DNA of 64,000 nt from an uncultured Clostridia bacterium (GTDB taxonomy: Bacteria > Bacillota > Clostridia > Oscillospirales > Ruminococcaceae): the NCBI GenBank assembly GCA_947166275.1, contig CAMVDP010000003.1, positions 1 to 64,000 of the forward strand, in the 5' to 3' direction. The number at the start of each line of letters is the position of its first letter. Position 1 is the stretch's first letter. Positions 1-64,000 of the stretch are shown piece after piece. The notes beneath the pieces were generated by a model. The model searched no databases and was not told the origin of the DNA. It saw nothing but the letters and a program-made list of their open reading frames with translations. Made by a program: the position numbers and the translations under genes.

Positions 1-1027
1 TACCGTTACGGCACTGGAGCATATAGAGCTTCTTGTTCTCTACTGTGAACTCCATGTCCTGCATATCGTGGTAGTGCTTTTCGAGGATATCGCAAACCTT
101 AACGAATTCTGCGTAAGCCTCGGGGAACTCCTGCTCCATCTGTGCGATCGGCATAGGAGTACGAACGCCTGCAACAACGTCCTCGCCCTGTGCGTTCTTA
201 AGGAACTCGCCCATGAGCTTCTTCTCACCGGTAGCGGGGTCACGGGTGAACGCAACGCCTGTGCCGGACTCGTTGTTGAGGTTACCGAATACCATCGGCA
301 TTACGTTTACTGCGGTACCCCAGCTGTACGGGATATCATTGTCGCGGCGGTAAACGTTAGCACGCGGGTTGTCCCATGAACGGAACACGGCTTCGATAGC
401 GAGCTTGAGCTGCTCAATAGGATCGGAGGGGAAGTCCTTGCCGAGCTGCTTCTTGTACTCTGCCTTGAACTGTGTAGCCAGCTCCTTGAGGTCAGCAGCG
501 GTGAGCTCAACGTCGAACTTTACGCCCTTTGCTTCCTTCATCTTGTCGATAAGCTGTTCGAAGTACTTCTTGCCGACTTCCATAACGACATCGGAGAACA
601 TCTGGATGAAACGTCTGTATGAGTCATATACGAAGCGCTCGAATGTGGGGTCGGGGTTGCCTGCGATCATAGCGGCAACAACGTCATCATTAAGACCGAG
701 GTTGAGGATAGTATCCATCATGCCGGGCATGGATGCACGCGCGCCGGAACGAACTGAAACGAGCAGCGGGTTCTGCTTGTCGCCGAACTTCTTGCCGTTG
801 ATCTTTTCCATTTCTTCAACGCCCTTCATAGCCTGAGCCATGATATCGTCGTTGATCTTTCTGCCGTCCTCATAGTACTGAGTGCAAGCCTCTGTTGTGA
901 TAGTGAAGCCCTGGGGAACGGGGAGACCTATCTTGGTCATTTCCGCGAGGTTTGCGCCCTTACCGCCGAGAAGCTCTCTCATGTCTGCGTTGCCTTCCGA
1001 GAAAAGGTAACAGTATTTCTTTGCCAT
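1..1027 (-). CDS. ppdK: Pyruvate, phosphate dikinase, N-terminal part (runs off window)
   Basis: Reverse-strand reading from ATG at 1027 is open to the window edge, giving about 342 residues of a family usually near 875. It begins [20 protein letters not shown] and carries the ATP-grasp landmarks [29 protein letters not shown] and [20 protein letters not shown], which are diagnostic of PPDK rather than PEP synthase. The family interconverts PEP, AMP and PPi with pyruvate, ATP and Pi, using a swivelling phosphohistidine domain that lies outside the window. An AGGAGG ribosome binding site precedes the ATG. In anaerobic Clostridia the enzyme commonly works in glycolysis or PEP supply. The ORF track omits it because no stop lies inside the window. 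Confidence 0.95.
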
Positions 1028-1122
1028 TGGATTTGTCCTCCTGAATTTGAATTAGTTCCGCAGTCATCGGTCTTGACCCGCACCGGAGCGCGGTTTGTGA
1101 ACTTATCCTGCATAACACATAT

Positions 1123-1151
1123 ATTATAGCATATTTTCAACAGAATTTCCA
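1123..1151 (-). promoter_or_regulatory. Sigma-A promoter for ppdK
   Basis: On the minus strand TGGAAA, 17 bp, TATAAT with an extended -10 TGC. It lies about 95 bases upstream of the ppdK start, leaving an untranslated leader in which I see no clear structure. Confidence 0.6.
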
Positions 1152-1250
1152 TAGTTTTACAAAAATTTTTTATGAAAATTAAAACATTTTTTTTACAGCG
1201 CGTAAAATTGCGCCCGGCGGGGGCGAAACGCGTAAAATCGCAGCTAATCG

Positions 1251-1279
1251 TTGATTTTTGCGTGATAATGTGTTATAAT
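1251..1279 (+). promoter_or_regulatory. Sigma-A promoter for cdd
   Basis: TTGATT, 17 bp, TATAAT with extended -10 TGT, ending 33 bases before the chosen cdd start. It also shows that the longer ORF-track start at 1172 lies upstream of transcription and cannot be the real start. Confidence 0.7.
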
Positions 1280-1312
1280 ATTTGCGGAATACGGAAGGAG
1301 ATGACGCGGTTT

Positions 1313-1711
1313 ATGGATAAAAAGAGTGCTGCCGGTCTTATGGCTGCGGCGATAAAAGCAAGGGAGAACGCTTATGCGCCTTATTCGGGTTTTTCGGTCG
1401 GAGCTGCCGTACTGTGCGGTGACGGAAGCGTTTACACCGGCTGTAATGTGGAGAACGCTTCGTATCCCTGCGGCATCTGTGCCGAACGCACTGCGGTGTC
1501 GAAGGCTGTGAGCGATGGCAGGAGAAGCTTTGTTGCCTGCGCGGTCACGGGAAGCTCCGCTGAAAAGTGTACGCCATGCGGCGTGTGTCGCCAGTTCCTG
1601 TACGAGTTTGCGCCGGAAATGACGGTGCTCTGCGGGAACAAGGAAGGGGAGTATGATGAGATAACGCTGTCAGAGCTGCTGCCGAGGGGCTTTGGAGCAA
1701 GTTCTATGTAG
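1313..1711 (+). CDS. cdd: Cytidine deaminase (132 aa, small tetrameric type)
   Basis: Deaminates cytidine and deoxycytidine to uridine and deoxyuridine in pyrimidine salvage. The zinc site is visible as CAERTA (Cys56, catalytic Glu58) and PCGVCRQ (Cys89, Cys92). NVENASYPCG matches the substrate-binding segment, and the 132-residue length fits the homotetrameric three-cysteine class. The ORF track extends to 1172, but the promoter at 1251-1279 and the GGAAGGAG at 1293-1300 place the start at ATG 1313. ATG 1301 sits directly on the ribosome binding site. The C-terminus (LLPRGFGASSM) is unusual because its last 34 bases recur 99 bases downstream. No neighbouring gene suggests a larger salvage operon. 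Confidence 0.95.
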   Translation: MDKKSAAGLMAAAIKARENAYAPYSGFSVGAAVLCGDGSVYTGCNVENASYPCGICAERTAVSKAVSDGRRSFVACAVTGSSAEKCTPCGVCRQFLYEFAPEMTVLCGNKEGEYDEITLSELLPRGFGASSM

Positions 1712-1810
1712 CAGCAGTCAGCTGCGGCGGCGAGGCAGAGAGTACGACTTTTTCGGCGCTTCCATACTGATCCGCAGCTGCCGTGCGGCTTTGGGGCAAG
1801 TTCTATGTAG
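1678..1810 (+). repeat. 34-bp direct repeat around an inverted repeat, after cdd
   Basis: Bases 1678-1711 (the cdd 3' end including its stop) recur at 1777-1810 with 31 of 34 identical. The second copy, read in the same phase, still spells LPCGFGASSM-stop. Between them lie the inverted arms CAGCTGCGG (1719-1727) and CCGCAGCTG (1771-1779). The second copy runs into GTTCTATGTAGTAGAAC, a 6-bp-armed palindrome. It may be a partial gene duplication or a small interspersed element inserted at the gene end. Confidence 0.6.
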
Positions 1811-1866
1811 TAGAACAAGACTATAAAACTATACTAATAGTAGTGTATCTGAAAGGAGGGAGCTTC

Positions 1867-3258
1867 GTGCGAGAAGATGATAAAATGGATATGACGACAG
1901 GCTCGATACTGCCGAAGCTGCTGAAGCTCTCTCTTCCGCTGATGCTGTCAAGCGTGCTGCAGCTGCTGTTCAACGCGGCGGATATCATCGTTGTCGGAAA
2001 CTTTGCTGGAGATAACTCGTTGGCGGCAGTGGGATCTACAGCATCGCTGGTCAATCTGATGACCAACCTGTTTCTCGGGCTGTCCACCGGCGCGAACGTG
2101 CTGGCATCACACTACCTCGGCGCCAATGACAGCGTCCGGGTGAGCAAGACTGTACATACCGCCATTATGATGAGCGTCATCAGCGGACTTATACTGACAG
2201 TAGTTGGGTGCCTGTTTGCGGATGATCTCCTGCTGCTGATGCAGAATCCGCCGGAAGTGCTCGAGCTGTCGGCGCTGTATCTGCGAATATACTTCACAGG
2301 TATGACGGCGATGATGATATACAATCTCGGGAGCTCTATACTGCGCGCGAAGGGCGACACCAAACGTCCGCTGCTTTATCTTACGCTTTCGGGCGTAGTG
2401 AACGTTGTGCTCAATCTGATATTCGTGATACTGTTCAAAATGGACGTTGCAGGCGTTGCTCTCGCCACGGTCATTTCGCAGTGCATGTCGGCAGTGCTGA
2501 TAATCCGCTGCCTGATGAAGGAGACTGACGCGTTCAGATTTGAGCTCTCAAAGTTCCGGCTTGATGGCGCGACAGTGGCGAAAATGCTGAAAATAGGTCT
2601 GCCGGCGGGATTTCAAGGAGTGCTGTTCTCGCTGTCGAATGTGGTGATACAGGCTTCTGTCAACGGCTTCGGCTCCATTGTTATGGCGGGGAGCGCGGCC
2701 GCGTCAAGCATCGAGGGCTTTATCTGGGTCTCTATGAACGCGTTCTCACAGGGCGCGCTCACATTTACGAGTACCAATATCGGCGCGGGAAAGTACAGCC
2801 GTATCAACAGGATAGCTGTGGTATCCTGCTCCTGCGCTGCGGCGGCGGGGCTGATCTTCGGGAACCTCGCGTTTCTGTTCGGAAGGCCGCTGCTCAGCAT
2901 ATACGACACACGGCCGGATGTCATCGAAGCCGGGCTGGTGCGCATGAGCCTTGTCTGTACGATGTACTGCACCTGTGGCCTGATGGACTGCATCGTGGGT
3001 TCGATACGCGGCATGCAGTATGCGGTGACACCTACGATAGTCTCGCTGCTTGGAGCGTGCGGGCTTCGTATACTGTGGATATTCACGGGCTTTCAGCTTG
3101 AGGAGTTCCACACCGAGTTCTGGCTGTTCATTTCTTACCCGGCATCGTGGATAATTACGTTCCTTGTGCATTTTGTATGCTTCATCTTCATGCGGCGGAG
3201 ACTGCCGAAAAAAGACGCGGCGGGCGAAAATAATGCTCTCCCGGGCACGGAGTGGTAA
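1867..3258 (+). CDS. MATE family multidrug/metabolite antiporter
   Basis: A polytopic membrane protein of 463 residues, the usual MATE length, with about twelve hydrophobic segments in two homologous halves. Typical early MATE text is present: LSLPLMLSSVLQLLFNAAD, then IIVVGNFAGDNSLAAVGST and TGANVLASHYLGA. The family exports cationic drugs or metabolites using a Na+ or H+ gradient; the substrate cannot be read from sequence. The track begins at 1783 inside the repeat, but AAAGGAGGG at 1852-1860 points to GTG 1867 (VREDDKMDMTTGSILPKLL), with ATG 1885 as a weaker alternative. The gene stands alone between cdd and the flagellar promoter. Confidence 0.9.
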   Translation: MREDDKMDMTTGSILPKLLKLSLPLMLSSVLQLLFNAADIIVVGNFAGDNSLAAVGSTASLVNLMTNLFLGLSTGANVLASHYLGANDSVRVSKTVHTAIMMSVISGLILTVVGCLFADDLLLLMQNPPEVLELSALYLRIYFTGMTAMMIYNLGSSILRAKGDTKRPLLYLTLSGVVNVVLNLIFVILFKMDVAGVALATVISQCMSAVLIIRCLMKETDAFRFELSKFRLDGATVAKMLKIGLPAGFQGVLFSLSNVVIQASVNGFGSIVMAGSAAASSIEGFIWVSMNAFSQGALTFTSTNIGAGKYSRINRIAVVSCSCAAAAGLIFGNLAFLFGRPLLSIYDTRPDVIEAGLVRMSLVCTMYCTCGLMDCIVGSIRGMQYAVTPTIVSLLGACGLRILWIFTGFQLEEFHTEFWLFISYPASWIITFLVHFVCFIFMRRRLPKKDAAGENNALPGTEW

Positions 3259-3360
3259 CGTATATAGCAAATGTTGCATAAATATCACGCCGCGGTTAGT
3301 GAAATATTAACAAAAAATAAGCATTATTGAGTAGAAGTCATAAAAAGTTACAAAATTTGA

Positions 3361-3389
3361 TTGACTTTTTATGTTTATTTGTGTATAAT
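3361..3389 (+). promoter_or_regulatory. Main promoter of the flagellar operon
   Basis: TTGACT, 17 bp, TATAAT, 59 bases before the fliK start. This near-consensus sigma-A promoter lies just upstream of the first gene of the block, so the operon in this window begins at fliK. Confidence 0.8.
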
Positions 3390-3448
3390 GTATTTAATAG
3401 TAGTATAAGGGTAACTATGCCCTTTTACGACTTGAAAGGAGGTGTAAT

Positions 3449-5236
3449 ATGGTAACGAACGCGGTAAATATGGATCTTAAAGTGAACTCTCCGAATGGCG
3501 CGAAACAGCGTGAAGGCGACAGCGGATTTTCGGACGTTCTCGGCAGTGTATCCGATAACCGCAGGCAGCAGGGTCTTACTAATTCGTCGCGCAAGGAATT
3601 CGGCAAGGAGATCGGGTTCGCTCAACGTGCTTCGGAAAGCGTGCATGAGCCGACAGACAGCGCTCCCGTGTCAGATGCGGCAGCGTATGCTCCCAGACGG
3701 GAACAGAGCTTCGATGAAGCTGTGGCGGACAAATACCTCGAACAGGCGGTAGAGACCGTTGTGTATGAGGTCGTCGAAAACGGCGAAGTCCCCACGAAAA
3801 AACAGGCAGCCGGAATGATGGCGGACGCTCTCAAAGAGCTGACACCGGAAACGAAGGAAGCAGCCGCAGATATCGCAGCGCAGGCTCCCGAGACAGATAT
3901 CCCGCAGAATGTGCAGACGGCGGCAACAGCGATACCGGTACCGGTAACGGCAGCGGTAAAGCAGGATGATCCCGCGGACACATCTGAAGCGGCAGTGACA
4001 GCGCAGATCCCCGAAGCAGAAGTGCTCAACGCTCTCGTCGGAGTCATGACGGCAATGACGGGCGAAAGCGGCGAAGTACAGGTACAGACTGATATGCCTG
4101 CAGCGCAGCCTGACGAGCAGAAGGTACAGGTCATCACCCCCGATACGGCTTTCCTGATGACGGAAAAGCACAGTGAGGTAGCGATGATCGCGGAGAACAC
4201 GACGTTCACCCCGCAGCCGACAGAGATACCCGAGGGCGACGAGTTTATGGCGGAGCTCGACGCGGTAATGCGCGGAGATTACAACAAGGAAGCCGTTGAA
4301 CTTGAGCAGTTCGGACTCACGTTTGCCGAGAAGGCGAGAGGAGCCACAGCGGCAGTCGCAGAAACCGGAAACGATGTCTTCATCGACAGAGTCGGACTTA
4401 TCGACAGAGTTCTGGCGAGACTTGAGACGGTGACCACCGATGACGGAGAGCCTATAACGGAGCTTGAAGTCGTGAAGGATACCGCAGAGCTGCTCGGTAA
4501 GATCATCACCGAGGCAAAGCAGGAGCTCGGACTTACGGAAGTTAAGTACGAACTGCGGCCCGAGGCGGAGATCGAAACTCAAATGCCGCAGCTGATGCCG
4601 GATACGCCGGTGAAACTGTCACGCGACATGAACAGCAGCGACAGGACAGGCGAGCTGGATCACATCCTGAACGAAGGCAGAAGCGATGCGCCGGAAAAGG
4701 GAACGACAAAGACCGATACCTATGATGCGGTGCACATGTCGGCAGAGCTTATGCGCGACAGAGCCCACGCGGAAGTCAATGTTGAACGCAGTGAACTGCC
4801 CGAAGCGGAGAACAACTACCGTCCGCCGGAGATACAGACTGCAGAGCAGATACTCGCACGCATCAGGACGATGCAGGATGATCACGCACAGTTCACAATG
4901 GTCCTCAATCCCGAAAGTCTCGGAAGAATAACCGTCAAGCTGGTCATGGTCGGCGAAAGGACGGCAGTTGAGATCACGGCAGAGAACCCGGAAACAAGAG
5001 CAATACTCGCTGCAAGATCCGAAAGCCTGCAGAGCGCACTTCGTCAGAACGGAGTGGAACTCGAGCGCTATCAGGTAGTCACGGAACAGGAAGATGCACA
5101 GTATCACCGTGATGACTATGAAGGCGGCGGAAGAAACAGGCAGGGACACGAACAGGAACAGAACGCGGAAAAGCACGATGACGGCGACGATAACGACGAC
5201 GGAAACGGCTTCTACGATCTGCTCGGAGAACTATAA
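3449..5236 (+). CDS. fliK: Flagellar hook-length control protein FliK
   Basis: 595 residues. FliK is secreted as a molecular ruler and switches the export apparatus from hook to filament substrates by contacting FlhB. The first 430 or so residues are low-complexity, Ala/Glu/Thr/Pro-rich and disordered, as in the family. The conserved C-terminal Flg_hook domain is at about residues 470-560 and contains FTMVLNPESLGRITVKLVMV, followed by RSALRQNG-like and ELERYQVV segments. The tail is acidic and hydrophilic. AAAGGAGG precedes the ATG. It is the first gene of this operon, whereas in many Firmicutes it follows fliE-F-G-H-I-J. The flgD start lies 20 bases downstream. Confidence 0.9.
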   Translation: MVTNAVNMDLKVNSPNGAKQREGDSGFSDVLGSVSDNRRQQGLTNSSRKEFGKEIGFAQRASESVHEPTDSAPVSDAAAYAPRREQSFDEAVADKYLEQAVETVVYEVVENGEVPTKKQAAGMMADALKELTPETKEAAADIAAQAPETDIPQNVQTAATAIPVPVTAAVKQDDPADTSEAAVTAQIPEAEVLNALVGVMTAMTGESGEVQVQTDMPAAQPDEQKVQVITPDTAFLMTEKHSEVAMIAENTTFTPQPTEIPEGDEFMAELDAVMRGDYNKEAVELEQFGLTFAEKARGATAAVAETGNDVFIDRVGLIDRVLARLETVTTDDGEPITELEVVKDTAELLGKIITEAKQELGLTEVKYELRPEAEIETQMPQLMPDTPVKLSRDMNSSDRTGELDHILNEGRSDAPEKGTTKTDTYDAVHMSAELMRDRAHAEVNVERSELPEAENNYRPPEIQTAEQILARIRTMQDDHAQFTMVLNPESLGRITVKLVMVGERTAVEITAENPETRAILAARSESLQSALRQNGVELERYQVVTEQEDAQYHRDDYEGGGRNRQGHEQEQNAEKHDDGDDNDDGNGFYDLLGEL

Positions 5237-5256
5237 CAGGAAAAGGAGGAAAGTAC

Positions 5257-6147
5257 ATGGCGGTTGATTACATCAGCGGCGTGGCAACACCACAGAGCAA
5301 CTACGAGAAGTTCAAGGATATGTTCACCGATAAGCATGACCTTATCACGATGGAGAACTTCTACTCGCTCCTTGTTGCTGAAATGCAGAACCAGGACCCG
5401 CTCGAGCCTACATCGAACACGGAGTTCATCTCCCAGATGGCAAGCTTCACGGCTCTCAGCTCTCAGCAGGACGCATACAAGGTACAGCAGCAGTCGTACG
5501 CTAACTCGCTGGTCGGCAAGACAGTCACGGTATCCACCGGCGACGGCAAGACCGATACAGGCGTTGTGACGTTCGTAAAGAACGGCGATGACCCGCAGAT
5601 AAGCGTGAACGGTGAATCCTACAAGCTCAGTGCTATCTCGCAGGTGCATGACACGAGCACAAACTCGGCTTCAAGCATCGGAGACTATGGCGCGTTCGCG
5701 GCAAGCATACTCGGCAAAACAGCTGTGGTACAGGCTATCGATCCTACAGGACAGACATACGTTGATGAAGGAACGGTAAGCTCGATCGAGATCGAGAACG
5801 GCAACGTAAGAGTGGTCGTGAACGGTTATTCGTATGATGCTACGGATATACTCAAGGTCACAGATAATGCACAGGCGGCGGAAACACAGTCGGCAACAAC
5901 AGTATCGACAGAAGACGCAATAGCACAGGCGTTACAGGCGGCACAGGCATTACAGACGGCACAGACTGCACAGGCGACACAGACAACGCCGACAACGCCG
6001 ACAACGCCGACGACACAGACTGTCACCGAACAGGCAAGTGCGGTACAGCAGACCGATAATGACGACATCGCAGACGCGGCAGATACAGACGGCGAGAGCG
6101 GCAGAGGCGGCAATAACGATTCAGATATTTACGAGCTGTTTGACTGA
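5257..6147 (+). CDS. flgD: Flagellar hook capping protein FlgD, with Q/T-rich tail
   Basis: FlgD caps the growing hook and is needed for FlgE polymerisation. The diagnostic N-terminal stretch is at residues 20-80: FYSLLVAEMQNQDPLEPTSN followed by EFISQMASFTALSSQQ. Two short beta-rich modules follow (VGKTVTVSTGDGKTDTGVV and LGKTAVVQAIDPTGQTYVDE). The protein is 296 residues, longer than many FlgD. The excess is a C-terminal run of about 85 residues rich in Gln, Ala and Thr with repeated TPTTPT units, encoded by tandem 9-mers such as acaacgccg. AAGGAGG lies before the start. Confidence 0.9.
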   Translation: MAVDYISGVATPQSNYEKFKDMFTDKHDLITMENFYSLLVAEMQNQDPLEPTSNTEFISQMASFTALSSQQDAYKVQQQSYANSLVGKTVTVSTGDGKTDTGVVTFVKNGDDPQISVNGESYKLSAISQVHDTSTNSASSIGDYGAFAASILGKTAVVQAIDPTGQTYVDEGTVSSIEIENGNVRVVVNGYSYDATDILKVTDNAQAAETQSATTVSTEDAIAQALQAAQALQTAQTAQATQTTPTTPTTPTTQTVTEQASAVQQTDNDDIADAADTDGESGRGGNNDSDIYELFD

Positions 6148-6171
6148 TATTCGGAAAGGGAAGGTGTAAAG

Positions 6172-6576
6172 ATGCTTATAAGCGAGTATCTTGCCGGACG
6201 CAATTCGATATCCGTTTCTACCGGGAACAGCGTTAATACCTATGACCCGGTCAGAAAGACGCAGGAAAGCGGCGAGTCGGGAAGCTTTGCCGAACAGCTT
6301 CGTGAGACTATCGGAAGCAGGGAAGTCGAGTTTTCCAGTCACGCGATAAGACGCCTTGAGAGCAGACAGATCGATATCATTGAGAATGACAGGATCGAAA
6401 GGCTCAACAGGGGAGTGGAGCTCGCGGCAGAAAAGGGCAGTGAAGAAAGCCTTATTCTCGTGGACAGCACCGCGTTTATCGTAAGCGTCAAGAACAATAC
6501 CGTTATCACTACGGTATCGGCAGATGATCTTAAAGGAAACGTGTTCACCAACATCGATTCCGCCGTTATAGTATAA
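6172..6576 (+). CDS. Small flagellar operon protein (TIGR02530/DUF3766-like)
   Basis: 134 residues. The central FSSHAIRRLESRQIDI motif and the C-terminal ILVDSTAFIVSVKNNTVITT segment match the conserved 'flagellar operon protein' that sits between flgD and flgE in many Firmicutes. Its biochemical role is not established; position suggests a hook-assembly accessory. AAAGGGAAGG precedes ATG 6172. A 98-base gap to flgE follows, containing the inverted pieces CCGAACGACGG and CCGTC. Family assignment rests on motif memory and synteny. Confidence 0.75.
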   Translation: MLISEYLAGRNSISVSTGNSVNTYDPVRKTQESGESGSFAEQLRETIGSREVEFSSHAIRRLESRQIDIIENDRIERLNRGVELAAEKGSEESLILVDSTAFIVSVKNNTVITTVSADDLKGNVFTNIDSAVIV

Positions 6577-6674
6577 GTCGGACCGAGGGAGCTTTACGCT
6601 CACCAAGGAGACATATTGCAGTCCCGAACGACGGACGGACTGCGGACGGCGGCGCAAAGAAAGGAAAAACCGCT

Positions 6675-8507
6675 ATGATGAAATCACTCTATTCCGGTGT
6701 TGCCGGAATGAAGACTCACAACCAGAGAATGGATGTTATAGGTAACAATATCTCTAATGTCAATACTACCGGTTACAAGACAAGTGAAGTTACATTCAAG
6801 GATGTTTACTATCAGACCAAGGGAAATGCGTCATCCGGTGACGCTACCTCGGGCGGTAAGAACCCCACCCAGATAGGTTACGGTTCTCAGCTCGGCACCG
6901 TTTCCCAGGTCATGGTGCAGTCGGGCTTTACATACTCCGACAGCGTGTTCAACTGCGCGCTGCAGGGTGAAGGCTTCTTCCAGGTAATGGACGAGGCGGG
7001 CAATATCTACTACACCCGTGCGGGTAAGTTCTCCGTGGACAGCTTTGGAAACCTTTGTGACCCGAACGGCAACATGGTGCTCGGTGTCGCGGGTGATCCA
7101 AGCAACGTCGAGGTAGGCCAGTCACAGCGTATCAACCTCAAGGTGCCCGCAATAGACAACAATAAGGCAAGTTGCACAAAGAACGTGAGACAGGGCGACA
7201 ATGTATATGATATCACCATCAGCGCAGCAGGCTATGGTGAGCAGGGCAACATCTCGTTCACTATCGTGGACTCCGATACGCCTTTTGCTACAAGAAGCGG
7301 CTCCAACCTTACGATTTACATGGATCTCGACAAGCAGTACGGTGATGCGTACTTCTCGAAGATCGACGAAGCGTATCCCGACGGCGAGTTTACCACATCA
7401 CAGACTATCAATATCAATGGTAATGATATAACCATCAACAACCAGGAAGAGCTCGACTCACTCAAGGAAGAAGCAGTCGAAGCGGCACGCAAAGAATTCG
7501 AGGACTCCATCAACGAAGCTATAAGACTTGGTGGTGTTGGCCTTGACGATAACGTTGTTCCGCTTTCTGTTGAGTTCGGTACTCTCCCGAAGTATGAGGA
7601 AGTCAGAGCTCTCCAGGCTAACAATACTATCAAGTTCGCTTACGATACCGATAGCAGCGGCACGAAGACGACCAATGAGCTCACACTCAAGTTCACTGCC
7701 AACAACGCGTGCGAGAACGCTAACAAGTACGAGGTCGACATCAAGGTCGGCGATTCCTCCAAGGTAGTCGCAAAGTGGAACGGTAACGACGTTCTCACGA
7801 TCACCGTTCCGAAGGACGGTAAGGTCGGCGATGCTCCGGAGGGCTGGACCGGAGGCACATACACACTCGTAGACGCTATCAACGAGGCGATAAAGAAGGT
7901 CAGCAACGACGATCATCTTATCACAGTGGAAAAGGTGGCATTCCAGTCTATCGCTCCTGACGGAACGGCAACGGACCTTGAGCTCGAGACTAATGAGTTT
8001 GACTTCGTTCAGGCACTTCAGGCAGGCACTTCGACAAGAATAGACCGTCTCGGTCTTGACAACGGACGCGACAACTTCTTCTCGGATATAGCTACCGCGC
8101 TCAGTACGGTAACACTCACAGACGGGCGTATCCAGAAGGAGCAGGCTGTCGATGATCTCGAAGTTATCCAGATAGACACCGACGGTACGATCTATGGCCG
8201 TCACGCGGTACACGGGACTCTGCTTCTCGGTCGTATCGATGTAGCTACATTTGAGAACCCCATGGGTCTTGAGCAGTGTGGTACATCGCTGTGGAGAGCA
8301 TCTCTCGCTTCCGGTGAAGCACAGGTCAAGATAGCAGGCAAGGACGGCGCAGGTCAGGTCATCCAAAGCGCGCTCGAAATGTCGAACGTTGACCTTGCGC
8401 AGGAATTCTCGGATATGATCATCACGCAGAGAGGCTATCAGGCCAACTCACGTGTTATAACGGTATCCGATACCATGCTCGAGGAGCTTGTAAATCTCAA
8501 GCGTTGA
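6675..8507 (+). CDS. flgE: Flagellar hook protein FlgE
   Basis: Hook subunit, polymerised outside the cell into the universal joint. The N-terminal rod/hook signature is LYSGVAGMKTHNQRMDVIGN then ISNVNTTGYKTSEVTFKD. The C-terminal helix has SNVDLAQEFSDMIITQRGYQ and NSRVITVSDTMLEELVNLKR, as in FlgE. At 610 residues it is much longer than the roughly 400 of enteric FlgE; the excess lies in residues 150-480, the exposed variable domains. ATG ATG at the start is preceded by AAAGGAAA. A GC-rich hairpin (8526-8544) follows the stop. Confidence 0.92.
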   Translation: MMKSLYSGVAGMKTHNQRMDVIGNNISNVNTTGYKTSEVTFKDVYYQTKGNASSGDATSGGKNPTQIGYGSQLGTVSQVMVQSGFTYSDSVFNCALQGEGFFQVMDEAGNIYYTRAGKFSVDSFGNLCDPNGNMVLGVAGDPSNVEVGQSQRINLKVPAIDNNKASCTKNVRQGDNVYDITISAAGYGEQGNISFTIVDSDTPFATRSGSNLTIYMDLDKQYGDAYFSKIDEAYPDGEFTTSQTININGNDITINNQEELDSLKEEAVEAARKEFEDSINEAIRLGGVGLDDNVVPLSVEFGTLPKYEEVRALQANNTIKFAYDTDSSGTKTTNELTLKFTANNACENANKYEVDIKVGDSSKVVAKWNGNDVLTITVPKDGKVGDAPEGWTGGTYTLVDAINEAIKKVSNDDHLITVEKVAFQSIAPDGTATDLELETNEFDFVQALQAGTSTRIDRLGLDNGRDNFFSDIATALSTVTLTDGRIQKEQAVDDLEVIQIDTDGTIYGRHAVHGTLLLGRIDVATFENPMGLEQCGTSLWRASLASGEAQVKIAGKDGAGQVIQSALEMSNVDLAQEFSDMIITQRGYQANSRVITVSDTMLEELVNLKR

Positions 8508-8525
8508 TTCTTAAGCTTACGTGCG

Positions 8526-8544
8526 GCGGGGCTTTGAGCCCCGC
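8526..8544 (+). other. GC hairpin between flgE and flbD
   Basis: GCGGGGCT, loop TTG, AGCCCCGC is a perfect 8-bp stem with no downstream U-run. It is therefore more likely an mRNA-stabilising or processing hairpin after the abundant hook transcript than a full terminator. Confidence 0.55.
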
Positions 8545-8582
8545 TGTGCGGATGCTTTGAAAATAAAACTTAAGGGTGCAAT

Positions 8583-8795
8583 ATGGTTATTTTAACAAAA
8601 CTGAACGGTAAGGACATAATGATAAACGAGGATGGCATCGAAACAGTCTGTGAAACGCCGGATACGGTAATTACAATGTCCAACGGTCACAGTTATATCG
8701 TTCAGGAGTCAGTCGAGGAGATCTTCCGCAGGATCGTGGGCTTTAATCGCGCGTGCAGAGCCCGCGGTACAAGAGAGGGTCACAAGGACGAATAG
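8583..8795 (+). CDS. flbD: FlbD/SwrD flagellar protein
   Basis: 70 residues beginning MVILTKLNGKDIMINEDGIE with VCETPDTVITMSNGHSYIV and VEEIFRRIVGFNRA, the short FlbD family found between flgE and motA in Firmicutes. In Bacillus the homologue SwrD is reported to support flagellar motor power and swarming. There are no membrane segments. It starts 75 bases after flgE, past the hairpin. Confidence 0.85.
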   Translation: MVILTKLNGKDIMINEDGIETVCETPDTVITMSNGHSYIVQESVEEIFRRIVGFNRACRARGTREGHKDE

Positions 8796-8796
8796 T

Positions 8797-8925
8797 ATGT
8801 CTTATACGCACGATCCCGAATGCATCACGCTTTTGCATCAGATGATGATACAGGCGACCGTGTTTTTCGGTGTGTATTCGGGTTTGTGTGTTAAAATCAA
8901 TTACAATTGGAGGGAACCTTTTTGA
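8797..8925 (+). CDS. Possible 42-aa small ORF between flbD and motA
   Basis: ATG 8797 begins one base after the flbD stop and reads 42 codons (MSYTHDPECITLLHQMM...) to TGA 8923-8925, overlapping the motA TTG start by four bases. AAGGA about nine bases upstream could serve as a ribosome binding site. The peptide has one moderately hydrophobic segment and no motif I know. It may be a real coupling peptide or chance reading in a 127-base spacer. Confidence 0.25.
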   Translation: MSYTHDPECITLLHQMMIQATVFFGVYSGLCVKINYNWREPF

Positions 8926-9686
8926 ATATTACGATGATCATAGGATGGGTCTTGTCGATAGGACTTGTTCTGTATGGTATTTTGAGCGGCGGTCAGCTCG
9001 CATGGTTTATCGATATCCCGTCACTGATGATAGTTGTCGGCGGTACGTTCGGCGTACTTATAGCAATATCTCCGATGTCTCTGCTCAAAGCAGTGCCGGC
9101 GCTGTTCAAATACGCGCTTTTCCCGCCTAAATTCAAGGCGGAGGATTACATATCACAGATAGTAGATTTCGCAAATACAGCTCGAAGCAAGGGTCTTCTC
9201 GCTCTTGAAGACAGCGCAAACAAGTGTGAGGATCCGTTCATGAAGCAGAGCCTTATGCTTATAGTTGATGCCAACGATTCCGCAAAGGTAAGAGAGATGC
9301 TCGAAGGCTCGCTTTCGTTCATGGAGGAACGACACGAAGCCGGTGCGGCATTCTTCGGTAAGGGCGCTTCACTTGCGCCTGCATTCGGAATGCTCGGTAC
9401 GCTGGTCGGACTGGTTATCATGCTTCAGAATCTCGACGGCGGTGACCTGGGTCCTGCAATGGCGACAGCCCTTATCACTACGTTCTACGGTTCGTTCCTT
9501 GCGAACATCCTGTTTACTCCTCTTGAGAGAGCGCTTGTAAACGCGCACGCTGACGAGGTGCTCTGCATGCAGATAGTTATCGAGGGTGTCATGTCGATCG
9601 CCGAGGGTTCTAACCCGAGAATGATCAAAGAAAAGCTCGAATTTATGCTTCCGAAGAGCGCAAAAGCGGCTGGGGAGAAAAAATAA
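8922..9686 (+). CDS. motA: Flagellar motor stator protein MotA
   Basis: Inner-membrane ion channel subunit that with MotB converts ion flow to torque. Four hydrophobic segments are visible, with family text MIIGWVLSIGLVLYGILSGG, SLMIVVGGTFGVLIA and APAFGMLGTLVGLVIMLQNL; the latter contains the conserved proline/glycine region next to the channel. The track's start (TTG 8907) lies on the ribosome binding site GGAGGG (8909-8914), so TTG 8922, seven bases downstream, is the likely start (255 residues). ATG 8934 is possible but too far from GGAGGG. Charged residues in the cytoplasmic loop (residues 80-150) would meet FliG, which is not encoded here. Confidence 0.92.
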   Translation: MNITMIIGWVLSIGLVLYGILSGGQLAWFIDIPSLMIVVGGTFGVLIAISPMSLLKAVPALFKYALFPPKFKAEDYISQIVDFANTARSKGLLALEDSANKCEDPFMKQSLMLIVDANDSAKVREMLEGSLSFMEERHEAGAAFFGKGASLAPAFGMLGTLVGLVIMLQNLDGGDLGPAMATALITTFYGSFLANILFTPLERALVNAHADEVLCMQIVIEGVMSIAEGSNPRMIKEKLEFMLPKSAKAAGEKK

Positions 9687-9708
9687 CGCAAATGGTTCAA
9701 AAATAGTA

Positions 9709-9737
9709 TTGCAAAAGTTCGTTTTTTATGGTATAAT
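9709..9737 (+). promoter_or_regulatory. Internal sigma-A promoter before motB
   Basis: TTGCAA, 17 bp, TATAAT with extended -10 TGG, in the 106-base gap between motA and motB. It ends 55 bases before the motB start. The element is nearly the same as the recJ promoter at 25296-25324. Confidence 0.7.
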
Positions 9738-9792
9738 ATAATACCGACTGTTTACAGGGATAGTTGTGTCCAGTCGGTATGCGGAGAGTAAT

Positions 9793-10848
9793 ATGGCAAA
9801 GAAAAAGGTAAAGGTCATACATACCGGCGTCGATGAATGGATGGCGACGTATTCGGACATGGTAACGCTGCTGATGTGCTTCTTCGTGCTTCTGTACGCG
9901 GCTTCCACGCCCAATGATACCAAGTTCCAGTACATATTCCAGTCCTTCAACAGCCAGGGTAAATATGTAAACCCGTTCGTCATGGAGGATCTGAACGACG
10001 GTACGTCAAAGTCCGACGGCGACGGCAACACAGATGTTCCGCCCGAGAGCGGTTCGGGTACCACTGAATCGACGGTGGATAAAATGGGTCTTCCGCATAA
10101 CTTCGATGACCTGTTTGCATGGCTGTCCTCGGCGGCAGCTTCAAGTGAGTTCTCCGATACGATAAGCGTCTCGCAGACATCGGCATCGAGAATAAATATA
10201 CGCTTCAACAATTCACTGATGTTCGACGGTGACAGCGCAGTGCTCAAACAGAGCGGCAAAGATGCGCTGAAGCTGATGATGCCCGCTATCAAAGCGACTG
10301 CGGACTACATCAAGTCCATCAAGGTACAGGGTCATACCGCTCAGGGCTTCTCGGCGATCAATGACTGGGATCTCTCATCCGCGAGAGCCTGCTCCGTGTT
10401 GAAATACATGGATTATCAGGTCATAGTGCCGAGCGAGAAGTACATCGCTGAAGGCCGCGCCCAGTACGACCCCATACAGCCGAATGACACCGAAGAGCAT
10501 AAGCAGGAAAACAGACGTGTTGAGCTTGTCATTACACGAAACGAGATCGATACCGCGGATACCCCGATCCTCGAGGATATGCTGCTGTATGATTACGGCA
10601 TCACCAACGCCCAGACCGACTCCATCGACAGAACAGGTGCAGACGGCGGCGTTACCGACGATACCGTTCAGCAGATAATCTCCGGACTCGATTCCAAGTA
10701 CTCCGGTACCGTTATCTCCGAAGGTGAGACAAACGACGACTATATGGGTCCGACGTTCAGCGTGCCTGTATCCGAGATCCCGGAGGATATACTTCAGCCC
10801 GAAGTCGAAGAGGAAACAGCGGCAGAAACCGAAGAAGCCGCCGAGTAA
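9793..10848 (+). CDS. motB: Flagellar motor stator protein MotB
   Basis: Anchors the stator to peptidoglycan and carries the ion-binding aspartate: EWMATYSDMVTLLMCFFVLL places Asp22 at the start of the single membrane helix. The C-terminal OmpA-like peptidoglycan-binding domain is at about residues 140-260 (NDWDLSSARACSVLKYM, GRAQYDPIQPND, ENRRVELVITRN). A further acidic tail of about 80 residues is unusual. The track begins at 9766, but GGAGAG at 9783-9788 supports ATG 9793, giving 351 residues. It has its own promoter rather than depending only on motA read-through. The next gene is fliM; fliL, usual here, is missing. Confidence 0.92.
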   Translation: MAKKKVKVIHTGVDEWMATYSDMVTLLMCFFVLLYAASTPNDTKFQYIFQSFNSQGKYVNPFVMEDLNDGTSKSDGDGNTDVPPESGSGTTESTVDKMGLPHNFDDLFAWLSSAAASSEFSDTISVSQTSASRINIRFNNSLMFDGDSAVLKQSGKDALKLMMPAIKATADYIKSIKVQGHTAQGFSAINDWDLSSARACSVLKYMDYQVIVPSEKYIAEGRAQYDPIQPNDTEEHKQENRRVELVITRNEIDTADTPILEDMLLYDYGITNAQTDSIDRTGADGGVTDDTVQQIISGLDSKYSGTVISEGETNDDYMGPTFSVPVSEIPEDILQPEVEEETAAETEEAAE

Positions 10849-10905
10849 GCACGATAAACGGGTAGATTATATACAGAGATCAGCGGAAAGAGAGGTGGAT
10901 CATGA

Positions 10906-11895
10906 ATGGCTGAAACCCTTACGCAGGAACAGATAGACGCGCTTTTAAGCAGCGCGATGTCCGGTGAGGTGGTCGAAAGCTCTAAAGAGCCCGATGTCAA
11001 GGAATATGACTTCCGGGCGCCGAAAAAGTTTACAAAAGAGCGTATCAAGATACTTGACAGTATCTTCGACAACTACGCGCGACTGCTGTCCTCGTATCTT
11101 ACGGGACTGTTGAGACTGTACTGTAAGGTAAGTCTCGCTTCCATAGAAGAGCAGAGATATTTCGAGTTCAATAACGCGCTTCCCGACTATGTAATGATGG
11201 GAACGCTCGACCTCGGTATCCACGACGATGACATAGGAACAGTCACAGCGATAGTTCAGCTTTCAAATTCACTCACATATATACTTATAGACCGACTTCT
11301 CGGAGGCCGAGGCGAATATAAGGATGCCGACAGAGACTTCACCGAGATCGAGGTCAGCATAATAGACAAGATAATCAACAATATGTCGGCGCTGCTCCAC
11401 GACCCGTGGGAGCCATACGTGGAAGTCAATCCGAGCGTCGTGAATATTGAAACGAACTCCCGTGTCTATTCAGCGGTCGACTACGACGATACGATGATTC
11501 TCGTAGCGCTCGAAGCGACAGTAAGCGACACGAAAACGATCATAACTATCTGTATGCCTGCGTTGAGCCTTGATGAGCTCATGCAGAAATACGTCTCCAA
11601 GTCCGTCAGAAGTACAAGACGGTTCGACGCGGTCAGAGAGCAGGAAAGACGCGACAACATAATGAAGGCGCTCAACGATACTTCACTAAACATTGTCGCG
11701 GAGCTCGGAAAGACCTCTCTCGATGTTTCAGATGTGCTTAATTTGCAGATCGACGATATCATACCGTTGGATCTGAGCATCGAAAGCAACGTTACCCTGA
11801 AGATCGGAAACAGGGTGTGGTTCGACGGAAAGCTTGGGTCGTACAATCAGAATAAAGCGGTAAAGATCGAAAACGTGTTCAGAAGTGAGGGTTAA
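10906..11895 (+). CDS. fliM: Flagellar motor switch protein FliM
   Basis: C-ring subunit that binds CheY-P and sets rotation direction. The N-terminal CheY-P-binding peptide is LTQEQIDALLSS. The middle CheC-like domain follows (residues 45-230, including LTYILIDRLLGGRGEY and DPWEPYVEVNPSVVNIE), then the SpoA domain near residues 255-325 (LDVSDVLNLQIDDIIPLDLS). 329 residues is normal. ATG 10906 is preceded by GAGGTGG; an ATG four bases earlier reads only MNG-stop. The fliY start is three bases past the stop region, indicating translational coupling. Confidence 0.93.
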   Translation: MAETLTQEQIDALLSSAMSGEVVESSKEPDVKEYDFRAPKKFTKERIKILDSIFDNYARLLSSYLTGLLRLYCKVSLASIEEQRYFEFNNALPDYVMMGTLDLGIHDDDIGTVTAIVQLSNSLTYILIDRLLGGRGEYKDADRDFTEIEVSIIDKIINNMSALLHDPWEPYVEVNPSVVNIETNSRVYSAVDYDDTMILVALEATVSDTKTIITICMPALSLDELMQKYVSKSVRSTRRFDAVREQERRDNIMKALNDTSLNIVAELGKTSLDVSDVLNLQIDDIIPLDLSIESNVTLKIGNRVWFDGKLGSYNQNKAVKIENVFRSEG

Positions 11896-11898
11896 CGG

Positions 11899-13128
11899 AT
11901 GCCTAAAATTGAAATTTCCGAGATGGAAAAGGACGCCCTTGGCGAAGTCATGAATATAAGCATGGGAAGCGCCGCAACGGCGGTTTCCGAGCTGTTAAGC
12001 GCCAAGGTGTGGATCACAACCCCGAGAGTTGAGATCGTCAAGGCGGACGATATGCTCCAATACGATAAGCTGGAGCCTGCAGTCTGCGTAAAGATCGAGT
12101 ATGTCAAGGGTCTGTCGGGCAACAACCTGATGGTACTGCGACAGGACGACGTTCAGATGATACTTAATCAGCTGATGGGTCAGCCGCTCGTCGTAACTCC
12201 GGATTTCGAGTTCGATGAGCTGAATATAAGCGCGGTGTCCGAGGTCATGAACCAGATGATGGGCGCAAGTGCTACGGCGCTTTCGGACTTCCTCGGTATC
12301 GTTGTGGATATCTCGACTCCGACTCCGTACATCATGGAGAACATAGACCTCAGTGAGGTCCAGGACTTCGAGGTCGGTGAAGAGGTCGCCGCGATATACT
12401 TCGACCTTACGATAGACGGCGTTATCAAATCCGAGTTCTGCTCGGTGCTTACGATAGAGCTTGCGAAGTTCATCGCCCAGAAGGTGCTCGGTACTGCCGA
12501 GGAAGAAGCGCAGCCCGCAGCAGAAGCACCCGCAGCACAGCCCGCAGCACAGCCCGCAGCTCCCTCCGGAGGCGGCACGATGTCGCAGGCGGAAATGGAC
12601 GCGATGTTCAACGGCGGACAGCAAATGCCGCAGCAGGGCGGAATGCCGGGCGGTATGCCACAGGGAATGCCCCAGATGCCGCAAGGGATGCCGGGACAGG
12701 GAATGCCGGGTCAGATGCCTTACGGAGCTTATCCTCCGCAGTATGGCGGTTACCCCCCGCAGTACGGTTATCCTCCTTACGGCGGGTACCCGCAGCCGAT
12801 GAACGTTCAGAGCGCACAGCTCAACCAGTTCGATTCCCCGAATGTCCAGCTTACGGGAGAGCAGAAGACCAATCTGCAGCTCCTCATGGGCGTGCCGCTT
12901 GAGATCTCGGTAGAGATAGGAACGGCAAAGAGGAAGGTAAAAGAGATACTTGAGTTCACCCAGGGCACGATAATCGAGCTTGAAAGACAGGCCGGCGCCC
13001 CGGTAGATATAATAGTGAACGGCAACCTAATAGCCAAAGGCGATATAGTCGTTATCGACGATAACTTCGCTGTCAGGATCACAGAGATCATCAAATCTAA
13101 ACTTATGGATTCAATAAATAAGGAGTAA
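11899..13128 (+). CDS. fliY: Flagellar switch phosphatase FliY (CheC domains plus FliN domain)
   Basis: Combines a CheC-type CheY-P phosphatase with the FliN C-ring module. Both phosphatase centres are visible: LGEVMNISMGSAATA (Glu16, Asn19) and VSEVMNQMMGASATALSDF. The FliN/SpoA domain occupies roughly residues 325-405. Between them lies a linker with Ala/Pro repeats and Met/Pro/Gly/Tyr repeats such as GGMPQGMPQMPQG and YPPQYGG. The N-terminus lacks the usual CheY-P-binding peptide, but MSQAEMDAMFNGG in the linker near residue 228 resembles it. 409 residues. FliN alone is not present, so FliY supplies that role. Confidence 0.92.
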   Translation: MPKIEISEMEKDALGEVMNISMGSAATAVSELLSAKVWITTPRVEIVKADDMLQYDKLEPAVCVKIEYVKGLSGNNLMVLRQDDVQMILNQLMGQPLVVTPDFEFDELNISAVSEVMNQMMGASATALSDFLGIVVDISTPTPYIMENIDLSEVQDFEVGEEVAAIYFDLTIDGVIKSEFCSVLTIELAKFIAQKVLGTAEEEAQPAAEAPAAQPAAQPAAPSGGGTMSQAEMDAMFNGGQQMPQQGGMPGGMPQGMPQMPQGMPGQGMPGQMPYGAYPPQYGGYPPQYGYPPYGGYPQPMNVQSAQLNQFDSPNVQLTGEQKTNLQLLMGVPLEISVEIGTAKRKVKEILEFTQGTIIELERQAGAPVDIIVNGNLIAKGDIVVIDDNFAVRITEIIKSKLMDSINKE

Positions 13129-13134
13129 ACAGAT

Positions 13135-13497
13135 ATGGACAAGAAGATTTTACTGGTAGATGACGCGGCATTCATGAGAATGCTCATCAAGGATACACTT
13201 ACCAAGAATGGTTACACAAATATCCTTGAAGCCCAGGACGGAGCTATTGCTTGCCAGACCTATGAGGCTGAAAAGCCTGACCTTGTTATCATGGATATAA
13301 CCATGCCCAACAAGACCGGTATCGAAGCACTCGCGGATATCAAGAAGATCAATCCGCAGGCTAAAGTGGTAATGTGCAGCGCAATGGGACAGGAAGCAAT
13401 GGTCGTTGAAGCTATCAAGCTCGGCGCTCTTGACTTCATAGTAAAGCCGTTCAAGCCCGACAGAATCATCGCGACAGTTACAAAGATTTTAGGCTGA
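13135..13497 (+). CDS. cheY: Chemotaxis response regulator CheY
   Basis: Single-domain receiver, 120 residues. Acidic pocket Asp9/Asp10 in LLVDDAAFMRM, phospho-acceptor Asp54 in VIMDITMP, switch Ser82 in VMCSAMG and conserved Lys104 in DFIVKPF. When phosphorylated by CheA it binds FliM; FliY and CheC here would dephosphorylate it. CheA is not in this window. Position between fliY and fliO is standard for clostridial flagellar operons. Confidence 0.95.
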   Translation: MDKKILLVDDAAFMRMLIKDTLTKNGYTNILEAQDGAIACQTYEAEKPDLVIMDITMPNKTGIEALADIKKINPQAKVVMCSAMGQEAMVVEAIKLGALDFIVKPFKPDRIIATVTKILG

Positions 13498-13503
13498 TAT
13501 TTC

Positions 13504-13875
13504 ATGGGGTCCAACATTCTTTGGGTCATCCTTTCGCTTGTCGGAGTTCTAGGACTGTTCTTCATACTGGTGTATGCCACGAAGAAGCTCAATACCGGAC
13601 TCGGATTTGTGAACGGCAACCGTATGAAGGTCATAGACCGTATCTCTCTCGGGAGAGACGGTATGCTCGTCGTTGTGAGCGTAGCCGGTAAGCTGATGCT
13701 TTTCGGAGTCACGGGACAGCATATCGAAAAGCTTGCGGATATTGACATGACACCTGAAGAATACAGCGAAAAAGCATCATCTCCCGAAACGCAGACCGGA
13801 ATGAGTTTCGCGTCCGCATTTGCCGAGGTAATGAGAAGGAATAAAGGCACGGAGAAGGATAACCGCGATGATTAA
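13504..13875 (+). CDS. fliO: Flagellar export gate assembly protein FliO
   Basis: 123 residues: one N-terminal membrane helix (ILWVILSLVGVLGLFFILVY) and a small cytoplasmic domain with RMKVIDRISLGRDGMLVVVS and KLMLFGVTGQHIEKL, the FliO pattern. It helps FliP form its pentamer. The ribosome binding site is weak (GGCTGAT), suggesting coupling to cheY six bases upstream. The stop overlaps the fliP start by eight bases. Confidence 0.88.
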   Translation: MGSNILWVILSLVGVLGLFFILVYATKKLNTGLGFVNGNRMKVIDRISLGRDGMLVVVSVAGKLMLFGVTGQHIEKLADIDMTPEEYSEKASSPETQTGMSFASAFAEVMRRNKGTEKDNRDD

Positions 13876-14839
13876 GGAAGCTATAAAACAGAACAGGGGT
13901 TTGTTCATAAAGTTTTTCGTTTCTTTGATCGTGACCGGTCTGCTTGCCGCAGTGTTGTGTGTAACAGCTTCGGCGTTGAGCGCGGATCCCGAAACGGAGA
14001 CGGAGGTACTCTCGGAAAATCCCGGTACTGAACCGGTCGACGAGTCACTGTTAAAACAGCTGATCGGGTTGGACGGCTCACAAACGCTTGAAGTCATCCT
14101 TATCGTCACGATCCTGTCAATAGCGCCGTCCTTTCTTGTGATGCTGACGTCCTTTACAAGGATCGTTATAGTATTCAGCTTTCTGAGAAATGCAATGCAG
14201 ACCCAATCGATCCCGCCAAACTCGGTATTAATGGGTCTTTCGTTGTTTCTTACAGTGTTCATCATGTGGCCGACCTTCAGCGAGATAAACGAAAAGGCGT
14301 ACCAGCCTTATGCCGCAGGTGAGATCCAGATGGATGAGATGCTCGGGCGTGCGGGCGATTCGCTCAAGGTGTTCATGCTTAAGAATACCTCTCGTTCGAA
14401 TATGCAGTTCTTCCTCGATCTTAAGGGTGCCGTAGTCTATGAAGCACAGCAGCGCTCCGAAGCACAGACTACCGAGTCCGGTGAAACTGAAAAGCCGTTC
14501 ATTGAGCCGCTCCAGCCTATCGAGGATATCGCAGACAAGACTCCCGTTGATCTCAACGAGACTACTGAGGAGCTCACGAACTTCACCGACCAGCTCGGAT
14601 TGGAGACAGTTATCCCCGCGTTTATACTCAGCGAGCTGACGCGTGCGTTCCAGATGGGCTTTATGCTGTTCATACCGTTCCTTGTCATAGATATCGTTGT
14701 ATCATCGACACTGATGGCAATGGGTATGATGATGCTGCCTCCATCAATGATATCGCTTCCGTTCAAGATCATGCTGTTCGTGCTGGTCGACGGCTGGCAG
14801 ATGCTTGTAGGTACGCTCGTTCAGTCGTTCAATGTTTAG
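13868..14839 (+). CDS. fliP: Flagellar export gate protein FliP, with extra periplasmic segment
   Basis: Core channel subunit of the type III export gate. It has an N-terminal signal-like helix, then LTSFTRIVIVFSFLRNAMQT, SVLMGLSLFLTVFIMWPTF, and the C-terminal SELTRAFQMGFMLFIPFLV and MMMLPPSMISLPFKIMLFVL, all FliP hallmarks. At 323 residues it is longer than the common 220-260. The surplus is an acidic, Thr/Pro-rich stretch at about residues 190-245 (TTESGETEKPFIEPLQPIED region) between the third and fourth conserved blocks, facing outside the membrane. It overlaps fliO by eight bases. Confidence 0.93.
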   Translation: MIKEAIKQNRGLFIKFFVSLIVTGLLAAVLCVTASALSADPETETEVLSENPGTEPVDESLLKQLIGLDGSQTLEVILIVTILSIAPSFLVMLTSFTRIVIVFSFLRNAMQTQSIPPNSVLMGLSLFLTVFIMWPTFSEINEKAYQPYAAGEIQMDEMLGRAGDSLKVFMLKNTSRSNMQFFLDLKGAVVYEAQQRSEAQTTESGETEKPFIEPLQPIEDIADKTPVDLNETTEELTNFTDQLGLETVIPAFILSELTRAFQMGFMLFIPFLVIDIVVSSTLMAMGMMMLPPSMISLPFKIMLFVLVDGWQMLVGTLVQSFNV

Positions 14840-14854
14840 CGGAGATAGTATAAC

Positions 14855-15124
14855 ATGTCACAGGATCTTGTACTTGAAATATTTTCCGAAGCTATACTGC
14901 TGGCGTTCAAGCTCGCAGTACCGACGCTTCTCATTGCGATGCTCGTAGGACTTATCATTGCGATACTGCAGGCTGCGACACAGGTCCATGAGCAGACGCT
15001 CACCTTCGCGCCGAAGGCTATCATAGTAGCGCTTGCGCTGCTTGCCATGGGGCCGTGGATGTGTTCGAGCATCATAGATTTCTTCAATTATATCGTGGAT
15101 CTCATGCAAAGGGTAACACTGTAA
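14855..15124 (+). CDS. fliQ: Flagellar export gate protein FliQ
   Basis: 89 residues with two membrane helices and the FliQ pattern AILLAFKLAVPTLLIAMLVG, QAATQVHEQTLTFAPKAI and ALLAMGPWM. Four FliQ copies join FliP5-FliR1 in the export gate. GGAGATAG precedes the ATG. The fliR start follows 14 bases after the stop. Confidence 0.93.
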   Translation: MSQDLVLEIFSEAILLAFKLAVPTLLIAMLVGLIIAILQAATQVHEQTLTFAPKAIIVALALLAMGPWMCSSIIDFFNYIVDLMQRVTL

Positions 15125-15138
15125 CGGAGTGAAGTGCT

Positions 15139-15924
15139 ATGTTCGTATGGGATACCGTTTACAATGATTTTATAGGATTTATATTGGTTCTTTGCCGCAC
15201 TACCGGCATATTCACCTTTAACCCGATATTCGCACGAAACAACGTCCCGAATAATATGAAGGCGTTCATGTCCGTGGTGTTTGCGGTGGTGATGATGACC
15301 TCGCTCGGAACGAGTGCGGTGCCGGAGTTCGACGGAGTGCTCGGATTTGCGTTCATACTGTTGAAGGAGCTTCTTATCGGATTAGTGTTCGGCTTCTTTA
15401 CGAACCTTATCATCACAGTGCTTCTGTACGGCGGCGAGATAATGGATACCGAGATAGGTCTCGGTATGGCTAAAGCTTATGACCCGGCAACGGGCGTAAC
15501 GATGCCGGTATTCGGCAACTACTACTACTATCTGTTTATACTATATTTTTTCCTGACAAACGGGCATCTCACATATTTAAAGCTGTTTTCGCTGTCGTAT
15601 GAGACGATCCCCATAGGCTATGCCTTCACCGACACGACGAAAGACCTCGCACGCGTTATAGTAATGTACATGGGCACGGTAATGGAGCTCGCGCTCAAGT
15701 TCGCTATGCCGATACTCGCGGTGGAGCTTATCGTGGAGATGTGCATGGGTATCGTAATGAAGGCGGTGCCTACTATACAGATATTCGTGCTGAATGTGCA
15801 TTTAAAGCTGATAATGGGATTTATCACGCTTCTTGCGGCTGCGAGACCCATGTCGGAGTTTGTCGAGGGCCTGTTCGGGATACTGTGGGAAAATCTGTTC
15901 ACCGCAGCGAAGAACTTCGTCTGA
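15139..15924 (+). CDS. fliR: Flagellar export gate protein FliR
   Basis: 261 residues and six or so hydrophobic segments, the usual FliR size. Recognisable text includes LCRTTGIFTFNPIFARNNVP, LLKELLIGLVFGFFTNLI, ALKFAMPILAVELIVEMCMG and VPTIQIFVLNVHLKLIMGF. It forms the gate with FliP and FliQ and contacts FlhB, encoded next. Confidence 0.92.
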   Translation: MFVWDTVYNDFIGFILVLCRTTGIFTFNPIFARNNVPNNMKAFMSVVFAVVMMTSLGTSAVPEFDGVLGFAFILLKELLIGLVFGFFTNLIITVLLYGGEIMDTEIGLGMAKAYDPATGVTMPVFGNYYYYLFILYFFLTNGHLTYLKLFSLSYETIPIGYAFTDTTKDLARVIVMYMGTVMELALKFAMPILAVELIVEMCMGIVMKAVPTIQIFVLNVHLKLIMGFITLLAAARPMSEFVEGLFGILWENLFTAAKNFV

Positions 15925-15956
15925 CCGGATAAAGAAACGGGCGGTGATAGCGCAGC

Positions 15957-17069
15957 ATGCCGGGTGAGGAAAAAACCGAAAAAGCGACGCCCAAAAAACG
16001 GCGCGACGCGAGAGAAAAGGAAGGCAAGGTACTTCAGAGCAAGGAAGTCGTCACGGCAGTCTCGATACTCGGGACGTTCGCGGCACTTGCTGCTTTGAGT
16101 TCATATATATTCATACAGCTCACAAAGGTGGTCAGGGAAGGCATCTCGGCAGTGGGAAATGATTTCCCGAATGAGTTCAGCATGTACACATCGGTGTTCC
16201 TGAATGTTATCGTGGACTGCGCGATGATAGTCATGCCGCTGTGTGTGATAGTGGCGTTTATTGTGGTGATATCGGTAATGGCGCAGACGCGCGGACTGTT
16301 CACCATGAAGCCGCTCAAACCGAAGTTCTCAAAGCTGAATCCGCTGAACGGCATCAAGAATATGTTCTCGGCGCAGGCTGCTGTAGGCATAATCAAAGGT
16401 CTTATAGAGCTCGGCGCGATCATAGTCGTGGTGTACGGACAGATCGAGAGCAGGATGATCGAGATAGTGAGCCTTGTGGATACCGAGCCGATATATGCGA
16501 TCACATATATCGCAAACGCGATATTCACAATAGTGATGATACTTTGCATAATATTCGTCTTTGTTGCGGCAGGAGATTACATCTTCCAGTGGTGGCAGTT
16601 TGAGAAGAACCTCAAAATGTCAAAGCAGGAGATCAAGGACGAGTATAAGCAAATGGAGGGAGACCCTCAGATCAAAGGCAAGATAAAACAGAAGCAGCGC
16701 GAAATGGCACAGGCAAGAATGATGGAACAGGTGCCAAGCTCCGATGTCGTAGTAAGAAACCCTACGCATTACGCAGTCGCGCTCAAGTACGATATAGAGT
16801 CGGCGGCAAGTGATTCCGCGCCGCGAGTCGTGGCAAAGGGAATGGACGCTCTTGCCCTGCGTATAGTCAAGATAGCCGAGGAGCACAATGTATACGTTAC
16901 CGAGAACCGCGCTCTTGCGAGAGAGTTGTATGACTCGGTTGAGCTTGGACAGGAGATCCCGTCGAAGCTTTTCAACGCTGTGGCGGTAGTGCTTTCGGAG
17001 ATGTACAGCGCGAAGGGCATGATGAATTCCGTGTCGCAGACGACACGACGGAAAAAGCGGAACAGCTGA
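15957..17069 (+). CDS. flhB: Flagellar export switch protein FlhB
   Basis: 370 residues. Four membrane helices are followed by a cytoplasmic domain that self-cleaves at the NPTH motif, visible in SSDVVVRNPTHYAVALKYD. The N-terminal EEKTEKATPKKRRDAREKEG is diagnostic. Cleavage changes substrate preference from hook to filament in response to FliK, encoded at the operon start. The ribosome binding site is weak (GCGGTGAT), 32 bases after fliR. Confidence 0.95.
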   Translation: MPGEEKTEKATPKKRRDAREKEGKVLQSKEVVTAVSILGTFAALAALSSYIFIQLTKVVREGISAVGNDFPNEFSMYTSVFLNVIVDCAMIVMPLCVIVAFIVVISVMAQTRGLFTMKPLKPKFSKLNPLNGIKNMFSAQAAVGIIKGLIELGAIIVVVYGQIESRMIEIVSLVDTEPIYAITYIANAIFTIVMILCIIFVFVAAGDYIFQWWQFEKNLKMSKQEIKDEYKQMEGDPQIKGKIKQKQREMAQARMMEQVPSSDVVVRNPTHYAVALKYDIESAASDSAPRVVAKGMDALALRIVKIAEEHNVYVTENRALARELYDSVELGQEIPSKLFNAVAVVLSEMYSAKGMMNSVSQTTRRKKRNS

Positions 17070-17117
17070 CGCGAAAGAGCCGCATGTTCGTGAGCAAGGG
17101 AGGTACGGCAAGTATAA

Positions 17118-19199
17118 ATGGTCAGAAGAATGCTTGGCAATACATTTGCCGTATTCGTAATATTTATAATACTTGCTCTTATAATCCCGCTCAACGGAAT
17201 TATGGGCGGTGCGCTCCTTGACTTTCTGCTGCTCGTGAATATCGGGCTTTCACTTGTAATACTGCTTTTAACTATGTATATAAAGGAAGCTCTCGAGTTT
17301 TCGATCTTCCCGACGATACTTCTTATAACCACCGTCTTCAGGCTTGCGCTGAACGTTTCCACCACCCGAGGCATATTGAGTACGGGTCACGCTGGATCGG
17401 TCATAGCCACGTTCGGCGAGTTCGTCATGGGCGGTGACCCCGTAGTCGGATTTATCATCTTTATTATTATATTCCTTGCGAATTTCCTGGTCATCACAAA
17501 GGGCTCGGAGCGAGTATCCGAAGTCGCGGCGAGATTTACCCTCGACGCTATGCCGGGTAAGCAGATGTCCATCGATGCCGACCTCAACACCGGTGCGATA
17601 ACCGATGAAGAAGCAAAGCTTCGCCGTGCGAAGGTGCAGCGTGAAGCGGATTTCTTCGGAGCCATGGACGGTGCTACGAAGTTCGTAAAGGGCGACGCTA
17701 TCATGTCTATAATAACCTCGCTCATAAACCTTATCGGCGGAGCTATCATAGGCGTAGTCGGCGGCGCGGATGTCGGCACGGTAATGAATACATATTCGCT
17801 GGCGACCGTGGGTGACGGACTGTGCTCACAGATACCGTCCCTGCTGATATCTGTCGCTACCGGTATGGTAGTAACACGTACTGCGAGCGAGGGCAGCTTC
17901 AACGAGGATGTCAAGAGCTCCTTTACCCAGAACCCGACAGTATTCATCATCACCGGCGCTGTAATGCTGGTACTTATGCTCGTACCTGGATTCCCGAAGC
18001 CGATACTGCTCATACTCGGCGCATCGCTCCTGTACGGCGGCATATACCTCGGGCGGAGAAAGACCGCTGTCACGGCGGAAGCTGCCGCAGCGGAGGCCGC
18101 GAAGCAGATCGAGGAAGCAAAGGAACAGAGGCCTACCACGGACACGGACTACTATCGCGATATCGACAACGTGTTCAAGCTGCTCAGTGTCGAGCAGGTG
18201 GAAATGGAGTTCGGTTACAGTCTCCTGCATTTGGTAGACGAGCGAAGCGGAGGAAATTTCATCGAAAGAGTCGTACTGTTCAGGAAACAGTTCGCAATGG
18301 ATATGGGTATGGTAATACCCTCCGTGCGAATGAGGGATAACCCCGATATCAACCCGAACCAGTACATCATCAAGATAAAAGGCGAGGAAGTAGCGCGCGG
18401 CGAGATACTCGTCGACCACTATCTGGCGCTCGACAACGGCGACGTATCAATGCCTGTTGATGGTATCGATACGATAGAGCCGGCATTCGGTATACCCGCA
18501 AGGTGGATAAGCGAAGACAAGAAGGTCGCTGCCGATGTAGCGGGATATACCCTGATAGACCCGATATCCGTAATGATAACGCATCTTTCCGAGGTCATCA
18601 AGACTCACTGTGCGGAGATACTCACGCGCCAGGATGTCAAGACCATGGTGGAGAATATCAAGAAGACCAACGCCACAATGGTCGAGGATCTTGTACCGAA
18701 TATCGTTTCTTACGGCTATCTCCAGAAGGTGCTCTCCATGCTGCTGCGTGAGGGCGTGCCGATAAGGGATATGGAGACTATACTCGAAACGCTCAGCGAC
18801 CATGTTTCCAACATGAAGGATATAGATATAACGGTGGAGTACATCCGCCAGGCGCTCAAGCGTACCATAACCCGACGCTTCGCAGAGGCGAACTCGCTTC
18901 GTGTCATAACTATAGACCCGAGGATAGAGGATATGATCGTCGCAAGCGTGAAGAAATCGGACCAGGGAAGCTATCTGTCCATGGATCCCGACACGATACA
19001 GCGTATAGTCGGCAGGACTACGGAAGAGGTAAACAAGATAAAGGATGTTATCCCGAATGTCATAATCCTCACCTCGCCTATCGTGAGGGTCTATTTCAAA
19101 AAGCTTATAGACCAGTTCTTACAGAATATAACCGTGCTTTCGTACAGCGAGATAGACAGTACCACGCAGATACAGTCTGTCGGGAGCATATCCCTGTAA
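17118..19199 (+). CDS. flhA: Flagellar export protein FlhA
   Basis: 693 residues, the family norm. An N-terminal half of eight membrane segments includes FPTILLITTVFRLALNVSTT and the FHIPEP signature region RFTLDAMPGKQMSIDADLN with GAITDEEAKLRRAKVQRE. The cytoplasmic half docks chaperone-substrate complexes. Export uses the proton motive force through FlhA. GGGAGGT lies 14 bases before the ATG. In most relatives flhF and flhG follow; here the next gene is the sigma factor, 38 bases on. Confidence 0.95.
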   Translation: MVRRMLGNTFAVFVIFIILALIIPLNGIMGGALLDFLLLVNIGLSLVILLLTMYIKEALEFSIFPTILLITTVFRLALNVSTTRGILSTGHAGSVIATFGEFVMGGDPVVGFIIFIIIFLANFLVITKGSERVSEVAARFTLDAMPGKQMSIDADLNTGAITDEEAKLRRAKVQREADFFGAMDGATKFVKGDAIMSIITSLINLIGGAIIGVVGGADVGTVMNTYSLATVGDGLCSQIPSLLISVATGMVVTRTASEGSFNEDVKSSFTQNPTVFIITGAVMLVLMLVPGFPKPILLILGASLLYGGIYLGRRKTAVTAEAAAAEAAKQIEEAKEQRPTTDTDYYRDIDNVFKLLSVEQVEMEFGYSLLHLVDERSGGNFIERVVLFRKQFAMDMGMVIPSVRMRDNPDINPNQYIIKIKGEEVARGEILVDHYLALDNGDVSMPVDGIDTIEPAFGIPARWISEDKKVAADVAGYTLIDPISVMITHLSEVIKTHCAEILTRQDVKTMVENIKKTNATMVEDLVPNIVSYGYLQKVLSMLLREGVPIRDMETILETLSDHVSNMKDIDITVEYIRQALKRTITRRFAEANSLRVITIDPRIEDMIVASVKKSDQGSYLSMDPDTIQRIVGRTTEEVNKIKDVIPNVIILTSPIVRVYFKKLIDQFLQNITVLSYSEIDSTTQIQSVGSISL

Positions 19200-19237
19200 G
19201 AGCCGCATAGGGGCGTACGAAAGGAGGCGGGCTCCCG

Positions 19238-19981
19238 ATGGCAGACAAGAAAGATACTATCCAGGCGATACGCGAATACCGCGAGACAGGCGATATCAAC
19301 CTGAGAAATGACATAGTCATGCGATATCTTGAGCTCGTGCGTGTCATCGCACTTTCGCTCAGAAATGTCTACATAAAATACGCTTCAACAGATGATATCA
19401 TAAATGAAGGCGTCCTCGCGTTAATGTCCGCGATCGACAGCTTCGATCTCGACAGGGGAGTAAAGTTCGAGACTTACGCCAACATCAAGATCAAAGGCGC
19501 GATAGTGGATTTCGTGCGTAAGCAGGACTGGGTGCCAAGACAGGTGCGCGCTTTCGGCAGGGAGCTTGACGCGGCGTATAACGAGCTGTTCAACCGGCTC
19601 GGCCGTCACCCGAAGAACGCGGAGCTTGCCGAGTACCTCGGACTTTCGAAGGAAAAGCTCGAAAAGCAGATGGCAGAGTCCGCAAGCGCGGTAACACTGT
19701 CATTCGAGGAGCTCCTGTACGAGGATAACTTCGATGTTATGGAGAGCGGTGACCACGCGGACACGGCTCTGTATGAGAAAGAATTAAGGCAGATGATAGC
19801 CAAGGCGATAACGGAGCTCACTCCGAAGGCTCGTCAGGTCGTCACGCTTTACTACTATGAAAAGATAAAATTCGCGGAGATAGCACAGGTGCTCGGCATA
19901 ACCGAGTCAAGAGTCTGCCAGATACATTCAAAGGCGATACTCTATCTGAAACGTGCGCTTACCGAATATATGCAGAAATAG
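19238..19981 (+). CDS. fliA: Flagellar sigma factor FliA/SigD (sigma-28)
   Basis: 247 residues. Region 2 has STDDIINEGVLALMSAIDSF and KFETYANIKIKGAIVDFVRK; region 3 has LGRHPKNAELAEYLGLSKE; region 4 has LTPKARQVVTLYYYEKIKFA and GITESRVCQIHSKAILYLK, the FliA/WhiG layout. It directs late flagellar and chemotaxis genes. A matching promoter is seen at 24298-24325. AAAGGAGG precedes ATG 19238. No anti-sigma flgM was found in the window. Confidence 0.93.
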   Translation: MADKKDTIQAIREYRETGDINLRNDIVMRYLELVRVIALSLRNVYIKYASTDDIINEGVLALMSAIDSFDLDRGVKFETYANIKIKGAIVDFVRKQDWVPRQVRAFGRELDAAYNELFNRLGRHPKNAELAEYLGLSKEKLEKQMAESASAVTLSFEELLYEDNFDVMESGDHADTALYEKELRQMIAKAITELTPKARQVVTLYYYEKIKFAEIAQVLGITESRVCQIHSKAILYLKRALTEYMQK

Positions 19982-19994
19982 GAGTTGATAAGAA

Positions 19995-20732
19995 ATGTTG
20001 AGAGGCTATTACAACGCCGCGCAGGGCATGATAGTGAAGCAGAGGCAGCTTGACGCTATCGGCAATAACATTGTGAATATGAATACCTCGGGCTACCGCA
20101 AGGATGAGATAATCACCAATACTTTCCTCGATGAGCTCGTGCTGGTCAATGAGCGTCGTGAGACCTCCGGACATCTCCTCCAGACCTATGCCGATGTTTC
20201 CAAGACAAACCTTGAGCAGAGCAACTTCACGTATACCGACAGCAACTTCGATGTGGCGATATATGGCAACGTGTACTTTAACATCCGTGCGAAGAACGGT
20301 AACATCTACCAGACCCGCAACGGTCAGTGGGAGCTCGATGGTGAAGGATACCTGATACTCGGCAAGTCCGGGCGCGTACAGGGTGCGAACGGCGACATAT
20401 ACCTCGGCAGAGGCGATTTCGAGATACGCAACGACGGTTCTATATACATAGACGGCGAACAGGTGGATACGCTCCGCCTCACATATATCCCGCCGGACGC
20501 AGATGTCGACAAGCTCGGCAATAACCTGATGCTGTACACCGGCGGTGAGCAGCTCCCCGAAGGCGAAAGATTCGATATCATACAGGGCGCATGGGAGCAC
20601 TCGAACGTAGACGGCAACAAGGAAGTAACACAAATGATGGAAGCTCACAGGCTCTATCAGGCAAACAGCCAGATACTGAAGCAGCTCGACCAGATAAACA
20701 ACAAGGCGCAGGCAATAGCCGAAGTTTCATAA
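19995..20732 (+). CDS. Flagellar rod/hook basal-body protein, FlgF/FlgG type
   Basis: 245 residues. Starts LRGYYNAAQGMIVKQRQLDA then NNIVNMNTSGYRKDEI, the rod-protein N-terminal signature. It ends with GAWEHSNVDGNKEVTQMMEA, HRLYQANSQILKQLDQ, the C-terminal helix. With the next gene it makes the tandem rod pair usual in Clostridia. It is likely the proximal rod (FlgF-like) member, though names for such pairs are used loosely. AGGAGTTG precedes the start, 13 bases after fliA. Confidence 0.85.
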   Translation: MLRGYYNAAQGMIVKQRQLDAIGNNIVNMNTSGYRKDEIITNTFLDELVLVNERRETSGHLLQTYADVSKTNLEQSNFTYTDSNFDVAIYGNVYFNIRAKNGNIYQTRNGQWELDGEGYLILGKSGRVQGANGDIYLGRGDFEIRNDGSIYIDGEQVDTLRLTYIPPDADVDKLGNNLMLYTGGEQLPEGERFDIIQGAWEHSNVDGNKEVTQMMEAHRLYQANSQILKQLDQINNKAQAIAEVS

Positions 20733-20749
20733 CAGGTAAGGAGTAAAGC

Positions 20750-21574
20750 ATGAATATATCGTTTTATACCGGCGCTTCGGGCATGATCGCCCAGCAGGAG
20801 GGAATGAACATCTATTCCCACAATATCGCCAATGTCAATACGGTCGGCTATAAGTCGCTCCGGCCGAGCTTTGCGGACTGCCTTTACGAAGTTTACCGCA
20901 AGACCGAGCCCGAGTGGCAGACAGGTCACGGACAGTTCGTTATGAAGACAGATTTCATGTGGGAGCAGGGCGGCTTCGTAATGTCGGAGCAGCAGTTCGA
21001 TTTCGCGATAGCGGGTGAGAGCTTCTTCATGGTGAAGGACGAGCACGGCGACACATACCTGACCCGTGAGGGTGCGTTCCGCATCACACAGGTCGATGAC
21101 CACTGGGAGCTCGTTAACGGGCGCGGTGAGTTCGTTCTCGATAACAACGGCGACCATATAATCGTACCGTTCCAGACGAACGGCGGTTCAGTCTCCAAGG
21201 AGGACGAGACCGGAAATGGCACTATCCCCGATGCGGCAGGCAGAGAGGATATCAATACAGTCCGTGATGAAGGCACAACGAATATCGTTGACTATGAAGC
21301 ACTCACGAATATGATAGGATTGTTCGATGTTCCCAATAACTGGGGACTCGACCAGGGTGAGGATAACCACTTCGTTGTTACCGCACGCTCGGGAGAGCCG
21401 ACAGCGGTGGAAGCGTCAGACAGAAACCTGCTGCGCGGTGCACTTGAGCTCTCCACGGTAGACCTTGCATCCGAAATGGTTCACCTTATAGAGACCCAGC
21501 GTTCATACCAGCTTAACGCGAGAGTTGTCACGACTTCGGACGAGCTGATGAATATAGCAAACACATTAAGATGA
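20750..21574 (+). CDS. flgG: Flagellar basal-body rod protein, FlgG-like
   Basis: 274 residues. SFYTGASGMIAQQEGMNIYS and HNIANVNTVGYKSLRPSF mark the N-terminal domain; LRGALELSTVDLASEMVHLI and ETQRSYQLNARVVTTSDEL mark the C-terminal helix as in FlgG. The middle domain (DFAIAGESFFMVKDEHGDTY) forms the outer layer of the distal rod. It follows the previous rod gene by 17 bases with AAGGAG. FlgG or FlgF cannot be decided with certainty; the C-terminal text favours FlgG. Confidence 0.85.
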   Translation: MNISFYTGASGMIAQQEGMNIYSHNIANVNTVGYKSLRPSFADCLYEVYRKTEPEWQTGHGQFVMKTDFMWEQGGFVMSEQQFDFAIAGESFFMVKDEHGDTYLTREGAFRITQVDDHWELVNGRGEFVLDNNGDHIIVPFQTNGGSVSKEDETGNGTIPDAAGREDINTVRDEGTTNIVDYEALTNMIGLFDVPNNWGLDQGEDNHFVVTARSGEPTAVEASDRNLLRGALELSTVDLASEMVHLIETQRSYQLNARVVTTSDELMNIANTLR

Positions 21575-21618
21575 CCCGATCGTTAATAACCGAATAATGG
21601 AAAGGAAACAGTGTAATA

Positions 21619-22239
21619 ATGAGTATTGGAAAGTATGAAGACCTCAGCGATATCCAGATCGATGTACTTCGTGAAGTAGGAAATATAGGCTCCGGCAACG
21701 CAACCACAGCGCTTTCGTCCATGGTGGGCAAGATGATAGATATTCAGGTCCCGAGTGTAAAGGTGCTCGGTTTCAACGAGGCGATCGACGAGGTCGGCGG
21801 CGCGGAGAAGATAATCGCCGGTATCCTTATAAGGATCAACGGTGATGTTGACGGCATGATAATGTTCCTGTTCGAACAGAACCTCATTTCCCTTATCGTG
21901 CAGACATTCTTCGGATCGGCTCCGCAGGATATACTCTCGCTCAACGAGGCTGAAATGTCCGCGCTCAATGAGATGGGTAATATCATGGCAGGCTCTTATG
22001 TCAACGCTATCTCGCAGCTCGCGGGAATGACTATAGACGTTGAGCCCCCGATGATGACGATAGATATGCTCGGTGCGATAATGAGCGTACCTGCGATAGA
22101 AATGGGAGAAATGGGCGATCAGCTGTTATTCATAGATAACAACATGGTTATCGATAATACAAGTATTCAGTCCAAAATGCTTCTCCTTCCGACGATCGAC
22201 TCCCTCGATCATCTGCTTGGAAAGCTGGGTGTTGCATAA
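21619..22239 (+). CDS. cheC: CheY-P phosphatase CheC
   Basis: 206 residues. Two Glu-x-x-Asn centres are visible: LREVGNIGSGNATTALS (Glu19, Asn22) and LNEMGNIMAGSYVNAIS (Glu118, Asn121). CheC removes phosphate from CheY and, with CheD, forms an adaptation feedback. AAAGGAAA precedes the ATG. The stop overlaps the cheD start (TAATG), indicating coupled translation and a 1:1 complex. Confidence 0.93.
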   Translation: MSIGKYEDLSDIQIDVLREVGNIGSGNATTALSSMVGKMIDIQVPSVKVLGFNEAIDEVGGAEKIIAGILIRINGDVDGMIMFLFEQNLISLIVQTFFGSAPQDILSLNEAEMSALNEMGNIMAGSYVNAISQLAGMTIDVEPPMMTIDMLGAIMSVPAIEMGEMGDQLLFIDNNMVIDNTSIQSKMLLLPTIDSLDHLLGKLGVA

Positions 22240-22721
22240 TGGGTGTGAAGCATATAATCGGTATATCCGACTGGAAGGTCGGCAGAGGTGATGATGTTCT
22301 CGTGACATACGCTCTCGGGTCGTGCATCGGCACCTGCCTATACGACAGGACTACCGGTATTGCGGGTCTTTCGCATATAATGCTTCCCGACAGCACTGCT
22401 ATCATAGACGGTCATACTACGCGAATGAAGTTCGCGGATACTGCTCTCCCCGATATGCTTGACAGAATGAAGGCTATGGGAGCTTCGCCCATGGCGATAA
22501 AAGCGAAGATCGCCGGAGGAGCAGTAATGTTCCAGACTGCAAACTCGCGCTTCAATATAGGCGAGCGCAATATAGAAGCCGTGAAAGCGGCACTCATGAA
22601 GCTGCGCATACCGATAATCGCAGAGGACGTTGGTCTCAATTACGGACGTACCATGACATTCTGGGCAGAAAACGGTGCCGTTGAGATAAGCTCCACGGTA
22701 ATGGGCAAAAAGATGATATGA
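22239..22721 (+). CDS. cheD: Chemoreceptor glutamine deamidase CheD
   Basis: 160 residues. The catalytic triad is visible by family alignment: Thr23 and Cys29 in TYALGSCIGTCLYD and His46 in AGLSHIMLPDS. CheD deamidates receptor glutamines and stimulates CheC. It overlaps cheC by one base. Receptors and cheA/cheW are not in this window. Confidence 0.94.
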   Translation: MGVKHIIGISDWKVGRGDDVLVTYALGSCIGTCLYDRTTGIAGLSHIMLPDSTAIIDGHTTRMKFADTALPDMLDRMKAMGASPMAIKAKIAGGAVMFQTANSRFNIGERNIEAVKAALMKLRIPIIAEDVGLNYGRTMTFWAENGAVEISSTVMGKKMI

Positions 22722-22740
22722 CCTTACACGGGGGGATCTC

Positions 22741-24183
22741 ATGGAAGAAGATCTGAAGAAGCTTGACGACCTGTTCGACAGTATCCTTGAAGAGATAATA
22801 CATCCCGAGAAGGCGGGTCTGTACAAGAACCCGTTCATCGAGCAGAAAGCCAACAGGATAGCCGAGCTTTCCGAGTCCGTCACAGTCATCATGGTGACGA
22901 TCTCGGACGACAGTATGTCCGCGTACGCAACGGTCATGGCGCGAAGCGAGAATCATAAGCTCTACAAGGCGGATGATATTCTCCGTGTAGCGTCGACAAA
23001 CGGCGTATTCTACGGGATAGATGAAACCGTTGTCCGGGATATGGCGGAGAAACAGATCATCAACACCGAGGTATTGATAGCTACCGGGACAAAGCCGGTG
23101 GACGGCACGGACGGACGGGTGTCTATGAAATTTGATATCGCCGACGGTGGGGAGATAGGCGGCATACAGGCGGGAGCCGAGATATGCCACGTTGTCAACC
23201 CGCACATGGGGCGTGATGGCAAGGATGTTCGCGGACGCGTGCTTCCCTCGGCGCAGGGAAAAGCCGTTGATATAAAGGCGGGCGAGGGCATAGTGAAGCG
23301 CGGTAACCGCTATTATTCCGAGTACTCCGGTACTCTTGTGTATCGCTACGGCGAGTACAGCGTAGTCGATGAAATGGTGCTCGATAAGAATATCGACCAG
23401 TCATCGGGTATAATAGGATACGGCGGAACCATAGTCGTAAACGGCAACGTCACCGGCAAGGCTGTTATTAAGGCAGGCAGAAGCGTTATAGTCCACGGTC
23501 TCGTGAGCAGCGCCGTGATAGAGGCGGAGCGCGATATCCGCATCGACGGAAGAGTGAACGACGCGTCAATATCCGCTTCCGACGGCTGCATATACGGCAC
23601 GGAATTCCTTGACAGCACGCTCGTTGCAGGTGAGAGTATCACGGCGAACGCATTAGACAACTGTACCGTCAAGTGCGTGACGGGCATCGAGTGTATGGGC
23701 GGCTACGGCAGGATAGTCGGCGGCGAGGTATACTGTGCAAGCAATGTGAACTGCATAACCGTAGGCAACCGAGAGCATACAGAAACGCATATCATTCTCG
23801 GTGATTGCACCGAGTTCAATATCGAGATAACGCAGCTTGAGCGCCAGATAGGACAACTCGACAGAGAGATCTCCGCGATAACCGATCAGGTGAACGAGAT
23901 CCGCGAGCGCGAAAAGGCAGGCACCGCAACGCTTGAGGATAAGAGCTTTCTCGAAGCGGCAGTGCGTATACGTTCGCAGAAAACGAGCGAGAAGGCTCCT
24001 GTCTCGGAGCGCATAAAGCGGCTCAAGGAGATAATCGAGCTTTCTGCGAAGGCAACGCTGAAGGCAAAGTCAATGATATACGGCGGAGCATTCCTGAAGA
24101 TCTGCGGGTTCTCGCAGGTGCTCAACTCCGACCGCTCTCACGCGACAGTTTACTCAAACGGAAAGAACGTCGTTGTGACATAA
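22741..24183 (+). CDS. FapA/DUF342 flagellar assembly protein
   Basis: 480 residues. The N-terminal part (1-110) is variable. The centre has YGIDETVVRDMAEKQIINTE and NPHMGRDGKDVRGRVLPSAQ, then a polymer-forming beta-helix (residues 210-345) built of repeats like GTIVVNGNVTGKAVIKAGRS and SVIVHGLVSSAVIEAERDIR. A coiled coil follows (residues 360-440). This is the DUF342/FapA plan seen near flagellar genes of many bacteria. GGGGGGAT precedes the start. It is the last gene of the operon. Confidence 0.85.
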   Translation: MEEDLKKLDDLFDSILEEIIHPEKAGLYKNPFIEQKANRIAELSESVTVIMVTISDDSMSAYATVMARSENHKLYKADDILRVASTNGVFYGIDETVVRDMAEKQIINTEVLIATGTKPVDGTDGRVSMKFDIADGGEIGGIQAGAEICHVVNPHMGRDGKDVRGRVLPSAQGKAVDIKAGEGIVKRGNRYYSEYSGTLVYRYGEYSVVDEMVLDKNIDQSSGIIGYGGTIVVNGNVTGKAVIKAGRSVIVHGLVSSAVIEAERDIRIDGRVNDASISASDGCIYGTEFLDSTLVAGESITANALDNCTVKCVTGIECMGGYGRIVGGEVYCASNVNCITVGNREHTETHIILGDCTEFNIEITQLERQIGQLDREISAITDQVNEIREREKAGTATLEDKSFLEAAVRIRSQKTSEKAPVSERIKRLKEIIELSAKATLKAKSMIYGGAFLKICGFSQVLNSDRSHATVYSNGKNVVVT

Positions 24184-24195
24184 CAACAGAAAAAG

Positions 24196-24288
24196 ACCCT
24201 CCGACGGTAAAAAGACCGTGTGAAGTGATCCGGGGCGCCGTAAAAAGACGGCGTAAGAGGAGCTTCGCCCAGGAGGGTTTTTTATTTT
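24196..24288 (+). terminator. Branched (three-way-junction) terminator of the flagellar operon
   Basis: The outer stem ACCCTCC (24196-24202)/GGAGGGT (24272-24278) is followed by TTTTTTATTTT. Inside are a hairpin ACGGT-AAAAAG-ACCGT (24204-24219) and a second arm: GAAG...TCC (222-231) pairing GGA...CTTC (259-266), capped by CGCCGT-AAAAAG-ACGGCG (236-253). The two hairpin loops are identical. GGGCG (233-237)/CGCCC (266-270) is a competing pairing. Ordinary intrinsic terminators are single hairpins. Confidence 0.75.
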
Positions 24289-24297
24289 GCCGGAAGC

Positions 24298-24325
24298 TAA
24301 AGTTTAGCTGTAACGCAGTCGATAT
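24298..24325 (+). promoter_or_regulatory. Sigma-28 (FliA) promoter
   Basis: TAAAGTTT, 12 bp, GTCGATAT. The -35 is a perfect match to the classical FliA consensus; the -10 differs little from GCCGATAT/GCCGATAA and the spacing is one base over the enteric 11. It lies 39 bases before the gene at 24365. Confidence 0.75.
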
Positions 24326-24364
24326 AATAGACAGAATACATTATCGGACAGGAGGCTGATAGTT

Positions 24365-25219
24365 ATGTTCAATGTAAACGGAGTCGGTAAGTCCGGCTAC
24401 AGCGCGTCTGTCGGCAATGTCGGCAAGAACGCGGATAAGCGTACCGAGAAGGACGAGAAGAAACAGCCGCGCAATACGGACAGAGCGGATTTTTCGTCGT
24501 TCGCGCAGAAGCTCGGTCAGACAGGCGGTCTGAAGGTCGGTGCAGCGTCAGAAAAAGCGGGCGGCTTGAGCCAGAAAGCACAGGACTACCTCGAAAAGCT
24601 GAAGAAAAAGTACGGGAATATGGACTTCATCATCGCGGATTATTCCACCGATGAAGAAGCAGACAGCCTGCTCGGGAAGGGCAAGGGCGAGTACAACGTG
24701 CTGATAACGCCGGATCTGCTTGAGAAGATGGCGGAAGATGAGGACACAGCCGCAGAGTATGAAGCGCTGATAGACAAGAGCGTCGAGAGCATCGACAGCG
24801 TTCGCGCCGGTCTCGGTGAGGACGCGGACATGGTGGACAGATACGGCGTGACAGTCGGTGCGGACGGACAGATATCCATACGAGCGCTGCTTGCCGGAGA
24901 CCTCACCAATAAGGACGGCGGTAAGTCGATAACATCTTCCACAGTTGAGGATATGCTCGCACAGCTCAAGGAAGCAAGAGAGTCACAGGCGGACAAGCTT
25001 GAAAAGATGCGCGCGGAGAAGGCTGAAAAAGAAAAGGAAGCCGAAGACGAGGCCGATGAGACGGACACAGAGGTGATCCGTATCAAGGATGAGCGCTATG
25101 AAGCCGTCAAGAGAATGAACGCGGTATTAAGCAAAGAGCAGGAGTCCGAGCTTGAACAGCTTATCAGTCAGCTTGACAGCGAGAACGAACAGCATACCCA
25201 CTTCAGCGCCAAGGCGTGA
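24365..25219 (+). CDS. Unknown protein, probably of the sigma-28 regulon
   Basis: 284 residues, no signal peptide and no membrane segment. The basic, disordered N-terminus (1-75) leads to a conserved-looking core at 80-200: LEKLKKKYGNMDFIIADYST and EYNVLITPDLLEKMAEDED, then LIDKSVESIDSVRAGLGED. A long Glu/Lys-rich coiled coil follows at 205-280. I have seen similar KYGNMDFxIADYS text in clostridial proteins of unknown function (DUF6033-like) but cannot confirm the family. The upstream sigma-28 promoter and its place directly after the flagellar operon suggest a late motility role, such as a secreted or cytoplasmic flagellar accessory. ACAGGAGG precedes the ATG. Confidence 0.7.
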   Translation: MFNVNGVGKSGYSASVGNVGKNADKRTEKDEKKQPRNTDRADFSSFAQKLGQTGGLKVGAASEKAGGLSQKAQDYLEKLKKKYGNMDFIIADYSTDEEADSLLGKGKGEYNVLITPDLLEKMAEDEDTAAEYEALIDKSVESIDSVRAGLGEDADMVDRYGVTVGADGQISIRALLAGDLTNKDGGKSITSSTVEDMLAQLKEARESQADKLEKMRAEKAEKEKEAEDEADETDTEVIRIKDERYEAVKRMNAVLSKEQESELEQLISQLDSENEQHTHFSAKA

Positions 25220-25295
25220 TATGCGCGCTGTGTGCTCCACTTGTACACTGCCATAAATATGCAGACAAAATATACAGAATAATTCCGGTCAGCTA

Positions 25296-25324
25296 TTGCA
25301 AACTGCACAAAAACGTGGTATAAT
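25296..25324 (+). promoter_or_regulatory. Sigma-A promoter for recJ
   Basis: TTGCAA, 17 bp, TATAAT with extended -10 TGG, ending 50 bases before the recJ start. Confidence 0.75.
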
Positions 25325-25373
25325 ATACAGGATAAATGAACTCGACCTTTGACGATACTACGGAGAATGATGA

Positions 25374-27395
25374 ATGTATAAGTGGGTAATCAACGAACCG
25401 GATAAAGATATTTCAGACAGACTCGCAAGGGACGCGCAGGTACCGCCGTTCATTGCGAGACTGCTTGTTTCAAGAGGGATAACGACTCGTGAGAGCGCTG
25501 ACATATTCTTCAACAGCAACGAGTTTTCCGACCCGTTCGATATCAAGGACATGGACAAGGCGGTAGCCGCGATAAACGAGGCGGTCGACAACGGCAGCCG
25601 TATAACGGTCTACGGAGATTATGACGCGGACGGAATAACGTCGACATACATACTGTTCAGCTATCTTGAAGCTCTCGGCGCAGAGGTGGGGTGGTATATC
25701 CCGACCCGCGACGAAGGGTACGGACTGAACAAGCCGGCGATAGACCTGATGAAGAAGCAGGGTACACAGCTCATCATCACCGTTGACAACGGCATTTCCG
25801 CCATTGAGGAGGCGGAGTACATCAAAGAGCTCGGCATGAAGCTTGTGATAACCGACCACCATCAGGTGCCGGAACAGCTCCCGTATGCCGAAGCAGTGGT
25901 AAACCCGCACAGGCGCGATGATATCTCGCAGTACAAGAACCTCGCGGGGTGCGGAGTGGTGCTCAAGCTTATAATGGCAATGGAGGGCGACAGCGAGCAG
26001 GCGCTGATGCAGTTCGGCGACATCGCGGCAGTCGGTACTGTCGGCGATCTCGTGAAGCTTGACGGTGAGAACCGTATCATAGTGCGAGAGGGGCTGCGTC
26101 TCATGGAGAACACCGAGAACATGGGGCTCAACCGGTTGCTGGAAAAGAGTGGGATAGAGCAGGGCAGCGAGATCCGTTCAGTCGACCTGAGCTTCTCTGT
26201 ATGCCCGCGCATAAATGCTGCAGGACGGTGCGGTTCGCCGAGCACGGCTATGGAGCTTCTGCTGGCGCCGAGCATGAACACTGCGGCGGCAAAGGCCGAG
26301 GAGCTGTGCGAGCTCAATGATTCCCGCAAGGAAAAGGAAGCCGAGATAGTAGCGAGTGCGGAGGAGCTTATACGAAGCGACCCATCGCTTCTCGAACGCA
26401 AGGTCCTGATACTGTGCGGAAGCTGGCCGCACGGCATAATAGGCATAGCGAGCTCGAAGCTCGTACATAAGTACGGCAAACCGAACATCATCATTACAAA
26501 GGAGGGCGACACCTCACGCGGCAGCATAAGAAGCACGGATGACCTGAATGTCTGCGATCTGCTGAATGCCTGCTCGGATATGCTGATACGGTTCGGCGGG
26601 CATACGAAGGCTGCCGGGTTCACCATAGAGACATCGAGGATCCCCGAGTTTATGGATGCTGTGTACGCCTACACAGGCGAGAACGTGAGGGCATCGTGCA
26701 GCGAGACGCTCACCGCGGACATGGAGATATTTCCCGAGGAGCTCAATGTGAGCAACGTGGACCTTATGGATAACCTGAAGCCGTTCGGCGAAGGCAACAG
26801 ACTCCCACTGTTCTTCATGCGCGGTTTTGTGATAAAGTCGAAGAAGCCCGTCAAGGAGGGAAGAATGGTATCTCTCGAAGCTGACTTCGGCGGCAGTAAC
26901 GTGCGTATGCTCTGTCCGGGGATATCCTACGCGGCGTTCCCGTACCGTGAGGGCGACCGTGCGGACGCGGTGGTGAAGCTCGATATCAACGAATACAACG
27001 GCCGCCGCAGCGTCAACGTTTACGTCAGCGATATACGCTATTCGGAGTTCAGCCAGGACAGATACTTTGCGGCAGCTGCGGCGTACGAGGACTATCGCTT
27101 CGGGAGAGTGGACAGGCGGCTGCTTTGTCGCATGGAGCCCGACATGGCGGAGTTCCGCAGCGTGTATGATATTATACGGGGCTGTTCGGAAAGCCTGTCA
27201 AGGGCGGAGATAACGACCCTGCGAAGCGGTATAAACGACTGTAAATTCCGCGTGATACTCGATATTTTCAGAGAGTTCGGGCTGGTATCGACGGATGTGA
27301 CCAAAGATACCGTGCGGCTGATGCCCGTGAGCGGCAAGGTCGACATTGAGAGCTCGAAGGTGATAGCGAGGTTGAGAAGCACCGCGAACAGCTGA
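25374..27395 (+). CDS. recJ: Single-stranded-DNA-specific exonuclease RecJ
   Basis: 5'-3' single-strand exonuclease for recombinational and mismatch repair. The DHH-family metal motifs are all visible: ITVYGDYDADGITST, IITVDNGISAIEEA, VITDHHQVPE and later CPRINAAGR, then a DHHA1 segment with CGSWPHGIIGIASSKLVHKY and RFGGHTKAAGFTIE. An OB-fold region follows at 470-560. At 673 residues it is longer than the 570-residue short form. The last 110 residues include a small helical domain seen in Firmicute RecJ. No operon partner is evident. Confidence 0.93.
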   Translation: MYKWVINEPDKDISDRLARDAQVPPFIARLLVSRGITTRESADIFFNSNEFSDPFDIKDMDKAVAAINEAVDNGSRITVYGDYDADGITSTYILFSYLEALGAEVGWYIPTRDEGYGLNKPAIDLMKKQGTQLIITVDNGISAIEEAEYIKELGMKLVITDHHQVPEQLPYAEAVVNPHRRDDISQYKNLAGCGVVLKLIMAMEGDSEQALMQFGDIAAVGTVGDLVKLDGENRIIVREGLRLMENTENMGLNRLLEKSGIEQGSEIRSVDLSFSVCPRINAAGRCGSPSTAMELLLAPSMNTAAAKAEELCELNDSRKEKEAEIVASAEELIRSDPSLLERKVLILCGSWPHGIIGIASSKLVHKYGKPNIIITKEGDTSRGSIRSTDDLNVCDLLNACSDMLIRFGGHTKAAGFTIETSRIPEFMDAVYAYTGENVRASCSETLTADMEIFPEELNVSNVDLMDNLKPFGEGNRLPLFFMRGFVIKSKKPVKEGRMVSLEADFGGSNVRMLCPGISYAAFPYREGDRADAVVKLDINEYNGRRSVNVYVSDIRYSEFSQDRYFAAAAAYEDYRFGRVDRRLLCRMEPDMAEFRSVYDIIRGCSESLSRAEITTLRSGINDCKFRVILDIFREFGLVSTDVTKDTVRLMPVSGKVDIESSKVIARLRSTANS

Positions 27396-27419
27396 CCGCA
27401 AATAAAGCTCAAAAAGGTA

Positions 27420-27448
27420 TTGCATTTTTTGTGTAAGTGTGATATACT
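27420..27448 (+). promoter_or_regulatory. Sigma-A promoter for the SCIFF operon
   Basis: TTGCAT, 17 bp, TATACT with extended -10 TGA, ending 30 bases before the peptide start. It gives a short leader with GGAGG at 27466-27470. Confidence 0.7.
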
Positions 27449-27478
27449 TATATAAATACTGAAACGGAGGATATGAAA

Positions 27479-27622
27479 ATGAAACATATCAAGACTGTGA
27501 ACAAGGCAAACTTAAAGGAAACAGCAGCAAAAGGCGGCTGCGGCAAGTGCCAGACATCATGCCAGTCCGCTTGCAAGACATCCTGCACGGTTGCTAACCA
27601 GCAGTGCGAGGCAAACAAGTAA
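27479..27622 (+). CDS. scfA: SCIFF ranthipeptide precursor (six cysteines in forty-five)
   Basis: 47 residues, too short for the ORF track. It starts MKHIKTVNKANLKETAAKGG and ends with the cysteine core CQTSCQSACKTSCTVANQQC; cysteines are at 21, 24, 28, 32, 36 and 43. This is the SCIFF family conserved across Clostridia. In the Clostridium thermocellum homologue a thioether links Cys32 to Thr37; both residues are at the same numbers here. GGAGG eight bases upstream selects ATG 27479 over the in-frame ATG 27473, which is too close. The maturase follows after a hairpin. Proposed roles of SCIFF products include quorum sensing. Confidence 0.95.
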   Translation: MKHIKTVNKANLKETAAKGGCGKCQTSCQSACKTSCTVANQQCEANK

Positions 27623-27645
27623 GCACGGAAAGTACGCATGGCTTC

Positions 27646-27671
27646 GGGGCGGCAGATATGCTGCCCCTTTT
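27646..27671 (+). terminator. Attenuating hairpin between scfA and scfB
   Basis: GGCAG-ATATG-CTGCC with flanking GG/CC pairs across one bulged C, followed by TTTT. It probably limits maturase expression relative to the peptide. Confidence 0.6.
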
Positions 27672-27724
27672 GTCGCGATATGAGTAATTCGCGCAAAACA
27701 ATAAAAGAGAATGGAATTTGAGAT

Positions 27725-29116
27725 ATGTTAGTTCATAGATTTATAAAAGGCGGAGAATATCTGGTGCTCGATGTCAACAGCGGCGGAGTCCACGTTGTCG
27801 ACGAGCTCGTTTATGATATGATAGGGCTGCTTGAACCGCCGCTCACAGAGGAGATGCCGGAGCGGCTCGTGAGTGAGCTCTCACGGTTCCCGGAGAAGGA
27901 TATCCGCGAGTGCTACGATGAAGTGTATTCGCTGTACAAGGATAAGCTGCTTTTCAGCCCTGACGAGTACCGCAAGTATGCCGATGTGCTGACGCAGGCG
28001 CCGGTCAAGGCTATGTGCCTGCACGTGTCGCATGACTGTAATCTGCGCTGCAAGTACTGCTTCGCTTCGACAGGCGACTTTGGAACGGGCAGAAAGATAA
28101 TGACTCCCGAGGTCGGCAGAAAAGCGATCGATTTCCTTATCGAGAAGTCCGCGGGCAGGCAGAACCTTGAGGTGGATTTCTTCGGCGGTGAGCCTCTCAT
28201 GGCGTGGGAGACCGTCAAGGCTACGGTCGACTACGCCCGCAGTATCGAGAAGCAGCACGGCAAGAACTTCCGGTTCACAGTGACCACCAACGGTATGCTG
28301 CTCGATGACGAAAAGACAGAGTACATCAACCGCGAGATGTCGAACTGTGTATTGTCGCTCGACGGGCGCAGGGAGGTCAATGACCGCACCCGTCCCACTC
28401 CGAACGGCAAGGGCTGCTATGACATCATCGTCCCGAAGTATAAGAAGCTCGTCGAGGGCAGAGTGAACGAAGGCCGCACGGACTACTACGTGCGCGGAAC
28501 GTTCACGAAGTATAATCTTGATTTTGCGGAGGATGTGCTTCATATCGCGTCGCTGGGATTTGATCAGCTTTCCGTGGAGCCGGTGTCAGCGTCGCCCGAT
28601 GCTCCGTACGCGATCTCAGAGCAGGATTTCCCCGAGATATTTGCGCAGTATGACAAGTTGTATGATATAATGGCAGAGGGTGTCGAAAAGACCGGAAGAA
28701 AGCCGTTCAACTTTTTCCACTTCATGATAGATCTTGATCAGGGTCCATGCGCGGTCAAGAGACTTCGCGGCTGCGGCTGCGGCAACGAGTATGTGGCGGT
28801 GACACCGGACGGTGAGATATATCCATGCCATCAGTTCGTCGGCATGAAGGAATGGCTCATGGGAAGCGTGCTTACGAATGACATCGATACCGAAAAGCAG
28901 AAATACTTCGCAAAGACGCACATCTACAACAAGGAAGGCTGTGCGGACTGCTGGGCGAGGTTCTACTGTTCGGGCGGCTGCAACGCCAACGCGTACATCT
29001 ACGAGCACAGCATGGAGAAGCCGTACAAGCTCCAGTGTGAGCTCACGAAGAAGCGCGTGGAATGCGGCATAGCGCTCAGCGTTAAGATGAAAGAAGCACG
29101 TGAGCGCAATACATAA
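27725..29116 (+). CDS. scfB: SCIFF radical SAM maturase
   Basis: 463 residues. The N-terminal 85 residues resemble the RiPP recognition element (FIKGGEYLVLDVNSGGVHVV). The radical SAM cluster is CNLRCKYCF (Cys105, 109, 112), with FFGGEPLMAW and VTTNGMLLDDEK. The C-terminal SPASM region has many cysteines (CGCGNEYVAVTPDGEIYPCH, CADCWARFYCSGGCNANAY) for auxiliary Fe-S clusters. It installs thioether bridges on the SCIFF peptide encoded just upstream. The ribosome binding site is weak (GGAATTTGAG). Confidence 0.95.
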   Translation: MLVHRFIKGGEYLVLDVNSGGVHVVDELVYDMIGLLEPPLTEEMPERLVSELSRFPEKDIRECYDEVYSLYKDKLLFSPDEYRKYADVLTQAPVKAMCLHVSHDCNLRCKYCFASTGDFGTGRKIMTPEVGRKAIDFLIEKSAGRQNLEVDFFGGEPLMAWETVKATVDYARSIEKQHGKNFRFTVTTNGMLLDDEKTEYINREMSNCVLSLDGRREVNDRTRPTPNGKGCYDIIVPKYKKLVEGRVNEGRTDYYVRGTFTKYNLDFAEDVLHIASLGFDQLSVEPVSASPDAPYAISEQDFPEIFAQYDKLYDIMAEGVEKTGRKPFNFFHFMIDLDQGPCAVKRLRGCGCGNEYVAVTPDGEIYPCHQFVGMKEWLMGSVLTNDIDTEKQKYFAKTHIYNKEGCADCWARFYCSGGCNANAYIYEHSMEKPYKLQCELTKKRVECGIALSVKMKEARERNT

Positions 29117-29329
29117 AGCCGTCACAGTTGTTTGATATCTGTCACGTTTTTTCACATACAATATGATGTTCTTTTTCATAAAAATACTCGAACGGTAAAA
29201 AAACGGTCACGTGGTTTTCACAAAATGGGGTTAGAATAATAACATCAGCAAGGGGAACAATAAAGTACCCGGGCCGCAAGACCTGATATACATAAAGCCG
29301 GAAGGCGGAGAGAGAAAGGAAGTTGCTTT

Positions 29330-30775
29330 ATGGAACAGAATTGGAACAACAACAATAACAACAGTAACTACAACTACAATGGGTATACCGGATATACCGG
29401 AGCTGGCCCCGAGGTGGTAACTGCAAGACCTGAAAAAAAGAAGGGTAAATTTGCCAAGGCGGTCGCTATCGCGGCGGCGGTCGCGGTAGTCGGCGGAAGC
29501 GCGGGATTCGGCGGTGCGCTGCTCGCGACAAAGATCGGTACATCGTCACCTGCATCCTCGAATAACGATAATAACGATGGCGGAAGAGTTGTAGCGTCAT
29601 ACAATATCGATGACGAAAAGAAAGATGACGCAGTCCATGATAACAGTATTTCCTCTGCTATGGACGCTATCAGCGAGTCCGAAGGCGGCGGAAACAAGGT
29701 AATGGCAACGAGTGTAACGGCTTCCGGCGCTAACGGGGAATATACAGCGTCAGAGCTTTACAACGCTGTAAACGACACGATCGTTCTCATCAAGGTGTAT
29801 AAGAAGCAGAACTCGTCCAACGTTTTCAGCTACTATGATTACTACTTCGGCTACGGCGACAGCAACAAGGATAAGAGCGATGACGAACCGAAGCTTTCAG
29901 CCTTCGGAAGCGGCATTATATTCACTGATGACGGTTATGTCCTCACCAATGCGCATATAGCCGACAAAGCGGATAAGCTTGTCGTAGTGGTCAACGACTA
30001 CAAGGACGACCAGATCACATACGAGTATGAAGCTAAAGTCGTAGGGTCGGATACTTCGAGTGATATCGCAGTCCTTAAGATCGAGCGTGACGAGAAGTTC
30101 CTCGCAGCGAAGCTCGGCGACAGCGATTCTCTGAAAGTAGGTCAGGAAGTCTGCGCTATCGGTAACCCGGGTATAACCGAAAAGATAATGTTTGCTCACA
30201 CTATGACAAAGGGTATAGTTTCCGGACTTGATATCGAGTGTCTCGCTGATAACGGTTACAGCCTGAGCCTCATTCAGACTGACGCACCGATCAACAGCGG
30301 TAACTCCGGCGGCGGACTGTTCGATATGTACGGCAACGTTGTAGGTGTGGTAAACTCCAAGATAATCGCGACAACTTATGAGGGCATCGGCTTCGCGCTG
30401 ACCATCAATGAAGCAAAGCCGATCATGGAAGACCTTCTGACTTACGGTTACGTTAAGAGCCGTCCCGTACTCGGTATAACCAGTGTCGAGCTCAACGAAT
30501 ATCGCGCGGAGCTCTATGGCACCAAGCTTTCACAGGGACTTCTCGTTTCGACGATAAAAGAGGACGCGCCGGTTGCAAAGAGCGGACTTCGCATCGCAGA
30601 TATCATAACCAAGATCAACGGTAAGAACGTAACCTCCGTGAACGATGTACAGTTGATAATCAGCAAGTTCAAAGCAGGTGACACTGTCACTGCGACAGTC
30701 GCGCGTGAGAACAGCTCCGGCGGCGTGGACAGCATCGAGATAGACATCGTCCTCACAGAAAAGGGCAAGGAATGA
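29330..30775 (+). CDS. HtrA/DegP-type membrane-anchored serine protease with PDZ domain
   Basis: 481 residues. A disordered Asn/Tyr-rich cytoplasmic start is followed by one membrane helix at about 37-58 (FAKAVAIAAAVAVVGGSAGF). The trypsin-like domain shows the triad: His in YVLTNAHIADKADK, Asp in DTSSDIAVLKIERD and Ser in TDAPINSGNSGGGLF. The C-terminal PDZ domain is at about 370-480 (PVAKSGLRIADIITKINGKN). The family degrades or refolds misfolded exported proteins under envelope stress. AAAGGAAG precedes ATG 29330. The leader contains a GCCGGAAGGC mini-hairpin but no clear promoter. Confidence 0.92.
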   Translation: MEQNWNNNNNNSNYNYNGYTGYTGAGPEVVTARPEKKKGKFAKAVAIAAAVAVVGGSAGFGGALLATKIGTSSPASSNNDNNDGGRVVASYNIDDEKKDDAVHDNSISSAMDAISESEGGGNKVMATSVTASGANGEYTASELYNAVNDTIVLIKVYKKQNSSNVFSYYDYYFGYGDSNKDKSDDEPKLSAFGSGIIFTDDGYVLTNAHIADKADKLVVVVNDYKDDQITYEYEAKVVGSDTSSDIAVLKIERDEKFLAAKLGDSDSLKVGQEVCAIGNPGITEKIMFAHTMTKGIVSGLDIECLADNGYSLSLIQTDAPINSGNSGGGLFDMYGNVVGVVNSKIIATTYEGIGFALTINEAKPIMEDLLTYGYVKSRPVLGITSVELNEYRAELYGTKLSQGLLVSTIKEDAPVAKSGLRIADIITKINGKNVTSVNDVQLIISKFKAGDTVTATVARENSSGGVDSIEIDIVLTEKGKE

Positions 30776-30790
30776 TCTCCGATAACAAAC

Positions 30791-30827
30791 AAAGAGAGTG
30801 TATCAGGCTTGATACACTCTCTTTTTT
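30791..30827 (+). terminator. Strong terminator after htrA (shared with dpaB end)
   Basis: GAGAGTGTATCA-GGCT-TGATACACTCTC, extended by A/T pairs to about 15 bp, with TTTTTT on the plus strand. It separates the htrA unit from the convergent dpaAB unit and may work in both directions. Confidence 0.9.
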
Positions 30828-30837
30828 GTGCCCGGCG

Positions 30838-31425
30838 TCATGTCGCCGAAAATACAGGCTGGAGCTGTACACGGTCAAGTGCCGATCTCAACGCGTCCGG
30901 GATCCGCGTGAAGTCGCCTATCAGCGAGAACGGTTTCTTTTCCGGGTCATCCTGGGATATCGGCACGAAGTAATAGTTTTTGTAGTTCATCAGTGCGAAG
31001 ATGTTTTTCGCGGAACCCGCAAGCGCATCATTCGTAGCTATGTTGAGTACCACGGGTCTGCTGCTTCGAAGGTGGCTCTTTACCGCCATGGTCACGGGAG
31101 TATCCGTGATGCTCGCCGCGAGTTTCGCCAGTGTATTGCCGGTACAGTTCGCTACAAGCATGATATCCGTCATTTTTTTTGGTCCTATCGGTTCAGCGTC
31201 CTCTATGGTGTGTATCACACTGCGCCCGGTGATGCGCATGAGCCGGGCAGCATGATCAGCAGCTCTGCCGAAGCGGGTATCTGTGCTGTACGCGTTGAAC
31301 GACATGACCGGCACTATCTCGCAGCCCTCGTCGGCAAGCTTCTCCAGCGCGACGAAGCAGCGCGAAAAGGTGCAGAACGATCCGCACATGGCGAACCCAA
31401 CCTTCACGCCTTTAAGCTCCCCCAT
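30838..31425 (-). CDS. dpaB: Dipicolinate synthase subunit B
   Basis: 195 residues, flavoprotein-like (SpoVFB). VKVGFAMCGSFCTFSRCF and VPVMSFNAYSTDTRFGRA begin the domain; MLVANCTGNTLAKLAASITD and SSRPVVLNIATNDALAGSAK match the family. With DpaA it oxidises dihydrodipicolinate-derived substrate to dipicolinic acid in the mother cell for spore-core loading. AAAGGAG precedes the ATG at 31425. It overlaps dpaA by 14 bases. Presence implies endospore formation. Confidence 0.93.
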   Translation of the reverse strand: MGELKGVKVGFAMCGSFCTFSRCFVALEKLADEGCEIVPVMSFNAYSTDTRFGRAADHAARLMRITGRSVIHTIEDAEPIGPKKMTDIMLVANCTGNTLAKLAASITDTPVTMAVKSHLRSSRPVVLNIATNDALAGSAKNIFALMNYKNYYFVPISQDDPEKKPFSLIGDFTRIPDALRSALDRVQLQPVFSAT

Positions 31426-32278
31426 TGTCCATTCTCCTTTCCGAGAGTATGTTCTCTATCGTGTCTGCGATCACTGTGCCGGCAGCCTGCGGAGCTGTGC
31501 GTCCGGGAAGTCCGCCTGCGCTAACAGTACGTATGCGGGAAGCGCTATCGGTGCATGGTACTGACGCGAGCTCGATCAGCAGAGCGTCCTCGCTCACAGC
31601 TGCCGCACGTGCTCCGGTCAGCACAGGAGCGGGTACGGTATTCACAATGATATCCGCTCCTTGGATTGCCGCGAGAAGCTCATTCTCATCCGCAAAATCC
31701 ACGGGCATACAGTCATACGCGGCTATCCAGGCTATGTCGCTCTTTTTTCTTGCGGCTGCCGAAACATTGGCACCGAACGCCGAGAAGTATCTCGCGCAAA
31801 GCTTTCCGATGCGTCCGAAGCCGAGTATCAGCACTGCCGCGCCGTGTATTGATCCGCTTGTCTCCCGTATCGCAGTTTCTATCGTGCCTTCGGCGGTGAG
31901 TACGGCATTACGCACCGCGAACTCTTCCCGTGCCAGGTAGTCATATAGTCCGATGCCGTTGGCGGAACACAGCTCCGCCAGCTCCGGGAAAACCTTTCCG
32001 GCAAACACTGCTCCGCCGCGCTTTATGAGCAGCGGAAGTATCCCGATATCATACGTCCTGTTCGCGTATGGGCAGCGTATCTCGTGGGATCTGCCCGCAA
32101 AGATCGGCAGAACGGCGATATCATACCGCCCGCCCGTACCCGAGAACGACAGCCCCCTGCGTTGTCCGGCACCGAGTCCGTCAAATCCCGCAAGCACACA
32201 GCTGTGGCGCTTGGCGAGCTGCTCACCCGCGTATATCATTCGCATGTCGCCGCCAATAACAACAATTTCGGTATCCAT
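31412..32278 (-). CDS. dpaA: Dipicolinate synthase subunit A
   Basis: 288 residues (SpoVFA). The N-terminal half starts MDTEIVVIGGDMRMIYAGEQ. The C-terminal Rossmann domain has GAAVLILGFGRIGKLCARYF, IIVNTVPAPVLT and LPGRTAPQAAG. It catalyses the last step to dipicolinate together with DpaB. GGAGGAATATCA precedes ATG 32278. The upstream leader contains CATA boxes (CATATTATG, CATATATC) that could be mother-cell sigma -10 elements, but -35 spacing is not convincing. The 3' end overlaps dpaB. Confidence 0.92.
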   Translation of the reverse strand: MDTEIVVIGGDMRMIYAGEQLAKRHSCVLAGFDGLGAGQRRGLSFSGTGGRYDIAVLPIFAGRSHEIRCPYANRTYDIGILPLLIKRGGAVFAGKVFPELAELCSANGIGLYDYLAREEFAVRNAVLTAEGTIETAIRETSGSIHGAAVLILGFGRIGKLCARYFSAFGANVSAAARKKSDIAWIAAYDCMPVDFADENELLAAIQGADIIVNTVPAPVLTGARAAAVSEDALLIELASVPCTDSASRIRTVSAGGLPGRTAPQAAGTVIADTIENILSERRMDNGGA

Positions 32279-32295
32279 TGATATTCCTCCGTTCG

Positions 32296-32316
32296 GCGGG
32301 ATATATGATCTCCCGC
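32296..32316 (-). promoter_or_regulatory. Inverted repeat in the dpaA leader
   Basis: GCGGGA and TCCCGC arms separated by nine bases (on the minus strand GATCATATA), just upstream of the dpaA ribosome binding site. It could be an operator or an RNA hairpin; the loop holds a CATATA sequence like a sigma-K -10. Confidence 0.4.
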
Positions 32317-32350
32317 TTACCTCATAATATGACAGAACGTCGGAAAATGT

Positions 32351-32396
32351 TAAAAATCCCCGCGGTTTACGACATACTGTCGTAAACTGCGGGGAT
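32351..32396 (-). terminator. Terminator of the surface-protein operon
   Basis: On the minus strand ATCCCCGC-A-GTTTACGACA, loop GTA, TGTCGTAAAC-C-GCGGGGAT, then TTTT. This is a 19-bp stem with one mismatch, 18 bases after the stop of the gene ending at 32414. Confidence 0.85.
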
Positions 32397-32413
32397 CGCT
32401 CTGCGTTATATGC

Positions 32414-34672
32414 TTATCTTCTGCCTCTCTTGCGCTTATCCTTCTTTATAAGGAATATGGAAGCAGCTGCAACTGCGGGTATCAGCAGTCCTGCAGCGGC
32501 GCCGGTGGAGGGGTTGGCGGGCTTCACGGCGGAAACTGCCGCAGCCTTTGCTGCTGCGCCGTCCGAGTTACCGGTGGTGGTATCTCCGGCGGTGTAGTTA
32601 TTTGTGATGGTGGCTGTAGATTCGTTGATAACTACCACCTCATCATCGTCGCCTTCACCGGATGATTTCCCGTTGGCAAGCGGTCTTTCTCCGGACTGGA
32701 CGGAAGCGCTGTTGCGGGTCTCACCGTATACGTAGATGACTCTGTCACTGTCGGAAGCGGCAGTGTTGACGGAGACCGCGTCACGGCCGTCACGTCCGTC
32801 TTTGCCGTCACGTCCGTCTCTGCCATCGAGTCCGTCCTTACCGTCCGCACCCTGGAGAGAGTTCAGCCATTGAGCTTCGGAGCCCTTGAAACCGTTGCGT
32901 ACAGCGATCTCATACGCGGACGCACCTACCAGCGAATTGAGCCATTCTGTTTCAGTCCCCTTGTAGCCGTTTTTCACAGCGACATCGTAAGCGGAAAGGC
33001 TTCCCGAATAGGTAATACCGCTCTCTGTGCGGAGCTTGCGGCTCACTTCATCGGTGACGGCTCTTATAAAGCTGTCAATGCTGCCGTAGTTACGGTAGAT
33101 CCAGTCGTTGAAGCTACCGTCGGCTCTCAAGGTATTTACTTCGCTTTCAAGAGCGGTTATACGGTCTCTGAGTGCGGCGATCTGGGTGTTGATATCCTGT
33201 GAGCTGTAGTTTGTGCTTGCCTGTGCAGGTACGGTCTCGTATGTGGAGGGAGTGTTGTCAGCAGTTGAAGTTGTGGTCGTAGTGCCGGTAAACGGAACTG
33301 TTGTCGTTGAGCCTGTTGTATTGAATGTGCGACCGGACTTCAACAGTTCTATAATGCTTCCGAAGGAGTATACTGTACCCTCGTTTGCGTAGAGAGACTG
33401 CTTGATCTTGTTGAGCTCCTGCAGTACAGACGCGGTGGTCATATCGCGGTACGCGGAAACGTTGGAGCGCAGATATGATATGCCTGTGTTGAGGCTGTTG
33501 ACCTCATTCCTGGTCATGGAGTCGAGGTAATATCTGACCATGTCCTTGTAAGCTGCGGGAAGCGTGTTAGTACCATATATGGTCTGCATTATCCTGTCAC
33601 GGATCGTCGGAGTGACATCGTCTCTTACGATCTCTACGACTTTTTCGGAGCTGTCAAGTCCGAATATGCCATATATCTCATCGTCAATGACTTTGCGGTT
33701 ATCCGAGGTGTTCATAATCGCTTCCGTGAGTTTTGTGAGGACCGCTCCGGAGGACAGGTATGTGCCTATAAGGTCATTGAGCTGTTTTTCGGATATATAT
33801 ACTTTTTTCGTTGCGTTATCTGCCTGTGTGCCGAATAACGCAAGCTTGATATCATTTGTGAGCGAGGTCGCGAAAGTATTTACAGACTCTTCATGAACAG
33901 CGTTGGATTCAGTGCTCTCTCCCATGGTCTCAAAGATCTTATTGCAGATGGCTTTTTCGGAGTTCTCGATAGAGTAGTACTTTGCGTCTTTATCGGCACT
34001 GATGCTGATGCGGGTACCGGAAGAGAATGTCAGTCTTGCGTCGGTGTTTGCCGTTACTTTCCGGTAGGTCATGCCGTTATCGGTAGAATAGTATGTATCG
34101 CTGTTACTTGGCAGACCGGAGCAATACAGAAGTGTTGACCAGCTTTCCCACGGAATGGTGTATGTAAGCGTGATGCCGCCGAGGTCTGTGCTTACAGGGT
34201 AGATGGACAGAGTTGCGACACCGTTATTCCATACGGGATTGACCTTGAGCGCGAGGTCAAGGCTTGCGGGAAGGTTTGTACCGGCTGCTTCCACGATGCT
34301 GCTGTCGACGGTCGTCTTGTAAGTGAACTGTGTGTAGCCGGAAAGCTCGTCGGTGACTTTCATATTGAACTGAAGGCCGTAGTTTCTTATGGTCTCAAGA
34401 TCGCTTGCGCTGAGCTTGGTGTAGAGCATATTGGCACCGTACGGTCCGTCTTCGGAATAGCAAGGCATAGACACATCTATCACAGAACCGGGCGGGGTGG
34501 AGTGAGTGAAGTAGTTCGTAAGGCTGCCGTATTTCTCTGTTCCTGTGATATTGTCATAGTACTTCTGGGGATAGATATAGTTTGCGGTACCGTATGCTCC
34601 CGCGCCGAACGTGAGCATTCCTGCCGCAAGCGCGGCGCAGATCATAGGAAGTACGATCCTTCTTGCTTTCAT
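32414..34672 (-). CDS. Wall-anchored surface protein with collagen-like repeats
   Basis: 752 residues. The signal peptide (residues 1-26) is MKARRIVLPMICAALAAGML... A beta-rich N-terminal region follows, then a long helical region (260-520) with Ser/Thr-rich breaks. Two tandem modules follow: YDVAVKNGYKGTETEWLNSL and YEIAVRNGFKGSEAQWLNSL. They lead into GKDGLDGRDGRDGKDGRDGR, a Gly-x-y collagen-like triplet run. The C-terminus is a sorting signal: NPSTG, a hydrophobic stretch (AAGLLIPAVAAASIFLI) and KKDKRKRGRR, suggesting sortase anchoring. It is the last gene of a four-gene operon with a kinase and an EpsG-like protein. No enzymatic domain is recognised; adhesion or matrix formation is an inference. 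Confidence 0.8.
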   Translation of the reverse strand: MKARRIVLPMICAALAAGMLTFGAGAYGTANYIYPQKYYDNITGTEKYGSLTNYFTHSTPPGSVIDVSMPCYSEDGPYGANMLYTKLSASDLETIRNYGLQFNMKVTDELSGYTQFTYKTTVDSSIVEAAGTNLPASLDLALKVNPVWNNGVATLSIYPVSTDLGGITLTYTIPWESWSTLLYCSGLPSNSDTYYSTDNGMTYRKVTANTDARLTFSSGTRISISADKDAKYYSIENSEKAICNKIFETMGESTESNAVHEESVNTFATSLTNDIKLALFGTQADNATKKVYISEKQLNDLIGTYLSSGAVLTKLTEAIMNTSDNRKVIDDEIYGIFGLDSSEKVVEIVRDDVTPTIRDRIMQTIYGTNTLPAAYKDMVRYYLDSMTRNEVNSLNTGISYLRSNVSAYRDMTTASVLQELNKIKQSLYANEGTVYSFGSIIELLKSGRTFNTTGSTTTVPFTGTTTTTSTADNTPSTYETVPAQASTNYSSQDINTQIAALRDRITALESEVNTLRADGSFNDWIYRNYGSIDSFIRAVTDEVSRKLRTESGITYSGSLSAYDVAVKNGYKGTETEWLNSLVGASAYEIAVRNGFKGSEAQWLNSLQGADGKDGLDGRDGRDGKDGRDGRDAVSVNTAASDSDRVIYVYGETRNSASVQSGERPLANGKSSGEGDDDEVVVINESTATITNNYTAGDTTTGNSDGAAAKAAAVSAVKPANPSTGAAAGLLIPAVAAASIFLIKKDKRKRGRR

Positions 34673-34720
34673 GTTTTGAGCCGTCCTTTCGCATTTGCTT
34701 TTATCAAGCTGCTTAAATCT

Positions 34721-35272
34721 TTATTTCAACTGTTCAAGTCTTGTTCTGCAATAGAAATCCGAGCGCTTCGCGGTACTGCGCAGCCGCACTCCCAGTGCGA
34801 ACAGTATCAGATATGCCGCGAGCAGCCCGCCCGAAACGAGCTGTGAGATGTCTCCGCCGGTTATCAGCCGTACTGTACCGAGCGGCACTGTTTTCATAAG
34901 CTCCGACAGCAAAAACTGCAGATCCGTTGCCTGTGCTTCGTCTGCCGTTCCCGGCATCAGGATAAACACGTACGGGAGCATAAAGTACGCTGCCGCTGCC
35001 GCGATATAGAGCCATTGTTTCATGAACCCGGCGAGCACCGCCGTCTGCGCCCATACAATAAGCGTTATAACAAGAGCTCCGAAAGCTATCACCGGCATCC
35101 CGCACGTTGAGAGAAGTGACGATGCCACTCCGGCAAACACGAACACAGCAAGATTTTTGCCGTCCGTGGTGCCGAATATGAAGCTTATTCGTTCTTTTCC
35201 ATATTCAGCGGCAGAAGGGTGCTCCGCCGTCATATAATCAACAGTTCTGCTTATCATAGCCCAAATGTCCAT
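34721..35272 (-). CDS. Small polytopic membrane protein, unknown
   Basis: 183 residues with about four hydrophobic segments (LAVFVFAGVASSLLSTCGMP, VIAFGALVITLIVWAQTAVL, WLYIAAAAAYFMLPYVFILM, GGLLAAYLILFALGVRL) and a basic C-terminus. I do not recognise the family. It overlaps the upstream EpsG-like gene by 19 bases and precedes the collagen-like protein by 48 bases, so it is translated from the same operon and probably shares its function. Confidence 0.7.
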   Translation of the reverse strand: MDIWAMISRTVDYMTAEHPSAAEYGKERISFIFGTTDGKNLAVFVFAGVASSLLSTCGMPVIAFGALVITLIVWAQTAVLAGFMKQWLYIAAAAAYFMLPYVFILMPGTADEAQATDLQFLLSELMKTVPLGTVRLITGGDISQLVSGGLLAAYLILFALGVRLRSTAKRSDFYCRTRLEQLK

Positions 35273-36315
35273 TTTAAGGCGGCATCAAATTGCCCCGCCG
35301 TACCGAACCAGTCTGTGAATATCATCCACGCGCACAGCGCTGTCTCCGCGATAACACACAACGCAAGGAATACATTGCGCGCAGTTTTTTCCTTTTCCTT
35401 GAAAACTATCCCGACAAATTTCGAGCTTATTGCGTATGCTTCCTCTGCCAGCGGTACTGCCGACTGCATCAGCAGCATTATCGCCGGTGCGAACAGTCTT
35501 GCATCGGATACCGCAGTTACCGTGAGCGCCGCGCCGCAGAACATGATAGGAAGCAGCCGTTCGTACTTTCCCTCACGGTTACGGAACATAGCATACATAA
35601 GTATGCACACCAACGCCGCGATCACAGCGAGCACGGCCCACATCACGGGCGTTTCGCAGAATATTGTCCGAGCGCCTGTCATATCATAGACCGCGTCGAG
35701 CATCTCCGGGAACAATCCCGCAAGCAAAGCGAAGATGACCGCAATGACAGCAGGGATAACGGGTCCCGGTATAAGCGTCAAGAACCAGAAAGGCAGCATC
35801 ATAAGTGCCGACATATCGAAGCACGCGGCAATAAGTATAAGCGCCGCGTATCTGAAAAATCTGCGTTCGCGTATATATACAGAAGCTATCGTGCATATAA
35901 GCGCCGCTATGAATGCGGATCCCGAGAACAGAAACGCGGGAATGAATACAAAGCACAGCACCGCTGAGCTGTGATAAGGGGTTTCCTTAACAGCGTAGCT
36001 TGCGAGCAGTGCGCAGATGCACGCCATGACGAGCGGATATACGGCGGAGTCATCACTGAAAGCAGCGCAGATCTTCATAAGAAGCGTTTCTGCCGGTGGA
36101 GCGGCAAGCTCACCGAGCTTATCGAACGGGATATCCCGTATCTGAGCGCCGAAGCCGGCATACCAGCTGTCCCAGAGCCCTGAAAGCCCGGGAAGTCCGC
36201 AAATAATGAACACCGCAGAAGCAGTTGCCGCGCATTGAAGCACGCGGTTGTCACGGTTTTCGCAGAATATCCCGCTGATACGCAGTATTAACGGGATCGC
36301 TAAAAGAAGTATCAT
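35254..36315 (-). CDS. Polytopic membrane protein resembling EpsG/Wzy polymerases
   Basis: 353 residues with about ten hydrophobic segments. The layout fits EpsG: an early AETLLMKICAAFSDDSAVYP segment like the family's E-x-x-Y-x-L-L motif. Next come VKETPYHSSAVLCFVFIPAF and RRFFRYAALILIAACFDMSA-LMMLP, which parallels the family's FHxSALxxLP. The usual His of that last motif is Asp here. EpsG proteins polymerise exopolysaccharide repeat units; no glycosyltransferase is present in this operon. Start ATG overlaps the kinase stop (TGATG). Identity is a pattern-based guess. Confidence 0.55.
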   Translation of the reverse strand: MILLLAIPLILRISGIFCENRDNRVLQCAATASAVFIICGLPGLSGLWDSWYAGFGAQIRDIPFDKLGELAAPPAETLLMKICAAFSDDSAVYPLVMACICALLASYAVKETPYHSSAVLCFVFIPAFLFSGSAFIAALICTIASVYIRERRFFRYAALILIAACFDMSALMMLPFWFLTLIPGPVIPAVIAVIFALLAGLFPEMLDAVYDMTGARTIFCETPVMWAVLAVIAALVCILMYAMFRNREGKYERLLPIMFCGAALTVTAVSDARLFAPAIMLLMQSAVPLAEEAYAISSKFVGIVFKEKEKTARNVFLALCVIAETALCAWMIFTDWFGTAGQFDAALKWTFGL

Positions 36316-37058
36316 CAGTCGTTGTCATCGTATGCCCTCTCTCCCTCACGGTCACCGGGGAGATCGGCATTTTCCTCGATCGAGCTCTTATAATCGCTGC
36401 TCTTGTCGTATTTGACAGAGCAGTATGTCTTGATCACGCCGATAAAACGCGCTTTTGAGAGCGATATCGTAGAGAGCGCCGCCTGGAGCTCGGCATGTGT
36501 GGTCTTATTCTCGCGGAGCACGAGAGCTGTGCCGCCGGTATATCCGCCGAACAGCAGCGAGTCATTCGCAATGCAAAGCGGCGGGGAATCTATCACGATG
36601 AAGTCGTAGTAATCGTACAGCATACGCACGAGGCGTTCTGTCGCCGCTCCTGCAAGAAGATCGGATGGGCTGGCAACACCGGGCCCCGCAGGCATGACAT
36701 GGAAGTTTTTCCTGACGTCGATGCTTATGCCGCTGTAAATATCGGTCTCACCCGTGAGGACCGTACTTAACCCGAAGTGGTTCTTGAGCCGCAGCATATC
36801 GTGCACGCCCGACCTTCGCATATCTGCGTCGATAAGCAGAACACGCATATCGAGCCTGCTGAACATGAGCGCGATATTGATAGCCGTTGTAGTCTTGCCT
36901 TCGTCACGGCACTGGCTCGTGATAACAACGGACTTGTACGGGCTGTCATTTATCGCCGCCATAATATTGGTACGTATTTTTGAATATGACTCGGTAATAA
37001 TAAACGGTGTATTCTCATTGAGGATAAACTGTCTTGTGATCGGATCAAAGCCTTCCAA
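36315..37058 (-). CDS. BY-type tyrosine kinase (CpsD/EpsB-like)
   Basis: 247 residues from TTG 37058. Walker A VVITSQCRDEGKTTTAINIA (residues 45-64), Walker A' VLLIDADMRRSG and Walker B FIVIDSPPL are the bacterial tyrosine kinase set. The C-terminal tail has spaced tyrosines (YCSVKYDKSSDYKSS...AYDDND) for autophosphorylation. Such kinases normally need a transmembrane CpsC/Wzz activator; none is adjacent. The track uses GTG 37097, but the promoter at 37108-37136 places transcription start near that codon, and AAAGGGG lies ten bases before the TTG. The P-loop has CRDEGK in place of the common GEGK. Confidence 0.85.
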   Translation of the reverse strand: MEGFDPITRQFILNENTPFIITESYSKIRTNIMAAINDSPYKSVVITSQCRDEGKTTTAINIALMFSRLDMRVLLIDADMRRSGVHDMLRLKNHFGLSTVLTGETDIYSGISIDVRKNFHVMPAGPGVASPSDLLAGAATERLVRMLYDYYDFIVIDSPPLCIANDSLLFGGYTGGTALVLRENKTTHAELQAALSTISLSKARFIGVIKTYCSVKYDKSSDYKSSIEENADLPGDREGERAYDDND

Positions 37059-37107
37059 GTAAAGCTTCCCCTTTCCGTAAAATTCGGCATACACCACTAC
37101 ATATAGT

Positions 37108-37136
37108 ATTATAGCCTATTATTCACACTTTGTCAA
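37108..37136 (-). promoter_or_regulatory. Consensus sigma-A promoter of the kinase/surface operon
   Basis: On the minus strand TTGACA, 17 bp, TATAAT: perfect hexamers and spacing, unusual in this window. It implies strong expression unless repressed. Confidence 0.85.
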
Positions 37137-37437
37137 TACATGAACAAAAGATTTTGCGTCAATTTTCCGGTTTTTTTGCCTGTTTTGTCATAAAACCGAT
37201 AAATATCGGTATAACATGCACGCAAATCAACATACAGTATATATTGACGTTGAGAAGTCTGTTGAAAACCCGCTCAGCCTGCTCCCTGACACGCCGGACA
37301 GCACTAAAAGTGCGTCAACATATCGTATAATCCGACAAAATAATACGATCAGACGATATCAATAAAAGTCGGAAAATGCAAAACAGACGCAATAATATAC
37401 ATAACGTAATATACGTATATTCAGCGGAGGAGATAGT
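37137..37437. other. Intergenic region with two inverted repeats
   Basis: Between the divergent kinase and TSUP genes. ACCGATA-AA-TATCGGT (37195-37210) is a compact palindrome. ATCGTAT (37322-37328) and ATACGAT (37343-37349) form wider arms. I see no gene. The plus-strand promoter for 37438 is not clear; GCGGAGGAGA is its ribosome binding site. Confidence 0.5.
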
Positions 37438-37797
37438 ATGAACAAAACATCGAAGCCAGTAGCGGCAGCTGCCGGACTTGTGGGCGGAGTGCTCAATGGT
37501 TTATTCGGTTCGGGCGGCGGGAGTGTCGCAGTACCGATACTTGAGCACGGCAGCAGCGACGCGAAGAGCAGCCATGCTATGGCTGTTGCGCTTATGTTTT
37601 TTATCAGCATAGTCTCGGCAGCGGGGAACATAGTGCTCGGTCATTTTCCTATCGAAACAGTCAAGCCTTTGCTGCCGGCGGGAATAATGGGCGCATCAGC
37701 GGGAGCACTCATGCTGCGGAAAGTGGATAATGATGTACTGCGGCGTGTGTTCGGAGCTTTGCTGATATACTCGGGAGGGAGGATGCTGCTTAAATGA
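37438..37797 (+). CDS. TSUP (TauE/SafE) transporter, first half-size subunit
   Basis: 119 residues with about four membrane segments. AGLVGGVLNGLFGSGGGSVA carries the TSUP glycine motif, and LPAGIMGASAGALM is the half-repeat end. Full TSUP proteins are about 250 residues with two such halves; here the halves are separate genes. It probably dimerises with the next product. The substrate (sulphite, sulphonate or other anion) is unknown. Confidence 0.85.
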   Translation: MNKTSKPVAAAAGLVGGVLNGLFGSGGGSVAVPILEHGSSDAKSSHAMAVALMFFISIVSAAGNIVLGHFPIETVKPLLPAGIMGASAGALMLRKVDNDVLRRVFGALLIYSGGRMLLK

Positions 37798-38213
37798 CGG
37801 AGCTGATACCGCTTATTGTGGGGTTTACTGCGGGAGCTGCCGGAGCCATGGGGCTTGGTGGAGGTTTCGTGCTTGTTCTGTATCTGGCATGGACAGGAAC
37901 GGCTCCGAGCGATATCAGAGCGGCGAATTTGTTGTTCTTTATACCCACAGCATTAGTTTCAATGATAATGAACCGTCGGCGCGGGCTTATTGACGGCAGA
38001 GTATTGCCGTATGCGGCAGCTGCCGGTTCGATAGGCGCGGTGGTGGGGCTTATGGCGGCTGACGCGTTCGACACGGATCTGCTTGGAAAGGTATTTGCGC
38101 TGCTGATAATAGCGGTTGGCATACGGGAGCTATTCCATAAACGCACCGATGAAACGCCACGCAGCTTAAAAGAAAGACTGGTCGATCAACAAAAAAAGCG
38201 TGTACCGAATTAA
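37794..38213 (+). CDS. TSUP (TauE/SafE) transporter, second half-size subunit
   Basis: 139 residues. FTAGAAGAMGLGGGFVLVLY repeats the glycine motif, followed by DIRAANLLFFIPTALVSMIM. The ATGA overlap with the first half shows coupled translation. A hydrophilic tail of about 25 residues follows. The 3' end runs into the terminator at 38191-38226. Confidence 0.85.
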   Translation: MTELIPLIVGFTAGAAGAMGLGGGFVLVLYLAWTGTAPSDIRAANLLFFIPTALVSMIMNRRRGLIDGRVLPYAAAAGSIGAVVGLMAADAFDTDLLGKVFALLIIAVGIRELFHKRTDETPRSLKERLVDQQKKRVPN

Positions 38214-38226
38214 CGATACACGCTTT
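38191..38226 (-). terminator. Terminator of the GGDEF operon (overlaps TSUP stop)
   Basis: AAAGCGTGTA/TACACGCTTT, 10-bp stem with a 12-base loop. On the minus strand it is followed by TTTTTTT, so it ends the operon finishing at 38271. The plus-strand side has only TTT and is weaker. Confidence 0.8.
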
Positions 38227-38270
38227 GTCCGGATCGATATTACCGCAAAGCTGCAAATGCTATTGGTTGT

Positions 38271-40172
38271 TCAGGTCCTGCCCTTCTTACGGGCAAGTTT
38301 ATTGGCGTACATGCGCTCATCGGCGATCTTGAAGCACTGGTCGATATTTGTGTATTCATCTACGAAATCAATGAAAAATCCGGTGCTCATGCCGACATGA
38401 TACGGCTTTTCGGATGAGCTGTTATAACGCGCAAGATAACCGTCGATACGGCTGCGGTAGAATATTGGGATCGCATTGTCATAATCATACGTGCCAAAGA
38501 TGATGAACTCGTCACCGCCGGAGCGTACGCAGTATTCGCCGTTGCCACAGCAGGTCTGGAGAGCACGTGCCGCGACTGTAATGGCGTTATCGCCTTCAGT
38601 GTGACCGTAGCTGTCATTGATCTTCTTGAGATCATCGAGGTCAGCGACCACCACGAGCAGGCGAGTGCCGCGCTCCCTGGCGGTGTTGAACACTTCGTTC
38701 GAGTACAGGTCATAGCCCTGACGGTTATAGAGACCGGTCATGCCGTCGCGTATTGAGTTCGAGAACGCGCGGTTGTACATAAGGTTCATACGCGCATGGA
38801 CACGGATGTATTCGAGAGAGACGCACACGCTTGATGTCCAGGAATGATAGATCTCTTCGGGCATGTTGAGCTCCTCGTCAATGAAACGGATACACTGATA
38901 TCCGAAGCATCTGTCCTCGAAATGCACAGCGTTGAAGTAGCAGGTGACCGGACGATCCTCAAGGAGTATCGACGGCGGGAACAGTTCATGTACATCGAAT
39001 GTGTTACCGGCTTTTTCATTCCCGGAAGTCCATACCAAAGCTTCGGTCATTTCGTCTGTGTAACCTACGCGCAGATACTCGTTGTCATCCTCGCGGAAGA
39101 TATTCCAGTCCTTGTTCAGACAAAGTACGACCGCATCGGCGTTTCTCAGAAGATAGACACGGGAAAGTATATTTGAGATAAGCTCATCATAGGTATCACT
39201 CGCCATCAGCATTTCCTGGAAGCTGCAGTAGCGGAAGTTTCTTGAGGAATCCTGTTCAAGGCGCTCGATCTCGTTGAAGCTGCGCGCAAAGGCAACATCA
39301 CGGTGACAGCCGCAGGTCTCGCCGCTTACGAATACTCCGATATCCGGGTCAAGCGGCATCACTGTCTCTCCGGTAGCCATTTTGTGCAACGTGCATACGC
39401 AGTACTCGCCGGTGTACAGGTCGGGGCGGGTGCAGGAGGTCACGGCAGGGTCATTGGTGATAGATTCCGAGCCCAGGTCATAGCCTGTGACTGCGATATC
39501 ATCAGGTACCCTTACGCCTCGGCTTATAAGCTCGTTGACGAGCGTGACGGCAGACTTGTCGTTGCCGCATACAATAGCCTCCGGCCATTCAATATCATGC
39601 TCGGCGATACGAATTGCGAGGTCGGTCGCCGCCATTGTCCAGAAATCTCCGTAGATGATGTCGCCGTCTTTGACTTCGAGTCCGTGCTTTCTCATGGATT
39701 CGATATAGCCTTCGGCTCTCATGTGTGAAACGGGATATTCCTCCTGTCCGGTGAGGCACATGATATGCTTGAAGCCATGCTCCTCAATAAGGTGATCAAC
39801 GGTCATGGCAAAACCTGCCTTGTCGTTGCACATAACAGAGGTGAACCCATAGTTCGATTCGTTGTCAAGGACAACCACATTGAACCCGGGAATTGAACGA
39901 AATATTTCAATTATTTTATTTTTGCTGTTAGTTGCCCAAAAAGAATAGTCAACGAATACAGCACCTGCTATATCCGATGTTTTGAGCAACTCAAACAGAT
40001 TTTCTTCACCGAGCTGGTGTTTTGTCCTGTCATCTGTCACTGTAAACAGCGAGAGGACAGCTACGTCATAATCGAGACTTTTTGCCTGTCTGACGATACC
40101 CGTCAGGCATTTGTTATGGTAAAATCCATCGGTCGTACCGATTATGACTGCGATAGTTTTTCTCTTCTTCAT
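38271..40172 (-). CDS. Diguanylate cyclase with LacI-type sugar-binding sensor domain
   Basis: 633 residues. Residues 6-285 follow the periplasmic-binding-protein-like fold of LacI regulators (VIIGTTDGFYHNKCLTGIVR, AEGYIESMRKHGLEV, DDIAVTGYDLGSESITNDPA) but without the helix-turn-helix and without a signal peptide or membrane helix. Residues 320-460 resemble a GAF-like module. The GGDEF domain (470-633) has intact RSGGDEFIIFG and GLYNRQGYD, so c-di-GMP synthesis is expected. It likely senses a cytoplasmic sugar or metabolite and links it to motility. It lies 13 bases after dCMP deaminase, and a sugar ABC operon follows upstream on the same strand. Confidence 0.85.
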   Translation of the reverse strand: MKKRKTIAVIIGTTDGFYHNKCLTGIVRQAKSLDYDVAVLSLFTVTDDRTKHQLGEENLFELLKTSDIAGAVFVDYSFWATNSKNKIIEIFRSIPGFNVVVLDNESNYGFTSVMCNDKAGFAMTVDHLIEEHGFKHIMCLTGQEEYPVSHMRAEGYIESMRKHGLEVKDGDIIYGDFWTMAATDLAIRIAEHDIEWPEAIVCGNDKSAVTLVNELISRGVRVPDDIAVTGYDLGSESITNDPAVTSCTRPDLYTGEYCVCTLHKMATGETVMPLDPDIGVFVSGETCGCHRDVAFARSFNEIERLEQDSSRNFRYCSFQEMLMASDTYDELISNILSRVYLLRNADAVVLCLNKDWNIFREDDNEYLRVGYTDEMTEALVWTSGNEKAGNTFDVHELFPPSILLEDRPVTCYFNAVHFEDRCFGYQCIRFIDEELNMPEEIYHSWTSSVCVSLEYIRVHARMNLMYNRAFSNSIRDGMTGLYNRQGYDLYSNEVFNTARERGTRLLVVVADLDDLKKINDSYGHTEGDNAITVAARALQTCCGNGEYCVRSGGDEFIIFGTYDYDNAIPIFYRSRIDGYLARYNSSSEKPYHVGMSTGFFIDFVDEYTNIDQCFKIADERMYANKLARKKGRT

Positions 40173-40185
40173 TTCCTGCTCTCTT

Positions 40186-40668
40186 TTACAGTCCCAAACT
40201 CAATGTACGTCCTGTAGGCTTATATTCCTCGGCTTTGATGCCGCATTTGCTGAACATTATTACCGATGCTTTCACGCCGTCTGTATCGGCGTACTTATTG
40301 TCAAGATAGACCACGCGTTTTATGCCGCACTGGATTATTGCCTTTGCACATTCGTTGCACGGGAAGAGCGTAACATACAGTGTTGAGCCGTTGAGCGACG
40401 GGATATTGCTGTTGAGTATCGCATTTAGTTCGGCGTGGCATACGAACGGGTATTTTGTGTCGAGCGGGTTCTCGGCACTGCGCTCCCACGGCATTTCATC
40501 GTCCTCTACGCCGGTCGGCATGCCGTTATATCCTACCGAAACTATCTTGTTCTCGGCGTTTACGATACAGGCTCCAACCTGTGTGGAATTGTCCTTACTT
40601 CTCTGAGCGGATAGGAGTGCTATACCCATGAAGTATTCATCCCACGTTATGTAATCTGCACGTTTCAA
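40186..40668 (-). CDS. dCMP deaminase
   Basis: 160 residues. Zinc motif CHAELNAI (His78, Glu80) and [10 protein letters not shown] (Cys104, Cys107). [20 protein letters not shown] and [16 protein letters not shown] are typical of dCMP deaminases/ComEB. It converts dCMP to dUMP for thymidylate synthesis. Start is TTG 40668 with GGAGG eight bases upstream. It is first in a two-gene operon with the GGDEF protein. Confidence 0.92.
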
Positions 40669-40704
40669 CTATGGCACCTCCCGGACGACAAAATACTCTA
40701 TATT

Positions 40705-40733
40705 ATTTTAACACATATTACTTAAAAATTCAA
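40705..40733 (-). promoter_or_regulatory. Sigma-A promoter of the dCMP deaminase/GGDEF operon
   Basis: Minus strand TTGAAT, 17 bp, TAAAAT with extended -10 TGT, ending 37 bases before the TTG start. A palindrome abuts the -35. Confidence 0.7.
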
Positions 40734-40740
40734 CCCCTTT

Positions 40741-40758
40741 TTGTTGAAATTTCAACAA
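40741..40758. promoter_or_regulatory. Perfect 18-bp palindromic operator
   Basis: TTGTTGAAATTTCAACAA is its own reverse complement, seven bases upstream of the -35 at 40728-40733. An extra TTCAACAA half-site follows at 40759-40766 and TTCAA overlaps the -35. This is a strong candidate for a dimeric regulator, probably an activator or a looping repressor given the position. Confidence 0.7.
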
Positions 40759-40797
40759 TTCAACAAATTGTAAGTACAACCGTACTGTATTTCGCAC

Positions 40798-40829
40798 AAA
40801 AAAAGCTCCGACATTTCTGTCGGAGCTTT
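40798..40829 (-). terminator. Terminator of the sugar ABC operon
   Basis: Minus strand AAAGCTCCGACA-GAAA-TGTCGGAGCTTT then TTTT: 12-bp perfect stem, tetraloop, U-run, 16 bases after the permease stop. Confidence 0.9.
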
Positions 40830-40844
40830 AAAAATACAGTTATA

Positions 40845-41723
40845 TCAGCCCTTAACGCTTCCGAGCGTTACACCGCCGATGATGAACTTTGAAAGGAAGA
40901 GATATACAATTACAACAGGAACGATAGCGAGAAGGATTATCATGTAGACCTCACCCATATCGCCTGCTTGAGAGTTGATACGAGAGCGGACGATTGAGAG
41001 CATGATAGGAAGTGTGTACATTTCTTTCTTATCAAGGATAAGAGCGGGTGTAAAGAAGTTGTTCCACGAAGCAACGAATGCGAAGATCATCTGAACTGCA
41101 AGAGCAGGCTTAAGGATAGGCATGCAGATGAAGTTGTAGGTCTTGAATTCATTGGAGCCGTCAACACGTGCAGCTTCTACTATTTCGAGCGGGAGAGTAC
41201 TGTCGATGTACTGCTTCATGTAGAAATAAGTGGAGGGAGCTGCGATAGCCGGTATGATAAGCGGCCAGTATGTATTGGTAAGGTGGAGTGTGTTTACGAG
41301 CTGAACGAAACCGAGTGCAGAGACCTGAGTCGGGATCATCATAATAAGGATGATGCCCTTGTGAATGAGATTCTTGCCCTTGAAGTCGTAAACGCATACG
41401 CCGTAAGCGGTCATAGCGGAGAAATACGAGGTGAGTATGCAGGTGAAAGCAGCTACGATAAAGCTGTTGAGCATACCCTGCGGGAGGAAGAAGATACTCT
41501 GGTCATTCCACGCGGTAACGAGGTTATCGAAGAAATGTTCCTTGGGAAGCATCTCAAAGCCAGCCTGGAGCTGTGCGTTACTTCTCGAGGAGTTGATGAT
41601 AAGGAGGTAGAATGAGAATAAGCTGAGAAGTGTTACAAATATAAGGAAAATATAGGATACGAGTCTGGAGATAAAGAGTGAAGTCTTATTACCTTTATCT
41701 ATGTATTCCATTCTGCTGGGCAT
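40845..41723 (-). CDS. Carbohydrate ABC transporter permease (MalG type)
   Basis: 292 residues with six membrane helices. The EAA loop contacting the ATPase is EAARVDGSNEFKTYNFICMP. Other family text is MMIPTQVSALGFVQLVNTLH and FAFVASWNNFFTPALILDKK. It forms the channel with the MalF-like partner; the two genes share one base (stop/start). No ATPase gene is nearby, so a shared MsmK/UgpC-like ATPase elsewhere is expected. Confidence 0.92.
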   Translation of the reverse strand: MPSRMEYIDKGNKTSLFISRLVSYIFLIFVTLLSLFSFYLLIINSSRSNAQLQAGFEMLPKEHFFDNLVTAWNDQSIFFLPQGMLNSFIVAAFTCILTSYFSAMTAYGVCVYDFKGKNLIHKGIILIMMIPTQVSALGFVQLVNTLHLTNTYWPLIIPAIAAPSTYFYMKQYIDSTLPLEIVEAARVDGSNEFKTYNFICMPILKPALAVQMIFAFVASWNNFFTPALILDKKEMYTLPIMLSIVRSRINSQAGDMGEVYMIILLAIVPVVIVYLFLSKFIIGGVTLGSVKG

Positions 41724-42688
41724 TACTTCTTACCTCCTTTTTTCTTCTTATCCTTCTTGGGTTCAGTGGATCTGAAGACTGCGAAGCTGAGAGCGCCTGT
41801 TACAACGAACAGGAAGAAGGAATAAGCACCTGCCATACCATAGTTCTTACTCAAACCGATGTAACCGTTGAGCGCCATAACAAGAGTCTTTGTAGTGTTG
41901 CTCGGGTTACCCTTACCGGATGTGATGATCTGCGGTACGTCGAACATCTGGAGGCCGCCTATGAGGGCAGTTATGACAACATAGATTATGATAGGCATGA
42001 GAAGCGGGATGGTGATCTTGAAGAATACCTGCGAGGAGTTAGCGCCGTCGATCGCGGCAGCCTCGAACAGGCTCTGATCAATACCCATGATACCTGCCAT
42101 AAGGAGAATAGTGGTATTACCGAACCACATAAGGAAGTTGATGAATGCAACGATGCTTCTTGCCGACCAGGTCTGGTCAAAGAACAGGAAGGCCTGACCG
42201 CCGTTGGCTGTAATTATCTGGTTGATAGGGCCGACAGCAGAGAAGATCTGGAAGAACAGCATTGCGAACGCCGATGCCATTATCAGGTTCGGCATATAAA
42301 TTACGGTCTTGAAAAATCCCTGTCCCTTGATCTTCATTCTTTCACTCGTAAAAATAACCGCGAGGAGAAGAGCGAATACGATCTGCGGAACAGCGCCCAT
42401 TACCCACATGATCATCGTGTTACCGGTATAGCTGAATATTTCCATCTTACCGTCGGACGAACGGGGGGTGAAAAGGGTCACGAAGTTATCAAGACCTACA
42501 AAATTGGGTCCGATCTGTTTAAGACCGTCCATATAATTTTCGAAAAGTGCGTTATAAAAAGTAGAAAGCAGCGGCAGAAGCGAGCAAGTCAGATAGACAA
42601 GAATAAACGGCGCGATGAAGAAATATCCCCAACCCGCGTAGCTTATTGACTTATGCTTTACCGAAGCAGCTTGTGTTGTCGAACTCAT
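41723..42688 (-). CDS. Carbohydrate ABC transporter permease (MalF/UgpA type)
   Basis: 321 residues with six membrane helices and a Lys-rich C-terminus. The EAA loop is EAAAIDGANSSQVFFKITIP; YFFIAPFILVYLTCSLLPLL and LFENYMDGLKQIGPNFVGLD are typical of the N-terminus. It follows the binding-protein gene after a 99-base gap holding a hairpin. Confidence 0.92.
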   Translation of the reverse strand: MSSTTQAASVKHKSISYAGWGYFFIAPFILVYLTCSLLPLLSTFYNALFENYMDGLKQIGPNFVGLDNFVTLFTPRSSDGKMEIFSYTGNTMIMWVMGAVPQIVFALLLAVIFTSERMKIKGQGFFKTVIYMPNLIMASAFAMLFFQIFSAVGPINQIITANGGQAFLFFDQTWSARSIVAFINFLMWFGNTTILLMAGIMGIDQSLFEAAAIDGANSSQVFFKITIPLLMPIIIYVVITALIGGLQMFDVPQIITSGKGNPSNTTKTLVMALNGYIGLSKNYGMAGAYSFFLFVVTGALSFAVFRSTEPKKDKKKKGGKK

Positions 42689-42725
42689 AAGCCGTTATCC
42701 TCTCATAATTTTTAGTTTGATTTAA

Positions 42726-42752
42726 GGGCGAAGCAAGTAGCTTGCCTCGCCC
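42726..42752 (-). other. Intercistronic hairpin between binding protein and permeases
   Basis: GGGCGAAGCAAG-TAG-CTTGCCTCGCCC, 12-bp stem with one mismatch and no U-run. Hairpins here commonly stabilise the upstream mRNA so that the binding protein is made in excess over the permeases. Confidence 0.65.
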
Positions 42753-42787
42753 CCAAAATCAGCAATTATTAAGTTCTGTAAGATAAC

Positions 42788-44218
42788 TTACGGAGTCTGA
42801 ACTGCAGGATACTTCTCGTTGATGTAGCTGTAGAAGTCAGCAAGGGAAGCTTCCTTAGTTGTTGTGCCGTTGATGTAGGTCTTGATGTAGTTCTGGTAAC
42901 CTTCGTTGCAAGCCTGATCGTAGATTGTAGCGTTCTCCCACTTGATGGAGTCAGTCATGCCGCAGAATACTGCAGTAGCGTTCTGGCCGCCGAGGAAGTC
43001 AACACCGAAGGAAGGATCGGTTGCGAACTTTTCGTTAACCTTCTTGTTGTTTGTGAACTGGCCTTCGTTAACGATGAGGTTCTCACAAACGCTCTCGTCC
43101 TCTGTGAATGCCTTCATAACCTTAGCAACGAGGTCGCCGTTGTCGGTGCCTGTAGCTGCGAGGATCCATGTACCACCCCAGAAGTGACCCTGCGGTCCCT
43201 TGCAGATAGCCCAGTCACCGAATGTACCGTTGTCGGGATCCTGTGCATTGCCCATGCAGAAGTTGAAGTACCAAGCAGGACCGAAGAAGCACATTGTCTT
43301 ACCTGTTGCGAACATTTCGTTGTTCTTAGCCTCATCCCAGATGCCAGGGCATGTGTCGATGATGTAGCCATTGTCATAGTAGGACTTAGCCTGCTCTGTC
43401 CACTGATCGATAACAGCGGGCATTGTGAGCTGACCACCGGTTACCCAAGCGCCGTCAGCGTTGTTGGAGAATACACGGTATGTTTCAGCGAAGGAAGCGT
43501 GCATGTAGTAGCCCTTGTCCTTAGCTGTCTTAGCAACTGCATCGTACTTATCCCAAGAATCGAGAGCAGCCTGAACCTGATCAGGATCATCTGTACCGAG
43601 AACGTCTTTAGCTATAGATCTTCTATAGATAAGAGCGGACGGGCAGCACTGGAAGGAAACGCCCTTGATCTTGCCGTTAGCGTCGGAAGCAGCGGATACT
43701 GTGTACTGGTACTCTGTATCTACCTGGCTAACGCCGATCTGGGAGATATCCATTGTGTAGTCGGAATCTGTGTACTTGAGGATGTAGTCTGCCTCTGCGA
43801 GGAACATATCTACCTTGTCATCAGCGGATGCTGTAGCATTCTTCTGAAGAGCTTCATCAAGTGCGTTCTGGTATGCAAGGTCATCAGAAGGAACGATCGT
43901 CCAAACAACCTTTACACCGTCGAGTGTCTGAGCAGCTGCATCGTAACCGGGCATATACTTCTCGAAGAAGCCCTTGAACTCTTCGTTCCATGCACGGATG
44001 TTAAATGTTGTGCCGCTGTTGTCAACGTCGCTTGCGGGAGCGGGTGCTGCTGTTGTATCAGCTGCCTGTGTGTCTGCCGCTGCTGTTGTTGTTTCAGCGT
44101 TGTTAGCTGCAGCTGTTGTGCCTGCTGCGGCTGTTGTTGTTGCCGGCTGGTTGCCGCATCCTGCTACCGAGAGAATAACTGCGGAAGCGAGGAGTGCGGA
44201 AGCTATTCTTTTCTTCAT
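42788..44218 (-). CDS. Sugar ABC transporter substrate-binding lipoprotein
   Basis: 476 residues. Signal peptide with lipobox LSVAGCG (Cys21), then a Thr/Ala-rich linker of about 45 residues and an extracellular type-I binding fold (TTFNIRAWNEEFKGFFEKYM onward; MFLAEADYILKYTDSDYTMD; FFGPAWYFNFCMGNAQD; GPQGHFWGGTWILAATGTDN). The track starts at TTG 44233, but GGAGGAAAG supports ATG 44218. The sugar is unknown; the many aromatic residues fit an oligosaccharide. The first gene of its operon, with two operator-like sites upstream. Confidence 0.92.
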   Translation of the reverse strand: MKKRIASALLASAVILSVAGCGNQPATTTAAAGTTAAANNAETTTAAADTQAADTTAAPAPASDVDNSGTTFNIRAWNEEFKGFFEKYMPGYDAAAQTLDGVKVVWTIVPSDDLAYQNALDEALQKNATASADDKVDMFLAEADYILKYTDSDYTMDISQIGVSQVDTEYQYTVSAASDANGKIKGVSFQCCPSALIYRRSIAKDVLGTDDPDQVQAALDSWDKYDAVAKTAKDKGYYMHASFAETYRVFSNNADGAWVTGGQLTMPAVIDQWTEQAKSYYDNGYIIDTCPGIWDEAKNNEMFATGKTMCFFGPAWYFNFCMGNAQDPDNGTFGDWAICKGPQGHFWGGTWILAATGTDNGDLVAKVMKAFTEDESVCENLIVNEGQFTNNKKVNEKFATDPSFGVDFLGGQNATAVFCGMTDSIKWENATIYDQACNEGYQNYIKTYINGTTTKEASLADFYSYINEKYPAVQTP

Positions 44219-44317
44219 AGTTCTTTCCTCCAAAAGATTCGGTCATTTAAGACCATTTGTGATTATAAATTACTGTCAGACATATCGCTTAAATTATGTC
44301 CCGTAATTTCATTTGTA

Positions 44318-44346
44318 ACTATACCACAAAATTGACGACTTTGCAA
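44318..44346 (-). promoter_or_regulatory. Sigma-A promoter of the sugar ABC operon
   Basis: Minus strand TTGCAA, 17 bp, TATAGT with extended -10 TGG, about 100 bases before the binding-protein start. Confidence 0.7.
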
Positions 44347-44379
44347 GTCTTTTTTCAAAAATATTTCCGGAGCATTTTC

Positions 44380-44394
44380 GGAAATCGTTTACAG
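44380..44394. promoter_or_regulatory. cre/LacI-family operator-like site 1
   Basis: Minus strand CTGTAAACGATTTCC, close to the TGTAAACG-NTTNCA pattern of CcpA/LacI regulators, 34 bases upstream of the sugar operon -35. Confidence 0.5.
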
Positions 44395-44610
44395 ATAGTA
44401 TAGAATGTGGAATGTTTTGTTGATTTTGACATAACTTCGTCAGGCAGCACGATTTAAAGCACTATAACACTGAAAAAACCGCTTTATAAGCGAATATACA
44501 CAACTTTGTCACATTGCTTTCACCTGTCTTTTTTGCCCTTTTTACACTTGTCTTATAGTGTTTTCAAGGCCGCTATTCGTCAGTTTCAACGAAAAATTTT
44601 ACATCAAAAA

Positions 44611-44624
44611 TGTAAACGTTTACT
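44611..44624. promoter_or_regulatory. cre/LacI-family operator-like site 2
   Basis: TGTAAACGTTTACT contains the central palindrome GTAAACGTTTAC typical of LacI/GalR-family operators. It lies about 230 bases from site 1 and could support looping. Confidence 0.6.
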
Positions 44625-44831
44625 GTGTGAAATTGTACTAATTTGTAATACCTTTGTAACCGCTTTTAGCCTAAATATTAAGCAAAATACAACGCTTCTC
44701 CGGCTAAAATTAGGTAAATATTACTTTAAACTGACTTTTAACCAAGTTTTCAACCGCTTCACATTGTGCAATATCACTGTTTTATAAATAAGCAAAAATG
44801 AAAAAATGTTTAATTTATTTTCGTAAAATGC

Positions 44832-44860
44832 TTGAATTTGAGTTGTAAATATTGTAAAAT
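44832..44860 (+). promoter_or_regulatory. Sigma-A promoter of the purine operon
   Basis: TTGAAT, 17 bp, TAAAAT, leaving a leader of about 125 bases before purE. Confidence 0.55.
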
Positions 44861-44990
44861 AGAAGTGTAATTTTTCAAATTCGGCAATGTAAATGTACAA
44901 CATCTTGTGGAGGGCTCTGATCGGGCTCAAAACATTTTGTATTATATATTAAAATGGTATATGCCATTTATTGCCGGGAAAGGCAGAATT

Positions 44991-45488
44991 ATGAAAAAAG
45001 TAGCGATCATAATGGGAAGCGACAGCGATCTTCCCGTCGTGAGAAAGGCGGCCGAGGCTCTCAAACAGTTCGGAGTGCCGTTCGAGATGCACGTATTTTC
45101 AGCTCATCGTTCACCCGCGGAGGCGTCCGCATTCGCAAAAAGCGCGCGCGGCAACGGCTTCGGAGTTATCATAGGTGCCGCAGGCATGGCTGCTCACCTT
45201 GCGGGCGCGCTCGCTGCGAACACGACGCTTCCCGTTATAGCGCTTCCGGTCAAGGCTAAAGCGCTGGAGGGCATTGATTCGCTGTTATCCTCGGTTATGA
45301 TGCCTCCCGGAGTACCGGTGGCGACAGTCGGGATCGATTGCGCGGCAAACGCGGGCTATCTCGCTGTGCAGATACTTGCCGTTTCGGATGACGATCTTGC
45401 GGCAAAATATGCGGAATTCAAGGAACAGCAGCATCTGAAGAACCTTGAAGCGGACAGAAAAATGCAGGAAACTGTAAAGGAAATATAA
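44991..45488 (+). CDS. purE: N5-carboxyaminoimidazole ribonucleotide mutase (PurE)
   Basis: 165 residues. VAIIMGSDSDLPVVRKAAEA, MHVFSAHRSPAEASAFAKSA and IIGAAGMAAHLAGALAANTT are the PurE active-site strings. GIDSLLSSVMMPPGVPVATV completes it. It rearranges N5-CAIR to CAIR (class I) if a PurK exists; no purK is in this cluster. The track begins at 44907, but GGGAAAGG before ATG 44991 and the protein start KKVAIIMGSDSD fix the start there. First gene of the purine operon. Confidence 0.94.
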   Translation: MKKVAIIMGSDSDLPVVRKAAEALKQFGVPFEMHVFSAHRSPAEASAFAKSARGNGFGVIIGAAGMAAHLAGALAANTTLPVIALPVKAKALEGIDSLLSSVMMPPGVPVATVGIDCAANAGYLAVQILAVSDDDLAAKYAEFKEQQHLKNLEADRKMQETVKEI

Positions 45489-45506
45489 ACAGAAAGGACA
45501 ACTATC

Positions 45507-46214
45507 ATGGAAAAGAAAGAACAGCTCTACGAAGGAAAAGCAAAGAAGGTATTCGCGACGGACGACCCCGACCTCGTGATCGTTTCGTACAAGGACGACG
45601 CTACAGCGTTCAACGGACTCAAGAAAGGTACCATTGAGGGCAAGGGCGTCATCAACAATAAGATGACAAACTATATGTTCAAGCTTCTCGAAAAGGAAGG
45701 CGTGCCCACTCACCTCGTTGAGGAGCTCTCTGACCGCGAGACTCTTGTCAAGAAGGTCGAGATAGTACAGCTCGAAGTCATCATAAGAAACGTAGCTGCC
45801 GGCAGCTTCTCGAAGCGCATGGGTGTTGAGGAGGGCAAGGCTCTGCTCACTCCTATCCTCGAATACAGCTACAAGAACGATGACCTCGGCGACCCGTTCA
45901 TCAACAGCTACTACGCACTTGCGCTGGGTATTGCGACCAAGGAAGAGCTCGACACGATAGCAAAGTACGCATTCAAGGTCAACGAGTTCATGCTCAAGTA
46001 TTTCAAGGAGATCGGCATCGATCTCATCGACTTCAAGATCGAATTCGGTCGCTTCAAGGGACAGATCCTACTTGCTGACGAGATATCCCCCGACACCTGC
46101 CGCTTCTGGGATTCTAAGACCCACGAAAAGCTCGACAAGGATCGCTTTCGCAGAGACATGGGCGGCGTTGAGGACGCTTACAAGGAAATAAGAAGAAGAA
46201 TTTTCGGCGAATAA
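45507..46214 (+). CDS. purC: SAICAR synthetase (PurC)
   Basis: 235 residues. [57 protein letters not shown] and [20 protein letters not shown] are PurC hallmarks. It joins CAIR with aspartate using ATP. It lies 18 bases after purE with AGAAAGGA. Confidence 0.96.
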
Positions 46215-46240
46215 GCCGCGATACGAAAGGTTGGTAAACT

Positions 46241-47662
46241 ATGGGCGGTTTTTTCGGCGCGATCTCGCATAACGACTGTATTTCCGACGTTTTCTTCGGC
46301 ACCGACTACCACTCACACCTCGGCACAAGACGCGGAGGTATGGCGGCATACGACCCCGAAATTGGCTTCCAGAGAAGCATTCACAGCATTGAAAACTCAC
46401 CGTTCAGAACAAAATTCGAGAACGACGCGGCAAATATGCGTGGCAAGCTTTGCATAGGCTGCATAAGTGATTCGGATCCTCAGCCGATACTCGTTACATC
46501 CAAACTCGGACTGTACGCGATATGCAATGTCGGCATTATAAACAATGCGCAGGAGCTTTATGAGGAGCTTCTTGGAAACGGCTGTGCGAACTTCGAGTCA
46601 ATGACCAGCGGCAACATCAATTCAAGCGCGCTGATCGGCGCTCTCATCGCGCAGAAGGACAGCTTCACTGAAGGCGTAAAATACGCGCAGGAGAAGATCG
46701 AAGGCACGCTCACGCTCATCATAATGACCCGCGACTGCATCATCGCGTCAAGGGACAAGCGCGGACGGCTTCCTATCATAATAGGAAAGCGCAGTGACGG
46801 CTACTGTCTCTCGTTTGAGTCCTTCGCATATCAGAAGCTCGGCTACAACACCTGTAAGGAGCTTCGTGCAGGCGAGATAGTAAAGCTCACCGCGGACGGC
46901 TGCGAGACGCTTTGCGAGGGCTCGGAGGACATGAATATATGCACGTTCCTGTGGACATATTACGGCTATCCGAATGCCGTGTATGAGGGAGTGAACGTCG
47001 AAGCAATGCGCGCCCGCAACGGCGAGATAATGGCGGAAACGGACATCAGGAACGGGCGGCTTCCCGATGTGGACTACGTCTGCGGCGTACCGGATTCCGG
47101 TATACCTCACGCGATAGGCTACGCCAACAAGAGCGGCATACCGTTCGCGAGACCGTTCATCAAGTACACTCCCACATGGCCGAGAAGCTTCATGCCGCAG
47201 AATCAGGCTATGCGAAACAAGGTCGCGAAGATGAAGCTTATCCCCGTGCATGAGCTGATCGAGGGCAAGAAGCTGCTGTTCGTGGACGACAGTATAGTAC
47301 GCGGCACGCAGATGCGCGAGACTGTGGAGTTCCTCTATGAGAACGGCGCAAAAGAAGTGCATATGCGCTCCGCCTGCCCGCCTATCATGTTCGGCTGCAA
47401 GTACCTGAATTTCTCCCGCAGCAACTCCGAGCTTGACCTGATAGCTCGTCAGATAATTCAGGAAAAGGAAGGCGCTGACGGCATAAAATACATATCCGAG
47501 TACAGCGATTCCTCCACAGAGCGCGGCAAGTGCCTGCGTGACGAGATATGCAAGCGCCTGAAGCTCACCTCGCTCGAATTTCAGTCGCTGCCCGGAACGG
47601 TAAGAGCCGTCGGGCTTCCCGAGTGCAAGCTCTGCACATACTGTTGGAACGGAAAAGAATGA
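46241..47662 (+). CDS. Amidophosphoribosyltransferase-like PurF without N-terminal Cys nucleophile
   Basis: 473 residues. The N-terminal glutamine amidotransferase fold is present (HLGTRRGGMAAYDPEIGF), but the protein begins MGGFFGAISHND where normal PurF exposes a catalytic Cys (CGVFGI). There is no upstream propeptide with Cys. The PRPP domain is intact: LLFVDDSIVRGTQMRETVEF and SACPPIMFGCKYLNFSRSN. Cysteines near the end (CKLCTYCW) resemble the Fe-S ligands of Bacillus PurF. It may make phosphoribosylamine from free ammonia or a partner glutaminase, or be a regulatory paralogue. A second, canonical PurF elsewhere cannot be excluded. Confidence 0.85.
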   Translation: MGGFFGAISHNDCISDVFFGTDYHSHLGTRRGGMAAYDPEIGFQRSIHSIENSPFRTKFENDAANMRGKLCIGCISDSDPQPILVTSKLGLYAICNVGIINNAQELYEELLGNGCANFESMTSGNINSSALIGALIAQKDSFTEGVKYAQEKIEGTLTLIIMTRDCIIASRDKRGRLPIIIGKRSDGYCLSFESFAYQKLGYNTCKELRAGEIVKLTADGCETLCEGSEDMNICTFLWTYYGYPNAVYEGVNVEAMRARNGEIMAETDIRNGRLPDVDYVCGVPDSGIPHAIGYANKSGIPFARPFIKYTPTWPRSFMPQNQAMRNKVAKMKLIPVHELIEGKKLLFVDDSIVRGTQMRETVEFLYENGAKEVHMRSACPPIMFGCKYLNFSRSNSELDLIARQIIQEKEGADGIKYISEYSDSSTERGKCLRDEICKRLKLTSLEFQSLPGTVRAVGLPECKLCTYCWNGKE

Positions 47663-47689
47663 CCGGAGTTACCGGGAAAGGAAAACAAT

Positions 47690-48727
47690 ATGAAAGACAG
47701 CCATTCCGAAAGCTACAAAGCCGCGGGTGTTGACGTTACCGCGGGCTACGAGGCGGTGCGCCTCATGAAGGAGCATGTCGAGCGTACCCGCATAAAAGGC
47801 GCTATCGACAGTATAGGCGGCTTCGGCGGCCTTTTCGAGCTCGACCCGAAGGAATACGACGATCCGGTCCTCGTATCCGGCACGGACGGTGTCGGCACGA
47901 AGATCAAGCTCGCGTTTCTGCTGGACAAGCATGATACCATAGGCATCGACGCGGTGGCGATGTGCGTGAACGATATAGTCTGCTGCGGTGCGAAGCCGCT
48001 GTTCTTCCTTGATTACATCGCGTGCGGAAAGAATGAGCCCGCAAAGATAGCTTCGATAGTCAAGGGTATCGCAGACGGCTGTGTTGAGTCTGGCTGCGCG
48101 TTGATAGGCGGAGAGACTGCCGAGCACCCGGGACTCATGCCCGAGGACGAGTACGATGTCGGCGGCTTTTCGGTAGGTATCGTGAGCAAGAAGGCTATCA
48201 TAGACGGCTCGAAGGTGGGCATCGGTGACGCTGTCATCGGTCTTGCCTCATCGGGAGTACATTCCAACGGCTTTTCGCTGGTGCGCAAGGTGTTCGGCAT
48301 CGACAAGCGCGAGGTGCTCGATGAAAAGCTCCCGGACGGCAGAACACTGGGCGAAGCTCTGCTCACACCCACGAAGCTTTATGTGAAGCCTGTGCTCGAC
48401 CTTATCAGCAAGGTCGAAGTAAAGGCGATAAGCCATATCACGGGCGGCGGCTTCTATGAGAATATCCCGCGCTCGATACCTGACGGCTTCACAGCGGTCA
48501 TCGACAAGGGTAGCTGGGAGGTGCCGTACATCTTCAAGCTCCTGCAGGAGCGCGGCGGCATTGACGAGCACGACATGTTCAACACGTTCAACATGGGCAT
48601 CGGAATGTCGATAGTCGTTCCCGCGAGCGACGCTGACAAGGCGCTCAAGGTACTTGCTGACAACGGCTGCAAGGCATATAAGATAGGCGTTATCGACAAG
48701 ACCGACAAGGCAATTGTAATTAAGTAA
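47690..48727 (+). CDS. purM: AIR synthetase (PurM)
   Basis: 345 residues. [60 protein letters not shown] and [19 protein letters not shown] are the PurM signature. It closes FGAM to AIR. GGGAAAGG precedes the start; 27 bases separate it from the PurF-like gene. Confidence 0.96.
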
Positions 48728-48786
48728 CTACAAGGGCGCTGCTCCGCAGCAGGGGCGGCGCCCGAAATATCCGTAAGGAGATCGGC

Positions 48787-49413
48787 ATGAAGAATATAAC
48801 CGTACTTGTATCGGGCGGCGGTACTAACCTGCAGGCTCTGATAGACGCGCAGAAGCGCGATGAACTCGGCTGCGGCAGCATCACCTGTGTGATATCGTCG
48901 AAGCCAGACGCGTACGCACTGAAACGAGCGAAGGACAACTTCATACGCACACGGGTGATTGAAAGAAAGGCATACCCCGACATCACCTCGTACAGCAAGG
49001 CAATGGTGGAAGCGCTAAAGGAATCAGAAGCCGACCTTGTTGTGTATGCCGGGTTTATGACGATACTTGACGAACAGGTGTGCAGAGCGTACCCGTACAA
49101 GATGATAAACGTTCACCCGGCACTTATCCCGTCGTTCTGCGGGAAAGGGTACTATGGGCTCCGGGTGCATGAAGAGGCGCTCAAAAAGGGTGTGAAGCTC
49201 ACCGGCGCGACTGTGCATTTCGTGACGGAGGAATGTGACGGCGGCCCGATAATACTTCAGAAGGCGGTCGAGGTACAGAATGACGACACGCCGGAAGTAT
49301 TGCAGAAACGCGTAATGGAGCAGGCGGAGCGGAAGATACTGCCTGAAGCGGTACGGCTCTTCTGCGACGGTAAAATAAAGGTAGAAAACGGCATAGCAAC
49401 AGTAGAAAGGTAA
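48787..49413 (+). CDS. purN: GAR formyltransferase (PurN)
   Basis: 208 residues. ITVLVSGGGTNLQALIDAQ, YAGFMTILDEQVCRAYPYKM, NVHPALIPSFCGKGYYG and GATVHFVTEECDGGPIILQK are PurN motifs; Asn, His and Asp of the catalytic set are visible. It formylates GAR with 10-formyl-THF. The 59-base gap from purM includes a short GC-rich GGGCGCTGCTCCGCAGCAGG-type fold. Confidence 0.95.
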   Translation: MKNITVLVSGGGTNLQALIDAQKRDELGCGSITCVISSKPDAYALKRAKDNFIRTRVIERKAYPDITSYSKAMVEALKESEADLVVYAGFMTILDEQVCRAYPYKMINVHPALIPSFCGKGYYGLRVHEEALKKGVKLTGATVHFVTEECDGGPIILQKAVEVQNDDTPEVLQKRVMEQAERKILPEAVRLFCDGKIKVENGIATVER

Positions 49414-49420
49414 GGGTAAT

Positions 49421-50137
49421 ATGGAACTTATAACTATCGAAAAAGAACTGAACAGCCTCGAATATCACGGCAGGGGAATAATCCTCGGCAAGTCACCCGA
49501 CGGCAGGAACGCAGTCATCGCGTACTTCATCATGGGCAGGAGCGAGAACAGCCGCAACCGCGTATTCGTAGAGGATGGTATGGGCATACGCACACAGGCG
49601 TTCGACCCGTCGAAGATGACCGATCCGCACCTCATTATCTACGCGCCTGTCAAGGTGCTCGGCACGAAAACCATAGTAACGAACGGCGATCAGACCGATA
49701 CCATATATGAGCAGATGGACAAGCAGCAGACTTTCGAGCAGTCCCTGCGCTTCCGTGAGTTCGAGGACGACAAGCCGAACTTCACACCCCGTATCTCCGG
49801 TATAGTTCACGCCGACGGCGGCAACATGAACTACGCTATGCACATCATAAAGAGCCTTGACGGCGATCCGGAGTGCACGGTGCGCAACACATTCGCGTAC
49901 AGCTGCCCCAAGAGCGGCGAAGGACGCTTCATACACACATATAAGGGCGCAGGCGACCCGCTGCCGAGCTTTGAGGGCGAGCCCAAGAGAGTCATCATCC
50001 CCGACCTGTCGCTGGACGACTTCACAAAGCTTGTCTGGGATAACCTCAACAAGGACAACAAGGTGTCGCTGTTTACCCGCTACATCGACATCGATACAGG
50101 CAGATTCGATTCACGCATAGTAAACAAGAATGTTTAA
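49421..50137 (+). CDS. purO: IMP cyclohydrolase, PurO type
   Basis: 238 residues. YHGRGIILGKSPDGRNAVIA, YFIMGRSENSRNRVFVED, MTDPHLIIYAPVKVLGT and TPRISGIVHADGGNMNYAMH match the IMP cyclohydrolase family first known in archaea and also found in Clostridia. It closes FAICAR to IMP, replacing the N-terminal half of bifunctional PurH. Seven bases separate it from purN. Partner of the next gene. Confidence 0.9.
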   Translation: MELITIEKELNSLEYHGRGIILGKSPDGRNAVIAYFIMGRSENSRNRVFVEDGMGIRTQAFDPSKMTDPHLIIYAPVKVLGTKTIVTNGDQTDTIYEQMDKQQTFEQSLRFREFEDDKPNFTPRISGIVHADGGNMNYAMHIIKSLDGDPECTVRNTFAYSCPKSGEGRFIHTYKGAGDPLPSFEGEPKRVIIPDLSLDDFTKLVWDNLNKDNKVSLFTRYIDIDTGRFDSRIVNKNV

Positions 50138-50157
50138 AGCTACGGAGGTATAACAAT

Positions 50158-51333
50158 ATGAAAGAACTCGAACTCAAATACGGATGCAACCCCAACCAGA
50201 AGCCTTCCCGCATATTCATGGAGAACGGTGAGCTCCCGATAGAGGTACTCAACGGCAAGCCCGGCTATATCAACTTCATGGACGCGTTCAACGGCTGGCA
50301 GCTCGTCAAGGAGCTCAAAAAGGCTACCGGACTTCCCGCAGCCACATCGTTCAAGCACGTTTCTCCCGCGGGTGCAGCGGTAGGTATCGAGCTTACCGAC
50401 ACGCTCAAGAAGATATACTGGGTAGACGATCTCGGTGAGCTTTCACCGCTTGCCTGCGCTTACGCAAGAGCTCGCGGCGCTGACAGAATGTCCTCCTACG
50501 GCGACTTCATCTCGCTGTCCGATGTATGTGACGTTCCCACAGCGAAGATGATACAGCGCGAAGTGTCTGACGGCGTTATAGCTCCCGGATATGAGCCCGA
50601 GGCTCTTGAAATACTCAAGTCCAAGCGCAAGGGTACCTACAACATCATAAAGATCGATCCCGACTACACCCCCGCTCCCATCGAGCGCAAGCAGGTGTAC
50701 GGCATCACCTTCGAGCAGGGAAGAAACGAGCTCGTTATAAACGACGAGCTTTTCGCCAACGTTGTCACCGACAACAAGAACCTCCCCGAAAGCGCAAAGC
50801 GCGACCTCGCGATTGCTATGATAACACTCAAATACACCCAGTCCAACTCGGTAGCGTACGCATGCGGCGGTCAGGCTATCGGCATCGGTGCGGGTCAGCA
50901 GTCAAGAATACACTGCACACGCCTCGCCGGCACAAAGGCTGACAACTGGTATCTGCGTCAGAGCCCCCAGGTCCTCGGACTTCAGTTCGTTGACGATATC
51001 CGCCGCGCGGACCGCGACAACGCTATCGATCTGTACATCGGCGAGGATTACATGGATGTTCTCGCGGAGGGCGCATGGCAGAACATCTTCAAGGTAAAGC
51101 CCGACGTGTTCACCGTAGAGGAGAAGAAGCAGTGGCTCTCCACCATGAAGGGCGTATCGCTCGGCTCCGACGCGTTCTTCCCGTTCGGCGACAATATCGA
51201 GCGCGCTCACCGCAGCGGCGTTGAGTTCATAGCTCAGCCCGGCGGTTCTATCCGCGACGACAACGTTATCGAGACCTGCAACAAGTACGGTATCGCAATG
51301 GCATTCACGGGAATAAGACTGTTCCACCATTGA
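50158..51333 (+). CDS. Stand-alone AICAR transformylase
   Basis: 391 residues, corresponding to the C-terminal AICARFT domain of PurH without the cyclohydrolase domain. The catalytic Lys-His pair is in TSFKHVSPAGAAVGIE; GIGAGQQSRIHCTRLAGTKA, SDAFFPFGDNIERAHRSGV and QPGGSIRDDNVIETCNKYG are conserved. It transfers the formyl group of 10-formyl-THF to AICAR, feeding PurO encoded just upstream. Start ATG 50158 after TACGGAGG. Confidence 0.93.
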   Translation: MKELELKYGCNPNQKPSRIFMENGELPIEVLNGKPGYINFMDAFNGWQLVKELKKATGLPAATSFKHVSPAGAAVGIELTDTLKKIYWVDDLGELSPLACAYARARGADRMSSYGDFISLSDVCDVPTAKMIQREVSDGVIAPGYEPEALEILKSKRKGTYNIIKIDPDYTPAPIERKQVYGITFEQGRNELVINDELFANVVTDNKNLPESAKRDLAIAMITLKYTQSNSVAYACGGQAIGIGAGQQSRIHCTRLAGTKADNWYLRQSPQVLGLQFVDDIRRADRDNAIDLYIGEDYMDVLAEGAWQNIFKVKPDVFTVEEKKQWLSTMKGVSLGSDAFFPFGDNIERAHRSGVEFIAQPGGSIRDDNVIETCNKYGIAMAFTGIRLFHH

Positions 51334-51360
51334 TGACACACTTCCGAAAGGAGTGATATC

Positions 51361-52008
51361 ATGTCAAAGACCGAACATTTTCTCGCTCTCTTTCATCCGA
51401 CGCTCTCGGCAATTGTGACCGGTACGGGCTTTTACCTCTGGCTCGGTTCGTATGGCGTGACAAGTTATATTGGGCTCTTGCTGGCGCTTGCCGGCATACT
51501 TTCGGCAGTTTTCTATATAAAAAAGCTGCATAACCTGCCCGACGCGAAGCTGATAAACTCCCCCGAGACCGATATCCTGCGCGTATATATGCGCGGCGGG
51601 CTGATAGCGTCATTTATTCCCAACGCGGTCACGGCGGCATTTATACTTGCTTTTTGTTTTCAGCCGAATGACGGCGTGGATATGATAATGTTCGTACCGA
51701 TATATATTGTTATGTTTCTGATGCCATTCTTGTGGAATCCGCTGCTGATAATTGCTGCGATCCTCGGCTGGTTCATCGGGCCGCCCGCCGCAGCAGAAGC
51801 GGTATTCGGCTGTTTCGTTGTCCGTGTGGTGACACAATCCGCGTGCTTTCTTGCGACGGACAAGCGGATAGACTACAGCGACAGCCGCATAGCGGGTATT
51901 ATTGGCACGACATTCGGCACGATAAACATATTTTTCTGGCTCGGCAATCTTTCGACAGTAAAGAAATTCGCGAAGATCGAGATTGAGAAAGGAATAACGG
52001 CACAATGA
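51361..52008 (+). CDS. Polytopic membrane protein, unknown, inside the purine operon
   Basis: 215 residues with about six hydrophobic segments (LSAIVTGTGFYLWLGSYGVT, GLLLALAGILSAVFYIKKLH, IASFIPNAVTAAFILAFCFQ and others). A loop carries NSPETDILRVYMRGG. I recognise no family. It begins 27 bases after the AICAR transformylase with AAAGGAG and overlaps the next gene by four bases (ATGA). A purine or metabolite transport role would be speculation. Confidence 0.7.
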   Translation: MSKTEHFLALFHPTLSAIVTGTGFYLWLGSYGVTSYIGLLLALAGILSAVFYIKKLHNLPDAKLINSPETDILRVYMRGGLIASFIPNAVTAAFILAFCFQPNDGVDMIMFVPIYIVMFLMPFLWNPLLIIAAILGWFIGPPAAAEAVFGCFVVRVVTQSACFLATDKRIDYSDSRIAGIIGTTFGTINIFFWLGNLSTVKKFAKIEIEKGITAQ

Positions 52009-52388
52009 GCTACTGCAAGGACATATACCCCGAGCTGTACGAGTACCTTCGCAACAAGAAGGGCGTTGAGATCGACTATCAGGAGCAGTGGGGCTGGACG
52101 CGTTTCAAGCTGCGCGATAAGATGTTCGCGGCGATATGCGCCGACGGCACCGACGACGCTCTGCTGAACATCAAGGCGCAGCCCGACTACAACGACATGA
52201 TACGCAGGCTCCACGAGGACATCAACGAGGGCTATTACATGAACAAGACTCATTGGAACAGCGTGAAGCTCACAGGCACGGTGCCTTATGAGGTGGTGCG
52301 GGATATGTGCGACCGCGGCTACAACGAGGTCCTGCGGCATTTCCCGAAGAAGATCCAGCACGAGATACTTGAAGACATCTGGCAGTAA
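52005..52388 (+). CDS. MmcQ/YjbR family protein
   Basis: 127 residues. YLRNKKGVEIDYQEQWGWTR, FKLRDKMFAAICADG, LNIKAQPDYNDMIRRL and YMNKTHWNSVKLTGTVPYEV fit the MmcQ/YjbR (DUF419) family with a CyaY-like double-wing fold. The molecular role is not established; DNA binding has been proposed. The ATGA overlap with the upstream membrane protein shows coupling. Confidence 0.85.
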   Translation: MSYCKDIYPELYEYLRNKKGVEIDYQEQWGWTRFKLRDKMFAAICADGTDDALLNIKAQPDYNDMIRRLHEDINEGYYMNKTHWNSVKLTGTVPYEVVRDMCDRGYNEVLRHFPKKIQHEILEDIWQ

Positions 52389-52400
52389 TAATTACCAATT

Positions 52401-52425
52401 ATCCCCCCGCCTGAAGCGGGGGGAT
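52401..52425 (+). other. Perfect GC hairpin between mmcQ gene and purD
   Basis: ATCCCCCCGC-CTGAA-GCGGGGGGAT: 10-bp perfect stem, five-base loop, no U-run after it. It may be an RNA-stability element, or a REP-like unit. Confidence 0.6.
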
Positions 52426-52466
52426 ATACAACAAAGGCGGGATACACGCCAGGAAAGGATAACAAT

Positions 52467-53747
52467 ATGGATATACTCGTAGTAGGCGGCGGTGGACGCG
52501 AACACGCTGTAATAAAGGCTCTGTCGCAGTCACCGAAGATAGGGAAGATATACTGTGCGCCGGGCAACGGCGGCATATCAAAGCTTGCGGAGTGCTTTCC
52601 CGTAAAGGCTACGGACATCGACGGCATGGTGGAGCTTGCGGAGAAGCTGCGTCCCGACTATGTTTTCGTAACACCCGATGACCCGCTCGTAATGGGCATG
52701 GTGGACAGGCTGAACGAGAAAGGCTTTAAAACCTTCGGACCCCGCGCGAATGCCGCGATACTTGAGGGCAGCAAGGTGTTCTCGAAAGGTCTGATGAAGA
52801 CGTACGGCATACCCACCGCAGCATATGAGACCTTCACTGACGCTGATGAGGCGATAGCTTACGTAAAGCAGCAGAACTCCTATCCCGCTGTCATCAAATG
52901 CGACGGACTTGCGCTCGGTAAGGGCGTTATCATCGCGCAGAACGAACAGGAAGCCGTTGACGCGGTGAATTCCATGCTTATCGGCGGCAAGTTCGGCAAG
53001 AGCGGAAGTGAGATCGTCATTGAGGAGTTCATGACAGGTCCGGAAGTCACAGTTCTCGCGTTCACCGACGGCAAGACCGTAAAGCCCATGGTATCGTCTA
53101 TGGACCACAAGCGCGCATACGACAACGATGAGGGACTGAACACCGGCGGCATGGGAACGATAGCTCCCAACCCGCTTTATACCAATGCTTACGCCGACGA
53201 GTGCATGGAGAAGATTTTCATGCCGACGATAAAGGCGATGCAGGCGGAGGGCAGACCCTTCAAGGGCTGTCTGTACTTCGGACTGATGCTGACACCGAAC
53301 GGTGCGAAGGTCGTAGAGTACAACTGCCGCTTCGGCGACCCTGAAGCACAGGTGGTGCTGCCGCTGCTGAAGACCGATCTTGTTGAAATAATCGAGGCAA
53401 TTTACGAAGAAAGACTTGACAAACTCGAAATAGAGTGGTATAATGGCGCTTGCGCGTGTGTCGTCATGGCAAGCGGCGGCTACCCGGAGAAGTACGCGAC
53501 GGGCAAGCCGATAAGCGGCTTCAACGCGGACGGACAGCTTGACAGCGGCAAGGCTTACGTGTACCACGCCGGCACGAAGCTCGAAGGCGACACGTTCCTC
53601 ACAGCGGGCGGCAGAGTGCTCGGAGTAACTGCGACTGCGGATACTCTGAAAGCGGCACTCGACAAGGCCTACGATGCCGTAAGCGAGATAAGCTTCGAAA
53701 ATGCGCATTACAGACATGATATCGGACAGCGCGCCCTGAAAGGCTGA
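52467..53747 (+). CDS. purD: GAR synthetase (PurD)
   Basis: 426 residues. MDILVVGGGGREHAVIKALS, YPAVIKCDGLALGKGVIIA, TGGMGTIAPNPLYTNAYADE and VVEYNCRFGDPEAQVVLPLL are the ATP-grasp PurD landmarks. It joins PRA with glycine. Last recognised purine gene here. AGGAAAGGA precedes ATG 52467, after the GC hairpin. An antisense ORF of 414 codons is a shadow. Confidence 0.96.
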   Translation: MDILVVGGGGREHAVIKALSQSPKIGKIYCAPGNGGISKLAECFPVKATDIDGMVELAEKLRPDYVFVTPDDPLVMGMVDRLNEKGFKTFGPRANAAILEGSKVFSKGLMKTYGIPTAAYETFTDADEAIAYVKQQNSYPAVIKCDGLALGKGVIIAQNEQEAVDAVNSMLIGGKFGKSGSEIVIEEFMTGPEVTVLAFTDGKTVKPMVSSMDHKRAYDNDEGLNTGGMGTIAPNPLYTNAYADECMEKIFMPTIKAMQAEGRPFKGCLYFGLMLTPNGAKVVEYNCRFGDPEAQVVLPLLKTDLVEIIEAIYEERLDKLEIEWYNGACACVVMASGGYPEKYATGKPISGFNADGQLDSGKAYVYHAGTKLEGDTFLTAGGRVLGVTATADTLKAALDKAYDAVSEISFENAHYRHDIGQRALKG

Positions 53748-53836
53748 AATATTTTGTAACCTTTTTCCTGTCTGCCGGGTGTTATATATGAAGGCACAAA
53801 ATGTGCGGAAATATAACGGCAAAGGTGGTAACAGAT

Positions 53837-54352
53837 ATGAAAAAGATAAGATTATTTGCAGCTATTACAGTTCTGGCGGCGACAGCTTCATTTTCGGCGT
53901 GCGGTGTTCCCGCAAACCCGGCTGTTACAACAACGACATCGGCGGTGACTGATGTGCTTCAGGCAACTCTGCCGGATGATGAAGACCCGGATATCACCGA
54001 GGAGGAAGTTCCCTATATCACGGTGCCGGAGCAGACCACGGGCGTCAGTGCGCGGGAAGGTGAGCTTTCAGTCTCGCTTGGCGGAAACGATGAAGAGGCT
54101 GTGGAGATCACCGACGGAAATCAGGTATTCATCGTATCGGTGGAAGCCGGGACCACGGAAGAGATGATGAACGAGGTCATCGAAAAGTATGACCTTGAGG
54201 TCGTGTACGACTACGAGAGTCTCAACATGTACGCGCTCGCGGTGCCGGAGCCGCTTGATGAGAATGATTCGGCGGAGTTTATGAAAGAGCTGACGAGCGA
54301 GTACAGCTTCATACTTATGGTTGAACCCGACAGCGTTGTCACGCTTGACTGA
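53837..54352 (+). CDS. Small lipoprotein, unknown
   Basis: 171 residues. Signal peptide MKKIRLFAAITVLAATASFS then lipobox Cys22 (SFSAC). A Thr/Val/Glu-rich linker (25-75) leads to a small alpha/beta domain (residues 80-171): EITDGNQVFIVSVEAGTTEE, MMNEVIEKYDLEVVYDYES, LNMYALAVPEPLDENDSA. The Lys-Tyr-x-Leu, xVVYDYESLNMYA text recalls the propeptide/inhibitor I9-like fold of subtilisin prodomains, but this is only a resemblance. The track starts at 53801; AAAGGTGG supports ATG 53837. Confidence 0.75.
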   Translation: MKKIRLFAAITVLAATASFSACGVPANPAVTTTTSAVTDVLQATLPDDEDPDITEEEVPYITVPEQTTGVSAREGELSVSLGGNDEEAVEITDGNQVFIVSVEAGTTEEMMNEVIEKYDLEVVYDYESLNMYALAVPEPLDENDSAEFMKELTSEYSFILMVEPDSVVTLD

Positions 54353-54377
54353 CGGCGCGCCGGCTTAATAATACAAA

Positions 54378-54448
54378 AGGCGAGTTCGCAAAATCCTCGC
54401 CGCGGGCAGCCCCCGCAGATCAAAACTACGAAAGGAAAAGGGATCGGT
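54378..54448 (+). promoter_or_regulatory. Structured leader of queT
   Basis: GGCGAG (54379-54384)/CTCGCC (54396-54401) and GCGGG (54402-54406)/CCCGC (54412-54416) form two abutting hairpins, followed by the A-rich AGATCAAAACTACGAAAGGA that overlaps the ribosome binding site. queT genes are often under preQ1 riboswitches. I could not fit this leader to the preQ1-I, II or III consensus, so ligand and mechanism are open. Confidence 0.35.
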
Positions 54449-54967
54449 ATGCCTTGCCGTTCCCCGGTACAGAACATGAAAAACAAGGTAATTTTCATCA
54501 CGCACGCGGCAGTCATCGCCGCACTCTACACAGTCCTTACGCTCACAGCGGGCGCGTTCGGACTTGCCAACGGAGCGATACAGATACGCATATCCGAAGC
54601 GCTCACCATTCTCCCGCTGTTTACTCCCGCAGCGATACCCGGACTGTTTATCGGCTGTGTCGTGTCCAATATGCTCACAGGCTGTGTGATATGGGACATA
54701 GTTTTCGGAAGCCTTGCCACACTTATCGGAGCTGTCGGCACATATTTCATCGGCAGAAAGAACAAATGGCTCGCGCCGCTGCCGTCGATACTTGCCAATA
54801 CGCTCATCATCCCGTTCGTGCTTGCATACGCTTACGGAGTTGAGGACGGCATACCGTTCCTTATGCTCACTGTCGGAGCGGGAGAGGTGCTTTCCTGCGG
54901 AGTGCTCGGACTTCTGCTCATGAAGGCTGTCGAGCCCGTGCAGAAGCATATTTTTCAGAAAGCATGA
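54449..54967 (+). CDS. queT: QueT family queuosine-precursor transporter
   Basis: 172 residues. ITHAAVIAALYTVLTLTAGA, GLANGAIQIRISEALTILPL, IPGLFIGCVVSNMLTGCVIW and DIVFGSLATLIGAVGTYFIG match QueT (COG4708), an ECF-type S component importing queuine/preQ1. About five membrane helices. Start ATG 54449 has GGAAAAGGG upstream; ATG 54476 lacks a site. The downstream structured terminator ends the unit. Confidence 0.88.
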   Translation: MPCRSPVQNMKNKVIFITHAAVIAALYTVLTLTAGAFGLANGAIQIRISEALTILPLFTPAAIPGLFIGCVVSNMLTGCVIWDIVFGSLATLIGAVGTYFIGRKNKWLAPLPSILANTLIIPFVLAYAYGVEDGIPFLMLTVGAGEVLSCGVLGLLLMKAVEPVQKHIFQKA

Positions 54968-54977
54968 TTGAGATCCG

Positions 54978-55076
54978 ACTCCCTGCCTTATCGAAGGTTT
55001 CTTTTATCGCCGCATCTCTGTGGCGGTTTGGGAACCTTCTGTACTGCGTCCTGTAGTATGGCAGGGAGTTGTTTTT
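54978..55076 (+). terminator. Branched (three-way-junction) terminator after queT
   Basis: Outer stem ACTCCCTGCC (54978-54987)/GGCAGGGAGT (55060-55069) then TTGTTTTT. Inside, arm 1 is GAAGGTT (54993-54999)/AACCTTC (55033-55039) capped by CGCCGCA-TCTC-TGTGGCG (55008-55025). Arm 2 is TACTGC-GTCCT-GTAGTA (55042-55058, one G-U pair). The whole fold is about 92 bases. It is the second such fold in the window (compare 24196-24288). Confidence 0.75.
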
Positions 55077-55097
55077 GCAAAAAAATCGGAAAAGCTA

Positions 55098-55126
55098 TTG
55101 ACAAAAAGAAACATATATGATAAAAT
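55098..55126 (+). promoter_or_regulatory. Sigma-A promoter of the rplU operon
   Basis: TTGACA, 17 bp, TAAAAT with extended -10 TGA. It lies 90 bases before the L21 start, giving a leader of about 80 bases. Confidence 0.8.
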
Positions 55127-55130
55127 AATT

Positions 55131-55155
55131 AAGCCGCATGAAAACGGGCTTTTTT
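55131..55155 (+). promoter_or_regulatory. rplU leader: terminator hairpin with competing antiterminator
   Basis: AAGCC (55131-55135)/GGCTT (55147-55151) followed by TTTTT is a small terminator. ACGGGC (55144-55149) can instead pair with GCCCGT (55080+100: 55180-55185), enclosing GTCAC-AAAGG-GTGAC (55162-55176). The two folds exclude each other. This position is where Firmicutes carry the L21 autoregulatory leader; identity with that family is inferred from place, not from sequence comparison. Confidence 0.5.
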
Positions 55156-55215
55156 AAGTTTGTCACAAAGGGTGACGACGCCCGTATCAGCGAGATCGTG
55201 AAACGAGGTAATAAA

Positions 55216-55524
55216 ATGTACGCAATCATTGAAACAGGCGGAAAGCAGTATCAGGTAAAAGAAGGCGACGAGATCTTCGTAGAGAAGCTCGGAGTTGAAG
55301 AGGGCGATGTGACCTTTGATAAGGTGCTCCTCATAGGCAATGACAGCGGTATCACCGCAGGTGCGCCTTATGTATCCGGCGCTTCCGTAAAAGCAACACT
55401 TATCAAGAACGGTAAGGGCAAGAAGATAAGTGTGTTCACCTACAAGCCCAAGAAGGGCGAGAAGGTCGCTAAAGGCCACAGACAGCCGTACAGCAAGGTA
55501 AAGATTGAAGCTATCAACGCATAA
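55216..55524 (+). CDS. rplU: Ribosomal protein bL21
   Basis: 102 residues. [20 protein letters not shown] at the start, [20 protein letters not shown] in the middle and [20 protein letters not shown] at the end are bL21. The track extends to 55138, which lies in the leader; GAGGT before ATG 55216 and family length fix the start. Its stop overlaps the prp start (TAATG). Confidence 0.97.
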
Positions 55525-55859
55525 TGATCGAGGCGGAATTTTTGAGATTCAACGGGCGTCTTGTTGGTTTCTCGGTATCCGGACATGCCGGTGCCGGACC
55601 CTTCGGGCGCGACATAGTCTGCGCTGCGGTATCGTCGGCGGTAATGCTCACGGCAAATACCATAACCGAGTATCTCTACTGCAAGGCAGACGTTAAAGAC
55701 ACGGGCAATAAGATAATGTTTGTGCTCAAGGATCCCGGCTCTACATTGGCAATGTCCGCGATACAGGTCATCGAGTCGTTCAAGAACCACCTCGATACCC
55801 TGTCGGAGGACAGCAAAGGCAAGATAAAAGTCAACGTCCGGGAAATGTCCCGGAAATAG
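55524..55859 (+). CDS. prp: Ribosomal-processing cysteine protease Prp
   Basis: 111 residues. Catalytic His21 in VSGHAGAGPFGRD and Cys33 in DIVCAAVSS match the Prp dyad. It removes the N-terminal extension of L27, encoded next. One-base overlap with rplU. Always placed between rplU and rpmA in Firmicutes. Confidence 0.95.
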   Translation: MIEAEFLRFNGRLVGFSVSGHAGAGPFGRDIVCAAVSSAVMLTANTITEYLYCKADVKDTGNKIMFVLKDPGSTLAMSAIQVIESFKNHLDTLSEDSKGKIKVNVREMSRK

Positions 55860-55880
55860 TCACGAAAGGATGAAACAGCT

Positions 55881-56162
55881 ATGTTAAAGATAAGCATGCA
55901 GTATTTCGCTCATAAAAAAGGTATGGGCTCCACAAAGAACGGCAGAGACTCCAACGCACAGCGTCTCGGAGCTAAGAGAGCAGACGGCCAGTTCGTTCTC
56001 GCAGGAAATATCCTCTACAGACAGAGAGGAACTCACATCCATCCCGGTAAGAACGTGGGCAGAGGTTCCGATGATACATTGTTTGCGAAGATCGACGGCA
56101 AGGTAAAGTTTGAGCGTCTCGGCAAGGACCGCAAGCAGGTAAGCGTTTACCCCGCTGAATGA
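55881..56162 (+). CDS. rpmA: Ribosomal protein bL27 with Prp-cleaved N-terminus
   Basis: 93 residues. MLKISMQYF precedes [20 protein letters not shown]; cleavage after Phe9 would expose the Ala-His-Lys-Lys tail that reaches the peptidyl transferase centre. The rest ([20 protein letters not shown]) is normal bL27. The extension MLKISMQYF fits the Prp site pattern of Firmicutes. Confidence 0.97.
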
Positions 56163-56178
56163 ATGTAACAGTCAAGAC

Positions 56179-56206
56179 AGGACGGGAGAAATTCCGTCCT
56201 TCTTTT
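56179..56206 (+). terminator. Hairpin terminator after rpmA
   Basis: AGGACGG-GAGAAATT-CCGTCCT then TCTTTT. A 7-bp stem with an imperfect U-run; probably partial, letting some transcripts reach obgE. Confidence 0.65.
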
Positions 56207-56225
56207 GTATAAGGAGGGTATCCTC

Positions 56226-56933
56226 ATGTATACATCGATCGACAAGATAAGTGACCGTTTCGGATTCAGCACCGGCGGCAAGTTCAGGTGCGCATACAAG
56301 AATACCCGCACAATAGTCACCGCCGGTATTGTCACTATACTTGTCATTATCGCGCTTATCCTCATAAGCCTTGTGTATGTCTTCATACAGATGCAGAAAG
56401 CTCCCGCGGCGGCTTCCACCCAGCTTGAGACACTCATAAGCGGAGTTATCACCGGGAACGGCTTTCACGGCGATGAAAGCTCCGGCAATTCGCTGGTGTA
56501 CCTCGGTCTCGGTATAGTAAGTGTCGCCTTTGGTATAATAATGCTGATAATTGCGGTAATAGCATTCCTGATAATTCTCGCAACACTCAGAATGGGGCAG
56601 ACATACTCGTTCAAGGCAGATGAGCAGAAGTTCACCGTTATCTATCCGAAGCGCATCGGAGGAACTCTCGTGATAGAGTATGAATATATCACCGGACTGA
56701 CATATGAGGAGTGGAAGTACCTGATCGCTCCGAGATGTCTTGATGTAACAGTGCATACCAAGCAGGGCGATTTTGATTTCAAGTGCATACATACTCCGAT
56801 GTCATTTGCGAACGGGATTACAGAGACACCGTTCAACATAATACGTGAGAAGATAGGGCTCTCACATGAAGACGAGAGCATACTGATAAACAAGGATGCG
56901 GCCAGAGAGCAGGACCCGAGGTTTTTTAGTTAA
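56226..56933 (+). CDS. Membrane protein with two helices, unknown
   Basis: 235 residues. Two membrane helices at about 32-56 (IVTAGIVTILVIIALILISL) and 98-125 (LVYLGLGIVSVAFGIIMLII). A C-terminal cytoplasmic domain follows, SFKADEQKFTVIYPKRIGGT and EYEYITGLTYEEWKYLIAPR, whose strand pattern recalls the YcxB/PH-like modules of Firmicute membrane proteins. I cannot name the family. The start ATG 56226 has AGGAGGGT upstream; the track's 56205 start lies on it. It interrupts the usual rpmA-obgE order. Confidence 0.7.
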   Translation: MYTSIDKISDRFGFSTGGKFRCAYKNTRTIVTAGIVTILVIIALILISLVYVFIQMQKAPAAASTQLETLISGVITGNGFHGDESSGNSLVYLGLGIVSVAFGIIMLIIAVIAFLIILATLRMGQTYSFKADEQKFTVIYPKRIGGTLVIEYEYITGLTYEEWKYLIAPRCLDVTVHTKQGDFDFKCIHTPMSFANGITETPFNIIREKIGLSHEDESILINKDAAREQDPRFFS

Positions 56934-56941
56934 GAGGACTT

Positions 56942-58219
56942 ATGTTTGTAGATATAGTTAAGATCACAATTAAGGCAGGCGACGGCGGCAACGGTGCCGT
57001 TTCGTTCCACCGTGAGAAGTACGTTGCGGCGGGCGGACCCGACGGCGGCAACGGCGGAAAAGGCGGAGATATCGTGTTTCGGGCGGACGACAGCCTTTCA
57101 ACGCTGATAGACTTCCGCTACAAGAAGAAATACACCGCGCAGAACGGCGCACCGGGCGGCAGCAGGCGCAGCTCCGGCAAGTCCGCTCCCGACACCGTGA
57201 TAAAGGTGCCGCGCGGTACTGTCATAAAGGACAGTGAGACCGGGCGCGTGCTTGCGGACATATCCGATGACGAGCCCGTGGTAGTCGCGCGCGGCGGCAA
57301 GGGCGGCAAGGGCAACATGAACTTCGCCACTCCGACACGCCAGATACCGCGTTTTGCGAAACCCGGCTACCCCGGTGAGCACTTTGATGTTACGCTTGAG
57401 CTGAAGCTGCTGGCGGATGTGGGACTTGTAGGCTTCCCGAATGTGGGAAAGTCGAGCCTGATAAGTGTGGTCAGCGCGGCAAAGCCGGAGATAGCGAACT
57501 ATCACTTCACAACGATAACGCCGGTGCTCGGAGTGGTGAAATACGATGAACGCTCGTTCGTCATGGCGGATATCCCGGGACTTATCGAGGGCGCAAGTGA
57601 GGGCGTCGGACTTGGCCACGCGTTCCTGCGGCATGTCGAGCGTTGCAGGCTTATTGTACATGTTGTGGACGTAGCGGGCTCGGAGGGAAGAGATCCCGCG
57701 GATGACTTCGAGAAGATAAACCGCGAGCTCGCAAATTTCTCCGCAGAGCTGTCACAGCGGCCGCAGATAGTTGCCGCGAACAAATCCGACATCGCAACGC
57801 CGGAGCAGATAGACGAGTTCCGGAAATTTATAGAGTCAAAGGGGCTTCCGTTCTTTGTGATATCGGCTGCGACCGCGAAAGGAACGGATGAGCTGGTGGC
57901 GGCGATAGCGGGAGAGCTTGACAAGCTGCCCCCGATCGTGCGGTACGAAGCGAAGCCGCTCACGATAGAGGAGCTTGAACAACAGGCGAAGGAAAAGCGC
58001 GCGTTCAAGATAAAGAAAGAGGATGCGCACTTCTGGTCGGTGGAGGCGGAATGGCTCGCTCCGATACTTTCGACGGTCAACATGGACGACTACGAGAGCC
58101 TTCAGTACTTCCAGCGCGTGCTGCGGTACAGCGGCATTATCGATGCGCTGATAGAAGAGGGAGTCGAAGAGGATGACACGGTGTCGATATTTGACTTTGA
58201 GTTCAGCTTTGTCAACTGA
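56942..58219 (+). CDS. obgE: GTPase ObgE/CgtA
   Basis: 425 residues. Obg glycine-rich domain (IKAGDGGNGAVSFHREKYVA, GGNGGKGGDIVF). G domain with GFPNVGKSSL (G1), VMADIPGLIEGASEG (G3) and NKSD (G4). C-terminal OCT domain at about 340-425. It acts in 50S ribosome assembly and stress/sporulation control. Eight bases separate it from the preceding gene. Confidence 0.96.
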   Translation: MFVDIVKITIKAGDGGNGAVSFHREKYVAAGGPDGGNGGKGGDIVFRADDSLSTLIDFRYKKKYTAQNGAPGGSRRSSGKSAPDTVIKVPRGTVIKDSETGRVLADISDDEPVVVARGGKGGKGNMNFATPTRQIPRFAKPGYPGEHFDVTLELKLLADVGLVGFPNVGKSSLISVVSAAKPEIANYHFTTITPVLGVVKYDERSFVMADIPGLIEGASEGVGLGHAFLRHVERCRLIVHVVDVAGSEGRDPADDFEKINRELANFSAELSQRPQIVAANKSDIATPEQIDEFRKFIESKGLPFFVISAATAKGTDELVAAIAGELDKLPPIVRYEAKPLTIEELEQQAKEKRAFKIKKEDAHFWSVEAEWLAPILSTVNMDDYESLQYFQRVLRYSGIIDALIEEGVEEDDTVSIFDFEFSFVN

Positions 58220-58275
58220 CCTGCGGCGCTGTCACGGAAAAGCCGTGCAAAACGTTATATATACAGAAGGATAAT

Positions 58276-58680
58276 ATGGAAATAATGTCGAAACAGGAAG
58301 CCAAACGGTTGAGTCCCGCGGCTCTCGCGTTCTACGGCGACAGCGTTTATGAGCTGTATGTGCGCAGAAGGGTGTTGAGTCTCGGTGACCGTCCTTCCGC
58401 CGCGCTTCATAATATGTCGGTGAAAATGGCAAGAGCGTCGTTTCAGGCTGTCGCATACGAGAGGCTGTCTGATGTGCTCGATGAGGAGGAAGCGGATATA
58501 CTGCGCAGGGGGAGAAACTCCACCGGACTTACCGCTCCGAAGTCAAGCAGCTCCGCCGAGTATCACAAGGCGACCGCCGTTGAGGTGCTGTTCGGGTACC
58601 TGTCACTCACGGGAAACGATGCGCGCATTGAGGAGCTTTTCGGCATCATCACTGACGAAACAGAAGACATGAAAGGATAA
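58276..58680 (+). CDS. mrnC: Mini-ribonuclease III (MrnC)
   Basis: 134 residues. LSPAALAFYGDSVYELYVRR has the RNase III-like GDSVYE catalytic string, and SSSAEYHKATAVEVLFGYLS has the second acidic site (E-x-x-x-A-x-x-x-E). No double-stranded RNA-binding domain, as in MrnC. In Bacillus it matures 23S rRNA ends, with L3 as cofactor. Consistent with its place among ribosome-assembly genes. Confidence 0.92.
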   Translation: MEIMSKQEAKRLSPAALAFYGDSVYELYVRRRVLSLGDRPSAALHNMSVKMARASFQAVAYERLSDVLDEEEADILRRGRNSTGLTAPKSSSSAEYHKATAVEVLFGYLSLTGNDARIEELFGIITDETEDMKG

Positions 58681-58683
58681 GTT

Positions 58684-60552
58684 ATGTCATTTATCAAAAG
58701 GTTAGCGGCTGTGTTCATAGCAGCGGCAATAATGGCGAGCGGCACTCTGGCGGCATCGGCAGAAGCGTCGAATGTGGTATCGAGAATGTACGCGGCGAAG
58801 TACAACATGCTGCTGCACGCTCTGAAAAGCGACAGTGAGACCATGAAAGCCATGAAGGACTTCGGGCGCTCGGTAGTATTCTTCTCGGTGTCGGACGGTC
58901 ATTCAAAGGCAAAGGTGTTCCTTGACCAGTCCTATGACATGAGCAAGGCGATCACCTCCGCGTATGCGAAAGTGAAGAGCTCCGGAGTTACACCGAAGTG
59001 GCTCAAGCTCGATGTCGTTATCTCCGACGAGGAAAAGACCTATGACGATTTTACCGAGGAGACCATAGCACGCCGCAACAGCAGCCTGCGTCAGGGTATC
59101 GCGTTCACACCGTATTACGGCACCGCGCTGCTCGAAGCACAGCTCAACAGCAGCGGTATCATAGATTATGAGGAGGGCTCGATAGACCTCAAGCGGGTGA
59201 ATGAAGAGCTCAAACGCATGGGTAAGAAGAAGCTCACAGAGATACCGAAAACCTTCCGTCTCTTCAAGACCCAGGGCTATTTCGCGGAGAATACCGCGTA
59301 CGCTATGAAACTCACAAGCGGCTCCTACGCAAATACAGGCAAGCGTGAGCTCAAAGCCGACCGCGAGACAATCGAGATGCTCGCAGGGAGAAGCTCGTCA
59401 TACCTGAAGTCGATATGCGGTTCAGACGGGAAATTCGTCTATGGCTATTATCCTATTGACAATGAAGAAATTGAAGGGTATAGTATATTACGTCACGCGG
59501 GTACGGTATGGAATCTTATCATGCAGTACGATATGTGCCGTGACGAGAGCCTTGTGCCTGTAATAAAGTCGGGGCTAAAGTATCTGAAGAAATTCATTCA
59601 GTACAAGGATAAAAAGACCGCCTTCGTCATCGACGGAAATATGCTGAACATTGGCGGCAACGGACTTGCGCTGCTTGCGTACACGATGTACGCGGAGGTG
59701 TTCGGTTCGAGTGAGTACAATTCCTTGATACGCGCGCTTGCAAGAGGCGTGATATTCATGCAGAACAAGGACGGAAGCTTCACCCACTCGCTGAATAAAG
59801 ACACCTACAAGGTCGCGCAGAAATACATAATCATCTATTACGACGGCGAGGCAGCGTTCGGACTGCTCAAGGCGTACAGCGTTCTGGGTGACAAGTCGTT
59901 CCTTGAAGCGGCGCGCAAGGCTGCTGATTACTTCGTGGAGAAGGACTATGTGTCCGAGCACAGCCACTGGATGGGTTATGTTTTCAACGAGATAACGAAG
60001 TACTGCCCCGAGGAGAAATACTTTGAGTTCGGACTCAAGAACGTCGATACCGACAACTACAGCGCAGATATGATGAATCTCAAGGCAGGTGCGAACTCGG
60101 TATCCGAGACGCTCAATGCGGCGTTTGAGATGTATGACCGCCTTATGGACAGCGGCGTCGAGTGCGGATATCTTGAGGAGTTTGACGCAAAGCTTCTTGT
60201 GCGCGCAGTGATGAAGCGGGCGAGCTATGGCCTGAACTATTTCATGTTCCCCGAGTACGCGATGTACTTTGCGGCTCCCGACACGGTGCTGAACAGCTTC
60301 GCGGTGCGTGAGGACAGCTTCCGTATTAGGATAGATGATATCCAGCACTTCATGGACGGATACTATCTGTACTGGAAGAATTATGACACTATTCTCGAAT
60401 ACAAGGATAAGCTTATAGATCATCCGCCGAAGGATACGGAGAAGAATACGGAGAAGGATGAAACAAAGACCGACGACGATGCAGAAAGCGAGAATGCTGA
60501 TGACAGTAAATCGTCGGATGATATAGAAAACAAGATAGAAACAGAGCAATAA
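58684..60552 (+). CDS. Secreted helical-barrel protein, unknown
   Basis: 622 residues. Signal peptide MSFIKRLAAVFIAAAIMASG, cleavage likely after ASA. Residues 60-230 form a mixed domain. Residues 230-570 look like an (alpha/alpha)6 toroid: FVYGYYPIDNEEIEGYSILR, HAGTVWNLIMQYDMCRDESL, IGGNGLALLAYTMYAEVFGS, FMQNKDGSFTHSLNKDTYKV. The Tyr-x-Ile-Leu-Arg-His-Ala-Gly-Thr string occurs in six-hairpin-like glycosidase-superfamily proteins. The C-terminal 40 residues are Asp/Glu/Lys/Thr-rich. The gene begins three bases after mrnC with a weak site (AAAGGATAAGTT). Sugar processing at the cell surface is inference. Confidence 0.65.
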   Translation: MSFIKRLAAVFIAAAIMASGTLAASAEASNVVSRMYAAKYNMLLHALKSDSETMKAMKDFGRSVVFFSVSDGHSKAKVFLDQSYDMSKAITSAYAKVKSSGVTPKWLKLDVVISDEEKTYDDFTEETIARRNSSLRQGIAFTPYYGTALLEAQLNSSGIIDYEEGSIDLKRVNEELKRMGKKKLTEIPKTFRLFKTQGYFAENTAYAMKLTSGSYANTGKRELKADRETIEMLAGRSSSYLKSICGSDGKFVYGYYPIDNEEIEGYSILRHAGTVWNLIMQYDMCRDESLVPVIKSGLKYLKKFIQYKDKKTAFVIDGNMLNIGGNGLALLAYTMYAEVFGSSEYNSLIRALARGVIFMQNKDGSFTHSLNKDTYKVAQKYIIIYYDGEAAFGLLKAYSVLGDKSFLEAARKAADYFVEKDYVSEHSHWMGYVFNEITKYCPEEKYFEFGLKNVDTDNYSADMMNLKAGANSVSETLNAAFEMYDRLMDSGVECGYLEEFDAKLLVRAVMKRASYGLNYFMFPEYAMYFAAPDTVLNSFAVREDSFRIRIDDIQHFMDGYYLYWKNYDTILEYKDKLIDHPPKDTEKNTEKDETKTDDDAESENADDSKSSDDIENKIETEQ

Positions 60553-60567
60553 TGGAGGAATCAGATC

Positions 60568-61302
60568 ATGTCAGGACATTCTAAATGGAGCACCATCAAA
60601 AGAAAAAAGGGTGAGAAGGACGGTGCAAGAGCAAAGGTCTTCACCAAGATAAGCCGCGAGATAATCGTAGCGGTACGTGAGGGCGGCGGCGATCCGAGCA
60701 GCAACTCGAAGCTCGCACAGCTCGTACAGAAGGCTAAATCCAACAATATCCCGAATGATAATATCGATCGTCTTATCAAGAAGGCGAGCGGCGACGGTGA
60801 AAAGACAAACTACGAGGAATGTGTATATGAAGGCTACGGTCCCAACGGTGTCGCAGTCATCGTAGAGTGCCTTACCGACAACCGTAACCGTACTGCCGGC
60901 GAGATACGCCACTACTTCGACAAGTTCGGCGGCAACCTCGGTACCTCGGGCTGTGTATCGTTCATGTTCACCACAAAGGGCGTGGTAGTTCTCGACAACG
61001 AGGACGAGGACATCGATGAGGACAAGGCGATGGAGGATATTCTTGAGGCAGGCGGTGACGACTTCACCTTTGAGGACGGCTGCGTTGAGATAACTACCGA
61101 CCCGAACACTGTCACCGAAGTCGGAAACGCGCTTGGCGAGAAGGGCTACAAGGTGCTCTCCGCAGAGCCCGCAAAGATCCCCTCGACATACACGACTCTT
61201 ACCGATGAGGATCACATCAAGAAAATGGGACTTCTGCTTGATGCTCTCGATGACAATGACGATGTGCAGAATGTATGGCACAACTGGGAAGACGCTGAAT
61301 AA
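60568..61302 (+). CDS. yebC: YebC/PmpR family regulator or translation factor
   Basis: 244 residues. MSGHSKWSTIKRKKGEKDGA, FTKISREIIVAVREGGGDPS, YEGYGPNGVAVIVECLTDNR and YTTLTDEDHIKKMGLLLDAL are invariant in YebC/TACO1. Members act as DNA-binding regulators or as translation factors relieving stalling at proline runs. ATGGAGGAAT precedes ATG 60568. Ten bases separate it from the next gene. Confidence 0.95.
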   Translation: MSGHSKWSTIKRKKGEKDGARAKVFTKISREIIVAVREGGGDPSSNSKLAQLVQKAKSNNIPNDNIDRLIKKASGDGEKTNYEECVYEGYGPNGVAVIVECLTDNRNRTAGEIRHYFDKFGGNLGTSGCVSFMFTTKGVVVLDNEDEDIDEDKAMEDILEAGGDDFTFEDGCVEITTDPNTVTEVGNALGEKGYKVLSAEPAKIPSTYTTLTDEDHIKKMGLLLDALDDNDDVQNVWHNWEDAE

Positions 61303-61311
61303 CTACCTTTG

Positions 61312-62346
61312 ATGCGTATTATTGACAAGATCGCACTGACGATTTTCGGTGCGTTCATCGTGTTCGGCATGCCGGGCTGCGGTATACTGATGTCGCTGGC
61401 TCTTGGCGCGCTGTTTGCATGGATAATGATGAAGCTCGCGGATGCTCCGGTGATCGGGAATATCATCCTTGTGATCATTGCGCTGATAGTCGTTGCGGAG
61501 CCTGTTGCATTAGTTGAGTTTGTGACGTATGACGCTAAGACGGGTATGGGGCTGATATCCCATCTGATCAAGGCTTACCCTGTTTGGGTCTCCGCAGCTG
61601 CTGTCGCTGCCACTGCGTTTTCGGTGACGTTGCAATTCGTATTTGTGAAGGATCACACTTATTATTCAAGAAGTCTGTGGGATAAGATACTCGCGCTCTT
61701 CGACCATGTCAGCTACCGCAGGAATTACAATACACGCTACCGGACGTATGACCCGCCGCGCACCAACTATACTCACTATGAACCGCCCATACCAACATAC
61801 GAGGACTTCATGCGGGAGTTTACCAACTACCGCGCGTCATTCGACAGGATCTCGCTTTTAGTGAACGATATCACGGAAAGTCCGGAGTTCATGGTGGGCG
61901 GGTTCATGACCTTCGACAAGATCAACGAAGTCATGAGCTTCATACAGGATCACAACGCGCACATCGAGGGACTTTCAAGGCGTTTCCGCTCTGCCGGTGC
62001 CGACGAGGCGCGTGAGATAATGGGTGATATGCGCTATGTCAATGCGCAGATGAACATCTTTGAGCAGGATCTGAAGAATGTGTTCGCGCAGATGAAGGCA
62101 CGTTTTGCGGGTACTGCGGGCAACTCCGGCAGCAGCTCACAGCACAAGCGTTCAGATAATGCCACGAAGTTCACTTCGCGCGGTGAGCAGCCGGTCTACT
62201 TCAAAGGCTGTGAGACTCTCGACGAGCTGAACAAGCGCTATAAGAGTCTCGCAAAAACGTATCATCCGGATATGCCTACCGGTGACACCGAGACAATGGC
62301 GAAGATAAATCAGGAATACGACCGGCTTAAATCACGGTTCAGGTAA
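61312..62346 (+). CDS. Membrane-anchored J-domain protein
   Basis: 344 residues. Three hydrophobic segments in residues 1-105 (IALTIFGAFIVFGMPGCGIL, NIILVIIALIVVAEPVALVE, VWVSAAAVAATAFSVTLQF). A Tyr/Arg/Pro linker (130-165) and a helical middle (170-270) follow. A C-terminal half-J domain at about 292-344 has TLDELNKRYKSLAKTYHPDM, including the HPD motif. It probably recruits DnaK to the membrane. No clear ribosome binding site before ATG 61312, so coupling to yebC is likely; the track's TTG 61309 is an alternative. Confidence 0.75.
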   Translation: MRIIDKIALTIFGAFIVFGMPGCGILMSLALGALFAWIMMKLADAPVIGNIILVIIALIVVAEPVALVEFVTYDAKTGMGLISHLIKAYPVWVSAAAVAATAFSVTLQFVFVKDHTYYSRSLWDKILALFDHVSYRRNYNTRYRTYDPPRTNYTHYEPPIPTYEDFMREFTNYRASFDRISLLVNDITESPEFMVGGFMTFDKINEVMSFIQDHNAHIEGLSRRFRSAGADEAREIMGDMRYVNAQMNIFEQDLKNVFAQMKARFAGTAGNSGSSSQHKRSDNATKFTSRGEQPVYFKGCETLDELNKRYKSLAKTYHPDMPTGDTETMAKINQEYDRLKSRFR

Positions 62347-62354
62347 ACAAAAAC

Positions 62355-62388
62355 AAAAAGCGCGTACACCGAAGTGTACGCGCTTTAA
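62355..62388 (-). terminator. Terminator between J-protein and SCP2-tail protein
   Basis: AAAGCGCGTACAC-CGAA-GTGTACGCGCTTT, 13-bp stem with tetraloop. The minus side continues TTGTTTTTG, so it ends the minus-strand gene. It may serve the convergent plus-strand operon too. Confidence 0.85.
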
Positions 62389-62398
62389 ACTTGCCGTC

Positions 62399-62941
62399 TT
62401 ACTTTTTCTTGGGAGCGGGCTTTGCAGCAGCCGGTTTAGCAGCAGCCTTGGGAGCTGCGGGCTTTACCTCTGCAGGTTTTGCAGCCGGAGCAGCGGGCTT
62501 TGCAGCAGCCGGTTTAGCAGCAGCCTTGGGAGCTGCGGGCTTCTTTGCAGCAGCCTTCTTTGCAGGAGCCTTTGCAGTCTTTGCTGCCTTTGCAGGAGCC
62601 TTCTTGGGAGCTATCGCATTAAAGATGTCAGCGCAGCTTGCATCGTTGCCTTCAACGATGAGCTTGCCGCTCTTGATAGCCTTTGCGGGATCGAGTGTGC
62701 CCTCAACGAGAGCTGTGAAAGTGCTTGCGTCTGCCTTGAAGGTAGCCGTTGCATCCTTGTAGTCGAAGTTTTCTACAGCGATCTTGCCATAACCTTCTTT
62801 GAACTCAGCGTAAAACGTTCCCGCTGCATCTCCTGTTACGGTGAACTGAAACGCAAAAGAACCTTTAAAGTTCGTGGTATCGGTCTTCTGGATAGATTTC
62901 TTCAGACTTTCATAAACCTTTTCGTAAGCTGATTTAGCCAT
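62399..62941 (-). CDS. SCP2 sterol-binding-domain protein with Lys/Ala/Pro histone-like tail
   Basis: 180 residues. Residues 1-108 read as an SCP2-like lipid-carrier domain: YESLKKSIQKTDTTNFKGSF, AFQFTVTGDAAGTFYAEFKE, FKADASTFTALVEGTLDPAK, AIKSGKLIVEGNDA. From residue 112 on the protein is only Ala, Lys, Pro and a few others (KKAPAKAAKTAKAPAKKAAA), similar to histone H1 tails or AlgP-like bacterial DNA-binding proteins. The tail contains a 51-bp exact duplication. It may bind nucleic acid or the wall by charge while the SCP2 fold binds lipid. The fusion is uncommon in my experience. Confidence 0.8.
   Translation of the reverse strand: MAKSAYEKVYESLKKSIQKTDTTNFKGSFAFQFTVTGDAAGTFYAEFKEGYGKIAVENFDYKDATATFKADASTFTALVEGTLDPAKAIKSGKLIVEGNDASCADIFNAIAPKKAPAKAAKTAKAPAKKAAAKKPAAPKAAAKPAAAKPAAPAAKPAEVKPAAPKAAAKPAAAKPAPKKK
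62414..62542. repeat. Exact 51-bp direct repeat in the tail-coding region
   Basis: Bases 62414-62464 and 62492-62542 are identical over 51 positions with a 27-base spacer, including synonymous sites. That points to recent duplication and likely length variation between strains. Confidence 0.9.
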
Positions 62942-63291
62942 CTTTAGTGTCCTTCCTTTGTTTGAGTTGAAACGGGCATACGCACCGCTTTTGACCTTTT
63001 TACTTTTATATTATAACACAATAAAAATGTAATTTCAAGCATAATAATACTTTTTTTCACATTTTGGTGAAATATGTTTAAATCAGAAAAGAAAAAAAGG
63101 CTGTTGTTAGGTAGTTATTGACTATAAATAACACACAATATGTTGTGCATAGAGAAAAACGTGGTCTTACGCAAGGAATTATATGCCGTTTTTTCGGATT
63201 TATTCGTTGATGTCGAAACGCATGATATGACCTGTAAGCATATTTTTCGTGCCGTCCGAATAAGTATTACAAAAATGTGTTGGAGGCGGCT
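62942..63291. other. AT-rich intergenic region
   Basis: About 350 bases between divergent genes. It contains the minus-strand promoter at 63010-63038. A TTGACT near 63118 may start transcription toward 63292, but its -10 spacing is poor. The ORF-track reading 63140-63331 overlaps the YmxH start and has no ribosome binding site, so I do not accept it. Confidence 0.5.
63010..63038 (-). promoter_or_regulatory. Sigma-A promoter of the SCP2-tail gene
   Basis: Minus strand TTGAAA, 17 bp, TATAAT with extended -10 TGT, ending 68 bases before the ATG. Confidence 0.75.
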
Positions 63292-63579
63292 ATGCTCTGT
63301 ACATTCGACGACATCAGGAACAAGGAGATAATCAGTATAAAAAGCGGGGCAAAGATGGGCTACGCGGATGACGTGGAGTTTGACACCTGCACTGCGAAAA
63401 TATGCAGGATAGTCATCTTCGGCAAGGCGAAGCTTTTCGGGCTGCTCGGGAGGGATGATGATGTGAGCATTTGCTGGAGCGATATCGAGGTAATTGGTGA
63501 GGACGCTATACTTGTGAGCTGCGAGATACCTATGCGCACAAAAAAATCCGGAGGGCTGCTCAAAAATTTGTTAAAATAA
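63292..63579 (+). CDS. YlmC/YmxH family PRC-barrel protein
   Basis: 95 residues. MLCTFDDIRNKEIISIKSGA, KMGYADDVEFDTCTAKICRI, FGLLGRDDDVSICWSDIEVI and GEDAILVSC match the YlmC/YmxH sporulation-associated family. The role is unclear. The track start (63277) lies on the ribosome binding site TTGGAGG; ATG 63292 is the likely start. Consistent with the sporulation genes dpaAB. Confidence 0.88.
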   Translation: MLCTFDDIRNKEIISIKSGAKMGYADDVEFDTCTAKICRIVIFGKAKLFGLLGRDDDVSICWSDIEVIGEDAILVSCEIPMRTKKSGGLLKNLLK

Positions 63580-63594
63580 ACGAAAAGAAAAATA

Positions 63595-63623
63595 TTGTAA
63601 ATACGGATAATATGTGCTATAAT
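63595..63623 (+). promoter_or_regulatory. Sigma-A promoter of rpsB
   Basis: TTGTAA, 17 bp, TATAAT with extended -10 TGC, giving a leader of about 114 bases. Confidence 0.8.
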
Positions 63624-63661
63624 ATTAAGGCTATCAATGCAAATCCACATGCGGCCTATAA

Positions 63662-63696
63662 GCGCCGTCGGTGCCGCTTTAACAGCGGTTCGGCGC
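63662..63696 (+). promoter_or_regulatory. Structured leader of rpsB
   Basis: GCGCCG/CGGCGC outer stem and CCGCT-TTAAC-AGCGG inner stem, separated by an internal loop, 47 bases before the S2 start. It is a candidate autoregulatory site for S2 (or the S2-EF-Ts operon). Confidence 0.5.
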
Positions 63697-63743
63697 GGTG
63701 AGGGAAGCAGAGGAAAAAAACCAAATCAAGGAGGATACACAAA

Positions 63744-64000
63744 ATGGCAGTTGTATCAATGAAGCAGCTTCTTGAAGCAGGTGTTCACTTCGGACATCAG
63801 ACAAGACGCTGGAACCCGAAAATGGCTCCGTACATTTTCACAGAAAGAAACGGCATCTACATCATCGACCTTCAGAAGACGGTCAAGAAGCTCGACGAGG
63901 CTTATAACTTCGTATTCGAGACCGCGTCCAACGGTGGGGAGATCCTCTTCGTCGGCACAAAGAAGCAGGCTGCGGATTCCATCAAGGAAGAGGCAGAGAG
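63744..64000 (+). CDS. rpsB: Ribosomal protein uS2, N-terminal part (runs off window)
   Basis: ATG 63744 after AAGGAGG; open to the window end (about 85 residues). [40 protein letters not shown] and [12 protein letters not shown] are bacterial S2. The family is usually followed by tsf (EF-Ts), outside the window. Confidence 0.97.

Follow-up and report, generated by a model that had tools for sequence, protein, structure and literature searches.

A conserved sigma-28 promoter marks a DUF6033 gene as a candidate late flagellar gene in flagellated Clostridia

The DUF6033 gene and its surroundings

The window (the whole stretch of 64,000 nucleotides that was analysed, from a gut bacterium) contains a run of genes in the order flhB, flhA, fliA, two flgF/G-type genes, cheC, cheD and fapA, which is followed by an ORF of 284 codons (Table 1). 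Pfam identified fapA and fliA, and the other operon genes were assigned by sequence and by the published E. siraeum order (PMC3720852), with which the flhA-fliA-flgF order agrees. A preliminary description of this DNA placed the ORF alone, just behind the operon that encodes FliA. This is borne out by a terminator-like hairpin that separates it from flhA-fliA-flgF/G-cheC-cheD-fapA, and the gene therefore probably needs a promoter of its own. Most near relatives have hairpin-plus-T-run elements at the matching position. An Rfam search returned no match in the region of the gene. Outside the flagellar locus, positions 27725-29116 of the window encode a radical SAM/SPASM-like protein that, judged by its sequence alone, is similar to the SCIFF peptide maturase, which is common among Clostridia.

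Table 1. Coordinates in the window of the DUF6033 gene, its promoter and the upstream features discussed in the text.
Feature	Position	Strand	Evidence
fliA (sigma-28), in upstream operon	19238..19981	+	Pfam sigma-70 regions 2, 3, 4
fapA, final gene of upstream operon	22741..24183	+	Pfam FapA E 5e-33, FapA_N E 3e-27
Terminator-like branched hairpin and T run, fapA/promoter gap	24187..24290	+	Fold -47.4 kcal/mol, z -5.6
-35 element TAAAGTTT	24298..24305	+	Pattern searches; kept in relatives
-10 element GTCGATAT (consensus GCCGATAT)	24318..24325	+	Pattern searches; kept in relatives
Ribosome-binding site AGGAGG	24350..24355	+	Sequence
DUF6033 coding sequence, 284 aa	24365..25219	+	Pfam PF19498 E 1e-34
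Disordered N-terminal tail, residues 1-63 (predicted)	24365..24553	+	AlphaFold pLDDT mostly 37-56
Alpha/beta core domain, residues 64-192	24554..24940	+	AlphaFold pLDDT about 90-97 over most
Long charged helices, possible coiled coil, residues 194-272	24944..25180	+	AlphaFold model
C-terminal motif HFSAKA (family form FDFxA/V/I)	25199..25216	+	Alignment, motif counts

The product scores 120.7 bits against PF19498 (curated cut-off 25), which makes it a member of DUF6033. The protein had been called unknown; it does belong to a named family, albeit one that has no described function in Pfam. No paper in the collection that was searched names DUF6033, and the link to sigma-28 and flagella is added here. 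The KYGNMDFIIADYS core noted previously lies at residues 82-94, and the long coiled coil that was also noted corresponds to a long helix in the AlphaFold model (residues 209-272), along which pLDDT drops from about 90 to about 51-70 and for which a coiled coil is possible. Core residues L68, S69, A72, L76, E120, M122, A123, D125 and G168 are invariant in the alignment.

Fold searches of the PDB with the full model and with the core gave no match better than E 0.5; a weak likeness to ribosome hibernation factors was discarded. A profile search of PDB sequences returned nothing, and searches of NCBIfam and PHROGs returned nothing convincing. Besides DUF6033, no Sec-type or other named domain was found with Pfam or NCBIfam. 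The Pfam domains of flagellin, FlgK and FliD gave no match at E up to 1, and the protein is not a member of those families.

The relatives that carry a name are MAGs from rumen and gut, labelled Ruminiclostridium sp., Lachnospiraceae, Butyrivibrio, Roseburia and Acetatifactor, the nearest being a Ruminiclostridium sp. MAG (L077, 75% identical). GenBank MT838472.1:4172-4510 also encodes a segment with 50% identity to the DUF6033 core; the record, 5.2 kb long, unannotated and entitled 'Bacteriophage sp.', is possibly bacterial DNA filed as phage. In another class, a distant DUF6033 match (L037:1396-2028, G081) precedes an ORF resembling a subtilisin-type protease, a context that differs from the flagellar one.

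Promoter conservation and co-occurrence with flagella

The site TAAAGTTTagctgtaacgcaGTCGATAT (24298-24325, plus strand) departs from TAAAGTTT-N12-GCCGATAT by a single mismatch, in the -10 element. To call it a near-perfect sigma-28 promoter, as the preliminary description did, is fair, given that mismatch and a spacer of 12 rather than 11 bases. Written as TAAA-N17-TCGATAT, the site can be compared with the E. siraeum fliC (flagellin) promoter, TAAA-N17-CCGATAT, and with the Butyrivibrio reference, TAAA-N16-17-MCGATA (PMC3720852). In view of the longer spacing in these references the 12-base spacer is normal for the clade, and both N11 and N12 spacers are found in this genus. The promoter ends 40 bases before the start of the ORF at 24365, and the -35 element lies 67 bases from the ATG, against 47-290 bases (median 89) for other sigma-28-linked genes of the genus. 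It is the sole match in the window with up to three mismatches to the N12 pattern, against an expectation of 0.4, and the N11 pattern has no match in the window at the same tolerance; on their own these counts are weak evidence and not significant. A perfect TATAAT (24323-24328) overlaps the site and is seen again in relatives, inside the clade -10 (GMCGATATAAT).

Genomes were searched for the strict pattern TAAAGTTT-N11/12-GNCGATA, with the reversed pattern as a control. The 28 flagellated genomes of the genus contained 134 strict matches (4.8 per genome) versus 3 for the control (0.1 per genome). The corresponding numbers for seven nearly complete flagella-less genomes of the genus were 2 (0.3 per genome) and 4 (0.6 per genome). 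Six strict matches and no control match came from the genome studied here; besides the DUF6033 gene, these sites precede flagellin, a flgM-like gene, two other orphans and a stretch that has no clear ORF. Across the genus, genes of the size of FlgN and FlgK come after the flgM-like gene, and one region behind it matches the FlgK D1 domain. In the present genome (L157:1-600, G000:C19) the flgM-like gene lies under a sigma-28 site, is followed by a flgN-like gene and encodes 92 aa, to which no Pfam model matches at E up to 0.1. The perfect TAAAGTTT-N11-GCCGATAT site at L162:4566 (G000:C1:92565), behind which no clear ORF follows closely, may belong to a non-coding RNA or to a gene that has decayed.

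A search for the same promoter before homologues had been proposed as a check. Within the genus it was found within 300 bases of 21 of the 22 DUF6033 orthologues, 12 times in strict form. The promoter also precedes a good part of the homologues in Lachnospiraceae, in some cases as TAAAGTTT-N11-GCCGAAAT, and some paralogues are without such a promoter directly upstream. The neighbours of the gene are mostly non-flagellar and vary across relatives while the promoter stays, so that the conserved feature is the promoter and not the locus. A Clostridia-type DUF6033 gene with its promoter was also seen in a MAG labelled Bacteroides sp. (L090, JAMPHV010000076.1), which is probably a mislabelled bin.

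Among genus genomes at least 90% complete, DUF6033 scored over the cut-off in 18/18 with FliG versus 0/7 without (p 2e-6), and among Lachnospiraceae (150 genera, one genome each) in 45/82 versus 0/68 (p 7e-16); both p-values are optimistic, since the genomes are related, although sampling one genome per genus limits this in Lachnospiraceae. A sub-threshold match in G009, which contains three stops, was left out of the genus test; counting it gives 18/18 versus 1/7 (p 4e-5). The FliG match is weak in one of the 45 Lachnospiraceae (G398). An incomplete assembly without FliG (G007) has flhA and DUF6033 on the same contig. G017 (L024), whose assembly is 88% complete, has DUF6033 under a consensus promoter and neither FliG nor FlhA, which may reflect an assembly gap or a relic of flagellar loss. 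DUF6033 is absent from 37 of the 82 flagellated Lachnospiraceae and from four genomes with flagella that belong to other families of the order. As nearly half of the flagellated Lachnospiraceae do without it, it is not a core flagellar part. Copy number varies, reaching 8 matches in one genome, and the paralogues are divergent. In the groups sampled, DUF6033 occurs almost only in bacteria with flagella.

The distance of the promoter, its conservation before orthologues and the restriction of the gene to flagellated genomes (G017 excepted) are all those of a sigma-28 regulon member. The preliminary description had named, as the pattern that would speak against its proposal of a late flagellar gene with no known role, transcription from a sigma-A site only together with promoterless homologues in non-motile species. 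What was found instead is a promoter before the homologues of flagellated relatives and no gene in genomes without flagellar genes, and the proposal stands. The conserved promoter, the distribution that follows flagella and the insulation of the gene together argue for late flagellar control; judged from sequence, the DUF6033 gene very probably belongs to the flagellar regulon as a free-standing late (class III) gene transcribed by FliA.

Composition of the product and its possible fate

The DUF6033 family is strikingly poor in cysteine, with 14 in 19,441 residues (0.07%) and none at all in 63 of 75 members, against a background of 1.56% in neighbouring genes and 1.21% in K/E-rich ORFs. Exported flagellar proteins of the same clade are also low (FlgF/G 0.19%, flagellin 0.31%, FlgK 0.44%), and the cytosolic FlgN (1.26%), CheD (1.35%) and FapA (1.63%) are not. 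CheC is a clear exception, being cytosolic with zero cysteine, so that low cysteine is no proof of export.

Moreover, a motif such as FDFKA, FDFTI or FSAKA closes about four-fifths of the DUF6033 members. In its strict form this motif ends 14 of 63 other sigma-28-driven orphans versus 2 of 761 background ORFs, and it closes members of 9 of the 22 clusters of such orphans. Three loci in relatives (L199:1644-4902, G002:C82; L198:7835-12855, G011:C3; L200:6745-8650, G034:C10) have a sigma-28 site upstream of a run of small genes, four or five of them in L198 and L199, in which a DUF6033 paralogue lies beside motif-ending neighbours. The products of these runs mostly end in the motif (LDITG, IGYSA, LDFSA, LDVKG). 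Three more orphans of the present genome lie under sigma-28-like sites: L164:3423-3974 (G000:C4), L165:3362-4342 on the minus strand (G000:C6) and L159:1829-2569 (G000:C5). The C5 product ends GSKFNWKL and the C6 product GSYFNMLG; a homologue of the latter (L306) has a weak FliD_C match.

A working model can be drawn from these features. FliA from the upstream operon would transcribe the DUF6033 gene from its own promoter after release of FlgM, and the gene would be expressed together with flagellin and the flgM-flgN-flgK operon. The product, cysteine-poor and with a predicted flexible N-terminal tail, alpha/beta core, long charged helix and conserved C-terminal tag, would be among the late substrates exported by the flagellar type III apparatus. 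Its tag might be read by a shared chaperone or partner, and the exported protein, either associated with the filament or secreted, could then have an accessory role in motility or at the surface. Passage through the flagellar channel seems the most economical reading of cysteine poverty, sigma-28 timing and a disordered N-terminus taken together. For the chain as a whole, from transcription by FliA to the accessory role, we see an even chance.

A possible alternative, which we hold to be the less probable course of events, is that the gene is late flagellar but encodes a protein that remains cytoplasmic and serves as a chaperone, regulator or motor-linked factor, like FlgN or the chemotaxis proteins. 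Cytosolic late genes such as these are common in the sigma-28 regulon, the core forms a compact alpha/beta domain in which residues are conserved, and CheC of this clade combines a cytosolic location with a lack of cysteine. However, the cysteine content of DUF6033 lies far under that of FlgN, CheD and FapA, and type III export substrates typically have a long disordered N-terminal tail.

It is unlikely that the protein is an accessory or secreted factor that follows sigma-28 timing but plays no part in motility itself, for example a lineage-specific, fast-evolving family used at the surface or in host interaction. The variable copy number, the divergence of the paralogues and their presence in sigma-28-headed runs of small proteins with the same ending would fit such a factor, but every one of the 18 sampled genomes of the genus that are flagellated and nearly complete has the gene, which suggests that its use is tied to the flagellum. 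Finally, an accidental promoter match with sigma-A expression, using the overlapping TATAAT as its -10, is highly improbable: although that hexamer is perfect and chance would supply 0.4 sites with up to three mismatches per window, no TTGACA-like -35 lies at the right distance from it, the sigma-28 site is kept before nearly all orthologues and the strict motif falls to background in flagella-less genomes.

Returning to export by the flagellar apparatus, a broader and tentative extension, which we regard as rather doubtful, is that in flagellated Oscillospirales and Lachnospirales sigma-28 also drives varied, unrelated, small cysteine-poor orphans, DUF6033 among them. These would share a C-terminal tag (hydrophobic, D/N, hydrophobic, any, small hydrophobic end) read by a common flagellar chaperone or export component, and would form a flagellar secretome with its own address label. 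If true, this set of orphan, probably exported late-flagellar proteins could bear on the assembly of commensal flagella or on host interaction, and would be testable in culturable Lachnospiraceae. In any case, the analysis provides a functional context for a Pfam family so far without one, and it defines from sequence a sigma-28 regulon for flagellated Clostridia of gut and rumen, a group in which motility has received little study.

Comparison with known systems

Unlike flagellin, FlgK and FliD, DUF6033 lacks the domains of these proteins and is not universal in flagellated bacteria. It resembles the late export substrates (flagellin, FlgK, FlgL, FliD and FlgM) in having few or no cysteines, although cytosolic CheC has none either, and a long N-terminus predicted to be disordered; its gene shares a promoter class with flagellin and flgM. 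Among other sigma-28-driven proteins of the genus, YjfB was matched over the cut-off, and FlxA and FliD_C just under it; YjfB is absent from the genome studied here. DUF6033 differs from FlxA and YjfB in that it has no sequence match to either family. However, its gene is like E. coli flxA (PF14282) and YjfB (PF14070), the latter a putative motility protein, in being free-standing, with a sigma-28 promoter and no known role. YjfB- and FlxA-like genes are also under the same promoter in this genus, and LDIKV, the same kind of motif as that of DUF6033, closes the product of a YjfB-family gene that lies under a sigma-28 site.
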